DNA from: an uncultured Eubacteriales bacterium
Lineage (GTDB): Bacteria > Bacillota > Clostridia > Oscillospirales > Acutalibacteraceae
Reading direction: 5' to 3'
DNA: 43,279 nucleotides
Assembly (NCBI GenBank): GCA_900316495.1
Contig: ONDC01000006.1
Location: forward strand, 10,634 to 53,912
Part shown: in pieces, positions 1 through 43,279 of the stretch
Numbering within the stretch: position 1 is the stretch's first letter
How the letters are laid out: each line of letters starts with the position of its first letter
Translations under genes and position numbers: made by a program
The notes under the pieces: generated by a model
What the model saw: the letters and a program-made list of their open reading frames with translations, nothing else
What the model was told of the DNA's origin: nothing
The model's database searches: none

Positions 1-10
1 CAACGCCCCC

Positions 11-108
11 AAAAACCCTCCCTGAAAGGGAGGGGGGACCGCTTGCGGTGGGTGAGTCGCCCCCGGCGCAGGGCAGGAATTCCCACGCGCCCGGACATAT
101 CCCAACGC
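11..108 (+). repeat. 98-bp structured intergenic repeat, copy 1
   Basis: This stretch is repeated at 9513-9610 with a single mismatch that I can see (T at 100 versus C at 9602). It contains two perfect hairpins: an 8-bp stem with a GAA loop (16-23 with 27-34, C/T-rich arm then A/G-rich arm) and ACCGC-TT-GCGGT at 38-49. A further GC-rich part follows. It lies just upstream of the GH32 gene. It has no terminal inverted repeats and no protein-coding role I can support, so I regard it as a REP- or MITE-like dispersed element. Confidence 0.85.
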
Positions 109-184
109 ACCAATCCGCCGATCTACGCAATTATTCACTCTTACAATTCCCTGTCAAACAGCTTAACAAGGAGGTATCGGGAGA

Positions 185-1651
185 ATGAAAACATGGACAA
201 AGGAAGAACGCTACCGCGTGCTGAAAAGCGCCGATGAGATACGTCCGCTGCATGAACGCATCAGAAAATCGGATTACCGGCAGCATTACCACATACAGAG
301 CGTCACCGGACTGCTGAACGACCCCAACGGCTTCGTTTTTCATGACGGCGTGTGGCACCTCTTTTACCAATGGTGTCCGTGGGGCGCGGTACACGGGCTG
401 AAATACTGGTATCACACCGTCTCGGAGGATCTCGTCAACTGGAAAAACGCCGGCGTATGCATCAAGCCGGACACGGAATACGACAACAAGGGCGCATATT
501 CCGGCTCCGCCCTGCCGCTGGGGGATCAGCTTTATCTCTATTACACCGGCAATCACCGCGACGAGGACTGGACGCGCCGCCCCTACACCTGCCTTGTCGA
601 TCTCAGGGACGACGGAACGGTCATCAAGCTGCCGCCGCTCTTCGGCATGAACGAGGAGTATACCGAACATCAGCGCGACCCCAAAATCCTCTTTGTCGAG
701 GAAACAGGACAGTATTACATCATTCTTGGCGCGCAGACAAAGGAGAAGAAGGGCTGCTGTCTCATCTACCGCTCCGACTCCCCGACGGAGGGCTGGCAGT
801 TTGCCGGACAGCTCCATGTGCCGGGCTTTGAGGATTTCGGCGACATGTGGGAATGTCCCTCCATCGAGCGCATCAGCGGTTACGACGTGCTGCTGTTCTG
901 TCCGCAGCACCTCACCCTTCCGGGCAGGGGCGGCACGGTACACCACAACGGCTATCTCTTAGGACATATGGACTGGCATTCCCTCACCTTCCGCCCTGAA
1001 AACACCCGCTTCCACGTGCTGGACTTCGGCTTTGATTCCTACGCCGCCGAGTGCGCCGCCAACCCCCACGACAAAAACAAGGCGACGTTGGTCGCGTGGA
1101 TGGGACTTCCCGACGCGTCCTATCCCACCGACGAGGAGGACTGGTCGGGCTGTCTGACGCTTCCACGTGAGCTGAGAGTGCGCGATCACCGGCTCATCCA
1201 GCAGCCGTTGGACGAGCTGCGCGCCCTTCGCGGCAAAAAGATCGACCTCGAATCGACCGACCTGCTGCCGCGCGCATGCGAGCTGGAGCTGATCAGCCGG
1301 GGCGGGGATCTGACGCTGCGTCTCTTTGCCGACGCAAAGGGCAAGGGCGGTCTGTCCATTGCCTACGACGATACCGCGAAGGAGATCACCGTAGACCGCT
1401 CCGGGATGAAGCGGCGGTTTAACACCGAACAAGGCGAGCAGCGCGCGCGGCCGCTTCCCAAGGGACTTTTCCATCTGCGCGTCTTCATCGACCGCAGCTC
1501 GATTGAGATATTCGTCAACGACGGCGACGCGGTATTCTCCTCCCGCATTTTCCCGACCGAGGGCGAGGAAAGACTGACAGTCGAGGGCGACGCCTCCCTC
1601 CATCTCTGGGAGCTGAAGCGCGCGGTTCAGGAGAGCTTTGTCGTCAACTGA
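185..1651 (+). CDS. Glycoside hydrolase family 32 (sucrose-6-phosphate hydrolase / beta-fructofuranosidase)
   Basis: This 488-aa enzyme hydrolyses terminal beta-fructofuranosides such as sucrose, sucrose-6-phosphate or fructo-oligosaccharides. The family signatures are in order: NDPNG at residues 45-49 with nucleophile Asp46, RDP at 164-166 (transition-state Asp), and the ECP motif at 223-225 with acid/base Glu223. They lie in the five-blade propeller and are followed by a C-terminal beta-sandwich. No signal peptide is visible, so it is probably cytoplasmic. That favours action on sugars already imported, but no transporter or PTS gene is in the window to fix the substrate. The ATG at 185 has AAGGAGG at 168-174. 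The length is normal for the family. It stands alone between a repeat and a convergent gene, with a hairpin terminator after it. Confidence 0.92.
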   Translation: MKTWTKEERYRVLKSADEIRPLHERIRKSDYRQHYHIQSVTGLLNDPNGFVFHDGVWHLFYQWCPWGAVHGLKYWYHTVSEDLVNWKNAGVCIKPDTEYDNKGAYSGSALPLGDQLYLYYTGNHRDEDWTRRPYTCLVDLRDDGTVIKLPPLFGMNEEYTEHQRDPKILFVEETGQYYIILGAQTKEKKGCCLIYRSDSPTEGWQFAGQLHVPGFEDFGDMWECPSIERISGYDVLLFCPQHLTLPGRGGTVHHNGYLLGHMDWHSLTFRPENTRFHVLDFGFDSYAAECAANPHDKNKATLVAWMGLPDASYPTDEEDWSGCLTLPRELRVRDHRLIQQPLDELRALRGKKIDLESTDLLPRACELELISRGGDLTLRLFADAKGKGGLSIAYDDTAKEITVDRSGMKRRFNTEQGEQRARPLPKGLFHLRVFIDRSSIEIFVNDGDAVFSSRIFPTEGEERLTVEGDASLHLWELKRAVQESFVVN

Positions 1652-1683
1652 GCCCCCTTCCCGCAATGGATAAATAATTAAAC

Positions 1684-1726
1684 AAGCCTCCCGTCCGTGC
1701 AAGTGAAAGGCACAGGCGGGAGGCTT
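1684..1726. terminator. Hairpin terminator between convergent genes
   Basis: AAGCCTCCCG (1684-1693) pairs perfectly with CGGGAGGCTT (1717-1726). It lies between the GH32 gene (plus) and the zinc-ribbon gene (minus). The T-tract is weak on both sides, so termination may be bidirectional but modest. Confidence 0.65.
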
Positions 1727-1744
1727 CTTGTCATCGTCTGCCGA

Positions 1745-2341
1745 TTATGGCAGCTTATGACCGCATTCGGGACAGAATTTATTGCCGGGGGTGATGTCGG
1801 TGTTGCAATTGGGGCATTTGTTGAGCAGCAACGTGCCGCAGTTCACACAGAACTTGCTGGTGGAGGCGTTCTGCGTCTTGCAGTTGGGGCAAACGATCAT
1901 GCCCTGTCCGACCCGGCTGCCGGAGCCGTTGATCACGATCTGCTGACCGCCGAGCATGATGGAACGCTCGATCGCGCCGAAAATCTCGGCGGGAAGATTC
2001 TTCTGGCGGTACGCGCCGAAAAGCGCCGTAACCGCAAGCGGCCACGCCACAAACCATCCGATAGCGCCCGCGCCGATCTTATCCGACCACTGACCCTCGC
2101 CGACGGTCACATTCAGAACGTCGCTTGTCAGCATGAAATGCACGGTAATGGCCAGTCTGGTGCCCGAAATGGTTCTCCACGCGTCCTTCGGCTGACTTGC
2201 CTGAAGCACAAAGCCGTCGGTCGTGGGCGAGGACTGGGTTTCCATCGACTTTTCAACGTTGAGAAAAGACTCGACGGATTTGACAATATCCTCGAGCGAC
2301 ATGTTTTGCGGCATTCTGAAAGCTCTTGATTCATTTGCCAT
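1745..2341 (-). CDS. Double zinc-ribbon protein of unknown function
   Basis: This is a 198-aa protein. The C-terminus carries two CxxC...CxxC zinc ribbons: Cys151, 154, 165 and 168, then Cys176, 179, 190 and 193, with CPNC/CVNC and CPNC/CPEC spacing. Such ribbons usually mediate protein or nucleic-acid contacts. The N-terminal 130 residues are not recognisable to me. They contain one hydrophobic stretch around residues 92-110 that could be a single membrane segment or a buried helix. The ATG at 2341 has an AAGGAGT Shine-Dalgarno on the minus strand. The gene lies downstream of the flippase operon on the same strand, about 110 bp away, and could be read through from it. Its function is unknown. 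Confidence 0.8.
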   Translation of the reverse strand: MANESRAFRMPQNMSLEDIVKSVESFLNVEKSMETQSSPTTDGFVLQASQPKDAWRTISGTRLAITVHFMLTSDVLNVTVGEGQWSDKIGAGAIGWFVAWPLAVTALFGAYRQKNLPAEIFGAIERSIMLGGQQIVINGSGSRVGQGMIVCPNCKTQNASTSKFCVNCGTLLLNKCPNCNTDITPGNKFCPECGHKLP

Positions 2342-2451
2342 AACGATTTGACTCCTTCCGCGCCTCTGTCAGGACAGAAGCGCTTGTAAGTGAAATAAAT
2401 ATATTAATTGAAGAATTAATAACAAACTCAACCACATGGACGGACGACACA

Positions 2452-4080
2452 TTACTGCGCCGCCTCGACGGGAACCGGCTTGTTCTTCTTGAACACAATA
2501 TGCCCTATCGCGCCGAACAGCTCGCCGAATTCCTTCATCCGGCAGAAGCAGAGGGCGATCAGCGCATTGGGAAGAATCAGGCACACGCCCAGCTTCGCGA
2601 GAATTTCCAGCCAGCCGGTCAGCCGCAGGGTATCGTTCACCAGCTTCATGTCGGCAACATGCGTCAGGGCGATCATCGCGCCTGAGAAGCCGAGGTAGAC
2701 GAATTCCTTCGCCCAGAATTCGCCCATGGAGCGCTTGAGTCCGTGGCGGAAGAGCACCAGCGGCTCCACCCAGAGCGAGGTGACAGCCATGCTGAAAATG
2801 GTTCCGAAGAAGATACCGGCGATCCCCATGCTCTGAATGGCGGCGATGGAAACCACCACATTGATGACCGCCTCGACAATCGGCTTGTAGCGGTCGTACC
2901 AGAGCAGACCCATGGCCTCCTTGAAGGTGAGCGGCACCTTGCGAATGCCGATAACGTAGAAGTTCAGACCGATCATCAGGATGGTCGGGAAGGTAAAGCC
3001 GTAGGACTGCACGTCCTCCACCCCCATAAGGGTGAGAATCTGCATCAGCACGGGATTGGCAAGCTCGATGAACGCCACCGTGCAGAAGGTGTACATCCAG
3101 AAGCTGAGAAAATGCAGGTATTTAAAGGTCTTGTAAACCGTGTCCTTCGATTCGAGCGCCGACATATTGCCCACGCTGGAGAGCATGGCGTTGAAGAACT
3201 GGCTGATGAAGGCGGTCATCAGATTGACGATCATCTTGAAATTGCCGTAGAATCCGCAATAGATAATGCCGATGAATTTGGAGATCAGCAGATTGTCGGT
3301 GGAGCCAAGCACCACCGCGCCGACGCGGTGATTGAACATGGCGAACACATTCTTGTAGATCGCCTTTTTTTCGTCCTTAGTGAGCAGAATCTTCTCCTTC
3401 GTATTAAGGAAGGGGTACAGGTGTTCCGCCTTGCGGGTGAGCAGGAAGTTTTTGAGCACCACCAGCACCGTCTGCACGATGAGGTAATAAAAGAATTTGT
3501 TCCTGCTGCCGCTGACAAGAATGAGAATTTGTAGCACGCATTGGACGATGGAAAAGATCATGCTGAAAAGATGGACAATGTAAAGCCTCTGATCAGCGTT
3601 GAGAATGGACTGCTTGTAGACAAACAGATAGGACGACGCGGAGCTGACGAGATAAAGGAAAAAGATGAACCGCGCGTGCGGCACGTCGTCCATATTTTCA
3701 ATGAAGAAGGACAGGAACGGCATCAGGAGCAGTCCCGACCCGAAGACCATCCCGGCGATCAGCCGGTACGCCTTCTTGTAAAACTGCGTCAGGGCGATCA
3801 GCTTGCGCTCGTTTTTTTCGGCGAGCGGCTGGTACATGCTGTAGACCAGCACCAGACCGATGCCAAGCTCGGCAAGCGACAGGAAATCCAGAATATTGGA
3901 GAAGAGGTTCTTCGCCCCCAGATATTCCTTGATCATGTATTTGATGAACACCAGCTGAACGACAGCGGCGGTCAGCGCGGCAATCGCCTGCGAAAGCACA
4001 CCGACCACGGTGTTTTTAAAGAGTTTTTCGCCTCTCAAAAGATGATTCCCCTTTTCAGCGTGTGGATTAGGCGAGCGCAT
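2452..4080 (-). CDS. Polysaccharide-type flippase (MOP superfamily, Wzx-like)
   Basis: This polytopic membrane protein is about 542 aa long with some 12-14 hydrophobic segments. It has the usual layout of oligosaccharide or polysaccharide flippases of the MATE/MOP superfamily, which move lipid-linked glycans across the cytoplasmic membrane. I place the start at the ATG at 4080, which overlaps the stop of the radical SAM gene as TGATG, with AAGGA about 12 nt upstream. An in-frame TTG at 4104 is the alternative. It is the last gene of the operon with the glycosyltransferase, the two VYGPP lipoproteins and the SPASM enzyme. The context suggests it exports the operon product or a glycan attached to it. 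The substrate is unknown. A short basic tail ends the protein. Confidence 0.85.
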   Translation of the reverse strand: MRSPNPHAEKGNHLLRGEKLFKNTVVGVLSQAIAALTAAVVQLVFIKYMIKEYLGAKNLFSNILDFLSLAELGIGLVLVYSMYQPLAEKNERKLIALTQFYKKAYRLIAGMVFGSGLLLMPFLSFFIENMDDVPHARFIFFLYLVSSASSYLFVYKQSILNADQRLYIVHLFSMIFSIVQCVLQILILVSGSRNKFFYYLIVQTVLVVLKNFLLTRKAEHLYPFLNTKEKILLTKDEKKAIYKNVFAMFNHRVGAVVLGSTDNLLISKFIGIIYCGFYGNFKMIVNLMTAFISQFFNAMLSSVGNMSALESKDTVYKTFKYLHFLSFWMYTFCTVAFIELANPVLMQILTLMGVEDVQSYGFTFPTILMIGLNFYVIGIRKVPLTFKEAMGLLWYDRYKPIVEAVINVVVSIAAIQSMGIAGIFFGTIFSMAVTSLWVEPLVLFRHGLKRSMGEFWAKEFVYLGFSGAMIALTHVADMKLVNDTLRLTGWLEILAKLGVCLILPNALIALCFCRMKEFGELFGAIGHIVFKKNKPVPVEAAQ

Positions 4081-5156
4081 CAGAACAAAATATCCTTGAA
4101 GCAAACCCGCTGTTTGTTGCGGTCATAATCCCAACTGTGGTGCGCCCCGCCGTGACAGAATTCGCAGCAGTCGCACGCGCGGCACTTTTCGTTCAGATCG
4201 CTGAGGTCGCTGCGGAAGATTTTGAATTTCTTCTCCCACACGTCCTTCAGGCTGTCGGAGAGGATATTGCCCTGCGTAAGCTCCGGGCGGCGTTCGATGT
4301 CCAGACAGGCTAAGATGTCCCCGTTGGCGGCAATGCTCGCGGTGTAGATGCCCGCATTGCACAGGAAGTACCATTGGCGCACCTGACGCTCGTATTCCGT
4401 CCCTAAGAAGTGGCTGCACCCGTAGGTCAGCGGATAGCCCTCCAGGCGCTTCTCCCGGATGAAGTCGAACATAGCGCGGTATTCGTCGTCCGTGAGCATG
4501 AGATCGGGCGTATCCAACGCCCTGCCGATGGGCTCGATGTTGATGACGCGCCACGAATCGATGTCCATGTCACGGAAAATGTCAAACAGCGCCGACAGCT
4601 CGCCGAAATTGCGGTGATTCACCACAGTTGTCACCTGAACCGCCTGAAAGCCGCCCTGACGGATCAAAGCCTGAATGCCCCGCATCGCGCCGGCATACGC
4701 GCCCTTCATCCCCCGCAGCGCGTCGTGCGTCGCCTCCAGTCCGTCGATGCTGACGGAGATGGTTTTCATGCCGCATTCGCGCAGCCTGCGGGCGACGCCA
4801 TCGTCGATCAGCGTGGCGTTGCTGGTCATGCCCCAGCGGAAGCCGAGGGAATGGGCATAGCCCATGATGTCAAAGAAATCCCTCCGCAGCAGCGGTTCGC
4901 CGCCAGTGATGTCCAGCTCGAGCTGTTCCGCGCCGAAATCGCGCTTGACGTCGTCGAGGATTTGCCTGTACTGTTCCAGCGACAGCTCCGGCACGCGGTC
5001 GTGTTCACCGCAGCGGCTGCCGCAGTGAAGGCAGCGCTCATTGCAGCGGAGCGTCAGCTCCAAGAATAGATTTCTGAGCGGCGGCGCACCGATTATGCTT
5101 CTGCGATATTCAGCGAGCCGCCGCATGTGCTGAATTTTAACGTCGGTCGGATTCAT
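4080..5156 (-). CDS. Radical SAM/SPASM enzyme, rSAM/lipoprotein-system type
   Basis: This is a 358-aa radical SAM enzyme. The CxxxCxxC cluster site is Cys38, 42 and 45 (CNERCLHC), followed by GGEP at 85-88. The C-terminal SPASM domain supplies auxiliary-cluster cysteines at 266, 284, 325, 328, 330, 331, 334 and 352. SPASM enzymes often modify ribosomal peptides. The wording LHCGSRC, GFRWG, RNFGELS, PIGRA and YGC-FLG resembles, from memory, the TIGR04133 family that accompanies small lipoproteins in Bacteroidetes. The ATG at 5156 lies 2 nt after the stop of the upstream lipoprotein gene, with AGGGTG as Shine-Dalgarno inside that gene, so translation is probably coupled. The most likely substrates are the two lipoproteins encoded just before it. 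The reaction is unknown. Confidence 0.88.
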   Translation of the reverse strand: MNPTDVKIQHMRRLAEYRRSIIGAPPLRNLFLELTLRCNERCLHCGSRCGEHDRVPELSLEQYRQILDDVKRDFGAEQLELDITGGEPLLRRDFFDIMGYAHSLGFRWGMTSNATLIDDGVARRLRECGMKTISVSIDGLEATHDALRGMKGAYAGAMRGIQALIRQGGFQAVQVTTVVNHRNFGELSALFDIFRDMDIDSWRVINIEPIGRALDTPDLMLTDDEYRAMFDFIREKRLEGYPLTYGCSHFLGTEYERQVRQWYFLCNAGIYTASIAANGDILACLDIERRPELTQGNILSDSLKDVWEKKFKIFRSDLSDLNEKCRACDCCEFCHGGAHHSWDYDRNKQRVCFKDILF

Positions 5157-5158
5157 CG

Positions 5159-5395
5159 TCAGTCACCCTGCGAAACGGACGCCTGCTCCCCCTCCGCGGA
5201 GGAGGAGGCAAAGAATTCCTCTCCGTCGACAGCGCCGGTCTCTACGTCCTCGTCGCTGAAAACGGGCGGCGGACCGTAAACGCAGACATTGGCGTTATTC
5301 TCTGATTCAAAATCCTCGTCCTTGCCGCAGGAAGCAAGCGCGCCTGTCAGCGCGATCGAAGCCATAGCGGCTGCCAGAATTCTGCTTTTTTTCAT
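5159..5395 (-). CDS. Small VYGPP-motif lipoprotein B, putative radical SAM substrate
   Basis: This 78-aa predicted lipoprotein begins with a basic MKKSR and a hydrophobic stretch that ends in the lipobox LASC (Cys23). The mature part is short, acidic and probably disordered. It has one VYGPP motif at residues 39-43, set in NVCVYGPPP, and a Glu/Ser-rich tail. The first 18 residues are identical to those of the neighbouring lipoprotein. The start is the ATG at 5395, with AGGAGGT 7-8 nt upstream. An open frame continues to 5479 but has no Shine-Dalgarno. The stop is 2 nt from the radical SAM start. I infer it is a precursor or substrate of that enzyme. It has an extra Cys38 beside the motif that its paralogue lacks. 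Confidence 0.8.
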   Translation of the reverse strand: MKKSRILAAAMASIALTGALASCGKDEDFESENNANVCVYGPPPVFSDEDVETGAVDGEEFFASSSAEGEQASVSQGD

Positions 5396-5450
5396 TGATG
5401 ATGACCTCCTTAAGTCTATTGAAGCATATCTGTCATGAAGCGCAACGGAC

Positions 5451-5681
5451 TTAATCCGTCGGCGGCGGACCGTAAACATCCGGCTCGATATTCATGACGG
5501 GATCGTAATCCTCTGTTGGCTCCGCCTCCGATTCAGGTTCCTCCACCGGTTCCTCATAGGAACGCGGCGGACCGTAAACATCCGGCTCGTTGTTTTCCTC
5601 CGGGCTGAACGCGCACGAACTGAGCGTTCCCGTCAGCGCGATCGAAGCCATGGCGGCAGCCAGAATCCTGCTTTTTTTCAT
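5451..5681 (-). CDS. Small VYGPP-motif lipoprotein A, putative radical SAM substrate
   Basis: This 76-aa predicted lipoprotein has the same MKKSR start and signal peptide as its paralogue 55 bp downstream, and the lipobox LSSC (Cys23). The mature peptide carries two near-identical cores: EPDVYGPPR at 32-40, and EPDVYGPPP at 66-74 just before the C-terminus. A Glu/Pro-rich linker separates them. Duplicated cores are typical of modified peptide precursors. The ATG at 5681 has AAGGGG upstream. The gene follows the glycosyltransferase in the same direction after a 92-bp gap that contains a hairpin. The function is inferred from linkage to the radical SAM gene. It could instead be an ordinary surface lipoprotein modified in place. 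Confidence 0.8.
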   Translation of the reverse strand: MKKSRILAAAMASIALTGTLSSCAFSPEENNEPDVYGPPRSYEEPVEEPESEAEPTEDYDPVMNIEPDVYGPPPTD

Positions 5682-5773
5682 AAGCCTACCCCTTTCATAA
5701 TTGATTGCGGAACAGTATCCGGGGAACGCCCGCGCCCTTCATCACGGCTCATTCCCCAGCCTCAGGACAACTA

Positions 5774-6727
5774 TCAGCCCTGTTCGGTGACAAAGCGGAG
5801 AATCTCCGCGGCGGAATCGTCCCATGTGCCGGTGTCCCGGAGCATGGACACGGGGGATTTCCTGGCGGCGACCTCAGGGAGAATGCGGTCGATTTCCTCG
5901 GGGGAGTCGATGAAGGTGACCGCGCCCTCGGAGCAGCCGATGCCGGCGAAATTGACAAAGGTGCGGTAGCCGATGACCGGCACGCCGCAGGCAAGCGCCT
6001 CCATGACGGAAAGCGGAATACTGATGACGTTCTCAGTGCTGCGGGTCGGGAAGAGATACGCGTCGGACATGCGGAAAATTTCCTCGACGTTCCGGAGATA
6101 ACCGGACATAATGGTAACGCCGTCCTCCTCGAGCGAACTGACAAGCGCCTCGTCCTCATACATACCGCTGGAAATGATCAGACGTTGGGCGGATCGGACG
6201 TGCAGAAAATCCTCCAGTCCCCTTCCGGCGGAGCAATGTCCCACATGCAGCAGCAGCGGCTTTTCGGGGTCAAAGCCGTATTTTTCCTTCAGCTCCCTGG
6301 AACCGGCTTCGTCGCAGGGGACGAACTTCTCCGTGTTGATACCGACCGAGAAGCGCCGGAGCGCCTTGCCCTCGGCGACCTTCAGATCCCTCACATCGTC
6401 GTCAAATATGTAGAGATAGCTGCACCCGAGCGGATTATCGCGGACAAGGGAGATGAATTCATCGGACGGCTTCTGCACCAGCGCCACCCAGACGTCAGGA
6501 CAGAGCGCCGACACAGCCCTGACAAGCTCATAGATGTGCTTGTCGGCCCATGCGAAGATAAAGGTGACGTCCGCCTTCTTGGAATCGAAGATAATCTTCG
6601 GCAGCTGCCGCAGCCCCGAATAGATGACCGTGTGTTCCTTTTCAAAGGCGCGGGAAATGTGAGTGGCAATGTTTCTCATACCCTCGTTGACCTCGCCGTT
6701 TACCGTGCCGATTACATGTATATTCAT
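5774..6727 (-). CDS. Glycosyltransferase, GT-B fold, family 4-like
   Basis: This 317-aa protein has the two-Rossmann-domain layout of GT4-type enzymes, which transfer sugar from a nucleotide donor. The N-terminal domain starts MNIHVIGTVNGEVNEGM, an acceptor-side glycine loop. The linker FSVGINTEKF leads into the donor domain, with LLHVGH, the segment RMSDAYLFPT, and ENVISIPLSVMEALACGVPVIG, which matches the Glu-rich donor-binding site of GT4. It has no membrane segment. It is the first gene of the operon, with GGAGGAA before the ATG at 6727 and a strong promoter at 6805-6832. The context suggests it glycosylates the lipoprotein or makes a glycan moved by the flippase. The donor and acceptor are unknown. 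Confidence 0.85.
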   Translation of the reverse strand: MNIHVIGTVNGEVNEGMRNIATHISRAFEKEHTVIYSGLRQLPKIIFDSKKADVTFIFAWADKHIYELVRAVSALCPDVWVALVQKPSDEFISLVRDNPLGCSYLYIFDDDVRDLKVAEGKALRRFSVGINTEKFVPCDEAGSRELKEKYGFDPEKPLLLHVGHCSAGRGLEDFLHVRSAQRLIISSGMYEDEALVSSLEEDGVTIMSGYLRNVEEIFRMSDAYLFPTRSTENVISIPLSVMEALACGVPVIGYRTFVNFAGIGCSEGAVTFIDSPEEIDRILPEVAARKSPVSMLRDTGTWDDSAAEILRFVTEQG

Positions 6728-6804
6728 ATCAGAATATTCCTCCGTTCGATGGTTGGCTGCATTTTGCCGGAATCCACATAAAAAACCCGCAGCCTGTCAA
6801 TTTA

Positions 6805-6832
6805 ATTATACCACACTCAAAAATAATGTCAA
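6805..6832 (-). promoter_or_regulatory. Promoter of the glycosyltransferase/lipoprotein/radical SAM operon
   Basis: On the minus strand there is a perfect -35 TTGACA (6827-6832), a 16-nt spacer, and a perfect -10 TATAAT (6805-6810) preceded by TGG (extended -10). The predicted start is near 6798, about 70 nt before the glycosyltransferase ATG. This sigma-A type promoter suggests substantial expression of the operon. It is divergent from the mgtE promoter. Confidence 0.85.
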
Positions 6833-6921
6833 CAAACATATTGCAATCGAAAAATTATTTCAGGAAATCCCGCAAAAAAAAGAAAAAATTAAAAAAATCT
6901 GTGAATGTGCCGTCCGATAAA

Positions 6922-6950
6922 TTGACATGGCGAAGCGCCTGTGATATACT
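6922..6950 (+). promoter_or_regulatory. Promoter of mgtE
   Basis: TTGACA (6922-6927), a 17-nt spacer and TATACT (6945-6950) form a near-consensus sigma-A promoter. Transcription should start near 6957. That leaves a leader of about 300 nt before the mgtE ATG. Confidence 0.85.
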
Positions 6951-6956
6951 TTTATT

Positions 6957-7264
6957 GAATCATTCAGTCAGACAAGCGAGGTGAGTAAAGTGACCACTAC
7001 AAACGGAGACAGTTGCGGCGGCAAATGTGAGAATCAGACAAAATCCAAGCCTCCACACCGCATAGCAGGGTTCGGGCAGTCGCTTTACCCGCCTTTTTTG
7101 CACGTGTGAGAATCAGTGCGTACATGATTTTGCCTTCCCTTGCGGCTGACCGCCGGCAGGGGGTTTTCAGGCAGCCCGCCGATGCTTTTTTTCAACGCGC
7201 GGAGTCTGCCGCATTTGTCCGTTGCTGCTTATTCCTTCCATAACGCAGAACGGAGTGATCAAAA
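6957..7264 (+). promoter_or_regulatory. Long structured 5' leader of mgtE, probable attenuator
   Basis: The roughly 308-nt leader has features of a transcription attenuator. Nucleotides 6979-6990 can pair with 7083-7094 in a 12-bp helix (one A-C mismatch, one G-U) that ends directly at a run of six T (7094-7099). This helix would also hide the Shine-Dalgarno of a possible leader peptide. Inside it TTGC-GGCG-GCAA (7013-7024) forms a hairpin and GGAG (7005-7008) may pair with CTCC (7051-7054). A second terminator-like hairpin (7154-7161 with 7175-7181) precedes seven T at 7186-7192. TGTGAGAATCAG occurs at 7026-7037 and again at 7105-7116. I do not recognise the M-box consensus. Mg2+ sensing is inferred only from the downstream gene. 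Confidence 0.6.
6990..7109 (+). CDS. Possible 39-aa leader peptide upstream of mgtE
   Basis: A GTG at 6990 is preceded by the good Shine-Dalgarno GAGGTGAG (6978-6985) at 4-nt spacing. It opens a 39-codon frame that ends at TGA 7107-7109. The peptide contains SCGGKC, KPPH and YPPF. Ribosomes translating it would cross the terminator arm at 7083-7094, and the Shine-Dalgarno lies inside the opposite arm. Folding and translation are therefore mutually exclusive. Proline-containing leader peptides control Mg2+ transporter genes in enterobacteria, but this peptide is not visibly related to them. It may be fortuitous. Confidence 0.35.
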   Translation: MTTTNGDSCGGKCENQTKSKPPHRIAGFGQSLYPPFLHV

Positions 7265-8713
7265 ATGACAAAGGAAACCATCCAAACCACCGAATTACAG
7301 ACCAACGACCTTTCCGCCGCCGAAGGCAAGGTCAAGCCCGACTACGAGGGAGAAATTGTCAGCATCATCAGGGGAAAGCTCTCGCCGAAGGCCATGCAGA
7401 GCCGTCTCGAGGATTACCACGGCAACGACATCGCGCAGTCGATGGCGCTCCTCTCCCCCGCCGAACGCCGCAGGCTTTACCGCGTCTGCACGGTCGATAT
7501 GCTCGCCGACGTCTTTGAATACATCGACGAGGACGACGCGGGCGTCTATCTGGACGAAATGGACATTCACAAGGCGGCGGGCGTTATCTCCGAGCTGGAA
7601 ACCGACACCGCCGCGGACGTGCTGCACGAGATCAACAAGGAAAAACGCGCGCTGATCATCGACTTCCTCAAGCCGGAGATACGCGACGACATCCGCCTGA
7701 TCGCGTCCTTCGACGACGACGAGATCGGCAGCAAAATGACCACCAACTTCATCAGCATCCGCGAAAATCTCTCCATCAAGGAGGCGATGAAGGAGCTGAT
7801 ACGTCAGGCGAAGGAAAACGACAACATCTCCACCCTCTTCACGGTGGACGAGGCGGGCGAATTCTACGGTGCCATCGACCTGAAGGATCTCATCACCGCC
7901 GACAGCACCGACAGTCTGGAGGAACTGACGACCACCTCCTTCCCCTACGTCTACGCCAACGAATCCATCGACGACTGTATCGAAAAGCTGAAGGACTACG
8001 GCGAGGACTTCGTCCCCGTCCTGGACAACGGCAACCGTCTGCTCGGCGTCATCACGGCGCAGAGCGTCATTGAAGTGGTGGACGACGAGATGGGCGAGGA
8101 TTACGCCCGTCTGGCTGGTCTGATCGCGGAGGAGGATCTGAACGAGCCGCTTCTTGACAGCATGCGCAAGCGTCTGCCGTGGCTGATCATCCTGCTGGGG
8201 CTGGGCATTGCCGTTTCCGGCGTGGTGGGCGTCTTTGAGGCGGTCGTAGCGCAGCTGACGCTGATCATGGCGTTCCAGTCGCTGATCCTCGACATGGCGG
8301 GCAACGTCGGCACCCAATCGCTCGCCGTGACCATCCGGGTGCTGACCGACGAAAACCTCACCTTCTCCCAAAAGCTCCACCTCGTCCTGAAGGAAATGCG
8401 GGTAGGTCTCTTCAACGGCATTCTGCTCAGCGTGGTCGGCGTGATTTTCATCGGACTGTACATCATGCTCTTCAAGGGCAGACCCGCGTTGTTCTCCTTT
8501 GCCGTTTCGGGCTGCATCGGCTTCTCGCTGATACTCGCCATGCTGATTTCCAGCGCGGTGGGAACGCTCATTCCGCTCTTCTTCAAGAGGATCAGAATAG
8601 ACCCGGCAGTCGCCTCCGGCCCGCTGATCACGACCATCAACGACTTGGTGGCTGTCGTGACATATTATGGCATCAGCAAGCTCCTGCTCATCGACCTTCT
8701 TCATCTGGCGTGA
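7265..8713 (+). CDS. mgtE: Magnesium transporter MgtE
   Basis: This is a 482-aa Mg2+ channel/transporter of the cytoplasmic membrane. Domains are in the normal order: an N-terminal acidic superhelical domain (about residues 30-145), a pair of CBS domains (about 150-270) that gate the pore on cytosolic Mg2+, and five membrane helices (about 290-480). Conserved pore-region signatures are GNVGTQSLAV and DPAVASGPLITTINDLVAV near the C-terminus. The ATG at 7265 has GGAGTGAT upstream. Length and motifs are complete. It is expressed from a near-consensus promoter through a long structured leader, so Mg2+-responsive transcription control is likely. The TtcA-like gene follows after 20 bp and is probably cotranscribed. 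Confidence 0.95.
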   Translation: MTKETIQTTELQTNDLSAAEGKVKPDYEGEIVSIIRGKLSPKAMQSRLEDYHGNDIAQSMALLSPAERRRLYRVCTVDMLADVFEYIDEDDAGVYLDEMDIHKAAGVISELETDTAADVLHEINKEKRALIIDFLKPEIRDDIRLIASFDDDEIGSKMTTNFISIRENLSIKEAMKELIRQAKENDNISTLFTVDEAGEFYGAIDLKDLITADSTDSLEELTTTSFPYVYANESIDDCIEKLKDYGEDFVPVLDNGNRLLGVITAQSVIEVVDDEMGEDYARLAGLIAEEDLNEPLLDSMRKRLPWLIILLGLGIAVSGVVGVFEAVVAQLTLIMAFQSLILDMAGNVGTQSLAVTIRVLTDENLTFSQKLHLVLKEMRVGLFNGILLSVVGVIFIGLYIMLFKGRPALFSFAVSGCIGFSLILAMLISSAVGTLIPLFFKRIRIDPAVASGPLITTINDLVAVVTYYGISKLLLIDLLHLA

Positions 8714-8733
8714 AGTGAAGCGAATGGAATGAT

Positions 8734-9474
8734 ATGAAAAAATTACTCTCCAAGACCCGCGCCGCCGCCGACAAATACGGCATGCTCGGGCAGAATGAAG
8801 CGATTGCCGTCGGGGTTTCCGGCGGCAAGGATTCCCTCATGCTGCTGCGTCTGATGGCAGCCCTGCGCGACTTCCACCCCTCGCGGTTTTCGCTTACGGC
8901 GCTCTGTCTCGACCCCTGCTTCGGGGGCGTCCCCTCCGATTATGGCGGCGTGGAGACTCTCTGCGCCAAGCTGAACGTGCCGCTCGTCATTAAGCGATCG
9001 CGGCTGGGCGAGATCATCTTTGAGGAACGGAAGGAAGCCGCTCCCTGCTCCCTCTGCGCCAGAATGCGGCGGGGCATCCTGCACAACATGGCGCTTGAAG
9101 TCGGCTGCACGCGGCTCGCGCTCGGTCATCACATGGATGACGCGGCAGCGACCTTCTGGATGAACCTCACGACCGGCAGCCGCCTGAGCTGCTTCTCCCC
9201 CGTCACTTATCTCGACCGCAAGGGAATCACCCTCATCCGCCCCATGATCTTCTGCCGCGAAAGCGAGATTGCCGCCGCCGCCGAAAGGCTTTGCCTGCCG
9301 GTGATGAAAAGCCGCTGTCCCGCCGACGGCTGCACCGAACGGGCGGAATCGCAGGCGCTGCTCCGGCAGTTGGAACGCAAATATCCCGACCTGACCGGAC
9401 GCATTATAACGGCTCTTCAGCAAGGGAACGTCTCCGGCTGGGGTCTGCCAGAATCAGGCGCTCGAAACAAGTAG
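8734..9474 (+). CDS. TtcA-like PP-loop ATPase (tRNA 2-thiocytidine biosynthesis family)
   Basis: This 246-aa cytoplasmic enzyme belongs to the TtcA branch of the PP-loop ATPases, which adenylate and thiolate cytidine 32 in tRNA. The PP-loop SGGKDS is at 29-34. CSLC (Cys105 and 108) with Cys195 could hold the Fe-S cluster expected in this family. GHHMDDAA follows at 131-138. It is shorter than E. coli TtcA (roughly 310 aa) but normal for clostridial homologues. The start is ATG 8734, 20 bp after mgtE, probably in the same transcript. Related PP-loop proteins have other substrates, so the exact target is inferred from the family only. Confidence 0.82.
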   Translation: MKKLLSKTRAAADKYGMLGQNEAIAVGVSGGKDSLMLLRLMAALRDFHPSRFSLTALCLDPCFGGVPSDYGGVETLCAKLNVPLVIKRSRLGEIIFEERKEAAPCSLCARMRRGILHNMALEVGCTRLALGHHMDDAAATFWMNLTTGSRLSCFSPVTYLDRKGITLIRPMIFCRESEIAAAAERLCLPVMKSRCPADGCTERAESQALLRQLERKYPDLTGRIITALQQGNVSGWGLPESGARNK

Positions 9475-9512
9475 CAGGCAGCAGCCAAAAATCCCTCCCC
9501 CCCACGCACCAA

Positions 9513-9610
9513 AAAAACCCTCCCTGAAAGGGAGGGGGGACCGCTTGCGGTGGGTGAGTCGCCCCCGGCGCAGGGCAGGAATTCCCACGCGCCCGGACAT
9601 ACCCCAACGC
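9513..9610 (+). repeat. 98-bp structured intergenic repeat, copy 2
   Basis: This is the second copy of the element at 11-108, in the same orientation, with one mismatch. It follows the TtcA-like gene and precedes a lipoprotein gene. Both copies lie just upstream of plus-strand genes. The two hairpins are fully conserved, which suggests selection on structure or recent copying. Confidence 0.85.
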
Positions 9611-9682
9611 GCCGCTTCTCAGATTTGCGTTTTTTCACTTTGCAATCAGCAAATACATTCATACAATTCAGGAGGAATCACC

Positions 9683-10444
9683 ATGAAAAACAGATTGTCA
9701 TTCAGAAAGCTCCTTGCCTGCCTGCTGACGGTGGGCATGCTGACAGCCATGACCGCCTGCGGTGAGGAAGAAACGTCCCAGCCGGATAGCGTCGACGTCA
9801 GCGGCATAGCCGGCACATGGACGGAGGTCAATGTGTTCCCCTATACGTTGACCGTGAACGAGGACGGCTCCTTTGCCGTCAAGGACTTCAGCGGCGATCC
9901 GGTGGCGGAGGGAACGATCGAGGTAGAAGAAGAGGATCATCCCGACGGCTCCAAATCCCTGTGGTACGACTTCTACAGATCCAGCGGCGAGTTCTGGGCG
10001 GGCTTTTCCAAGGACGGAGGCAGCGACAGACAGGATCATCTGTACTCCGGTCACGACGGAGAGATGCACTTCATGCGCGACGGTATCGACGAAAAACTGA
10101 CCCCTGAAAGCTATCTGCACACATGGATCTGCGACAGATGCTCCATCGAGATCAAAAAGAGCAAAAAGGCGTATGTCGCCACGATTACCTGGGGCAGCAG
10201 CGCATTTGAAACATCATTCTGGACCTATCCCTGCACCTTCGACAAAAAAACTACCTCTCTCGTCTGCAAGGGCGGCGCGGTTCATAAGGACGTGACCTAC
10301 TCCGATGACGGCAAGGAAAAAACCAAAATCATCTACAAGGACGGCTCCGGCTCCTTCAAAATCGTCAGCGGCACACTCCGCTGGACGGACGACAAGGAAA
10401 ACAGCGGCGACGGCATGTGCTTTGTGGAGTCGCAGATGGACTGA
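9683..10444 (+). CDS. Predicted lipoprotein of unknown function
   Basis: This is a 253-aa secreted lipoprotein. The N-terminus MKNRLSFRKLL is followed by a hydrophobic stretch and the lipobox MTAC (Cys25), then an acidic linker. The mature part begins AGTWTEVNVFPYTLTVNEDGSF, which reads like the lipocalin-like or META-type beta-sheet proteins common in gut Firmicutes (G-x-W start and alternating strands). I do not recognise a specific family. Two Cys pairs in the second half could form disulphides. The ATG at 9683 has AGGAGGA at 9670-9676. The frame stays open upstream through the repeat, but that part has no Shine-Dalgarno. A strong terminator follows. Confidence 0.8.
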   Translation: MKNRLSFRKLLACLLTVGMLTAMTACGEEETSQPDSVDVSGIAGTWTEVNVFPYTLTVNEDGSFAVKDFSGDPVAEGTIEVEEEDHPDGSKSLWYDFYRSSGEFWAGFSKDGGSDRQDHLYSGHDGEMHFMRDGIDEKLTPESYLHTWICDRCSIEIKKSKKAYVATITWGSSAFETSFWTYPCTFDKKTTSLVCKGGAVHKDVTYSDDGKEKTKIIYKDGSGSFKIVSGTLRWTDDKENSGDGMCFVESQMD

Positions 10445-10563
10445 TTTTTACATAAACCGCCGACCAAGCGCATTTCCTCACACCGTGCCAAGGCAAATCC
10501 CCGCAGCGCGGAACGGAAGGGCGTCAGCAAGCCAAAGCGGTTCCATAATTGATTGAAAATAAT

Positions 10564-10605
10564 AAGGGTGTGTCCTGCCGCAAAACGCAAGGCACACCCT
10601 TTTTT
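10564..10605 (+). terminator. Intrinsic terminator after the lipoprotein gene
   Basis: AAGGGTGTG (10564-10572) pairs with CACACCCTT (10593-10601), with further wobble pairs inside, and runs into six T at 10600-10605. It lies between convergent genes and may also stop minus-strand transcription from the HD-GYP gene. Confidence 0.85.
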
Positions 10606-10689
10606 CCGCTTCTGGAGAGAAAAACGTCTCCCCCTGTGACGTTTGCGCGGCACAGGGGGAGACGAAAAAGAAAGGAATCGAGAAAAAGT

Positions 10690-11751
10690 CTAAATAGAGA
10701 TAGGCGTGACGAGAGCGGGATCGACATTGATCTTGGGAAGCCCCTTGCGCTTCTTCTGCTCCTCCTGCTCGTTGATCTTGTCATTCTCGGCGGTGACGAT
10801 CTTGGAATCAGCGGAGACGAGATTCTCCTCATCATTCTCATCGTCGGGGAACTTGTCTCTGATTTTCAGCATTTCAACGTAGCATTTCTTGAACGCCTCA
10901 ACAGCCGCGGGGTCAAACTGTCTGCCGCTCTGAGAGGTGATTTCCTCATAGACCTTCTGCGCCGGCCATGCCGCCTTGTAGCTTCTGCGGCTGAGCAGCG
11001 CGTCAAAAACGTCGCAGACAGAGACGTATCTCGCAAACTTGTCGATATCCTCGCCCGAAACGCCGAGATAGCCGGTGCCGTCCCAGCGCTCGTGGTGATG
11101 CAGGATGATATGCCGCGCCATTTCCATGACGTCGCCGGGGGCGTTTCCGATGATGTCTCTGCCGTAGATAACGTGCTTCTTCATCACGCCGAATTCCTCG
11201 GCGGTGAGTCTGCCCGGCTTTTCGATGATCTCCTTGGGAATCATCAGCTTGCCGATGTCGTGCAGCATAGCGGCAATGCGGAACGTCTCAAGCTGCTCCT
11301 CGTTTTCGCAGATGAATTTACCCATCACACGCGCATACTCGGAAACGCGGCGGATATGCTGACCCGTCTCCTGAGAGGAGTTTTCGGAGACAACGGCGAG
11401 CGAATACGCCAGCTGCTCCTGCGTGCGGAACATATCGAAGGTAAGCATGGTGTTGTTGATGATGGAGGTCGTGCTGTAGGTGTAAATATTGAGAACTTCC
11501 TTCATGCTGTAATCGTCGGATTCAACATCCTGTCTGAATACGGCAAATCCGGTGAGCTTTCCGTTGTCATAGAAGCGGATATTGACAAAGCCCTCTCTCT
11601 CCTCGGCATAGCTTGTAGCGCCGTTGATATGCTTTGCCATCTTGAATCTCGCGTTATGGAATTCAAAACCGATGTCGTCGCCAAGGTCGCGGCAGATGTT
11701 GTTGGGATTGCCGTCGCTGTCGACGGTATAGAAATGATCGCCGTCAAGCAC
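10690..11751 (-). CDS. HD-GYP-type phosphodiesterase domain protein (C-terminal part of a frameshifted gene)
   Basis: This 353-aa frame holds a sensor-like segment (residues 1-115) and an HD-GYP-like domain. The metal-binding HD motif is AMLHDIGK (His164 and Asp165). The second motif reads HHHERWDGTGYL where the family has HHE..DG.GYP, so the Pro is replaced. These domains usually hydrolyse cyclic di-GMP or related nucleotides. A charged, Lys/Glu-rich tail ends the protein. The assigned GTG start at 11751 is only the first codon available after the frameshift and has no convincing Shine-Dalgarno. Removing one G from the GGGG tract at 11762-11765 (minus strand) joins it to the upstream membrane-domain frame, giving one protein of about 598 aa. 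Confidence 0.82.
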   Translation of the reverse strand: MLDGDHFYTVDSDGNPNNICRDLGDDIGFEFHNARFKMAKHINGATSYAEEREGFVNIRFYDNGKLTGFAVFRQDVESDDYSMKEVLNIYTYSTTSIINNTMLTFDMFRTQEQLAYSLAVVSENSSQETGQHIRRVSEYARVMGKFICENEEQLETFRIAAMLHDIGKLMIPKEIIEKPGRLTAEEFGVMKKHVIYGRDIIGNAPGDVMEMARHIILHHHERWDGTGYLGVSGEDIDKFARYVSVCDVFDALLSRRSYKAAWPAQKVYEEITSQSGRQFDPAAVEAFKKCYVEMLKIRDKFPDDENDEENLVSADSKIVTAENDKINEQEEQKKRKGLPKINVDPALVTPISI

Positions 11752-12487
11752 GCCGACCGTACCCCTGCATATCGCGCGTGCCCATCAGATTCTGCGTCTG
11801 GCTCATAACCAGCTGAATGCCGCTGGTCATTCTGCCGATTTCGTTGGAATTTTCAATGGCGTTGGAGAGCATCTTGGACGCCTTCCTGGTCACCTGACGG
11901 GCGACAAAGGCGATGGAGAGGAAGAGAATGGTTCTCGGAAGCGCGCCATAGAGCATGGCAGCCTGAACGGTGCGGAGAGGATCATCGCCCAGCAGCAGGA
12001 AGGTGCAGGCGAGATAATGCCCCAGAACAATGGCGGGAATGGTGGTAAAGATCGCAAAATGAACCAGCTTCTTGTCAAAATAAATAATGCTGGAGACGAG
12101 CGGGAAAAGCCACATCATCATCACATGGTAAGACAAAACCGAATACAGCATGATCACGACGATCAGAATATCCGTAATCATGAAATACTTGACCCAATCG
12201 CCGTTTTTCTTAAGCACATAGGAAATGACAAACGGAATAAAGAAAAGGACAGCGGACGCAATGCAGGTGATTCTCATGATCACCGGCGCGATCCGGAAAA
12301 CGCCCATCTCGTTCAGAACAAGGCAGAACAGAACCAGAAAACCGGCAAAGAGACAGATCTTGCCAAAGAGCTTATTGGATCTTGTTTCATTGTTGTTCAT
12401 GAATTCGGACTTAGACAAATTAATGTTAAGCCTTCCGTGAACCCTCTTCTTTTTATTCTTCTTGTTCTCTTTATTTTCATTATTCAT
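11744..12487 (-). CDS. Membrane sensor domain (N-terminal part of the frameshifted HD-GYP protein)
   Basis: This 247-aa frame has a very basic Lys/Asn-rich N-terminus and about six hydrophobic segments between residues 40 and 205. A helical linker (ITSGIQ-type, written GRMTSGIQLVMSQTQNL) then runs towards a signalling domain. It stops after GYGRRA in an alternative frame. The one-base shift at 11762-11765 leads directly into the HD-GYP frame (GTVGVLDGDHF). I therefore read it as the membrane input module of one receptor. The ATG at 12487 has AGGAGGC upstream and a good promoter at 12552-12579. Sequencing error, a recent mutation and programmed slippage are all possible. Confidence 0.78.
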   Translation of the reverse strand: MNNENKENKKNKKKRVHGRLNINLSKSEFMNNNETRSNKLFGKICLFAGFLVLFCLVLNEMGVFRIAPVIMRITCIASAVLFFIPFVISYVLKKNGDWVKYFMITDILIVVIMLYSVLSYHVMMMWLFPLVSSIIYFDKKLVHFAIFTTIPAIVLGHYLACTFLLLGDDPLRTVQAAMLYGALPRTILFLSIAFVARQVTRKASKMLSNAIENSNEIGRMTSGIQLVMSQTQNLMGTRDMQGYGRRA

Positions 12488-12551
12488 CGCCTGAGTAAGC
12501 CTCCTGTTAAAAAATCGTGAACAGACGGTTTTGAATTAACCATTTACATAA

Positions 12552-12579
12552 ATTATACCATATATTAATGAAATTGCAA
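12552..12579 (-). promoter_or_regulatory. Promoter of the membrane HD-GYP gene
   Basis: On the minus strand TTGCAA (12574-12579), a 16-nt spacer and TATAAT (12552-12557) with an extended TGG. It drives the frameshifted receptor gene from about 12545. Confidence 0.75.
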
Positions 12580-12664
12580 CCCGATTTTAATTTTTTTTTG
12601 CAAAAAATTTATAGAATGAGGACTCTTTTAGGACAATATGCGACTGATATTTTTCCTTTTCGTA

Positions 12665-12693
12665 TTGACAACCTCTGACAACGGATTTATTAT
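12665..12693 (+). promoter_or_regulatory. Promoter of the lipoprotein gene at 12723
   Basis: TTGACA (12665-12670), a 17-nt spacer and TATTAT (12688-12693). It is divergent from the HD-GYP promoter and gives a leader of about 25 nt. Confidence 0.75.
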
Positions 12694-12722
12694 ATTACTA
12701 TCTTGATCAAGGAGATGAAAGC

Positions 12723-13313
12723 ATGAAACCTTACAGCTTGCGTATAAGGACAGCGGTTGCGCTTCTTGTGTCGGTCTGTCTTCTTGCAGCCTCAACCGCC
12801 TGCGGCGGTAAAGAGAAGAATACGAACGCCGTTTCCCCCGCGGACACGCTGTCGTCACAGGAGCAGACGGTCAGGAGGGTCAATGTCGACGAAGCGTTCA
12901 CCGTTACGGCGGACGGGAATGAAGTCGGCGAGATCTTTCTGCTGCAATACAACTGGTACGGAAAGGAATTTGTCTCGGAGGACAGCCTGAACAAAACCAT
13001 GATGCTGCACTATGTGTCAAAGGATACGCGCGCCCCCTATGCGAAGGACAACGCGGAGATCAGGATCAGCTTTGACGAAGCGGAGGGCGTTCCGTCCTCT
13101 TTCCGGCTCACGCAGTACGCCAACACCGTCCGCGCCAACTCCGGACTTCCCTTCGACACCGCTGAGATAGAACTGACCGCCGTTGCCGACCGCACATTCG
13201 CATTCACGCTCGACTACAGGAAATATAAAATGTATTACTATCTGCTGGAATGTGAGTGGGAAAACGGCAACGCCGCCCAATACGCCTTTGCCGTCGAAAA
13301 AACCAAGGAATAA
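12723..13313 (+). CDS. Predicted lipoprotein of unknown function
   Basis: This 196-aa secreted lipoprotein has a signal peptide (MKPYSLRIRTAVALL...) ending at the lipobox STAC (Cys27), then GGKEK and a Ser/Thr linker. The mature region of about 150 residues is predicted mainly beta. It has FTVTADGNEVGEIFLLQYNWYG near its start and a Tyr-rich strand (YKMYYYLLE) near its end. I do not recognise a family. The ATG at 12723 has AAGGAGA upstream and its own near-consensus promoter. The next gene has a separate promoter, so it is probably monocistronic. Confidence 0.78.
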   Translation: MKPYSLRIRTAVALLVSVCLLAASTACGGKEKNTNAVSPADTLSSQEQTVRRVNVDEAFTVTADGNEVGEIFLLQYNWYGKEFVSEDSLNKTMMLHYVSKDTRAPYAKDNAEIRISFDEAEGVPSSFRLTQYANTVRANSGLPFDTAEIELTAVADRTFAFTLDYRKYKMYYYLLECEWENGNAAQYAFAVEKTKE

Positions 13314-13462
13314 GCCGAAGAAGGGCAGCCTATCTCCAAACACTCTCCACCACTCAGGGAAATAAACTCCCGCCGTCGCCATTCCACAGCACCATACAGC
13401 CTGCAAAGAATAATCAACAAATATCATCCCCCGCCCCGTCAGATATTTTTATAAAAAACCAC

Positions 13463-13491
13463 TTGACTGTACCGCGTGAAAATGATAACAT
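13463..13491 (+). promoter_or_regulatory. Promoter of the acidic membrane protein gene
   Basis: TTGACT (13463-13468), a 17-nt spacer and TAACAT (13486-13491). It gives a leader of about 92 nt before the ATG at 13590. The 13314-13462 stretch before it holds no gene I can support. Confidence 0.6.
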
Positions 13492-13589
13492 TTATACATC
13501 GGTCTTTTTTTGCAGCCGTCACACCCGCAGTCAGTCGGCGGGGGATGCTGCCTGGCCATATTCTGAAACTATCCAAGGAGCAATTCATT

Positions 13590-14252
13590 ATGGAAAACAC
13601 AAAAGTATCCGCAAAGAAAAACGCCGGTGGCATCATACTCGACATTCTGACCATCGGCATGCTGTTCGCGTCCTTTGCCGCCCTGTTCTATTCGGGCTTT
13701 ATTCTGCAAACCGACACATTCCCCCTCGGCGCGCTGTGCGCCATCACCGCCGTGGGACTGCTGCTGCTTTTCTTCATCGGCAATGTGTCGTGTCTCTCTT
13801 CCAAGGTCAGGAATAAGACGCTGTCGCCCGGATTTCTTGTTTTTTCCGCCGTGCAATTGATCGCCCTGATTGTAAACCTCGCCCTTCTGCTCGGCATCAT
13901 GGTGAAGATGTTCAGCGTTGACGGACTTTTCGCGCGTCTTACCTATGGCATTTCGGTCTTTATCGTCCTCGTGGGCTACGTCGCCAGCATCAGCTACTTC
14001 TCGGACGGAAAGACAGGCGACCTCTCCGACGAAGAGGACTCCGAGGAAGAAGAGGACGCTGAGGAAGAGGAAAGCGCAGCGGAGGAGGATTCCGCGGAAG
14101 AGCCGGAGGACGTGGAGGAGATCGACGCGGAGGAAGCGACCGAAGCCGACGAGGAAGCCGACTCTGCGGAAGAACCGGAGGAGACCGGCGCGGAGGAAAC
14201 GGAAGAGCTGACCGAGGAAGAGGAAACCGGTGAGGACAAAACAAACGAGTAA
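13590..14252 (+). CDS. Four-helix membrane protein with a Glu-rich C-terminal tail
   Basis: This is a 220-aa protein. Residues 1-135 carry four hydrophobic helices with short loops. From about residue 143 to the end nearly every second residue is Glu, Asp or Ala (about 75 residues), so the cytoplasmic tail is strongly acidic and disordered. I do not recognise the family. The tail could bind cations or a basic partner, which is inference only. The start is ATG 13590 with AAGGAG at 13575-13580. An in-frame ATG at 13476 lies in the promoter and is rejected. The stop overlaps the GTG start of the next lipoprotein gene by 23 bp, so the two are likely cotranslated. Confidence 0.75.
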   Translation: MENTKVSAKKNAGGIILDILTIGMLFASFAALFYSGFILQTDTFPLGALCAITAVGLLLLFFIGNVSCLSSKVRNKTLSPGFLVFSAVQLIALIVNLALLLGIMVKMFSVDGLFARLTYGISVFIVLVGYVASISYFSDGKTGDLSDEEDSEEEEDAEEEESAAEEDSAEEPEDVEEIDAEEATEADEEADSAEEPEETGAEETEELTEEEETGEDKTNE

Positions 14253-14946
14253 TAGGCTCCGGAATAACCTGCTGCGTCGGACAGCGCGCCTGACAAAGCA
14301 AATCGGCATTGCGCTGCTTCTCTCGGGCGTCTGCCTGCTGCTGACCGCCTGCGCACGGACGAACATCCGTGCGGACGACAATCCCACGGTAGCGTGGAAG
14401 GAATTCTGCGGGTACCTTTCCGACGGCGACTACCGGGCTGCCATTGAGCTGACCGGCAACCGCCTTGAAGTCGGCAAGGATGATACGGACGACAGCGTCG
14501 AGGGTCTGATGCTGACAACCGTCGCCGAAAGCCTCAGAGCCGCTGTCATCATGGAGCCGAAAATCAACGGTTCCTCCGCGTGGCAGTCGGTCAGGCTCCA
14601 TCACCTCGATCTGGCGCTTGTCATGCAAAAGGCGCTTGACGGCATCATGCGGGAAACCGCGGACGAGGAATGGCGCCACGGCTCCTACCGGGACGACGAG
14701 GCGATCGACAATGCCGTAAAGGACTCGCTGTGCAGACAGCTTGACGGCGACTTATCCGACTGCATGGTCACCGATGTGATCAAGGTGGAATTCAGATACA
14801 GTGACGGAAGATGGCGACCTGTCATGAGCAGCGCCCTCTACAGCGCGATCACCGGCAATGCCGCAGGTGCTTCCGGCTGTGCGGAGCGCTTCTTCCGGGA
14901 GTATGACGCAAGGAAGACCTCCGGGACACGGCAGGCGACCGGTTAA
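14230..14946 (+). CDS. Predicted lipoprotein of unknown function
   Basis: This is a 238-aa lipoprotein with a long basic N-region, a hydrophobic core and the lipobox LTAC (Cys41). After the signal, NPTVAWKEFCGYLSDGDYRAAIELTGN resembles the repeat-like helical start of clostridial lipoproteins that couple a small alpha domain to a DUF-type domain (DUF4878/NTF2-like). The later segment VTDVIKVEFRYSDGRWRPV also fits an NTF2-like fold, but I cannot assign it firmly. The start is the GTG at 14230, inside the end of the preceding gene. No ATG precedes the signal peptide. The operon may continue to DUF1015. Confidence 0.72.
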   Translation: MRTKQTSNRLRNNLLRRTARLTKQIGIALLLSGVCLLLTACARTNIRADDNPTVAWKEFCGYLSDGDYRAAIELTGNRLEVGKDDTDDSVEGLMLTTVAESLRAAVIMEPKINGSSAWQSVRLHHLDLALVMQKALDGIMRETADEEWRHGSYRDDEAIDNAVKDSLCRQLDGDLSDCMVTDVIKVEFRYSDGRWRPVMSSALYSAITGNAAGASGCAERFFREYDARKTSGTRQATG

Positions 14947-14995
14947 TCGGAAGGACAACACATGATAAATTCACAGAATTGAAAGGATGAAATAT

Positions 14996-16273
14996 ATGGC
15001 GGAAATCAAGCCATTCAGAGGCGTTCGCTTCACACAGAAGGCGGGAGATATGGACGATCTGCTCTGTCCTCCCTACGACATCATCAACGAGCAGCAGAGA
15101 CGCGGGTATCTGAGCAAGAACCCGAACAACATCGTCAAGATAGAGCTTCCCGTGGAAGAAGAGGGCGTCTCCGACCGCTATGAAGCAGCCGCGGCGACAC
15201 TGGACGGCTGGATGAAGGACGGCATTCTGGAGCGCGACCCCAAGCCGGCTCTTTACATCTATGAGGAGGAATACACCACACCCGAAGGCGTTGTCAAGAG
15301 CGTCAGGGGCATTATCAGCCTTGTCAGAATCGAGGAATTCGAGAAGGGCGTCATCATGCCGCACGAGTTCACCCTTTCCAAGCCAAAGGCGGACAGGCTT
15401 AACCTGATTCAGGCCACCCATGCCAATATCAGCACCATCTACTCCCTCTACACCGACAGCGGCAGGCGCACGGAATCCAAGCTGGAAATTCTGACCGGAC
15501 GCAAGCCGGACGTTCAGGCAGTGGAAGGCGACTGTACCCACCGCCTGTGGGTCATCGATGACGAGGTGGACGTGGCAGCCCTCTGCCGCGACTTCACCGG
15601 AAGAAATCTCTATATCGCCGACGGACATCACAGATACGAGACCTCGCTGAAATACCGCGATATGTGCCGCGAAGCAGGCGCTCCCGAAGGCGCCCCCTGC
15701 GACTACGTCATGATGATGCTGGTCAGCATGGACGAGGATCAGTTCACCCTCTTCCCCACTCACCGCCTCATCAAGGGCGCGGAGGGCTTTGACGTGGAGG
15801 AATACCTCGGCAGGATCCGGGAGAACTTCCATGTAAAAGAATATCACGGCATCAATCAGATCAAGCCCACTCTTGGCGAATATTACGAGACAGGCAGGAA
15901 GGTCACGGCGTGGTATGTCGGCAACGACACATGGTACCTGCTCTGGCTGAGAAGCGGAAGCACCGCCATGGAGGAGATCATGCCCGACAGCAGCAAGGCG
16001 CTCAGGAATCTGGACATCAGCATTCTGCACCGTCTGATCATCGACCGCGTCATGCACTGCAACAACGAGGACTGCGTCAACTACACCCGCAGCTTTACCG
16101 AAGCCATTGCAGCCGTCAACGAGGGAAGATACCAGTGCTGCTTCATCCTCAATCCCACCAGAATCCAGGACATCAAGGACATCGTGGACGCCGACGAGAA
16201 AATGCCCCAGAAATCCACCTACTTCTATCCCAAGCCCACGACAGGACTTGTCATGAACGTATACGAGGACTGA
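14996..16273 (+). CDS. DUF1015 family protein
   Basis: This is a 425-aa soluble protein of the DUF1015 family. Conserved parts are MAEIKPFRGVRF, LLCPPYDII near the start, YADGHHRYETSLKYRD-type text (written IADGHHRYETS) in the middle, and PHEFTLSKPKADRL. In archaea a related SerK-type protein phosphorylates free serine. In Clostridia the family often lies near serine genes, but none is seen here. I choose the ATG at 14996 because GAAAGGA at 14981-14987 is 8 nt away and overlaps the alternative ATG at 14987. Length is normal for the family. It follows two membrane or lipoprotein genes after about 50 bp. Its biochemical role here is unknown. Confidence 0.88.
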   Translation: MAEIKPFRGVRFTQKAGDMDDLLCPPYDIINEQQRRGYLSKNPNNIVKIELPVEEEGVSDRYEAAAATLDGWMKDGILERDPKPALYIYEEEYTTPEGVVKSVRGIISLVRIEEFEKGVIMPHEFTLSKPKADRLNLIQATHANISTIYSLYTDSGRRTESKLEILTGRKPDVQAVEGDCTHRLWVIDDEVDVAALCRDFTGRNLYIADGHHRYETSLKYRDMCREAGAPEGAPCDYVMMMLVSMDEDQFTLFPTHRLIKGAEGFDVEEYLGRIRENFHVKEYHGINQIKPTLGEYYETGRKVTAWYVGNDTWYLLWLRSGSTAMEEIMPDSSKALRNLDISILHRLIIDRVMHCNNEDCVNYTRSFTEAIAAVNEGRYQCCFILNPTRIQDIKDIVDADEKMPQKSTYFYPKPTTGLVMNVYED

Positions 16274-16375
16274 GAGACCGGAGGCATTGTGCAGAAAAAA
16301 GGATTACCTCGCGTCGGTTGGTAAGAAAAGTGTTGTATTTGAATAAAAATTCAATAAAAAATCAAGACAAAATAC

Positions 16376-16404
16376 TTGCATTTTCCCCGTTGATGTGTTA
16401 TAAT
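16376..16404 (+). promoter_or_regulatory. Promoter of the ferredoxin gene
   Basis: TTGCAT (16376-16381), a 17-nt spacer and a perfect TATAAT (16399-16404). The predicted leader is about 25 nt and includes GGAGGTG before the ATG at 16436. Confidence 0.82.
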
Positions 16405-16435
16405 TAAGCTACAAATTTTATATGGAGGTGCTGTT

Positions 16436-16603
16436 ATGGCATACAAAATCAGTGAAGAATGCATCGGCTGCGGCGCTTGCGCAGCAGGCTGCCCCGTAGA
16501 GGCTATCTCGGAGGGCACACCCTACGTTATCAACCCCGATGTCTGCATCGACTGCGGCGCTTGCGCCGACACATGCCCTGTCGGAGCTCCCTCTGCTGAG
16601 TAA
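16436..16603 (+). CDS. 2[4Fe-4S] ferredoxin
   Basis: This 55-aa protein is a classic clostridial ferredoxin, a low-potential electron carrier in the cytoplasm. The two cluster motifs are CIGCGACAAGCP (Cys9, 12, 15 and 19) and CIDCGACADTCP (Cys37, 40, 43 and 47). All eight cysteines and the following prolines are present. The ATG at 16436 has GGAGGTG 5 nt upstream, and a strong promoter precedes it. It is monocistronic, ending before a good terminator. Likely partners are pyruvate:ferredoxin oxidoreductase, hydrogenase and radical SAM reductants, none of which are in the window apart from the SPASM enzyme. Confidence 0.95.
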   Translation: MAYKISEECIGCGACAAGCPVEAISEGTPYVINPDVCIDCGACADTCPVGAPSAE

Positions 16604-16674
16604 TTCATTTTACTTACGCATAGAGCCTGCTGCCCGGATGTGAAGCCGGGCGGTGAGTAACAGTGAGAAACATT

Positions 16675-16719
16675 CGGCGGAACGCTCCCGCTTCGGAGCC
16701 GTTCCGCCGTTTGATTTTT
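16675..16719 (+). terminator. Terminator after the ferredoxin gene
   Basis: CGGCGGAACG (16675-16684) pairs with CGTTCCGCCG (16700-16709) and is followed by a T-rich run to 16719. A second GC hairpin, GCCCGG/CCGGGC (16632-16637 with 16646-16651), lies just before it without a T-run. The strong terminator argues that the next gene starts after it. Confidence 0.85.
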
Positions 16720-16745
16720 CCCGATTCCATGATGGCGAGTTGATA

Positions 16746-17516
16746 ATGATGACGGAAACTGATAAAACGAACCACTGTTCCAAGGAACCTCTGTCGGGGG
16801 GAAGGGTGATATACGTCAGCCGGGATTCCCGCTTCGGCACCGACGCGGTGCTGCTTGCCGATTTCGCTTCCCCCAAAAGAATCGATACCGCCGTCGATCT
16901 CTGCACCGGCGGGGGCATCATCCCGCTGCTATGGCTGTGCGGCGACTCGCCGCGCGAAAAGGTCATCGGCGTGGAGCTGCAACCGGAATGCTGCGCGCTG
17001 GCACGCAGGAGCATCGGGGAAAACGGCGACGGCGAAAGATTCAGCGTGATGGAATGCGACCTGCGGGAGATAGAAAAACACCTCCCAAGGGAAAAATACA
17101 GCCTGGTGACCTGCAACCCGCCCTACTTCCCCGTCGGCGCGGGCTTTGAGAACAAGACCGCCGGACGCACGCTCGCCCGCAGCGAGCAAACGTGCGATTC
17201 AGGCGACGTGTGCCGCGCGGCGAGGTATCTGCTGAAATACGGCGGGCGGCTGTGCGTCTGCCAGCGTCCGGAGCGCATGGCGGACGTAATCTGCGCCATG
17301 CGGGAGCAGGGAATCGAGCCGAAAAGAATACGGCTCGTCCAGCAACGGGAAGGCTCCGAGCCGTGGCTGGTGCTGATCGAAGGGCGCAGGGGCGGCAGAC
17401 CGGGCGTGAAATGTCTGCCGGTGCTGATGGTGGAGGGCGCCGACGGGCATTATTCCGACGAAATGAAACGGATCTACGGAAGGTACGGTGATAAGGCAAA
17501 ATGGCAGGACAACTGA
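16746..17516 (+). CDS. trmN6: tRNA1(Val) (adenine37-N6)-methyltransferase, TrmN6/YabB family
   Basis: This is a 256-aa class I SAM-dependent methyltransferase. The SAM loop is AVDLCTGGGIIPLL (about residues 49-62), the acidic end of beta2 is VIGVELQP, and the N6-adenine catalytic motif is NPPYF (124-128). In Firmicutes this YabB/YfiC-type gene sits next to rsmI, as here: its end overlaps rsmI by 16 bp. It methylates A37 of a tRNA in E. coli. The clostridial target is inferred. The start is ATG 16746 (a second ATG at 16749) with GGCGAG upstream. The frame is open to 16653, but that part contains the ferredoxin terminator. Confidence 0.85.
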   Translation: MMTETDKTNHCSKEPLSGGRVIYVSRDSRFGTDAVLLADFASPKRIDTAVDLCTGGGIIPLLWLCGDSPREKVIGVELQPECCALARRSIGENGDGERFSVMECDLREIEKHLPREKYSLVTCNPPYFPVGAGFENKTAGRTLARSEQTCDSGDVCRAARYLLKYGGRLCVCQRPERMADVICAMREQGIEPKRIRLVQQREGSEPWLVLIEGRRGGRPGVKCLPVLMVEGADGHYSDEMKRIYGRYGDKAKWQDN

Positions 17517-18370
17517 TTCTGGTGGGCACACCCATAGGCAATCTGGGAGACATCAGCCCCCGTGCCCTTGAAGCCCTGGAGAGCTGCGACTTCATTGCCG
17601 CCGAGGACACCCGCGTGACAATGAAGCTGCTCAATCACTTCGGCATCAGAAAGCCGCTGATCAGCTATTACGAACACAACAAGCGCATGAAGGGCGAGGT
17701 AATCACCGCAAGGCTGCTTGAGGGGGAAAACTGCGTCCTTGTGACCGACGCGGGAATGCCCGCCATCAGCGACCCCGGCGAGAACATCGTGGATAAATGC
17801 CACACACTTGGCATCCACGTCACCTGCGTGCCGGGACCAAGCGCGGTGGTAACGGCGCTGGCGGTTTCGGGAATGCCGTCGGGACGGTTCACCTTTGAGG
17901 GCTTTCTCAGCGTCAACAAAAAGAGCCGCCGGGAGCATCTTCTGGAGATACGGGACGAAAAGCGCACCATGATCTTCTACGAAGCGCCGCACAAGCTGCC
18001 CGCCATGCTGACGGATATGCTTGACGCGCTCGGCGACCGGCGGATCGCGATGGTGCGTGAGCTGACCAAGGTGCACGAGGAGGTCATCAGAACCACGCTC
18101 GCGCAGGCGGCGGCAAGGTATTCCCCCGACGGCGGCGAGATACCGCGCGGCGAATTCGTGATCATCATCGAGGGCGCGCCGCAATCCGACAGCGCGGAGG
18201 ACTATACGCCCGGACAGGCGGCGGAGATGGCGCGTTCGCTGATCGCAGGCGGAATGTCCCTCAGCGAGGCGGCAAAGCAGGCGGCAAAGGCGACGGGACT
18301 GAAGAAGGGCGATATTTATAAGCTCCTTGTCACCGAGGAGAAATCCGTCACAGACGAGGAATCGTTTTGA
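17501..18370 (+). CDS. rsmI: 16S rRNA (cytidine1402-2'-O)-methyltransferase RsmI
   Basis: This 289-aa cytoplasmic enzyme methylates the 2'-O of C1402 in the decoding centre. Family signatures are LVGTPIGNLGDIS at 7-19, AAEDTRVT, VTDAGMPAISDPG, VPGPSAVVTAL and FYEAPHKLP, in normal order for the tetrapyrrole-methylase fold. The C-terminal tail contains a helical segment rich in Ala/Lys (SLSEAAKQAAKATGLKKGDIY), typical of longer RsmI proteins. It overlaps trmN6, so the two RNA-modification genes are translationally coupled. Confidence 0.95.
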   Translation: MAGQLILVGTPIGNLGDISPRALEALESCDFIAAEDTRVTMKLLNHFGIRKPLISYYEHNKRMKGEVITARLLEGENCVLVTDAGMPAISDPGENIVDKCHTLGIHVTCVPGPSAVVTALAVSGMPSGRFTFEGFLSVNKKSRREHLLEIRDEKRTMIFYEAPHKLPAMLTDMLDALGDRRIAMVRELTKVHEEVIRTTLAQAAARYSPDGGEIPRGEFVIIIEGAPQSDSAEDYTPGQAAEMARSLIAGGMSLSEAAKQAAKATGLKKGDIYKLLVTEEKSVTDEESF

Positions 18371-18493
18371 AAATAATATAGAAAAATAACAGAAAATAAT
18401 TTTGATTTGTTCACCATTTGTTCGTTTTTATGTGTTATAATTATACTTAATCAGAGCCAAGGGGTTCTGTTAATTTAGAAGGGAAATGGTATT

Positions 18494-18895
18494 ATGAGCA
18501 ATTTCTGGAAGCTTGTTGCAATGGGCGTCACCGCTGCCGCCGCATATGTGATTGCCAAAGAGGTCGTCGAGAGACATGAGAAGGGTGAGGACTGCTCCCC
18601 CAAGGCCGTGTTCAAGGGCATCGGCAAGAAGGTCGGCGATTTCTTCCAGGAGAAGTGCGGCTGCTACTGCGAGGACGATTTTGACGATTTCGATGATTTC
18701 GAGGACTTCGAGCTTGACGACGAGGACACCTTTGAATTTGACGACGACGACATGGAAAGCGACAAGCTGACCGATGAAGGCTACATCGTTGAATTCAGCG
18801 CCGATGAAGAGGACGCCCCCAAGGAGACGCCCGCCCCCGAAGCCGCCCCCGAGACAGAGGAAGCGCCCGAAGCCGAGGAAGAGGACAAGGAATAA
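18494..18895 (+). CDS. Small acidic protein with an N-terminal hydrophobic helix
   Basis: This is a 133-aa protein. Residues 5-21 form one hydrophobic helix that may anchor it to the membrane. A short Cys-containing segment follows (CGCYC), then a long Asp/Glu/Phe-rich stretch (DDFDDFDDFEDFELDDED and similar) and an Ala/Pro/Glu-rich tail. Such clostridial proteins are usually unnamed. I cannot assign a function. A TATAAT box (18436-18441) without a clear -35 lies upstream, and AAGGGAAATG serves as Shine-Dalgarno. A strong terminator follows, so it is monocistronic. It resembles the gene at 13590-14252 only in the acidic tail. Confidence 0.75.
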   Translation: MSNFWKLVAMGVTAAAAYVIAKEVVERHEKGEDCSPKAVFKGIGKKVGDFFQEKCGCYCEDDFDDFDDFEDFELDDEDTFEFDDDDMESDKLTDEGYIVEFSADEEDAPKETPAPEAAPETEEAPEAEEEDKE

Positions 18896-18918
18896 TTTAT
18901 TCAGCATGAACATGAAAC

Positions 18919-18965
18919 GGCTTCGCCCACGGATTGTATCCCGTACTTCCGAGGCGAAGCCTTTT
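18919..18965 (+). terminator. Intrinsic terminator
   Basis: GGCTTCGCC (18919-18927) pairs with GGCGAAGCC (18953-18961), followed by four T. The loop is long (25 nt) but contains complementary ACGG/CCGT, which extends the structure. Confidence 0.8.
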
Positions 18966-19031
18966 CCTGCGTTGAGGCGCGTTTTGCTTTATTCAGTCGC
19001 AACGTAATTCAGATCAAAGCGAGGTATTGTT

Positions 19032-21188
19032 ATGATAAAGAAAACCATCCGGGGGCTGTCGCTGATAGCCGTGTTCGCGCTGCTGACGGCATTTCTGCCG
19101 CTAACGGGGAACGGCGGCTTCACCGCCTTTGCCGCAGACGGCTTCGTCGTCGAGGACGGCGTGCTGACGGAATACAACGGTCCCGGCGGCGCGGTCACCA
19201 TTCCCACCTATGTCAGGGAGATCGGCAGCTACGCCTTTTCGGGCAACGAGGACATCACCTGCGTCACGATTCCCTCCTCCGTCACCAAGATCGGCAACGA
19301 CGCGTTCAACGGCTGCACCGGTCTGACGAAGGTCACGATGAAGGATTCCGTTACACGAATTGACGAGTACGCCTTTTATCATTGCACGGCTCTCACCGGC
19401 ATTGCCATTCCGTCCTCCGTCACGTTCATCGGCAACGGCGCGTTTTACGAGTGTGTCGCTTTGAAGAACGTTTCGATCCCCTCCTCCGTCAAGAGCATCG
19501 GGTACAGCATTTTTTCCGGCTGTACCGGACTGACGGGGGTCACGCTTCCCAATTCCGTGACGATGATCCCTTCTTGCGCGTTTTTGGGCTGCACCGGACT
19601 GAAAAGCGTCCAGATTCCCGCGTCCGTTACGAAGATTGACCAATGGGCGTTCGAGGACTGCACCGGACTGACGTCTGTTTCCATTCCGAATTCCGTCACC
19701 ACCATCGGGTACGGCGCGTTTTCCGGCTGCATCGGACTGAATGACGTCACGCTCCCGCATTCCGTCACCACCATCGAGAATTACGCCTTTGAAGGCTGCA
19801 AGGGGCTGAAAAGCGTCACGATTTCCAACTCCGTCACAAACGTGGGGGACTTTGCCTTTCTGGAATGCAAGGGGCTGACAAGCCTGACCATTCCCGCCTC
19901 CGTCACGGCGTTGGGTAACGGCTCGTTTGACCAGTGCGCGGCGCTGAAAACCGTCACCATTCTCACCAAGCGAGCGTCGGTCAACGAGAAATACTCCTTT
20001 TCCGAGTGCGACGCCGTCACCGACGTATACTACGCCGGCACGCAGAGCGAATGGCTTGCCTCCGGCTTTGACAAGGAATTTGCCTACCCGGTGAAGATTC
20101 ACTATAGCTACTCCCTCCCCTCCCTCACGACCCAGCCAAAGGGCAAAAGCATCGTACTTGGCGATTCGCTCACCCTCTCGGTCAAGGCGACGGGCAGCGG
20201 GCTGAAATATCAGTGGTACTTCAAAAAGAGCGGTCAGACCGCGTGGAGCGTATGGAACAACCGCACGCATGCCAGTGAACAGGTCACGCCCAACGCGACG
20301 TGGGACGGCATTCAGCTCTATTGCAGGGTAACCGACGTCGCGGGGAAAATTCTCAAATCCAACACCGTGACCATCCGCGTACTTGCCATAACGTCGCAGC
20401 CGAAGAGCCAGACGGTTTCCAAGGGCAGCAGCGTGACGGTCGCCATCAAGGCGACGGGCAACGGTCTGAAATACCAGTGGTACTTCAAAAAGAAGGGACA
20501 GACCGCGTGGAGCGTATGGAACGGCCATACGCGCGCCAGCGAGACCGCCACGCCCAACGACAGCTGGAACGGCATCCAGCTCTATTGCAGGGTGACAGAC
20601 AGCGCGGGACACTCCATCAGCTCCGACACGGCGACAATCACGCTCGTCTCGGGTCCCGTCATCACCGCTCAGCCCAGGAATCAATTCATCGTCCTTGGCA
20701 GCTCCGCGACGATCAGCGTCAAAGCAAGCGGCAGCGGTCTTTCCTACCAGTGGTATTACAAAAAGAAGGGACAGACAGCGTGGAGCGTATGGAACGGCAG
20801 GACGCACGCCAGCGAAACCGTCACGCCGAATGTCACATGGGACGGCATTCAGCTCTATTGCCGCGTGACGGACGGCGCGGGCAACCGGGTGAATTCCTCG
20901 GTCATGAGCGTCAGCGTGCTTTCCATCTCCGTCCAGCCCGTCAATCAAACCGTTGCGGCGGGCAATTCCATCACCCTGTCGCTTAAGGCAACCGGTTCGG
21001 GACTGAGCTACCAGTGGTATTTCAGGAAAAAGGGACAAAGCGCCTTCTCGGTGTGGAACGGCAGGACGCACGCCAGTGAAACGGTGGCTCCCAACGCCAC
21101 ATGGAACGGCATCCAGCTCTACTGCGTTGTCAAGGACAGCGCGGGACATTCTGTCAAATCCTCCACCGTCACCGTAACAGTCAGATAA
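19032..21188 (+). CDS. Secreted BspA-type leucine-rich-repeat protein with four Ig-like repeats
   Basis: This is a 718-aa secreted protein. The signal peptide ends near AFAAD (about residue 35). Residues about 45-345 are LRR_5 repeats of about 23 aa, with the repeated wording IPSSVTxIGxxAFxGCTGL in some eleven units. A short linker (YYAGTQSEW) follows, and then four tandem Ig-like repeats of about 88 aa cover residues 366-718. Each repeat carries YQWYFKK.GQTAWSVWN and GIQLYCRVTD with one central Cys. No LPxTG or S-layer motif is visible, so it may be released or held non-covalently. Proteins of this type bind host or bacterial surfaces. The GAGG before the ATG at 19032 is a modest Shine-Dalgarno. 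Confidence 0.88.
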   Translation: MIKKTIRGLSLIAVFALLTAFLPLTGNGGFTAFAADGFVVEDGVLTEYNGPGGAVTIPTYVREIGSYAFSGNEDITCVTIPSSVTKIGNDAFNGCTGLTKVTMKDSVTRIDEYAFYHCTALTGIAIPSSVTFIGNGAFYECVALKNVSIPSSVKSIGYSIFSGCTGLTGVTLPNSVTMIPSCAFLGCTGLKSVQIPASVTKIDQWAFEDCTGLTSVSIPNSVTTIGYGAFSGCIGLNDVTLPHSVTTIENYAFEGCKGLKSVTISNSVTNVGDFAFLECKGLTSLTIPASVTALGNGSFDQCAALKTVTILTKRASVNEKYSFSECDAVTDVYYAGTQSEWLASGFDKEFAYPVKIHYSYSLPSLTTQPKGKSIVLGDSLTLSVKATGSGLKYQWYFKKSGQTAWSVWNNRTHASEQVTPNATWDGIQLYCRVTDVAGKILKSNTVTIRVLAITSQPKSQTVSKGSSVTVAIKATGNGLKYQWYFKKKGQTAWSVWNGHTRASETATPNDSWNGIQLYCRVTDSAGHSISSDTATITLVSGPVITAQPRNQFIVLGSSATISVKASGSGLSYQWYYKKKGQTAWSVWNGRTHASETVTPNVTWDGIQLYCRVTDGAGNRVNSSVMSVSVLSISVQPVNQTVAAGNSITLSLKATGSGLSYQWYFRKKGQSAFSVWNGRTHASETVAPNATWNGIQLYCVVKDSAGHSVKSSTVTVTVR
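20128..21188 (+). repeat. Four tandem Ig-like domain repeats (about 265 bp each)
   Basis: Units begin near 20128, 20392, 20660 and 20926. The core YQWYxxKxGQ(T/S)A(W/F)SVWN is nearly invariant between units, and much of the DNA is too. This indicates recent duplication or gene conversion within the gene. Confidence 0.8.
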
Positions 21189-21200
21189 CGCCACAACCAA

Positions 21201-21239
21201 AAAAGGTATGCTGCATCAATCCAACACAGCATACCTTTT
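21201..21239. terminator. Bidirectional terminator between the LRR gene and purC
   Basis: A 13-bp perfect stem, AAAAGGTATGCTG (21201-21213) with CAGCATACCTTTT (21227-21239), has T-rich flanks on both strands. It serves the LRR gene (plus) and purC (minus). Confidence 0.9.
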
Positions 21240-21300
21240 CTTTTTGTCATTTAAAATGCGGAAGAACTATTCTTCTTATTTTATTTTTTATCTTAATTCC

Positions 21301-22008
21301 TTACTTCAGGTTGAGTCTCTTGAAGACCTCGGCGTAGGCTTCCTCCACACCGCCCATGTCGCGTCTGAATCTGTCCTTGTCGAGCTTCTGATGTGTCTCC
21401 ACGTCCCAGAGACGGCAGGTATCGGGAGAGATCTCGTCAGCAAGGATGATGTCGCCGTGGAATCTGCCGAATTCGATCTTGAAGTCGATCAGTTCGATGC
21501 CGATGGTCTTGAAGAATTCGATCAGCACCTCGTTGACCTTGTACGCCATGGCGGCGATCTTGTCAAGCTCCTCCTGCGTGGCGGCGCCGATGGCGAGGAT
21601 CTGGGTGTCGTTGATCATGGGATCGCCGAGAGCGTCGTCCTTCAGGCAGTATTCAAGCGTGGGGTTGTTGAGCTTGGTGCCCTCCGCTACGCCGAAGCGC
21701 TTGGAGAAGCTGCCGGCGGCGGTGTTTCTGATAATGACCTCGAGGGGAACGATCTGCACCTTCTTGACCAGCGTCTCTCTGTCGTTCAGCTCCTCGACAA
21801 AGTGATTCGGAACGCCCTTCTGCTCCAGCAGCTTGCAGAGCATGTTGGACATTCTGTTGTTCACCACGCCCTTGCCCGCAATGGTGCCCTTCTTCTCGCC
21901 GTTGAAGGCGGTCGCGTCGTCCTTATAGGAGACAATGCAGTAATCGGGATCCTCGGTGGCAAAGACCTTCTTGGCCTTGCCCTCGTAAAGCTGTTCTTTC
22001 TTTTCCAT
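21301..22008 (-). CDS. purC: Phosphoribosylaminoimidazole-succinocarboxamide synthase PurC
   Basis: This is a 235-aa cytoplasmic enzyme of de novo purine synthesis that joins CAIR and aspartate with ATP to give SAICAR. Signatures are [10 protein letters not shown] at the N-terminus, [26 protein letters not shown], and [29 protein letters not shown]. Length and motifs are complete. The ATG at 22008 has AAGGAGG 9 nt upstream. It follows glnA after 39 bp on the same strand and is probably cotranscribed, so purine synthesis may share nitrogen control. Confidence 0.96.
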
Positions 22009-22047
22009 GAGTTTTGTCCTCCTTGTGTTTTATATGAGCCTTTCGCA

Positions 22048-23388
22048 TTAATAGATGGAAAGGTATCTGTCGATCTCCCACTCAGTGACGGCGGTGCGGA
22101 AGCTGTTCCACTCCGCCTTCTTGCCGGCGACGTAGCTCTTGTAAACATGCTCGCCAAGGACGTTCTTGATGTATTCGTCGGCTTCAAGCGCGTCAAGCGC
22201 CTCCTTGAGGTTGCCGGGAAGGCTTTCGATGCCGACAGCCCTTCTGTCCTGCTTGGTCATGGCGTAGATGTCGTCGCTGATCTGCTCCACGGGAGTCATG
22301 TCGTTCTTAATGCCGTCCAGACCCGCCGCAATGCAGACCGCCAGCTCCAGATAAGGATTGCACGCCGGGTCGGGATTGCGAAGCTCCACGCGGGTTCCCG
22401 CGCCTCTCGAAGCGGGAATTCGGATGAGCGCCGAGCGGTTGCTCGCCGACCACGCGATGTAGCAGGGCGCTTCATAGCCCGGCACCAGACGCTTATAGGA
22501 ATTTACAAGCGGATTGGTGATGGCAGCCATGCCCTTGACGTGCTTCATCAGACCGGCGATGAAATTGTAGGCGACGTGGGAAAGTCCCAGACCGTTCGGA
22601 TCTTCCGGATCGCAGAAGGCGTTCTTTCCGTCGAGTGTGCAGAGGGAAATGTTGGTGTGCATGCCCGAACCGCAGACGCCGTAACGGGGCTTGGGCATGA
22701 AGGTGGCGTAAAGTCCGTGGCGGTAGGCGACTGCCTTGACCGTCAGCTTGAAGGTCATGATGTTGTCGGCTGTCGTGAGCGCGTCATCGTATTTGAAATC
22801 CACCTCATGCTGCGCCTCGGCGACCTCGTGGTGAGAGGCTTCTATCTCAAAGCCCATCTGTCCGAGCGTGGTGCAGATGTCGCGGCGGCAATCCTCGCCC
22901 ATATCGGTGGGAGCGAGGTCAAAATAGCTGGCTTCATCGTAGCTGTTGGTGGTGGCGTGACCGTGCTCGTCGGTATCAAAGAGGAAGAACTCCGCCTCCG
23001 GACCGATGTTGACGGTATAGCCCATCTCCTCGGCCTCCTTGAGGACGCGCTTGAGCACATATCTCGGGTCGCCCTCGAATGGGCTTCCGTCCGGCTTGTA
23101 AACGTCGCAGATGAATCGGGCAACCTTGCCGTTCTGGGGTCTCCACGGGAATATCACGAAGGAATCGAGATCGGGTCTCAGATACATGTCGGATTCCTCG
23201 ATGCGCACAAAGCCCTCGATGGACGAGCCGTCGAACATGCACTGGTTATCCATACACTTTTCAAGCTGGCTCACGGTGATGGCGACGTTCTTCATGTGAC
23301 CGAAGGTGTCGGTGAACTGGAGCCGGATGAATTTGACGTCCTCTTCCTTGACGATCCTGACAATGTCCTCTCTGGTGTACTTTGCCAT
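22048..23388 (-). CDS. glnA: Glutamine synthetase type I
   Basis: This 446-aa enzyme makes glutamine from glutamate, ammonia and ATP and works as a cytoplasmic dodecamer. Signatures are [71 protein letters not shown] and [15 protein letters not shown]. The size is that of the short, GSI-alpha (Gram-positive) form, and the adenylylation-site segment of enteric GSI is absent. Regulation is therefore likely by feedback and at transcription. The ATG at 23388 has GGAGG upstream. A good promoter and a terminator-like hairpin lie in the leader. purC follows. Confidence 0.96.
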
Positions 23389-23423
23389 TTACAAATCAAC
23401 CTCCAAAAGATCGCTTAAAATAG

Positions 23424-23461
23424 AAAAAGGCGTCGCGGAAAAACAACTTTCCCCGAACGCC
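23424..23461 (-). terminator. Terminator-like hairpin in the glnA leader (possible attenuator)
   Basis: On the minus strand GGCGT...GGAAA pairs with TTTCC...ACGCC across 23429-23461, then five T follow (23424-23428). It lies about 17 nt downstream of the predicted glnA start at about 23478, so transcripts could stop after roughly 55 nt. It might instead terminate the upstream gene, if the promoter at 23485-23513 is not real. Confidence 0.65.
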
Positions 23462-23484
23462 ATTGTTCTCCAAAGCATGTATTG

Positions 23485-23513
23485 ATTCTACCACAAACGG
23501 GTCCTTCTGTCAA
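23485..23513 (-). promoter_or_regulatory. Promoter of glnA-purC
   Basis: On the minus strand TTGACA (23508-23513), a 17-nt spacer and TAGAAT (23485-23490) with an extended TGG. It is near consensus and lies upstream of the leader hairpin. Confidence 0.82.
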
Positions 23514-23597
23514 TCGGTTCATCACAATTCCGGCAAATTCTGCCGAATGAACCAAAAGCATTGCGGCGGTCATCTTTTTTTGGCGCAAATCACAATA

Positions 23598-24344
23598 TCA
23601 CCATTCGTTGACCGCGTACATCATGGAAAGGGCAATTCCCCGGTAAAGCGCCCGTGTCAGGGCGTCGAATTCCTCCGACAGTCCCTTTCCGGCGGCGGCG
23701 AATTTTGCTTTTTCCGTCCATGAATCCTCTCCTCCGAATACGTATGCTTCCGTTGCCGCCCTCATCAGCCGGCTGCCGACAGGCGGAGTGAATTCCGCCG
23801 CCACATAATCCGTCTGGAGCGCCTTGAGCGCGGCGGCAAAGCGGAAGGAGTATTCGTTGAGCCGGAGCGTGCGCGACAGATCGCGCAGACGGTTGAGAAG
23901 AACCGCCATGCTGTCGGTAACATCCTCAAACACGGGCTTTTCGTGCGTTTTGTCCACGGGGATTTCGACGTACTGCACCATCCATTTTTTGTTAAGCGGA
24001 TCAAACGTCCACAGCTTGTTCCACGAGGTCGCCCTGTCCCCGTAAAAACAGATCATACAACAGCGAACGCCGTTTGCGCGCGACAGCCCTTCAAAGGAAC
24101 CAAGTTCAACGGGAATAATCAGCTTGCAGTCGTCCGCCCCCCTGCGGGACAGCTCCTTCACCCATTCCTCACACGACGCCGCTTCCGCCGCCGGCTCTCC
24201 CGCCCTCCGGGGAGCGAAGCGGAAGCGCCGCAACGCGATCCCGTCGCTCTCGGCAAGCGACGCCGCAAACGTCCCATGCCGGAGATAGTACTTCGCAAGC
24301 AATGTCATATTGCTCATATCCAACAATTCAATGTTCATTCTCAT
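23598..24344 (-). CDS. Protein of unknown function
   Basis: This is a 248-aa soluble protein with no signal peptide or membrane segment. The wording WNKLWTFDPLNKKWMVQYVEIPVDKTHEKPVFEDV in the middle suggests a compact alpha/beta fold, and the C-terminal half is helical (RLRDLSRTLRLNEYSFRFAAALKAL). I do not recognise the family. I choose the ATG at 24344 (MRMNIELLDM) because GGGAGG lies 7 nt upstream. The frame is open to 24377. Its own promoter is at 24398-24426. It precedes glnA on the same strand by about 200 bp. Confidence 0.7.
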   Translation of the reverse strand: MRMNIELLDMSNMTLLAKYYLRHGTFAASLAESDGIALRRFRFAPRRAGEPAAEAASCEEWVKELSRRGADDCKLIIPVELGSFEGLSRANGVRCCMICFYGDRATSWNKLWTFDPLNKKWMVQYVEIPVDKTHEKPVFEDVTDSMAVLLNRLRDLSRTLRLNEYSFRFAAALKALQTDYVAAEFTPPVGSRLMRAATEAYVFGGEDSWTEKAKFAAAGKGLSEEFDALTRALYRGIALSMMYAVNEW

Positions 24345-24397
24345 CCAAGTTCCTCCCGTCGGATCGTCACGACCCATGCTATACCAATCATTTTAAT

Positions 24398-24426
24398 ATC
24401 ATAGCATACATCAGACCAAATAGCAA
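24398..24426 (-). promoter_or_regulatory. Promoter of the unknown gene at 23598-24344
   Basis: On the minus strand TTGCTA (24421-24426), a 17-nt spacer and TATGAT (24398-24403). Confidence 0.6.
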
Positions 24427-24481
24427 GCACGAATGCAGGAAACGGAGACGCGGTAAATTTTAAAAAATATTAAAAATATTG

Positions 24482-24510
24482 TTGACAAAGAGTGAATAAT
24501 ATGTTAAGAT
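24482..24510 (+). promoter_or_regulatory. Promoter of the membrane protein gene at 24613
   Basis: TTGACA (24482-24487), a 17-nt spacer and TAAGAT (24505-24510). The leader is about 95 nt. Confidence 0.75.
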
Positions 24511-24612
24511 GAATTGTGATGTGGTACGTTCGACAGGGAAATCGTCCCGGCAACTCCGCATCCTATGAAGAATAATAATTTTACGCAACATTTGAAAGGA
24601 ATTGGAAACAGA

Positions 24613-25416
24613 ATGCTCAACAAGCTTTTCAAAAGCCTGCTGGTCATAAGCGGCACACTGACATTCACCGCGCTTCTGGGGATCATCTTCTTCAGCGGGA
24701 GCTTCGGCGCCATGCTGCCCGAAGGTCTGACAAAGCTGTTTTACCCCGGACTTGCCGTCACGGTGTTCGGGCTGCTGCTCGCGCTGGCTTCGGCAATCTT
24801 CATACTGAAATATTTCATCTTCTTCACCCGCACCCGTGTGGTGGACAGCGAAGGCAACACACTGAGCGACAACAAGCATTTCACCGTCGGCTCGGTCAGC
24901 GTGCATCCGATCATCGTCACCGCCCTCGGCATACTGATCAGCATGGCGGTGACAGGGCTTGGCTTTGCCATCATGCTGGACAGTCTCACGGCGTATGTGG
25001 TAAGGCTTTTCACCATCGGCACGGTACTGCTCGCGATAGCGGGAACCATCTTTCTTTTCTCCGTGATACGGCACAAGATACGCCGCCGCTTCGCGTGGAT
25101 CGCTTCGGGGGTCATCGGCTTTATCGCGCTCATCGTGATACTGGCGGCGATTCCCGCCACGAGAGATCTTGCGGTAGAGGAGGGCGATATGACCGTGATT
25201 ACCGCCACGGTGGTGCATACCTCCGCTTACAGCGGATTCCTCTCCGGGCCCGGCAAATCGGTCATCCAGATCAAGGGCACGAGCGGAGAGAAGATCACGC
25301 TGCGATACAGCGGAGGCAGAGGCACATTCAAGGCGGGCGAAAAATACACCTTCTACTATCTCCCCCGCACGCACCTCATTCAGAAGGTCAAATCCGCCGA
25401 CAACATTTCCTATTGA
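24613..25416 (+). CDS. Membrane protein of unknown function
   Basis: This is a 267-aa protein with about five hydrophobic helices: a pair at residues 8-70, a pair around 100-155, and one near 160-185. A soluble C-terminal part of about 80 residues follows and reads like a small beta-barrel (VIQIKGTSGEKITLRYSGG...GEKYTFYYLPRTHLIQKV). I do not recognise the family, although the tail resembles OB-fold-like domains after membrane helices. I choose ATG 24613 because AAAGGA precedes it. ATG 24565 lacks a Shine-Dalgarno. It has its own promoter and terminator. Confidence 0.75.
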   Translation: MLNKLFKSLLVISGTLTFTALLGIIFFSGSFGAMLPEGLTKLFYPGLAVTVFGLLLALASAIFILKYFIFFTRTRVVDSEGNTLSDNKHFTVGSVSVHPIIVTALGILISMAVTGLGFAIMLDSLTAYVVRLFTIGTVLLAIAGTIFLFSVIRHKIRRRFAWIASGVIGFIALIVILAAIPATRDLAVEEGDMTVITATVVHTSAYSGFLSGPGKSVIQIKGTSGEKITLRYSGGRGTFKAGEKYTFYYLPRTHLIQKVKSADNISY

Positions 25417-25431
25417 TTCATCCGTTACAAT

Positions 25432-25463
25432 ACCGGAACGCACCCGCTGCGCTCCGGTTTTTT
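25432..25463 (+). terminator. Intrinsic terminator before the gerA-type operon
   Basis: ACCGGA (25432-25437) pairs with TCCGGT (25453-25458), with CGCA/TGCG inside, followed by six T (25458-25463). Confidence 0.85.
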
Positions 25464-25695
25464 CTTTTGCCCGGATAATCCGGCGCGGCAAGGGTAAAAA
25501 TATAAACAGAGGAATGTAAAAGCAAACAAAAAAAGCATAGCGCAGCGCCCCTCGCTGCGTTGCACCCCGAACGAAATGACACCCGGGCAACAGAAAAGTA
25601 CAAATCACGATTTTCCTTTGCTAAAATCAGGGAAAAGCAGCTGCAAATTCCAATGCGCCAATCACCTAAGAAACCAAAAAAAGGAGGGCGTCACC

Positions 25696-27285
25696 TTGCC
25701 GGGCAATCTGATTTTTGACCTCATCGGCTTTCGTCAGCCAAAGACCGGCGCGCAGGAAGCGCACGACGACGGACAACCGCCAACCGCCCCCACAACGTCG
25801 CTTTTTGACATCAGTCCCGCATACGACATGCCGGTTTCACCCGATTACCAGAGCAATCTGGACTACTGCGTACAGCTCAAGGGGAAGAACGCCGATCTGC
25901 TGATCCGCGAATTCACCCTCGCCGACGGGCGGCGCAGCTTTCTGCTGCTGGTGGACGGCATGTGCTCCAAGCAGAGCGCGGAACAGAACCTCATACTCCC
26001 CGCCATGCAGCTGAAGCTCAACGCGAGTCCCGACAGCATACCGCCCTTGAAGCAGCTGTCCTCCCTTATCCTCAACACCGAGCTGAGCGAACAGCCGAGC
26101 CTTTCCAAGGGCTTTATCGCCGCGCTGACGGGCGACCTCTTTCTCTGCATCGAGGGGCTGAACGTCGGCTTTGTCATCGGGGCGCGGAGCATTCAGTCAC
26201 GCTCCGTCTCGCCGAGCGAAACAGCCGGGTCTGTCGTCGGTCCGCACGAGGGCTTCACGGAAAATCTGCGCACCAACACCGCCCTCATCCGCCGACGCAT
26301 TTCCGACCCGAATTTCACCATCGAGACGCTGCAGGTGGGACTGCGTTCCCACACCGCCGTGGCGCTCTGCTATATCAACGGCGTGACAAATCCCTCGCTT
26401 GTGAACACGCTGCGCGACAGCATTCAGTCCGTCACCGTCGACCTGATCAACGACGCGGGCGAGCTTGCGCAGATGATCGAGCAGTATCCCCTCAGTCCCC
26501 TTCCCCAGATAGACGGAACGGAAAAGCCCGACGCGGCGGCAGCCGAGATCTGTCAGGGACGCGCCGCCGTCATCGTCAACGGAAGCCCCTACGTGCTGCT
26601 GACGCCGGCGACCATGTCCTCCATGATGCAGGTCACGGAGGATCGCTACCAGCGCTGGACGTATTCCTCCTTCCTCAAGATACTCAGATGGATCGCGTTT
26701 CTCATCTCGATCACCGCGCCGTCGCTCTACGTGGCGATCGTCGCCTACAATCCCGGACTGCTGCCGGTCGATCTGCTGCTGCTCACCGCCGCGAACCGCA
26801 TCAACGTTCCGTTCAGCGCCGTCACGGAGGTGGTCATCATGGAATTCTTTATCGAGCTGCTGCGGGAAGCAAGCATACGGCTTCCCGGCAGGATCAGCTC
26901 CGCCATGTCGATTGTGGGCGGTCTGATCGTCGGCGACGCGGCCATCCGGGCGGGGCTTGTCAGTCCTCTGCTCATCATCATTATCGGACTGACCTCGCTG
27001 ACCTCCTTTGTCATTCCCTCCTATGAGCTGGCGTCCTCGCTGCGTCTGGTGAAATATTTTCTGCTGGCGCTCTCCGCCGTGTTCGGCATTTTCGGACTGA
27101 CCGTGGGTCTGGTGCTGTTTGTCTCGCAGCTCTGCGCGCTGTATTCCTACGGCACGGAATTCACCGCGCCCTTCTCCCCCGCCTACCGCAAGGGGTGGAT
27201 CGAAAGTCTCATCGAGCTGCCGGTGTTCCGCCGCGACACCCGTCCCGCCTACTACGAGCCAATTGACCTTATACGAATGAAGTGA
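25696..27285 (+). CDS. Spore germination protein, GerAA/GerKA family
   Basis: This 529-aa A subunit of a germinant receptor sits in the spore inner membrane. The long hydrophilic N-terminal part (residues 1-290) contains the typical NTALIRRRISDPNF and CYINGVTNPSLV segments. About five to six membrane helices follow (300-500), with GNPYVLLTP-like text (written GSPYVLLTPATM), RLPGRISSAMSIVGGLIVGDAA and SFVIPSYELA. The start is a TTG at 25696, with AAGGAGG 8 nt upstream. The open frame begins at 25576 without a Shine-Dalgarno. It is the first of four overlapping genes. Expression in the forespore under sigma-G is expected from the family, but I did not identify such a promoter with confidence. 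Confidence 0.93.
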   Translation: MPGNLIFDLIGFRQPKTGAQEAHDDGQPPTAPTTSLFDISPAYDMPVSPDYQSNLDYCVQLKGKNADLLIREFTLADGRRSFLLLVDGMCSKQSAEQNLILPAMQLKLNASPDSIPPLKQLSSLILNTELSEQPSLSKGFIAALTGDLFLCIEGLNVGFVIGARSIQSRSVSPSETAGSVVGPHEGFTENLRTNTALIRRRISDPNFTIETLQVGLRSHTAVALCYINGVTNPSLVNTLRDSIQSVTVDLINDAGELAQMIEQYPLSPLPQIDGTEKPDAAAAEICQGRAAVIVNGSPYVLLTPATMSSMMQVTEDRYQRWTYSSFLKILRWIAFLISITAPSLYVAIVAYNPGLLPVDLLLLTAANRINVPFSAVTEVVIMEFFIELLREASIRLPGRISSAMSIVGGLIVGDAAIRAGLVSPLLIIIIGLTSLTSFVIPSYELASSLRLVKYFLLALSAVFGIFGLTVGLVLFVSQLCALYSYGTEFTAPFSPAYRKGWIESLIELPVFRRDTRPAYYEPIDLIRMK

Positions 27286-28391
27286 TAAACGTGAACGAAT
27301 CAACCATCAAAAAAACCGCCTTTTCCGGGTGGCAGCTCACGGTGCTGGTCATTATCTCCGGCATGTGCGGCATGTATTTCTATCCCGACAGCTTCGGAAG
27401 GTGGTCGGGAATCGCGCTGATTGCCGCCATCGCCATCACCCTGACGTCCATGGGGATGCTGGCGCGCTGCTTTTCGCTCAGCGAGAGCAAGTCGTTTCCG
27501 GGGCTTCTGCGGGAATCGCTGGGCTACGTCCCCGCCAAGCTCATTCTGACGGGAGCCGCCGTGTATTTTGCCGCCGAGATCTGCCGCGTCACCGTGAAAC
27601 AGACTCAGATGACAGGGCTGTTCCTGCTGGAAAAGACCCCGCCGCAGGTCATTCCGGCGGTCACGCTGCTCACGGTCTGCTTTATCATCACCTCGGGCAT
27701 CCGACAGGTTTCCAGAACCGCCGAGCTGCTTTTTCCCGCCATCGCCGTTCCGCTGCTGTTCATTCTCGCCATGGGGCTTTTTTCGCTCGATTACGGAGAA
27801 CTGCTGCCGCTGCTCAGTCCCGACGGACTGCCGGTCGGCACATTCTCCGAATGGCTCTCCCCTCTTGGCGGGATCACGGCGACTGCCTTCTTCGCGGGCT
27901 ATTATGAGAAGAAAGGGCTGCGGCGCTGCCTGATTGCCGGCACGTCGGCACTATCGGCGCTCTGCGCGGGGGTGCTGCTCTGCTGCGTCGGCGTGTTCTC
28001 GATAGAGGGAACAAGGCATCTTTCCTTCCCGCTGACCGAGCTTTCGCGCGTGGTGAGCATCGGCAGCATCACGCTGAATCACCGGTTTGATATTCTGTAT
28101 ATCATGATCTACAACGCCGTCACCCTGCTTTCCGCCGGAATATTTTTCTACTGCTGCTGCATTTCGCTGTGCGGGGTATTCAATGTCAAAAGCCATAGCG
28201 TCTTTAATTTTCTGCTGCTGCCGGTGATTTACACACTGTCCTATCTCAGCCTGTCGGATGACCGCGCGGCGGAATGGATTGCCGACTGGGGGCGGATTCT
28301 TTTTCTCTGCGTCCTGATTCCCGCGCTCCGTATCTCGTCGGCTGTGCGGAACAAAACGCGGAAAGAGAACACTGAGGAGGAATGCATATGA
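27282..28391 (+). CDS. Spore germination protein, GerAB/GerKB family
   Basis: This is a 369-aa integral membrane protein of the APC superfamily with about ten helices, the B subunit that binds the germinant in GerA-type receptors. Recognisable features are an N-terminal helix after ISGMCGMYFYPD, the segment FPGLLRESLGYVPAKL and a central SRTAELLFP. The GTG at 27282 overlaps the gerAA stop by 4 nt. A second GTG at 27291 is possible. The stop overlaps the next start. The ligand cannot be told from the sequence. Confidence 0.92.
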   Translation: MINVNESTIKKTAFSGWQLTVLVIISGMCGMYFYPDSFGRWSGIALIAAIAITLTSMGMLARCFSLSESKSFPGLLRESLGYVPAKLILTGAAVYFAAEICRVTVKQTQMTGLFLLEKTPPQVIPAVTLLTVCFIITSGIRQVSRTAELLFPAIAVPLLFILAMGLFSLDYGELLPLLSPDGLPVGTFSEWLSPLGGITATAFFAGYYEKKGLRRCLIAGTSALSALCAGVLLCCVGVFSIEGTRHLSFPLTELSRVVSIGSITLNHRFDILYIMIYNAVTLLSAGIFFYCCCISLCGVFNVKSHSVFNFLLLPVIYTLSYLSLSDDRAAEWIADWGRILFLCVLIPALRISSAVRNKTRKENTEEECI

Positions 28392-29533
28392 AAAAGCTCC
28401 TGCGTCTGCTGCTTGCCGGAGCCGGCATGGTCTGCGCGCTGCTTATGACGGGCTGCTGGGACGACGCGGAAATCAACGGAAGGGCATTCGTGCTCGGCTT
28501 CGGCGCGGACAGCGGAGAACAGGGATATGCCTTCACCTTTCAGCTGGCGATTCCCGTCAGCGGGGAAAGCGATTCCGCGGGTTCCATCGAATATGCCGAC
28601 ATGACGGTAAATGAAATCACCCCGGCGGCGGCTGTCCGGAGGTTGGAAAAGAACCTCGGCAGGGAGATCAATTTTGAACAGCTCAGCCTGATCGTCATCG
28701 GCGAAGAGCTTTCTCATGAGAGCTTCACCGGACTGACCGATTACTTCTTCCGACGGGCGTCGGTGCGTCGTCAGAGCTGCATTGCGGTGTGCGGGGGGCG
28801 CGCGGCAGACTTCTTCTCCGCGTCTGCGACCGACAAGGCGGTGTCCGTCGACGCGGCCAGCACGCTGCAAAGCTACGACTCCGGCGGCAGAATTGCGATG
28901 GATCTCTTTTCCCTCTACAGGAAGCTGATCAACCGCGACGAATTCTTTCTTCTCCGTATCGACGCTTCCGCGCCGGAAGAAGGCGACGGAGGCAGGGAAG
29001 GAACATCCCCGCTCACGCTGTCCGGCGCTTCGGCATACGGACAGAGCGGGAATTATCGCGGCGACCTGAGCGAGGACGAGGTAGAGCTGCTGCGGCTGAC
29101 CTGCGGTTCGGGAATCGGCGGCGCGCTTGCCGTTTACGACGAGAAAGGCGAGCGTTACTGCTGCGAGGTCAGGCAGTCGGAATGCTCCGTCAGATGCTCC
29201 ATGCAAGGGGACAAGCCGACATTCCGTCTCAGGCTGGAGCTCATGCTGATTCCGCTTGACGCGGGAGGGATTGACGGCGGGGGCTACACCTCCGCCTCGC
29301 TCCGGCACATCTCACAAAGCGCGGAACGCACCGTCAGGGAACGTCTGAAAGCGCTGGCGCAAAAGAGCCAGACCTCCCTCGGCTCGTCCGCGTTCGGACT
29401 GCAGGACGTCGTCCGGCAGCGGCAGCCCGAATGGTACGCCCTTCACGGGGACGAATGGGAGAAATATTATCCGATGACACATCTCATGATCACCGTCAAC
29501 TGCACGGTGGCGGGAGGAGGAATCACAAAATGA
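28388..29533 (+). CDS. Spore germination lipoprotein, Ger(x)C family
   Basis: This is a 381-aa lipoprotein, the C subunit of the germinant receptor. The signal peptide ends at the lipobox MTGC (Cys23), followed by WDDAEINGRAFVLGFGAD, the usual GerAC start (C-W-D-x-x-E-I). The three-domain C subunit then includes GREINFEQLSLIVIGEEL, DYFFRRASVRR and a C-terminal EKYYPMTHLMITVNCTV. I choose the ATG at 28388 because GAGGAGG ends 7 nt before it. The ATG at 28382 would be only 1 nt away. It overlaps gerAB by 4 nt (ATGA) and ends in an ATGA overlap with the next small gene. Confidence 0.93.
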   Translation: MKKLLRLLLAGAGMVCALLMTGCWDDAEINGRAFVLGFGADSGEQGYAFTFQLAIPVSGESDSAGSIEYADMTVNEITPAAAVRRLEKNLGREINFEQLSLIVIGEELSHESFTGLTDYFFRRASVRRQSCIAVCGGRAADFFSASATDKAVSVDAASTLQSYDSGGRIAMDLFSLYRKLINRDEFFLLRIDASAPEEGDGGREGTSPLTLSGASAYGQSGNYRGDLSEDEVELLRLTCGSGIGGALAVYDEKGERYCCEVRQSECSVRCSMQGDKPTFRLRLELMLIPLDAGGIDGGGYTSASLRHISQSAERTVRERLKALAQKSQTSLGSSAFGLQDVVRQRQPEWYALHGDEWEKYYPMTHLMITVNCTVAGGGITK

Positions 29534-29712
29534 AGCTCGAATTGCCGACAGCGGTCATTGTGCTGCTACTTGCCGCGTGGCTGGGACAGGTGCGGCTGTA
29601 CAGGGGCATGCAGGGCGAACAATTCGCGTTAGAGCGCTCCATCGCCCAATACGGCGGCACCGCATGTCTTTTCACAGCCATCGCGCTGTTCCTTGTACAG
29701 TTCGTGTGGTAG
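29530..29712 (+). CDS. Small membrane protein of the germination operon (GerD/KD-like position)
   Basis: This 60-aa protein has two hydrophobic helices (about residues 7-22 and 43-58) joined by a short polar loop. It overlaps the GerAC stop by 4 nt, so it belongs to the operon. Some GerA-type operons carry such a fourth small gene that modulates receptor activity. The sequence itself is not diagnostic. GGAGG near 29515 can serve as Shine-Dalgarno. Confidence 0.75.
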   Translation: MKLELPTAVIVLLLAAWLGQVRLYRGMQGEQFALERSIAQYGGTACLFTAIALFLVQFVW

Positions 29713-29768
29713 AGCGCGCCGACAGACCCGTGAGACAATAAAAAAACAAAAAACTTTTCCCAAGGTGC

Positions 29769-29797
29769 TTTACTTTTTTCCGCTTCTATTGTATAAT
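29769..29797 (+). promoter_or_regulatory. Promoter of prfB
   Basis: TTTACT (29769-29774), a 17-nt spacer beginning TTTTTCC, and TATAAT (29792-29797). The same TTTACTTTTTTCC element and spacing recur before the TIR gene at 31509. Confidence 0.72.
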
Positions 29798-29840
29798 AAG
29801 TTTTATATGAACAACGCTACGAAAGGCAGAATGAAAAACT

Positions 29841-30965
29841 ATGATACAATTTGAAGAACTCATGCTGACGCTGCGCAATATGAAGCCGGATATGGACGAT
29901 CTCAGGGAAGCGCTCGGCTACGACAAGCTCACCGCCGAGATCGCGGAGCTGGAAAAGAAGGCAGCCGCCCCGGATTTCTGGGACGACATGGAAAATTCCC
30001 AGAAGGTGCTTAAGCGCACGGCATCCCTTAAGGTCAAGATCGCCGCGTTCGACGCGATTGCCAACAAATACGACGACACCATGACCCTGATCGAGCTGGG
30101 CAACGAGGAGGAGGAGCTGGAGCTTCTTGACGAGGCGCAGGCGGAGGTGGACGCCATCAGGAAGTCCATCGAGGAGCTGCGCCTGACCACGCTGCTGACC
30201 GGCGAATACGACGCCAACAACGCCATTCTCACCTTCCACGCCGGCGCGGGCGGCACGGAAGCGCAGGACTGGGCGGAAATGCTCTTCCGCATGTACAACC
30301 GCTGGGGGGAGCGCCACGGCTTCAAGGTCAAGACCATCGATTACCTTGACGGCGACGAAGCGGGACTTAAGAGCGCCTCCATCCTCATTGAAGGCACCAA
30401 CGCCTACGGGTATCTGAAATGCGAAATGGGCGTGCACCGCCTCGTGCGCATTTCCCCGTTTGATTCGTCGGGACGCAGACACACCTCCTTCGCGTCTCTG
30501 GAGGTCATGCCGGAGATTGACGACGACACCGAGGTGGAGATCCGTCCGGAGGATCTGCACATCGACACCTACCGTTCCAGCGGCGCGGGCGGTCAGCACA
30601 TCAACAAGACCGACTCCGCCGTGAGAATCACCCATATACCCACCGGCATTGTCTGCGCCTGCCAGAACGAGCGCAGCCAGGTGCAGAACAAGGCAATGGC
30701 GATGAAGATGCTCAAATCCAAGCTCATGGAGATCAAGGAGCGCGAGAATCTCGAAAAGATCGAGGACATCAAGGGCGTGCAGAAGGAGATCGCGTGGGGA
30801 AGCCAGATACGCTCCTATGTGTTCATGCCCTACACCCTTGCGAAGGATCACCGCACCGGCTACGAAATGGGCAACATCAACGCGGTGATGGACGGCGACA
30901 TCGACGGCTTCATCAACGCCTACCTCAAGGCGCAGAGCCTTAACGCGCTGGGCAATTTTGAATAA
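29841..30965 (+). CDS. prfB: Peptide chain release factor 2
   Basis: This 374-aa factor recognises UGA and UAA stop codons on the ribosome. The SPF anticodon-like tripeptide is at 205-207 and GGQ at 250-252 (SGAGGQHINKTDSAVR). Length is complete. In many bacteria prfB carries a programmed +1 frameshift at an in-frame UGA near codon 25. Here the frame runs straight through that region (LREALGYDKL), so the autoregulatory shift is absent. The ATG at 29841 follows GAAAGG. It has its own promoter. Confidence 0.96.
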   Translation: MIQFEELMLTLRNMKPDMDDLREALGYDKLTAEIAELEKKAAAPDFWDDMENSQKVLKRTASLKVKIAAFDAIANKYDDTMTLIELGNEEEELELLDEAQAEVDAIRKSIEELRLTTLLTGEYDANNAILTFHAGAGGTEAQDWAEMLFRMYNRWGERHGFKVKTIDYLDGDEAGLKSASILIEGTNAYGYLKCEMGVHRLVRISPFDSSGRRHTSFASLEVMPEIDDDTEVEIRPEDLHIDTYRSSGAGGQHINKTDSAVRITHIPTGIVCACQNERSQVQNKAMAMKMLKSKLMEIKERENLEKIEDIKGVQKEIAWGSQIRSYVFMPYTLAKDHRTGYEMGNINAVMDGDIDGFINAYLKAQSLNALGNFE

Positions 30966-30992
30966 TATGACACACAGGAAGGCGGCGGGAAA

Positions 30993-31466
30993 ATGTTTTA
31001 CCTCGGAGAAATAGCCGCTCTGCTGATTTGCTGGCTCTTTTACTGCGAATACTACTGGATGCTCGAACGAAGGGTGCTGAAGGTGTGCAGCCGACAGTTC
31101 GTGGAGCAAAAATGCGTGAGGGCGGTTGACAGGCTTTTCTTCACACCGGTCAGCGGAAAGGCGCATCTGGGAACGCTCTACTATTTCAACCGGTTGCTGG
31201 TGTATTGTCTGACGGCGCTCACGTTCTTCCATCTTGCGTTCGGATGGGCGGAGCTTACCCATGGCGTCATCCGGATGCTCACCACGTTCTTCGTCGTATC
31301 GCTGGGAACATTCGCAGCGATCCAGTCCCCCAAAAGCGCCGAATACATATGCGCCAATATCAATATCACCTCCGGAAGAAATATCCGTCTGATCAGGATT
31401 CTTTCATTTGTATCGGTCATGATTCTTATCGTAACGTATCTGTATTTTGCGTGGGTTTATCTCTGA
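30993..31466 (+). CDS. Small membrane protein of unknown function
   Basis: This is a 157-aa protein with about four hydrophobic helices: residues 2-20, about 72-90, 92-110 and 130-155. A basic, Cys-containing loop lies between the first two. I do not recognise it. It starts 27 bp after prfB and is probably transcribed with it. The next gene has its own promoter. Confidence 0.7.
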   Translation: MFYLGEIAALLICWLFYCEYYWMLERRVLKVCSRQFVEQKCVRAVDRLFFTPVSGKAHLGTLYYFNRLLVYCLTALTFFHLAFGWAELTHGVIRMLTTFFVVSLGTFAAIQSPKSAEYICANINITSGRNIRLIRILSFVSVMILIVTYLYFAWVYL

Positions 31467-31508
31467 TCCTGTTTTTTCCATTATTCTGCATAAATTTTAA
31501 TAAAAGTC

Positions 31509-31537
31509 TTTACTTTTTTCCTCGTAATGTGTATAAT
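31509..31537 (+). promoter_or_regulatory. Promoter of the TIR-domain gene
   Basis: TTTACT (31509-31514), a 17-nt spacer beginning TTTTTCC, and TATAAT (31532-31537). It is strikingly like the prfB promoter. Confidence 0.72.
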
Positions 31538-31568
31538 ATAGAAAAATAACTGTGTGGAGGTTTTTGCT

Positions 31569-32372
31569 TTGAATATTATCAAGAAACCGATCAAGTCCTT
31601 CAAGGGAGACGGAAAATTCGTTTATGTCTGCTATTCGCTCGAGGACAGCGAGGTCGTTTTCCCCATTTTGATAAAGCTTGACGAAAACAGGTACCGCGTC
31701 AGATATGACGAGTGCAATCAGGACGAGGTCAAGATCGAGGGTCTTCGCAAACACAATATCAAAAACTGCGAGGTATTTCTTGCCTTCCTCTCCCAGAAGG
31801 CGCTGCAATCCCTGTATGTTGTCAATCAGCTTGAAACGGCTCAGACGCTTGGCGCCAACGTGTTTGTCGTGTCGCTCGACGGTCAGGAGACAGCCGACAG
31901 CGCTTCGCACATGTTCGGAGAGGGTTCCAAGGGCATCCGTCTTGACGAGACGGACGAAAACAGCTTCATGGAGGTCATGGATCAACTGCTGAAGGACTGC
32001 CAGGAGCCGGAGAAGATCGAGGAACGCGTGTTCTCTTACGAGGAGCTGCTCGACGAGGTGTACCCCGATCAGGAAAACGCCAATAAAGAGGCGTTTATCA
32101 ACAACACCGATACCGACAACGAAAAGATCAAGAAAGCCGCCGCTTCCGCCACAAAGGCGTCCTCTATCGCCAAAAAGCAAAAGCGTCAGAAAAACGGCAG
32201 ATCCTTCTTCAACGCGCTTCTTGTGGTCGGCGCCATGGCGCTGATAGCCTTCCTGATCTATCTCTTCTTCGGTGAGCAGATCAGCGAAATGCTGAGTGAA
32301 GACAATCAGGTGGTCAATTTCATTCCCGCCCTTCGCGGCGTGCTTCACACGATCGGAATGATTACAGGTTAA
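31569..32372 (+). CDS. TIR-like domain protein with a C-terminal membrane helix
   Basis: This is a 267-aa protein. Residues 16-105 read as a TIR fold: FVYVCYSLEDSEVV (box-1-like), YRVRYDE (box-2-like), NCEVFLAFLSQ, SLYVVNQLETA and NVFVVSLD. Bacterial TIR domains often cleave NAD+, with a Glu in the S..(W/Y)V..E(I/L) helix. Here that position seems to be Gln87, with Glu89 two residues later, so NADase activity is doubtful. A low-complexity Lys/Ala linker (185-210) leads to a membrane helix (about 213-234) and a short outside tail. The start is TTG 31569, with GGAGG at 31556-31560. It is monocistronic. A signalling or scaffold role is inferred. No defence partner gene is beside it. Confidence 0.75.
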   Translation: MNIIKKPIKSFKGDGKFVYVCYSLEDSEVVFPILIKLDENRYRVRYDECNQDEVKIEGLRKHNIKNCEVFLAFLSQKALQSLYVVNQLETAQTLGANVFVVSLDGQETADSASHMFGEGSKGIRLDETDENSFMEVMDQLLKDCQEPEKIEERVFSYEELLDEVYPDQENANKEAFINNTDTDNEKIKKAAASATKASSIAKKQKRQKNGRSFFNALLVVGAMALIAFLIYLFFGEQISEMLSEDNQVVNFIPALRGVLHTIGMITG

Positions 32373-32396
32373 ACGCCTTTCGTTTTTTTCATCCAT

Positions 32397-32432
32397 CCCG
32401 CGCAGATCGTTTGGTCTGCGCGGGAGTTTTTT
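32397..32432 (+). terminator. Terminator of the TIR-domain gene
   Basis: A 10-bp perfect stem, CCCGCGCAGA (32397-32406) with TCTGCGCGGG (32415-32424), followed by AG and six T. Confidence 0.92.
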
Positions 32433-32442
32433 GCGCGGTCAA

Positions 32443-32487
32443 AAAAATCCCCCAACGCCCGGACTGATCGGACATTGAGGGATTTTT
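32443..32487 (-). terminator. Terminator of the large lipoprotein gene
   Basis: On the minus strand AAAAATCCC (from 32487-32479) pairs with GGGATTTTT (32451-32443), with further pairing inside, and ends in a T-run. It is back to back with the terminator of the convergent gene. Confidence 0.82.
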
Positions 32488-32518
32488 CTCATTTAGCTTA
32501 CTGACAGAAGGGGAAGGA

Positions 32519-34852
32519 TCATTCGTCGTCATCGACTTCGACAGTCACCTTGCGCACCTTGACCTTGACCTTCTGCACGCGGCGGGTGTATTCACTCAGC
32601 ATACCGAGGGCGTCAAAGTCACTGATCATATCGTCGTCGGTATACTCCTGCGGCGTGTGGCGTTCCACAGGCTCGACCACCGGCAGCTTCTCGACGACAG
32701 GCTCCGGTTTGGGATCGGGATCCTTCTCGGCAAATTCAACTGTCGGATAATACCTTTCGGGATAGCTGATAACGGGATCCATATTCGGCGCCGCGGGCAT
32801 GGGAATCGGCTGCGGCTCCGGCTCGGGTTCCGGTTCGGGTTCAGGCTCCGGCTCGGGTTCCGGCTCAGGCTCGGGTTCGGGTTCCGGCTCCGGCTGGTCG
32901 TTAAGCAGGCTGAAATCGAAGGGAACAAATTCCTCCTCCGGCTCGAATTCCGCGGTGAGATCACGCGGCTCGGGTTCCGGCTCCTCGTAATACGGCTCCG
33001 GCTCCGGCAGCGGCATGGGCTGGGGCGCGACGGGAATCGGGATGTAGACCGGCTGCTGCGGCACAGGCTCCGGCTGCCTTCTCTTGAAACGGTCGGGAAT
33101 GTCGATTCTGCCCGTCTTGTAGAGATAGAGCAGCACCGCCAGCACCACCAGAAGGATCAGAAGCAGCACAAACAGGACGATGAAGAAGATAGCCCATCCG
33201 TTGAAGTAATTGCCGTCGATGGTGATGGTCTGAATGCCGTTGCTCAGACCGAAGCCGATGACGTCCTCCTGATTGTCCATGGTCTTGGTGATCTGCTCGC
33301 CTTCCATCGTACAGGTAACGCGGGTGATGTTGTTGCCCTCACAGCTGTATGTGTAGATGTAGCCCTTGACATTCATCAGCGAAATCAGGGAGGTGATGTC
33401 ATAGCTGTCGATCAGCTTGGTGGTGGGGTGAATCTTGAAGATACCCCAGTTGCTGTCGTAGCCGAGAGCGCGGGCGCCGACGCCTCCGAAAAGCACTGTC
33501 TCGGCTGCCACCACCTTGCGCGCGCTGCCCTCGATATAGATCTTGACCGTGGGAGTGGTTTCGTTCTCGATCTTGATCTCGGTGTTGGAAGCGCCCTTGA
33601 CGTTGTAATATTCGGCAATGCTGTCAAGAACCACCGGATCGGTGTTTTTGTCAAGATAAATGACCACTTCGCGAATGAAGCTGTTGCCACCGGTCTGGAT
33701 CAGATTGTAGTCGATCTCATCGACGCGCGCCATCTTACGCAGGACGGTCTTGAAACGGATGCTTGAGAAGCTGCCCGTGGTTGTCATTCTACCCGCGTCC
33801 GTGGTCGTCTCGGCGTTCCGCTCCTGTTCGCCGTCGTCGATATTGATCTGGTAGGGCGTGCCGATCTCAGAGCTGACCGAATACGTAACATTGACGTTGC
33901 TCTCTCCGCCAAAATAGGAGAAATCCAGATCCTCCGAAAGCTCTGTGCTTTGCGCAAGGGGCTGAGAGGAATCCGTGACGCTGCCGAAGGACACCGCTGA
34001 ATTCCTGTTGGTCAGATCAGCCATATAGCCCTGCAACTGGGACGCGTTGCCGGCGGAGAACTCCACCGTGTAGGTCATCACGCCGCCGCGCTTTCTGCTG
34101 GACCACCTGCCGCTGTCGGGCACATTCTCGTCAAAGAACTGGTTGATCAGCGTGACCTGCTTTGCCTCGACGGAGGAGGGCATGGCGACCTGCAGGACGC
34201 GTTCTATCTCGCCGTTGCTCTTGAGCAGCGTGGAGATGTTGACGCCGGTGACCACCGACTGACCGCCGGATTCAATATTGACCTGACCGCCGTCCGACTT
34301 GAATTCCTCACCGTCAAGGATGATCTTGACGCCGGTCTGCTTCCAGAATTTCTCGGAGGAATACATCTGGGAGGCATTCGTCAGTCCGTTCTCGGTGATG
34401 ACTCTGTCCATCCAGCCGAAAAGCTCACGGCTCTCGAAATTCTCCTTGAAAAGCACGCCTCTGGTAAAAATGCCGGTGGAATAGGAGAACGTGACTTCCG
34501 GCGCCTTGCTGAGAAGGTTTTTGAGCTTATCGACATAATCCTGCTTAGACTCAAAGGAAAGCGTGAAGTCGTAGACCGCCTCATTGTCCCTGACCTCGTG
34601 CTTATAGCTCAGCTCTCTTGGAATCGCGCCGTCGATGAGCGCGTCCAGATCGTCCACGCCGCCGGGCAGCTTGGTATTCAGCTCGTCGACGTCAAAGGTG
34701 ACCGACATCACGCGGCTTCCGCTGAAGCTGCTGCCGTCCAGCTTGATCTCGGTGGCCATATTGGCGCAGCCGCTCAAAAGCAGAAGCATCAATATGCCCG
34801 AAAAAAGAACAAGCAGCTTTACCCTTAAGGTTCCATGCGTTTTATTTTTCAT
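32519..34852 (-). CDS. Large lipoprotein with a membrane helix and a Glu-Pro repeat tail
   Basis: This is a 777-aa protein. The signal peptide ends at the lipobox LSGC (Cys29), so the long N-terminal part (30-550) should be outside. It reads as mixed alpha/beta with several segments of the type [15 protein letters not shown] and [18 protein letters not shown] membrane helix (about 553-580) and a basic stop follow. A cytoplasmic tail comes next, containing about 14 Glu-Pro dipeptides, then a Pro-rich stretch and a C-terminus of alternating Val/Lys and Asp/Glu ([16 protein letters not shown]). A lipid anchor plus a membrane helix is unusual and would tether both ends of the ectodomain. I do not recognise the family. 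The promoter is at 34968-34996. Confidence 0.8.
32811..32894 (-). repeat. Hexanucleotide repeat encoding (Glu-Pro)n
   Basis: About 14 degenerate units of the form GGNTCN (plus-strand reading GGCTCC, GGCTCG, GGTTCC and so on) encode the Glu-Pro run. The third-base variation argues for selection on the protein. Length change by slippage is possible. Confidence 0.85.
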
Positions 34853-34967
34853 AAAACAATGAACTCCCCTCTAAAGAATCATTTTTCCATAAGCGGAAAA
34901 TGCTGCACAACCGTGACAAAAGCCATCCAATGTGTCCTCATCACAGGTTTATACAATTACAAGTTAA

Positions 34968-34996
34968 ATTATAATGCAATCTCTTAAAAAAATCAA
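34968..34996 (-). promoter_or_regulatory. Promoter of the large lipoprotein gene
   Basis: On the minus strand TTGATT (34991-34996), a 17-nt spacer and TATAAT (34968-34973). The leader is about 110 nt. Confidence 0.75.
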
Positions 34997-35057
34997 CAAT
35001 TTTTAAATATTTCCGTAACAATTCATCAGATTTTTTCTTGCTATCGGGTGCTGTCGG

Positions 35058-35498
35058 CTATCCGACGCTGTAATTATAACGGATGGCATAATAGATTGCT
35101 TTTTGCACGATAATATCCGTAAACTGTTCTCCGATGTCACCCTCGTCCGGGGTGAGGGTCTGGTGGCGGATAATGGCGTCGATCACCTGAGCGGCGCGGG
35201 AGGGGTTGATGCCGGAATAGCCGGTGAGCTGAATGTCGGTATACTGCCCGTTGACCACCGTCACCTCCACATCGGCGTACATATGTCCCGACGAATAGGA
35301 GCCGGTGAAGGTTTTTTCGCTGACGCCGCTCACATCGACGTCCTCGACGGTCGCGTCCTGCTCCACGAGTCCCTCGTTGACCCGGTAGACCATCATGGGG
35401 ATGAGAAAGGCAGCCGCCAGCGCGGACGCCGCCAGAATGAGCAGGATTTTCCTGATTTTCCTTTTGTCGGGCGCATGCTTCTCCTTATTGTTTTTCAA
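35058..35498 (-). CDS. FMN-binding-domain-like membrane-anchored protein
   Basis: This is a 146-aa protein with a basic N-terminus, a single membrane anchor (residues 15-38) and an extracellular domain. The domain, TFTGSYSSGHMYADVEVTVVNGQYTDIQLTGY followed by AAQVIDAIIRHQTL and IIVQKAIYYAI, matches the layout of FMN_bind domains. The usual D-x-x-S-G-A-T motif, whose Thr takes the covalent flavin, is not present: the corresponding place reads TPDEGDIGEQFTD. It may therefore not carry covalent FMN. The ATG at 35498 has AGGAGG upstream, and an extended -10 lies at 35541-35549. It is monocistronic. Confidence 0.7.
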   Translation of the reverse strand: MKNNKEKHAPDKRKIRKILLILAASALAAAFLIPMMVYRVNEGLVEQDATVEDVDVSGVSEKTFTGSYSSGHMYADVEVTVVNGQYTDIQLTGYSGINPSRAAQVIDAIIRHQTLTPDEGDIGEQFTDIIVQKAIYYAIRYNYSVG

Positions 35499-35540
35499 AA
35501 TGACAGCCTCCTGATTCGTTCGGTCTGAATTACAGGGACT

Positions 35541-35549
35541 ATTATACCA
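35541..35549 (-). promoter_or_regulatory. Extended -10 promoter of the FMN-binding-like gene
   Basis: On the minus strand TGGTATAAT with no good -35. It lies about 43 nt before the ATG. Confidence 0.55.
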
Positions 35550-35589
35550 TATCTTTTGGAAAAATGTATGTAAATATCGTAAAAAAACA

Positions 35590-35648
35590 AAAATTCCAAC
35601 CCCCGACGCCGTTGAAGTGGATCGGGGGTTGGAATTTTAAGAGGGATT
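35590..35648 (-). terminator. Strong 17-bp hairpin terminator
   Basis: Positions 35590-35606 are perfectly complementary to 35632-35648 (17 bp). On the minus strand the hairpin is followed by a T-rich run (TTTTTGTTTTTTT), so it terminates transcripts coming from 35913-36167 or from the unassigned stretch 35649-35912. On the plus strand the T-run is short. Confidence 0.85.
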
Positions 35649-35912
35649 ATAATGAAAAAAAGAAAAAAGGGGATGTCGTAGTGAATTGCTCAAGGCAAGG
35701 CCTCAAGTCTGTATTGCATCTATCTAAGCCTCAAAGCCGGTTGGCATTGACGGCGGGAATGATCATGCGGTAAGTGGTGATCATGACCTGTATCAGATGG
35801 CGCACGGGACGGCGAAGGGAGACTGACTCCACGCCGCCCGGCGCATATTGCTTTTTGAAATAACTACCGCACAGGTTGGCGATGTGACTGATTGCTCTCC
35901 CGAAGGAAGGAA
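35649..35912. other. Unassigned 264-bp region, possible RNA or decayed ORF
   Basis: No gene here has a start codon and Shine-Dalgarno. On the minus strand a frame without stop reads, near its end, SLRRPVRHLIQVMITTYRM and then IIPAVNANRL, ending at TGA 35733-35735. It lacks ATG, GTG or TTG with a Shine-Dalgarno, and it begins inside the preceding gene in another frame. TGATCATG occurs twice, 18 bp apart, near 35760 and 35778. Since a strong minus-strand terminator follows, the region may be a 3' UTR, a small RNA or a gene remnant. Confidence 0.4.
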
Positions 35913-36167
35913 TTAGTCCTCGATGACCTTGTAGAGCTTATACTTGACCAGAATCTCCTCGTCCTTGATGTTGTCGCAGACCAGGGTGGCGTTGGAGATG
36001 ATGCCGCCCTCGATGAGCTTCTGAAGACCGACCAGCTGGCAGAGCTTGCTCTTGAGGTTGAGCTTGTCGCCCTCATCGGTTACAAGATAGATATTGCCCT
36101 GGCATTTGTCAATGATCGCAAGGAATTCGTTGACGTCTACATTGCTAAGTGACCATACTGTACTCAT
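35913..36167 (-). CDS. Small conserved clostridial protein
   Basis: This is an 84-aa soluble protein. The central text GNIYLVTDEGDKLNLKSKLC is typical of a family of small proteins in Lachnospiraceae and Ruminococcaceae that are sometimes mislabelled polyA polymerase. No catalytic motif is visible, and I give no function. The ATG at 36167 has AAAGGATGA upstream. The promoter at 36290-36317 gives a leader of about 116 nt that contains a GGGAG/CTCCC hairpin. Confidence 0.78.
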   Translation of the reverse strand: MSTVWSLSNVDVNEFLAIIDKCQGNIYLVTDEGDKLNLKSKLCQLVGLQKLIEGGIISNATLVCDNIKDEEILVKYKLYKVIED

Positions 36168-36289
36168 AATAAATCATCCTTTCAAAAAATGACCTTTGGA
36201 ATAATGCTGATTACAGGTTTAGTCTGCGGGTCACATTTGCGGGAGGATTTTGTCCCCCGGCATTTGCTCCCTTCGCAATCACCGTTGTC

Positions 36290-36317
36290 ATTATACCACG
36301 TTCTCCGTCAATGTCAA
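36290..36317 (-). promoter_or_regulatory. Promoter of the small conserved gene
   Basis: On the minus strand TTGACA (36312-36317), a 16-nt spacer and TATAAT (36290-36295) with an extended TGG. Confidence 0.82.
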
Positions 36318-36585
36318 TAGTTTTGAAGTATTTTTTTCGTCAAATGAGCCAAAGAAAAGTGACTCCCGTAAAAGAAAATCGCACTTTTTTGTGCAATATG
36401 CACTTGCATTTTTCATTGTCCCTCTTAATTCAAATGAAAAAAAGCCGCATTGCTTGTGAGAAATCCCTCAAAACAAAAATCAATCTTGTTTGATTTTGTG
36501 CAACCGGGCTTTTGTGATGAAAACATTTTTTACACCTCAAAACCCCAAAAAAATGCAATTTAATTCAAGAAATCAGCAATAACTC

Positions 36586-36614
36586 TTGAACAGACGGCAA
36601 ATCTGTGCTATTCT
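36586..36614 (+). promoter_or_regulatory. Candidate promoter of the DUF2975/HTH operon
   Basis: TTGAAC (36586-36591), a 17-nt spacer and TATTCT (36609-36614). It is weaker than the others in this window. The palindrome at 36671-36685 would lie about 50 nt downstream of its start. Confidence 0.4.
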
Positions 36615-36670
36615 ATTATAGAGACAGAGCTGTTCCGCAGTCTGCAATCAGGCACGACACCCCGCTTTCA

Positions 36671-36685
36671 GATTATATTATAATC
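36671..36685. promoter_or_regulatory. Perfect 15-bp palindrome, possible operator
   Basis: GATTATA and TATAATC flank a single T. It lies upstream of an operon that encodes a Cro/C1-type HTH protein, so it may be that protein's site. It also contains TATAAT on both strands and might simply be a promoter box. Confidence 0.35.
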
Positions 36686-36832
36686 CAAAAAAATCCAATA
36701 GTACATACCCTTTGGTAATTTTGGCATTCCCTCCAAATTTGAATGTCCGAATGCGTGCGTATTGCCGTCATTCGGGGGATGTCGACACTTTTTCATCATA
36801 ATTCCGCCCTGCGGGGCGAGTGAAAGGAAAGA

Positions 36833-37312
36833 ATGAATTTGAACAACCTAAAGAAATTCCTGAAATTTAACCTGAGTCACATGGCGTGCTTCTTTATCAG
36901 TATCATCATGCTTGTCGGCGCGGTGGTGTATGTGGCGCTTCCGTGGCTGATCGATTTTTATATTGAAAACACCGCCGTCGAGATCTCGCCCAACTCCCAG
37001 AAGGTCATGATCTCCATGCTGTACTCCATCGGCGTGCCCACATTCATCACATTGGCAATGGCATGGCTGCTGACGATGAATATCAGCCGCGGCAAATCAT
37101 TTATCATGAAAAATGTGACCTATCTCAGAGTCGTCAGCATCTGCAGCGTCGTCATAGCCTTCATGGTGCTGTTCTTCTCCACATTTCTCACCTCATTTTT
37201 CCCGGTCATCATTACCGTGATATTCCTGCTGCTGGCTCTTCTCTCGGCAGTTTTTGCCAACCTGTTCCAGACGGCAATCAAGTACAAGGAAGAAAACGAC
37301 CTCACGGTCTGA
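36833..37312 (+). CDS. DUF2975 family membrane protein
   Basis: This is a 159-aa protein with four membrane helices (about residues 17-42, 62-85, 98-120 and 122-145). The layout and the pairing with a small HTH gene just downstream are characteristic of DUF2975. The function of the family is unknown. It could sense a membrane signal for the HTH partner. The ATG at 36833 follows AAAGGAAAG. The HTH gene starts 16 bp after its stop. Confidence 0.8.
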   Translation: MNLNNLKKFLKFNLSHMACFFISIIMLVGAVVYVALPWLIDFYIENTAVEISPNSQKVMISMLYSIGVPTFITLAMAWLLTMNISRGKSFIMKNVTYLRVVSICSVVIAFMVLFFSTFLTSFFPVIITVIFLLLALLSAVFANLFQTAIKYKEENDLTV

Positions 37313-37328
37313 GTAAGGAGGAAACACC

Positions 37329-37559
37329 TTGCCTATCATTGTTAATTTAGACGTGATGATGGCAAAGAGGAAGGTCGGCGCGTCCGAGCTTGCCTCAAGA
37401 GTCGGCATCACGCTCTCCAATCTCTCCATATTAAAAAACAACCGGGCAAAAGCCATCCGGTTTTCCACCCTGCTCGCCATCTGCAAGGAGCTGAACTGTC
37501 AGCCGGGGGATATTCTTGAATATGTTCCGGGAGACGATGACGACGACGCGGAGGAGTAG
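37329..37559 (+). CDS. Small HTH transcriptional regulator (Cro/C1, YozG-like)
   Basis: This 76-aa DNA-binding protein is almost entirely one Cro/C1-type helix-turn-helix. LDVMMAKRKVGASELASRVG is helix 1-2, ITLSNLSILKNNRAKAIRF is the recognition region, and STLLAICKELNCQPGDILEYVP is the conserved end. The C-terminus is acidic. The start is TTG 37329, with AAGGAGG at 37315-37321. It is coupled to the DUF2975 gene and may control its own operon. The palindrome upstream is a candidate site. Confidence 0.9.
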   Translation: MPIIVNLDVMMAKRKVGASELASRVGITLSNLSILKNNRAKAIRFSTLLAICKELNCQPGDILEYVPGDDDDDAEE

Positions 37560-37608
37560 TCCCGTCCGTCAGAGGGCTGACAAAACCATCATTTCCGGGA
37601 GGGTTACT

Positions 37609-37908
37609 GTGATCATCTCACCTTATTACATTATAATAGCCATCGGCTGCTTTGCGGGAGCGGCGCTGATGTTCACCCGATTCCGCCAGCAGGCCGCCGT
37701 CGCCTATCCCACCGGCGTTCTGCTGATTCTTGCGGGCATCTATCTTCTCTGCCGCGAATTCATCAGGGGCTTCGCCGAAAGTCCGGTCAGCTCATGGGCT
37801 GCCAGAGGCGTGCTGGTGGTGTTCCTCATCTACCTGCTGCTTTGCTGGAACAATCTGAAGGCGGAGCGTCATTCCGAATTCGACGACAAGGATGAGGGGA
37901 CAGACTGA
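37609..37908 (+). CDS. Small membrane protein of unknown function
   Basis: This is a 99-aa protein with three hydrophobic helices (about 4-20, 26-45 and 58-80) and a charged C-terminus. I choose the GTG at 37609 because GGGAGGG at 37597-37603 precedes it. The open frame begins at 37516, inside the HTH gene. It is probably the third gene of the DUF2975/HTH operon. No family is recognised. Confidence 0.68.
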   Translation: MIISPYYIIIAIGCFAGAALMFTRFRQQAAVAYPTGVLLILAGIYLLCREFIRGFAESPVSSWAARGVLVVFLIYLLLCWNNLKAERHSEFDDKDEGTD

Positions 37909-38009
37909 CGCAGGTTGAATTTGTTTATATTAAGTTTACAAAAAAACATAAAAATATAATCATTTTTGCTGTATGCTCAAGTTAAGGAGATTTGAGAGGA
38001 TGTGAAAGC

Positions 38010-38369
38010 ATGGCGGCAGCCAAACATTTCAAGATACCGCGTGAGGAGCTGAAAACCTTTGTCCGCGGCAAGGGCTTCTGTATGGCGCCCGACACCGTTC
38101 TGGTCGACGGAATGCCCGTGGCGCTGGTTTACCGCGTGATGCCGTCATCGCTGTACGACAGCGGGTGGAGGTTCTTCACCGGCACCGAAAGCGACGATTA
38201 TCTCGCCAACTCCCGCTGCAACGGCATTTACGACCTGAACACGGTCGTCAATTATTGCCCCGACGCCCTTAAGCTGTTGGATTCGCCTCCCTACAGCGCC
38301 TTCCGCCGCGACGAAAACGGCGAATGGATCAATATTTCCTACGACGTCGACTGGAGATACTGGTCCTGA
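38010..38369 (+). CDS. DUF2185 / Imm33-type protein
   Basis: This is a 119-aa soluble protein. Conserved text is VDGMPVALVYRVMP, YDSGWRFFTGTESDDYLAN, YDLNTVVNYCPDALKLLDSP and SAFRRDENGEW, matching the DUF2185 family, which Pfam-type surveys list among polymorphic-toxin immunity proteins (Imm33). No toxin gene is beside it, so an immunity role is unproved. The ATG at 38010 has GAGAGG about 11 nt upstream. It ends before a strong terminator. Confidence 0.78.
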   Translation: MAAAKHFKIPREELKTFVRGKGFCMAPDTVLVDGMPVALVYRVMPSSLYDSGWRFFTGTESDDYLANSRCNGIYDLNTVVNYCPDALKLLDSPPYSAFRRDENGEWINISYDVDWRYWS

Positions 38370-38427
38370 CCCGTATCTCCCCTCCTGCAAATTCCGAAAG
38401 AACACCTTCCAAATAAACCCTCCTCAA

Positions 38428-38491
38428 AATAAATAACGGATACCCTCGTCGCTCCTTTGCCCAGAGCGATCGGCGGTATCCGTTGTTTATT
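38428..38491. terminator. Bidirectional terminator between the DUF2185 gene and acpP
   Basis: AATAAATAACGGATACC (38428-38444) pairs with GGTATCCGTTGTTTATT (38475-38491), and the central GCTC/GAGC adds pairing. A run of ten T follows on the plus strand and A/T-rich sequence on the other side. Confidence 0.9.
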
Positions 38492-38502
38492 TTTTTTTTC
38501 CG

Positions 38503-38730
38503 TTATGAATTGGCTTCGATGAAATTGACCAGCGCGCCAACGGTGGTGATGTTTTCGATTTCGGATTCATCGACCTGCATGTCGAATTCATCGCCGAGGG
38601 TCATCATCAGATCCATCACGTCGAGCGAGTCCGCACCGAGGTCCTCTAAAATGTCGGTTTCCATGGTGATGGAATCCTCATCCACATCGAACTGTGCGGC
38701 AAGGATGTTCTTTACCTTTTCAAAAACCAC
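38503..38730 (-). CDS. acpP: Acyl carrier protein
   Basis: This 75-aa acidic carrier of fatty acid synthesis has a phosphopantetheine serine at Ser35 in LGADSLDVMDL. Helix 1 is FEKVKNILAAQF, and the C-terminal segment is ITTVGALVNFIE. The start is a GTG at 38730, with AAGGAGG 8 nt upstream. The open frame extends to 38808 without a Shine-Dalgarno. It is a stand-alone gene, not beside other fab genes, and divergent from aroE. Confidence 0.95.
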   Translation of the reverse strand: MVFEKVKNILAAQFDVDEDSITMETDILEDLGADSLDVMDLMMTLGDEFDMQVDESEIENITTVGALVNFIEANS

Positions 38731-38996
38731 AAATAACACCTCCTTCTGAGGATAATTCGGGCTTTGCCCTCCTGCGGCAAATAAATCTGTTGAATTTTGC
38801 AGGCGCATGTGTTATCATAAGAGAGCGCCGGTGCCAATTCTTTTTCCAGATGAAAGCCACTACTAAGATATTATTAGCATTCAGCGCATTTGTCAATATT
38901 TTTATTGGATTTTTTTCAGATTTTTTATTTTTTTCATTTTTCCCCATAAGATTTTGTAACTAATCTAAAATAATCAATGACAGGAGAACAAATTCT

Positions 38997-39854
38997 ATGA
39001 ACACAAAGCATTTTGCCGTGATCGGTCACCCCATCGGACACACCATGTCCCCCTTCATTCACGCGGAGCTGTTCAGACTCAACGGCATTGACGGCGATTA
39101 TGCCATTGTCGATATTGCCCCCGATACGCTCGGAACGGAGATTCCGCGCCTGCTGAGGGAGCTTGACGGATTCAATGTCACCATTCCCTACAAATCGGCG
39201 GTCATTCCCTTCCTTGACGCGGTTGAGGGCGTGGCAAAGGAATACGGCTCGGTCAACACCGTCCGGTGCGCCGACCGCTCCGGCAGAACGACCGATCCCA
39301 CCGGCTTTGTCCGCGCGCTTGCCGCGGCGGACATTCCGCTGAGCGGACACGTCGCCATCCTTGGCGCGGGCGGCGTTTGCAGGGTGTTTGCCGGAGAAGC
39401 CGCCCGCGCGGGCTGCAGCGTGACCTTCGGCGTGCTGGAGAGCGATATTCCCTCCGCCGAAGCCATCATCGCCGGCATCCGCGCCTATCACCCCGACTTC
39501 CGCGCCGAGGTGGTCAGGATCACCGAGCTGCGGGGAACATTCGATCTGCTGGTCAACGCCACGCCGGTCGGCATGTACCCGAAGGTCAACGCCATGCCGG
39601 TTGACAGGGAGCTGCTGAAGAGCTGCGCGGCGGTCTTTGACGCGGTCTACAACCCGGAGAACACCGCCCTGCTCACCGCCGCGCGGGAGGCGGGCTGCAA
39701 GGCGCAGGGCGGCATGCCGATGCTGGTATGGCAGGCGGCAGCCGCGCAGGAGATATGGCTGGGCGTGGAATTTGACCCGCAGGAGGTCGTGAAGGTCATC
39801 GCGTCTGCCACGGAGTATATGAATGCCCATTTTGCCGGCAACCAACAGGGCTGA
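38997..39854 (+). CDS. aroE: Shikimate dehydrogenase
   Basis: This 285-aa NADPH-dependent enzyme reduces 3-dehydroshikimate to shikimate. The catalytic Lys66 is in NVTIPYK, Asp100 in TTDPTGF, and the dinucleotide loop GAGGVCR at 123-129. The shikimate-binding GHPIGHTMSP at 10-19 has the S-x-x-H-type site (here GHTMSP). The start is ATG 38997, with an AGGAGAAC-type Shine-Dalgarno. It is followed at 10 bp by aroK, so the two aromatic amino acid steps are coexpressed. Confidence 0.95.
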   Translation: MNTKHFAVIGHPIGHTMSPFIHAELFRLNGIDGDYAIVDIAPDTLGTEIPRLLRELDGFNVTIPYKSAVIPFLDAVEGVAKEYGSVNTVRCADRSGRTTDPTGFVRALAAADIPLSGHVAILGAGGVCRVFAGEAARAGCSVTFGVLESDIPSAEAIIAGIRAYHPDFRAEVVRITELRGTFDLLVNATPVGMYPKVNAMPVDRELLKSCAAVFDAVYNPENTALLTAAREAGCKAQGGMPMLVWQAAAAQEIWLGVEFDPQEVVKVIASATEYMNAHFAGNQQG

Positions 39855-39864
39855 GGTGCAGAGA

Positions 39865-40374
39865 ATGAACAGAAACATCGTACTATTCGGATTCATGGGC
39901 TGCGGAAAGACCACGGTCGGCACGGAGCTTGCCCACAACACCCGGCGGGAGCTTGTGGACACCGACGCTCTCATCGAGCAGTCGGAGGGAATGAGCATCA
40001 GCGAGATCTTCGCCACGCATGGCGAGTCGTACTTCCGCGACCGCGAGCATGAGATCTGCTGCGAGCTTGCCGCCCGCGAACGGCTGATTATTTCAGCGGG
40101 CGGCGGGGCGCTGACCTTCCGGCGCAACATCGACGCGCTGCGCAAGGGCTGCGAGCTGGTGCTGATAGACGTGCCGCCCGAGGTGATCTATGAGCGCCTG
40201 AAATACGACACGACCCGTCCCCTCCTGCAATCCGGGGACATGCTGACGGCGATACGCGATCTCTACGCCCGGCGCGACGCGATCTACCGCGAGGCCGCCG
40301 ACCACACCGTCAACGGCGACCAGCCGCGCGGCTTCGTCGCCCTCGACATCATGAAAGCGGTTGGCATACTGTAA
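39865..40374 (+). CDS. aroK: Shikimate kinase
   Basis: This 169-aa enzyme phosphorylates shikimate at O-3. Walker A is GFMGCGKTT (9-17), the shikimate-binding DTDALIE follows, and the GGGA loop is written AGGGALTFRRN. The start is ATG 39865, with GAGGTG at 39853-39858. The open frame to 39823 overlaps aroE and is rejected. It is coupled to aroE. Confidence 0.95.
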   Translation: MNRNIVLFGFMGCGKTTVGTELAHNTRRELVDTDALIEQSEGMSISEIFATHGESYFRDREHEICCELAARERLIISAGGGALTFRRNIDALRKGCELVLIDVPPEVIYERLKYDTTRPLLQSGDMLTAIRDLYARRDAIYREAADHTVNGDQPRGFVALDIMKAVGIL

Positions 40375-40395
40375 AGAAACACAGGAGGGAGCCAC

Positions 40396-41652
40396 TTGAA
40401 AACAGCCTACGACATTGACATCGCCGTGATCGGCGGCGGGGCATCGGGACTGGCGGCGGCGGTCGCCGCGGGACGTGAGCTGGACGGCAGCAGACAGCTT
40501 GTTCTCTTTGACGCGCAGCCGAGGTGCGGCAAAAAGCTGCTTGCCACCGGCAACGGGCGCTGCAACCTCACCAACCGCTCCGCCAAGCCCTCCCGTTATC
40601 ACACCGACGACAGACAGGCTCTCAGCCGCGTGTTCAGCGGAGTGAATGTGCACGACACGCTCTGCTTTTTCGACAGTCTGGGGCTGGTCTGCCGCGAGGA
40701 GGACGAGGGACGCATCTATCCCTCCTGCGGACAGGCCTCGGCGGTGCTGGATCTGCTACGGCTGGAGCTGGCGCGACTGAACATTCCGGAGGTCTGCGGC
40801 TGCCGCGTGGAAAAAATCCGCCGGACAGACGAAGGCTTTCAGCTGACCAGCCCTTTGGGAATGATTCGGGCAAAACAGGTCATCCTCACCTGCGGCGGGA
40901 GAGCCGCGCCCAACCTTGGCGGCGTGGACTGGGGCTATGAGCTGCTGCGCTCCCTCGGACACAGCGTCACCCCGCTGCATCCCTCCCTCTGTCCGCTTCC
41001 GGTCGACTCCCCGCATCTCAGCTCGCTCAAGGGCATCCGCGCCCACGCGAGGGCGTCGGTTCTTGACGAGCAAGGCGTCATCTATTCCGACACAGGCGAG
41101 GTGCAGTTCGGGGACAAGGCGCTGTCAGGCATCGTCATCTTTCAGCTGTCGTCCGCGTCCGCCAACGTGCGGGGCGACGGATTGCGGGTGGAGCTGGACA
41201 TGCTCCCCGAAAAGGAAAAAGACGGACTGATCGACATGCTGACCCGACGGAGGGTGCTTCTCCCCCACCTCACGCTGGAAAACTACCTCACCGGCGTATT
41301 CAACAAGCGCGTGGGAATGTGCCTTCTCAAGGAGGCGGGCATGACCCCGCTCTCCCGTCCCGTTTCGGAGCTGAGCGACAGCGACATCCGCCGGATCGCG
41401 GCGGTCATCAAGCGCTGGCGCTTTCCCGTGAACGGCAGGGCGCAGTGGAACAGCGCGCAGGTGACAAGCGGCGGCGCGCGCCTTTCCGAATTCGACGGGC
41501 TTACCATGCAGTCGCGTCTCTGCAAGGGACTTTACGCGGCGGGCGAGGTTCTCAACGTCGACGGCTTCTGCGGCGGCTACAACCTGCAATGGGCATGGAG
41601 CAGCGGCATTCTCGCCGGACGGAGCTGCGCTCACGCGGCGGTCAGTCTCTGA
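40396..41652 (+). CDS. FAD-dependent oxidoreductase, HI0933/YhiN (BaiN-like) family
   Basis: This is a 418-aa flavoprotein. The FAD loop is GGGASG at 13-18. Family signatures TGNGRCNLTN and VDGFCGGYNLQWAWSSG (near the C-terminus) are both present. Members include the BaiN enzyme of bile acid metabolism, but most are uncharacterised, so a bile acid role is not implied. The start is TTG 40396, with AGGAGGGA upstream. It follows aroK by 21 bp, probably in one transcript, though a link to aromatic synthesis is not obvious. Confidence 0.88.
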   Translation: MKTAYDIDIAVIGGGASGLAAAVAAGRELDGSRQLVLFDAQPRCGKKLLATGNGRCNLTNRSAKPSRYHTDDRQALSRVFSGVNVHDTLCFFDSLGLVCREEDEGRIYPSCGQASAVLDLLRLELARLNIPEVCGCRVEKIRRTDEGFQLTSPLGMIRAKQVILTCGGRAAPNLGGVDWGYELLRSLGHSVTPLHPSLCPLPVDSPHLSSLKGIRAHARASVLDEQGVIYSDTGEVQFGDKALSGIVIFQLSSASANVRGDGLRVELDMLPEKEKDGLIDMLTRRRVLLPHLTLENYLTGVFNKRVGMCLLKEAGMTPLSRPVSELSDSDIRRIAAVIKRWRFPVNGRAQWNSAQVTSGGARLSEFDGLTMQSRLCKGLYAAGEVLNVDGFCGGYNLQWAWSSGILAGRSCAHAAVSL

Positions 41653-41698
41653 GGTCAATTTCCGACAGCCCTTCACCTTCACTGATTCAACAGACGAT

Positions 41699-43279
41699 AT
41701 GATACAGATTACAGATATTAAAATTCCGTTAGACGGCATGAACGCCGCCACGCTGACCTCCGTTTCGGCAAGGATCCTCAAAATCGACCCCGCGGAGCTG
41801 CGCAGCGTCAGACTCACCAAAAAGTCGGTCGACGCCCGGAAGAAGGAGGACGTCCACTTTGTCTGCTCCGTCGGGTGCGAGCTAAGAAGCTCCGCAACCG
41901 AAAAGCGCATTCTCTCCCGCAGGATAAAAAACGTCTCGCAGGCAGCGCCCTACAGCTACTCCGTGGAGAAAAAAGAACCGCTTTCCCACCGTCCGATCGT
42001 GGTGGGGAGCGGTCCGGCGGGACTCTTCGCCGCGCTGGTGCTTGCCATGGGCGGACAGCGTCCCGTCATTCTGGAACGCGGAGGGGACGTGATGAGCCGC
42101 CGCGCCTCGGTGGAGCGGTATTTCTCCGGCGGAGCGCTTGACACGGTGAGCAATATTCAATTCGGCGAGGGCGGCGCGGGCACCTTCTCCGACGGCAAGC
42201 TCACCACCGGCACCAAAGACAGGCGCATTCGCTTTGTCCTTGAGCAATTTGTCCACGCGGGCGCCGCCGAGGAAATTCTCTGGAACGCCAAGCCGCATGT
42301 CGGCACCGACGTGCTGATGAACGTGCTTGTCAATCTGCGCTCCCGCATCACCCTGATGGGCGGCGAATACCGGTTCTTCACGCAGCTCACCGACCTTTGC
42401 GTAAGGGACGGAAGGCTGCAAACCGTGACCGTCACCGCCAACGGAGAGGAGGAGGAGCTGCCAGCCGGCAGCGTCGTCTTAGCCACGGGACACTCCGCGC
42501 GGGACACCTTTGAAATGCTCCACCGCAGGGGCATTCCCATGATCCAGAAGCCGTTCGCGGTCGGCGCAAGAATCGAGCACCCGCAGCGTCTCATCGACGC
42601 AGCCCAATACGGCGCGGCGGCGGGACACCCCGCACTCAGCGCCGCCGACTACAAGCTCGCCGTTCATCTGCCGGACGGAAGAGGGGTTTACACCTTCTGC
42701 ATGTGTCCGGGCGGACAGGTCGTCGCCGCGGCAAGCGAGCCGGAGAGCATTGTCACCAACGGCATGAGTCTCTTTGCCAGAAACGGCGACAACGCCAACA
42801 GCGCGCTGCTGGTGGGGGTCAACACCTCCGACTTCGGCAGCGACCATCCCCTCGCGGGGGTGGCATTCCAGCGCCGCATCGAGCGCGCCGCGTTTGCCTA
42901 CACCCATAGCAGCGCCGCGCCGGCACAGCTTGTCGGCGATCTTCTGGCGGGGAAGCCGTCGGTGAGCTTCGGGGACACGCTTCCCACCTACCGTCCCTCG
43001 GTCGCGCTGGGGGAGATCGGCTGCTGTCTGCCGTCCTTCCTCCTTGAAGCGATGAAGAGCGGTCTCCTGCTGATGGACAAAAGGCTGAACGGGTTCGCCC
43101 GCCACGACGCGCTCCTGACAGCCCCCGAAACCCGCAGCAGCTCTCCCGTGAGAATCCTCCGGGACGAAACGCTGCAATCCCCCGCCGCGTCGGGGCTGTA
43201 CCCCTGCGGAGAGGGCGCGGGATATGCGGGCGGCATCATGTCCGCCGCCGTCGACGGGATGAAATGCGCCGAGATGATT
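41699..43279 (+). CDS. FAD-dependent dehydrogenase, COG2509 type (partial)
   Basis: This flavoprotein is at least 527 aa and its reading frame runs off the window without a stop. The N-terminal domain (residues 1-95) resembles the small domain that precedes the FAD fold in this family. The FAD loop GSGPAG is at 103-108, followed by VILERGGDV, NIQFGEGGAGTFSDGKL and a C-terminal YPCGEGAGYAGGIMSAAVDG. These are typical of the clostridial NAD(P)/FAD-dependent dehydrogenase group of unknown substrate. Length suggests only a few residues are missing. The ATG at 41699 has no clear Shine-Dalgarno. It is the second of two unrelated flavoproteins after aroEK. Confidence 0.85.
   Translation, partial: MIQITDIKIPLDGMNAATLTSVSARILKIDPAELRSVRLTKKSVDARKKEDVHFVCSVGCELRSSATEKRILSRRIKNVSQAAPYSYSVEKKEPLSHRPIVVGSGPAGLFAALVLAMGGQRPVILERGGDVMSRRASVERYFSGGALDTVSNIQFGEGGAGTFSDGKLTTGTKDRRIRFVLEQFVHAGAAEEILWNAKPHVGTDVLMNVLVNLRSRITLMGGEYRFFTQLTDLCVRDGRLQTVTVTANGEEEELPAGSVVLATGHSARDTFEMLHRRGIPMIQKPFAVGARIEHPQRLIDAAQYGAAAGHPALSAADYKLAVHLPDGRGVYTFCMCPGGQVVAAASEPESIVTNGMSLFARNGDNANSALLVGVNTSDFGSDHPLAGVAFQRRIERAAFAYTHSSAAPAQLVGDLLAGKPSVSFGDTLPTYRPSVALGEIGCCLPSFLLEAMKSGLLLMDKRLNGFARHDALLTAPETRSSSPVRILRDETLQSPAASGLYPCGEGAGYAGGIMSAAVDGMKCAEMI

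Follow-up and report, generated by a model that had tools for sequence, protein, structure and literature searches.

Within an operon of five genes from a gut bacterium, an uncultured member of the Eubacteriales, only a small lipoprotein and a radical SAM enzyme form a conserved unit, and the tyrosine of the YGPP sites in the lipoprotein is very likely the target of the enzyme. This assignment, made by sequence comparison, is well supported because YGPP is associated with the enzyme across loci and because enzyme motif and tyrosine were lost jointly at locus L042. We consider it fairly probable that the enzyme is splicease-type and excises tyramine at YGPP, which would leave alpha-keto-beta-amino residues on exported proteins. 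The window denotes the whole stretch of DNA analyzed, 43,279 nucleotides in length.

Organization of the operon

The minus strand of the window carries the following features.

6805..6832, minus strand: sigma-70-type promoter ahead of the operon, TTGACA-16-TATAAT, 12/12 consensus match
5774..6727, minus strand: GT4-like glycosyltransferase, 317 aa (Pfam PF13692), homologues in 4/42 loci
5451..5681, minus strand: lipoprotein 1 (76 aa; lipobox LSSC), putative substrate with two VYGPP sites
5565..5576, minus strand: YGPP site 1 of lipoprotein 1
5463..5474, minus strand: YGPP site 2 of lipoprotein 1
5159..5395, minus strand: lipoprotein 2 (78 aa; lipobox LASC), putative substrate with one CVYGPP site
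5267..5278, minus strand: YGPP site of lipoprotein 2
4080..5156, minus strand: TIGR04133-like radical SAM/SPASM enzyme of 358 aa, a putative modifier of YGPP (splicease-type)
5022..5045, minus strand: radical SAM CxxxCxxC, residues 38-45, with the clade signature G46-S47 directly after it
4101..4361, minus strand: SPASM auxiliary-cluster cysteines C266, C284, C325, C328, C334 and C352, which do not vary in alignment A1, a set of 16 of the 42 enzymes
2452..4080, minus strand: polytopic membrane protein with a weak flippase-like label, ATG start

The five genes and the near-perfect promoter described in an earlier sequence-only reading were recovered at the same coordinates. The second promoter hexamer is preceded by TG, and this is the sole 12/12 site in the region scanned, which holds 8 promoter-like sites vs 3.3 +/- 1.8 in shuffles. 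A gap of 2 nt separates the stop of lipoprotein 2 from the ATG of the radical SAM gene, whose own stop overlaps the ATG of the membrane-protein gene by one base; an alternative in-frame TTG for the membrane protein lies at 4104. The same reading had correctly named a GT4-like transferase (Pfam Glyco_trans_1_4, 37.5 bits vs a cut-off of 27), a SPASM radical SAM enzyme (Pfam radical SAM 70.1 bits and SPASM 37.6 bits, each above its cut-off) and two short VYGPP lipoproteins, which have a lipobox and signal peptide each and three VYGPP sites in total. Its label of a Wzx-like flippase is weak, as NF041503 reached 17.7 bits where its cut-off is 300, no Pfam model exceeded its cut-off, and the structure model of the membrane protein was unusable (pLDDT 37).

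Conservation of the carrier and the enzyme

In 41 of the 42 loci (the window and 41 relatives), YGPP is present no more than 1 kb upstream of the enzyme, with 161 copies. Some of the loci belong to the same species (the L007 and L061 enzymes are identical, and a single MAG contains both L038 and L040). X-Tyr-Gly sites as in splicease substrates are thus present both in the window and across its relatives. Control stretches contained no YGPP in four sets of 30-37 loci each, and reordered tetrapeptides in the same ORFs gave no copies for five of six, with two copies of GPPY. The absence of adjacent VYGPP proteins from relatives had been proposed as evidence against the system, and 40 of the 41 relatives have a YGPP carrier. 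Carriers hold one to eight X-Tyr-Gly-Pro-Pro sites, mostly with Val as X, and the repeat frame N.{5}YGPP occurs 142 times in 352,321 aa of ORFs. Among 138 carrier sites, the residue at +2 from Tyr is P in 135 and Q, S or G in one each, and the residue at +3 is Pro in 132. A lipobox regular expression was positive for 39 of 50 carriers, including one DUF805 false positive (L033). The system had been described as a Firmicute version, which fits the window itself, but MAGs of Eggerthellaceae, Atopobiaceae and Coriobacteriaceae have it too.

Locus L042 is the sole one of the 42 without upstream YGPP and also has the sole enzyme without CxxxCxxC. The protein beside this enzyme keeps the repeat frame with the Tyr replaced (N-x5-SGPP), the single case of N.{5}[^Y]GPP in the 352,321 aa, and a search of the genome for a further close enzyme homologue found none. 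As judged from the sequences, the enzyme and its putative target tyrosine decayed together, in a single event in one MAG. At L016, three intact YGPP sites stand alongside an enzyme broken by an in-frame stop at residue 289, and in the window's genome an intact IYGPMP motif adjoins a broken enzyme copy, C62; both breaks may be recent, or assembly errors. The enzyme alignment excludes L016 and the partial enzyme of L046, while the YGPP counts include both.

Four of the 42 loci, all from the genus of the window, yielded homologues of the glycosyltransferase and the membrane protein; in 8 of the 42, the sequence stops less than 1.0 kb upstream or 1.7 kb downstream of the enzyme. Among 13 YGPP loci of the genus, the transferase is present in 10, and both genes are absent from the flanks read at the other three. 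The two genes are genus-level companions outside the conserved cassette, and the sugar transfer and export that the sequence-only reading had added to the system do not belong to its core; a glycosylated-lipopeptide pathway was rejected as the core for the same lack of conservation.

Family and phylogeny of the enzyme

The window enzyme has CxxxCxxC and the invariant SPASM cysteines, and its best model by a wide margin is TIGR04133 (272.2 bits). The next is AhbD (155.5 bits), slightly above nif11_3 (TIGR04103; 135.6 bits, cut-off 725), which counts against a splicease reading. Models of cross-linking maturases gave 111 (WgkB), 97 (StsB), 96 (PqqE), 82 (PapB) and 77 bits (DynA). The suggested kinship with the TIGR04133/TIGR04134 pair holds as that of a related group. 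Membership was rejected, as the enzyme stays below the curated TIGR04133 cut-off of 425 bits and neither window lipoprotein matched TIGR04134 at E up to 1; the latter model (cut-off 39.8 bits) gave 207, 139 and 44 bits for Bacteroidota and Treponema lipoproteins. The AF2 model of the enzyme (pLDDT 86.8) has SkfB, anSME and SuiB as the closest solved folds among the matches listed. The best 50 matches listed comprise only general SPASM/radical SAM relatives, and none of the PDB matches listed is named as a splicease. PlpX works with an RRE partner, PlpY, and neither the window genes nor their Pfam/NCBIfam matches, with general models only, revealed an RRE/PlpY partner. The splicease entry IPR026482 (PlpX/PlpY) presumably equals TIGR04103 nif11_3.

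In the tree, 37 clade rows, PlpX-like ones included, split from 12 others at 96/74 (94/86 before AhbD-like rows joined). The TIGR04133-like relatives join nif11_3/GDL enzymes with moderate clade support, unstarred by the tree tool, and TIGR04133-like and PlpX-like rows form separate branches (99/97 and 100/98), the former with its own invariant Cys247. Long-branch outgroups L096 and L098 were excluded from the careful trees and kept in one other. Grouping with PqqE-type or sulfatase-maturase families had been named as counting against the proposal; the enzyme did not group with PqqE or other outgroups of the tree, sulfatase maturases stand outside that tree, and anSME is a near fold. Directly after CxxxCxxC, G and S each occur in 97% of 32 TIGR04133-like rows and in 5/5 PlpX-like rows, vs 0/10 and 1/10 in outgroups. 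The signature is present in 41 of the 42 loci (absent at L042). The survey loci show it in 41 of 42 cases, the exception being L119, which is cut before the motif.

X-Tyr-Gly also accompanies more distant members of the clade. YGCP-type sites, mostly with Tyr as X, lie beside 6/6 long divergent enzymes. Zinc-ribbon-type partners carry CIYGPxP in 16/16 evaluable cases, a count without L138, whose partner side is truncated by the contig end. L119, with an enzyme truncated at the start of its contig, was likewise not evaluable. X-Tyr-Gly is found in 3/3 Bacteroidota/Treponema lipoproteins, with Glu before Tyr in two Bacteroidota ones, and an X-Tyr-Gly carrier adjoins the divergent enzyme of L075. 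A Nostoc nif11_3 enzyme (853 bits, cut-off 725) has a precursor with the core ALYGLPPELF, ending LYGLPPELF. At outgroup loci, four annotated RiPP precursors (MftA, ACGX and two Htur_1727) are without YG; against the association, YG is present in two non-precursor neighbors there (a halocyanin and a hypothetical protein), and the GDL sub-clade is not strict for XYG. L089 has no clear substrate, with LYGAD in one downstream 222-aa gene, and the Agathobacter MYGTG site falls in an unannotated ORF. The long enzymes show by eye a tail with a JAMM-like motif. The best PDB match of the tail, an RPN11-like protein, is weak (E 0.19), and the tail gave no Pfam match at E up to 0.01 in the two long enzymes tested.

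Plasmid and phage carriage were both rejected, with the best plasmid match at 35% identity and phage-record matches below 30%. A close relative (66%) is present on one IMG/VR contig, L075; six further matches of that scan are at 21-28%, and two more viral-contig scans with other clade members as queries gave no match.

Proposed reaction and alternatives

The sequence-only reading proposed no chemistry; from the X-Tyr-Gly motif, tyramine excision of the splicease type is suggested. The system would consist of two genes, for an exported X-Tyr-Gly-Pro-Pro carrier and a TIGR04133-like SPASM radical SAM enzyme. The enzyme would modify the YGPP sites in the cytoplasm, ahead of export, cutting out Tyr as tyramine (-135.08 Da) and leaving a reactive ketone. 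Recognition probably relies on the repeat frame N-x5-YGPP, as a leader peptide and RRE partner are not evident. Export might proceed as a Sec lipoprotein, through a Tat-like route or as a DUF805 membrane protein, so that electrophilic ketoamides would be displayed at the cell surface, where they could trap serine/cysteine proteases or react with amines. Protease trapping is a tentative suggestion. With similar reserve, gut bacteria might carry surface arrays of ribosomally encoded alpha-ketoamide warheads, in which X before Tyr would serve as P1 in a covalent trap for proteases, installed by a TIGR04133-like splicease branch without visible RRE on unrelated proteins, zinc-ribbon ones included. 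If true, the genome would spell inhibitor specificity in X of X-Tyr-Gly. Surface display cannot apply to all carriers, since those of the zinc-ribbon type lack an obvious signal peptide.

Other reactions at the same tyrosine would also fit an enzyme acting on YGPP. A reaction in a chemistry not yet described, for instance side-chain loss, oxidation or epimerization around YGPP, would agree with the separation of the TIGR04133-like branch from PlpX-like enzymes and with its own Cys247, but the motif matches a characterized reaction and parsimony favors common chemistry in the clade, which makes such a reaction unlikely. Linkage of the Tyr ring to the beta-carbon two residues on (Y-G-P) would give a three-residue cyclophane as in triceptides, and repeats would then form a surface string of small rings. 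SPASM enzymes that form cyclophanes typically have Aromatic-x-x motifs, and all but one of the 138 carrier sites have a beta-carbon at +2. We regard this linkage as quite unlikely, as it leaves the invariant Gly, the Pro at +3 and the likeness to the nif11_3 core unexplained, and the cross-linking maturase models all score below nif11_3.

The roles of the motif and of the other genes could also be read differently. Proline-rich repeats can serve as spacers, and intact motifs persist beside two broken enzymes, as if YGPP were only a structural or binding motif and the enzyme acted on something else. This is very improbable given that X-Tyr-Gly moves among unrelated carriers (lipoprotein, DUF805, zinc ribbon, small peptide) while staying by the enzyme clade, and that Tyr and CxxxCxxC were lost jointly in L042. 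A pathway of five genes leading to a modified lipopeptide that is glycosylated and exported, with transferase and flippase essential, would account for five tightly spaced genes under one promoter that most YGPP loci of the genus retain. It is highly doubtful, as homologues of the transferase and membrane protein were not found in 38/42 loci, nor in 3/13 genus YGPP loci, the flippase identity is weak, and a lipoprotein needs no Wzx-type flippase to reach the surface.

Under tyramine excision, the orphan pair TIGR04133/TIGR04134 and its kin gain a concrete and cheaply testable reaction, and splicease-type chemistry, so far that of peptides with a leader, would extend to membrane proteins and surface lipoproteins without visible RRE. 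N-x5-VYGPP is suggested as a short portable tag to place ketones in proteins. A full-text literature search on these motifs and family names returned nothing relevant, the names TIGR04133/TIGR04134 were not found in the literature searched, and Scott et al. 2022 (Chem) lay outside its scope. The latter, by its title, reportedly concerns ribosomal beta-amino acid peptides and proteins and may include part of this proposal.

Comparison with known systems

TIGR04133 (rSAM_w_lipo) and TIGR04134 (lipo_with_rSAM) of Bacteroidota and Treponema likewise pair a small lipoprotein with an adjacent radical SAM/SPASM enzyme. In each of the three TIGR04134 proteins examined, a single YGSP, YGTP or YGMP site coincides with the lipobox or closely follows it, at the beginning of a longer protein, whereas the system described here has YGPP repeats and several carrier types. 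TIGR03913 GDL/DUF1843 falls within the same broader clade, with XYG at the N-terminal site of 6/11 DUF1843 peptides, and differs in its carrier family and in a site that is often XYM or XYA. The mycofactocin maturase MftC and the heme enzymes AhbD/NirJ are SPASM proteins with similar HMM scores outside the XYG clade; MftC acts on a Val-Tyr end, and MftA in L090 ends CGVY, without YG.

Spliceotides resemble the system in their substrate. The splicease PlpXY excises tyramine at X-Tyr-Gly, with natural sites MYG and LYG and tags that read PIRP[LG]YGLPI (PMC10533398, PMC11002830). The systems have in common a SPASM enzyme, an X-Tyr-Gly substrate and possible multiple splicing events per precursor. 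The PlpX-like branch is sister to the TIGR04133-like branch and shares CxxxCxxC-G-S with it, and the window enzyme, a putative splicease, is 31% identical to the Nostoc nif11_3 enzyme. Unlike spliceotides, the window system is without a visible Nif11/NHLP leader or RRE, and its carriers are exported lipoproteins or membrane proteins.

Conservation of the carrier and enzyme unit

Re-reading the window bore out the sequence-only reading: five genes on the minus strand, in the order given there, and the promoter it described. Both window lipoproteins open their signal peptides with MKKSRILAAAMASIALTG. Lipoprotein 1 has the lipobox LSSC and two VYGPP sites, lipoprotein 2 the lipobox LASC and a single VYGPP site. 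The radical SAM enzyme contains CxxxCxxC and the SPASM cysteines. Its structure model is good (mean pLDDT 86.8), with a weak part near residues 264-269, and the closest solved folds are SkfB, anSME and SuiB. A GC-rich interspersed repeat of ~100 bp is located at about 11-98 and 9500-9600 of the window, and the window's own genome has 27 matches to it, several adjacent to one another.

When 84,980 species genomes were scanned with a pattern-based method, 41 related loci emerged, at identities of 48-89%. All except three are titled as MAGs or uncultured isolates; L030 comes from a cultured organism, [Eubacterium] cellulosolvens LD2006. A ruminant gut site is named for 14 of the 41, and 11 more are RUG isolates, which we take to be of rumen origin. 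The genomes are Clostridia, one Erysipelotrichaceae and several members of the Actinomycetota (Eggerthellaceae, Atopobiaceae, Coriobacteriaceae). A YGPP-bearing ORF lies within 1 kb upstream of the enzyme in 41 of the 42 loci, window included, with 161 copies of YGPP. Five reordered tetrapeptides gave no copies in the same ORFs and GPPY gave 2; YGPP was absent from four control stretches (30-37 loci each). The enzyme belongs with YGPP carriers by association.

The carriers repeat the frame N-x5-YGPP, with a loose E-[WD]-F after it. Among 138 full contexts, Asn occupies position -6 in 121 and Val position -1 in 112, and Tyr is followed by Pro at +2 in 135 and at +3 in 132, by Glu at +4 in 56 and by Phe at +6 in 59. 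A lipobox-like word is found in 39 of 50 YGPP carriers and an RRxF Tat-like word in eight, with both in five. Several hydrophobic spans occur in 8 of the 50, and DUF805 was confirmed in both multi-span carriers tested (L033, L035). At loci L033, L035-L040 and L043, the YGPP repeats are C-terminal on proteins with multiple hydrophobic spans, not on lipoproteins.

Broken enzymes

One locus, L042, has no YGPP upstream of its enzyme. This enzyme is the only one among the 42 without CxxxCxxC, the stretch being absent in frame, and its TGGEP reads AGAEP. A 135-aa ORF directly downstream ends in NINQPRSGPPEMAG, the repeat frame with Ser in place of Tyr. The 352,321 aa of ORFs from the 42 loci contain 142 instances of N.{5}YGPP and a single N.{5}[^Y]GPP, the one in L042. 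No other close homologue of the enzyme was found in the L042 genome (next match 7e-33). The catalytic cluster and the target tyrosine were lost together, a single event in one MAG.

No such joint loss is seen with two further broken enzymes, both of which retain CxxxCxxC. The L016 enzyme is interrupted by an in-frame stop at residue 289 and adjoins a carrier with three intact YGPP sites, and the second, broken copy in the window's genome (contig C62) adjoins an intact IYGPMP. These breaks may be recent or assembly errors. The C62 copy (L055, 6452-9744) is TIGR04133-like with a broken reading frame, and lies next to a CAP/Ig-like protein and also to one of zinc-ribbon type that contains CIYGPMP. 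Intact relatives occur within the window's genus. That the Tyr of YGPP is the target of the enzyme is well supported.

Other carriers and companion genes

Genomes were searched with A1, an alignment of 16 of the 42 enzymes, at E <= 1e-60. Matches were found in 2/398 genomes of the phylum sample, 6/394 of the order, 13/300 of the family and 17/18 of the genus, in overlapping samples that each count the window's genome. All 17 evaluable YGPP-type loci have YGPP nearby. Long enzymes (518-573 aa; L067-L071, L120) adjoin 52-210-aa proteins with YGCP-type sites in 6/6 cases, most commonly YYGCPNSK; four such proteins are encoded in L071 and one or two elsewhere. By eye, the tails of the four long enzymes read show a possible JAMM-like motif (HSHP-x7-S-x2-D), a weak indication of a JAMM-like nature. 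CxxC-rich, zinc-ribbon-type proteins with CIYGPxP adjoin clade enzymes at all 16 evaluable loci, C62 copy included. An IMG/VR contig (L075) encodes a 66% identical enzyme and a zinc-ribbon-like partner with two YGSP sites, whose best Pfam match is below cut-off. Three plasmid-borne TIGR04133 pairs (Treponema, Parabacteroides, Phocaeicola) include lipoproteins with SCYGMP, CEYGSP and CEYGTP, all exceeding the cut-off of TIGR04134, the partner lipoprotein family. The carrier evidence draws its weight from the conserved contexts; the plain YG.P word also turns up by chance in some neighboring ORFs. IYGPMP does not fit YG.P, and the common denominator is X-Tyr-Gly with Pro two or three places past Tyr.

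Four of the 42 loci yielded homologues of the window's glycosyltransferase and membrane protein. Within the window's genus, 10 of 13 YGPP loci read contain the glycosyltransferase, one of which (L124) stops before the membrane-protein position. The remaining three (L125, L128, L129) have neither gene within flanks of 1.2-1.5 kb.

Proposed mechanism and relation to spliceases

The enzyme would excise tyramine at YGPP sites in the cytoplasm, with recognition probably through the repeat frame itself. The modified carrier could then leave by its Sec or Tat-like signal, which would place ketoamides on the surface. Most sites would present Val ahead of the ketone, which would make elastase-like proteases natural targets. 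PMC11117315 and PMC10373908, crediting Scott 2022, state that proteases are inhibited by spliceotide products or beta-residues.

Several features point to the spliceases. A nif11_3 enzyme on a Nostoc plasmid scores 853 bits against TIGR04103 (cut-off 725), which we take to be the same family as IPR026482 (PlpX, the characterised splicease). Its Nif11 precursor ends in GGRGSIALYGLPPELF, strikingly resembling the VYGPPExF of YGPP carriers. In a maximum-likelihood tree of 49 enzymes, TIGR04133-like and nif11_3/GDL-like enzymes fall on one side of a branch with 96/74 support (94/86 without four AhbD-like rows; 83 in a quick tree). Both groups share Gly-Ser directly after CxxxCxxC (each residue in 97% of 32 TIGR04133-like rows; 5/5 nif11_3/GDL-like rows); Gly and Ser occur in 0 and 1 of 10 outgroup enzymes. 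Gly-Ser is missing only from L042 among the 42 loci, and only from the truncated L119 among a further 42 survey loci. Cys247 is invariant across the 32 TIGR04133-like rows and rare elsewhere. The tags of PlpX and its RRE partner PlpY read PIRP[LG]YGLPI, and only two constructs were accepted in splicease tagging of FtsZ, according to PMC10533398 and PMC11002830. Tetrazine probes have been applied to PlpXY products (PMC10533398).

Other observations count against the link. The AhbD model scores the window enzyme slightly higher than nif11_3 does, XYG occurs at only 6/11 sites in GDL peptides, no RRE was seen, and a nif11_3-like enzyme on a Tropicibacter plasmid (L089) lacks a clear substrate. 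The L089 gene run also encodes two peptidases, one trypsin-like and one of type M23, and a phosphotransferase. Separately, AhbD-like radical SAM enzymes at E <= 1e-90 occur in 81/199 genomes of the phylum sample, only one above the TIGR04545 cut-off, and possibly represent an unnamed family.

Searches for VYGPP/YGPP, TIGR04133, TIGR04134 and related names, which did not cover Scott et al. 2022, found no paper, and those for YYGCP/YGCPNS only seven unrelated ones. The word lipoprotein is absent from the five papers listed for splicease-related words.
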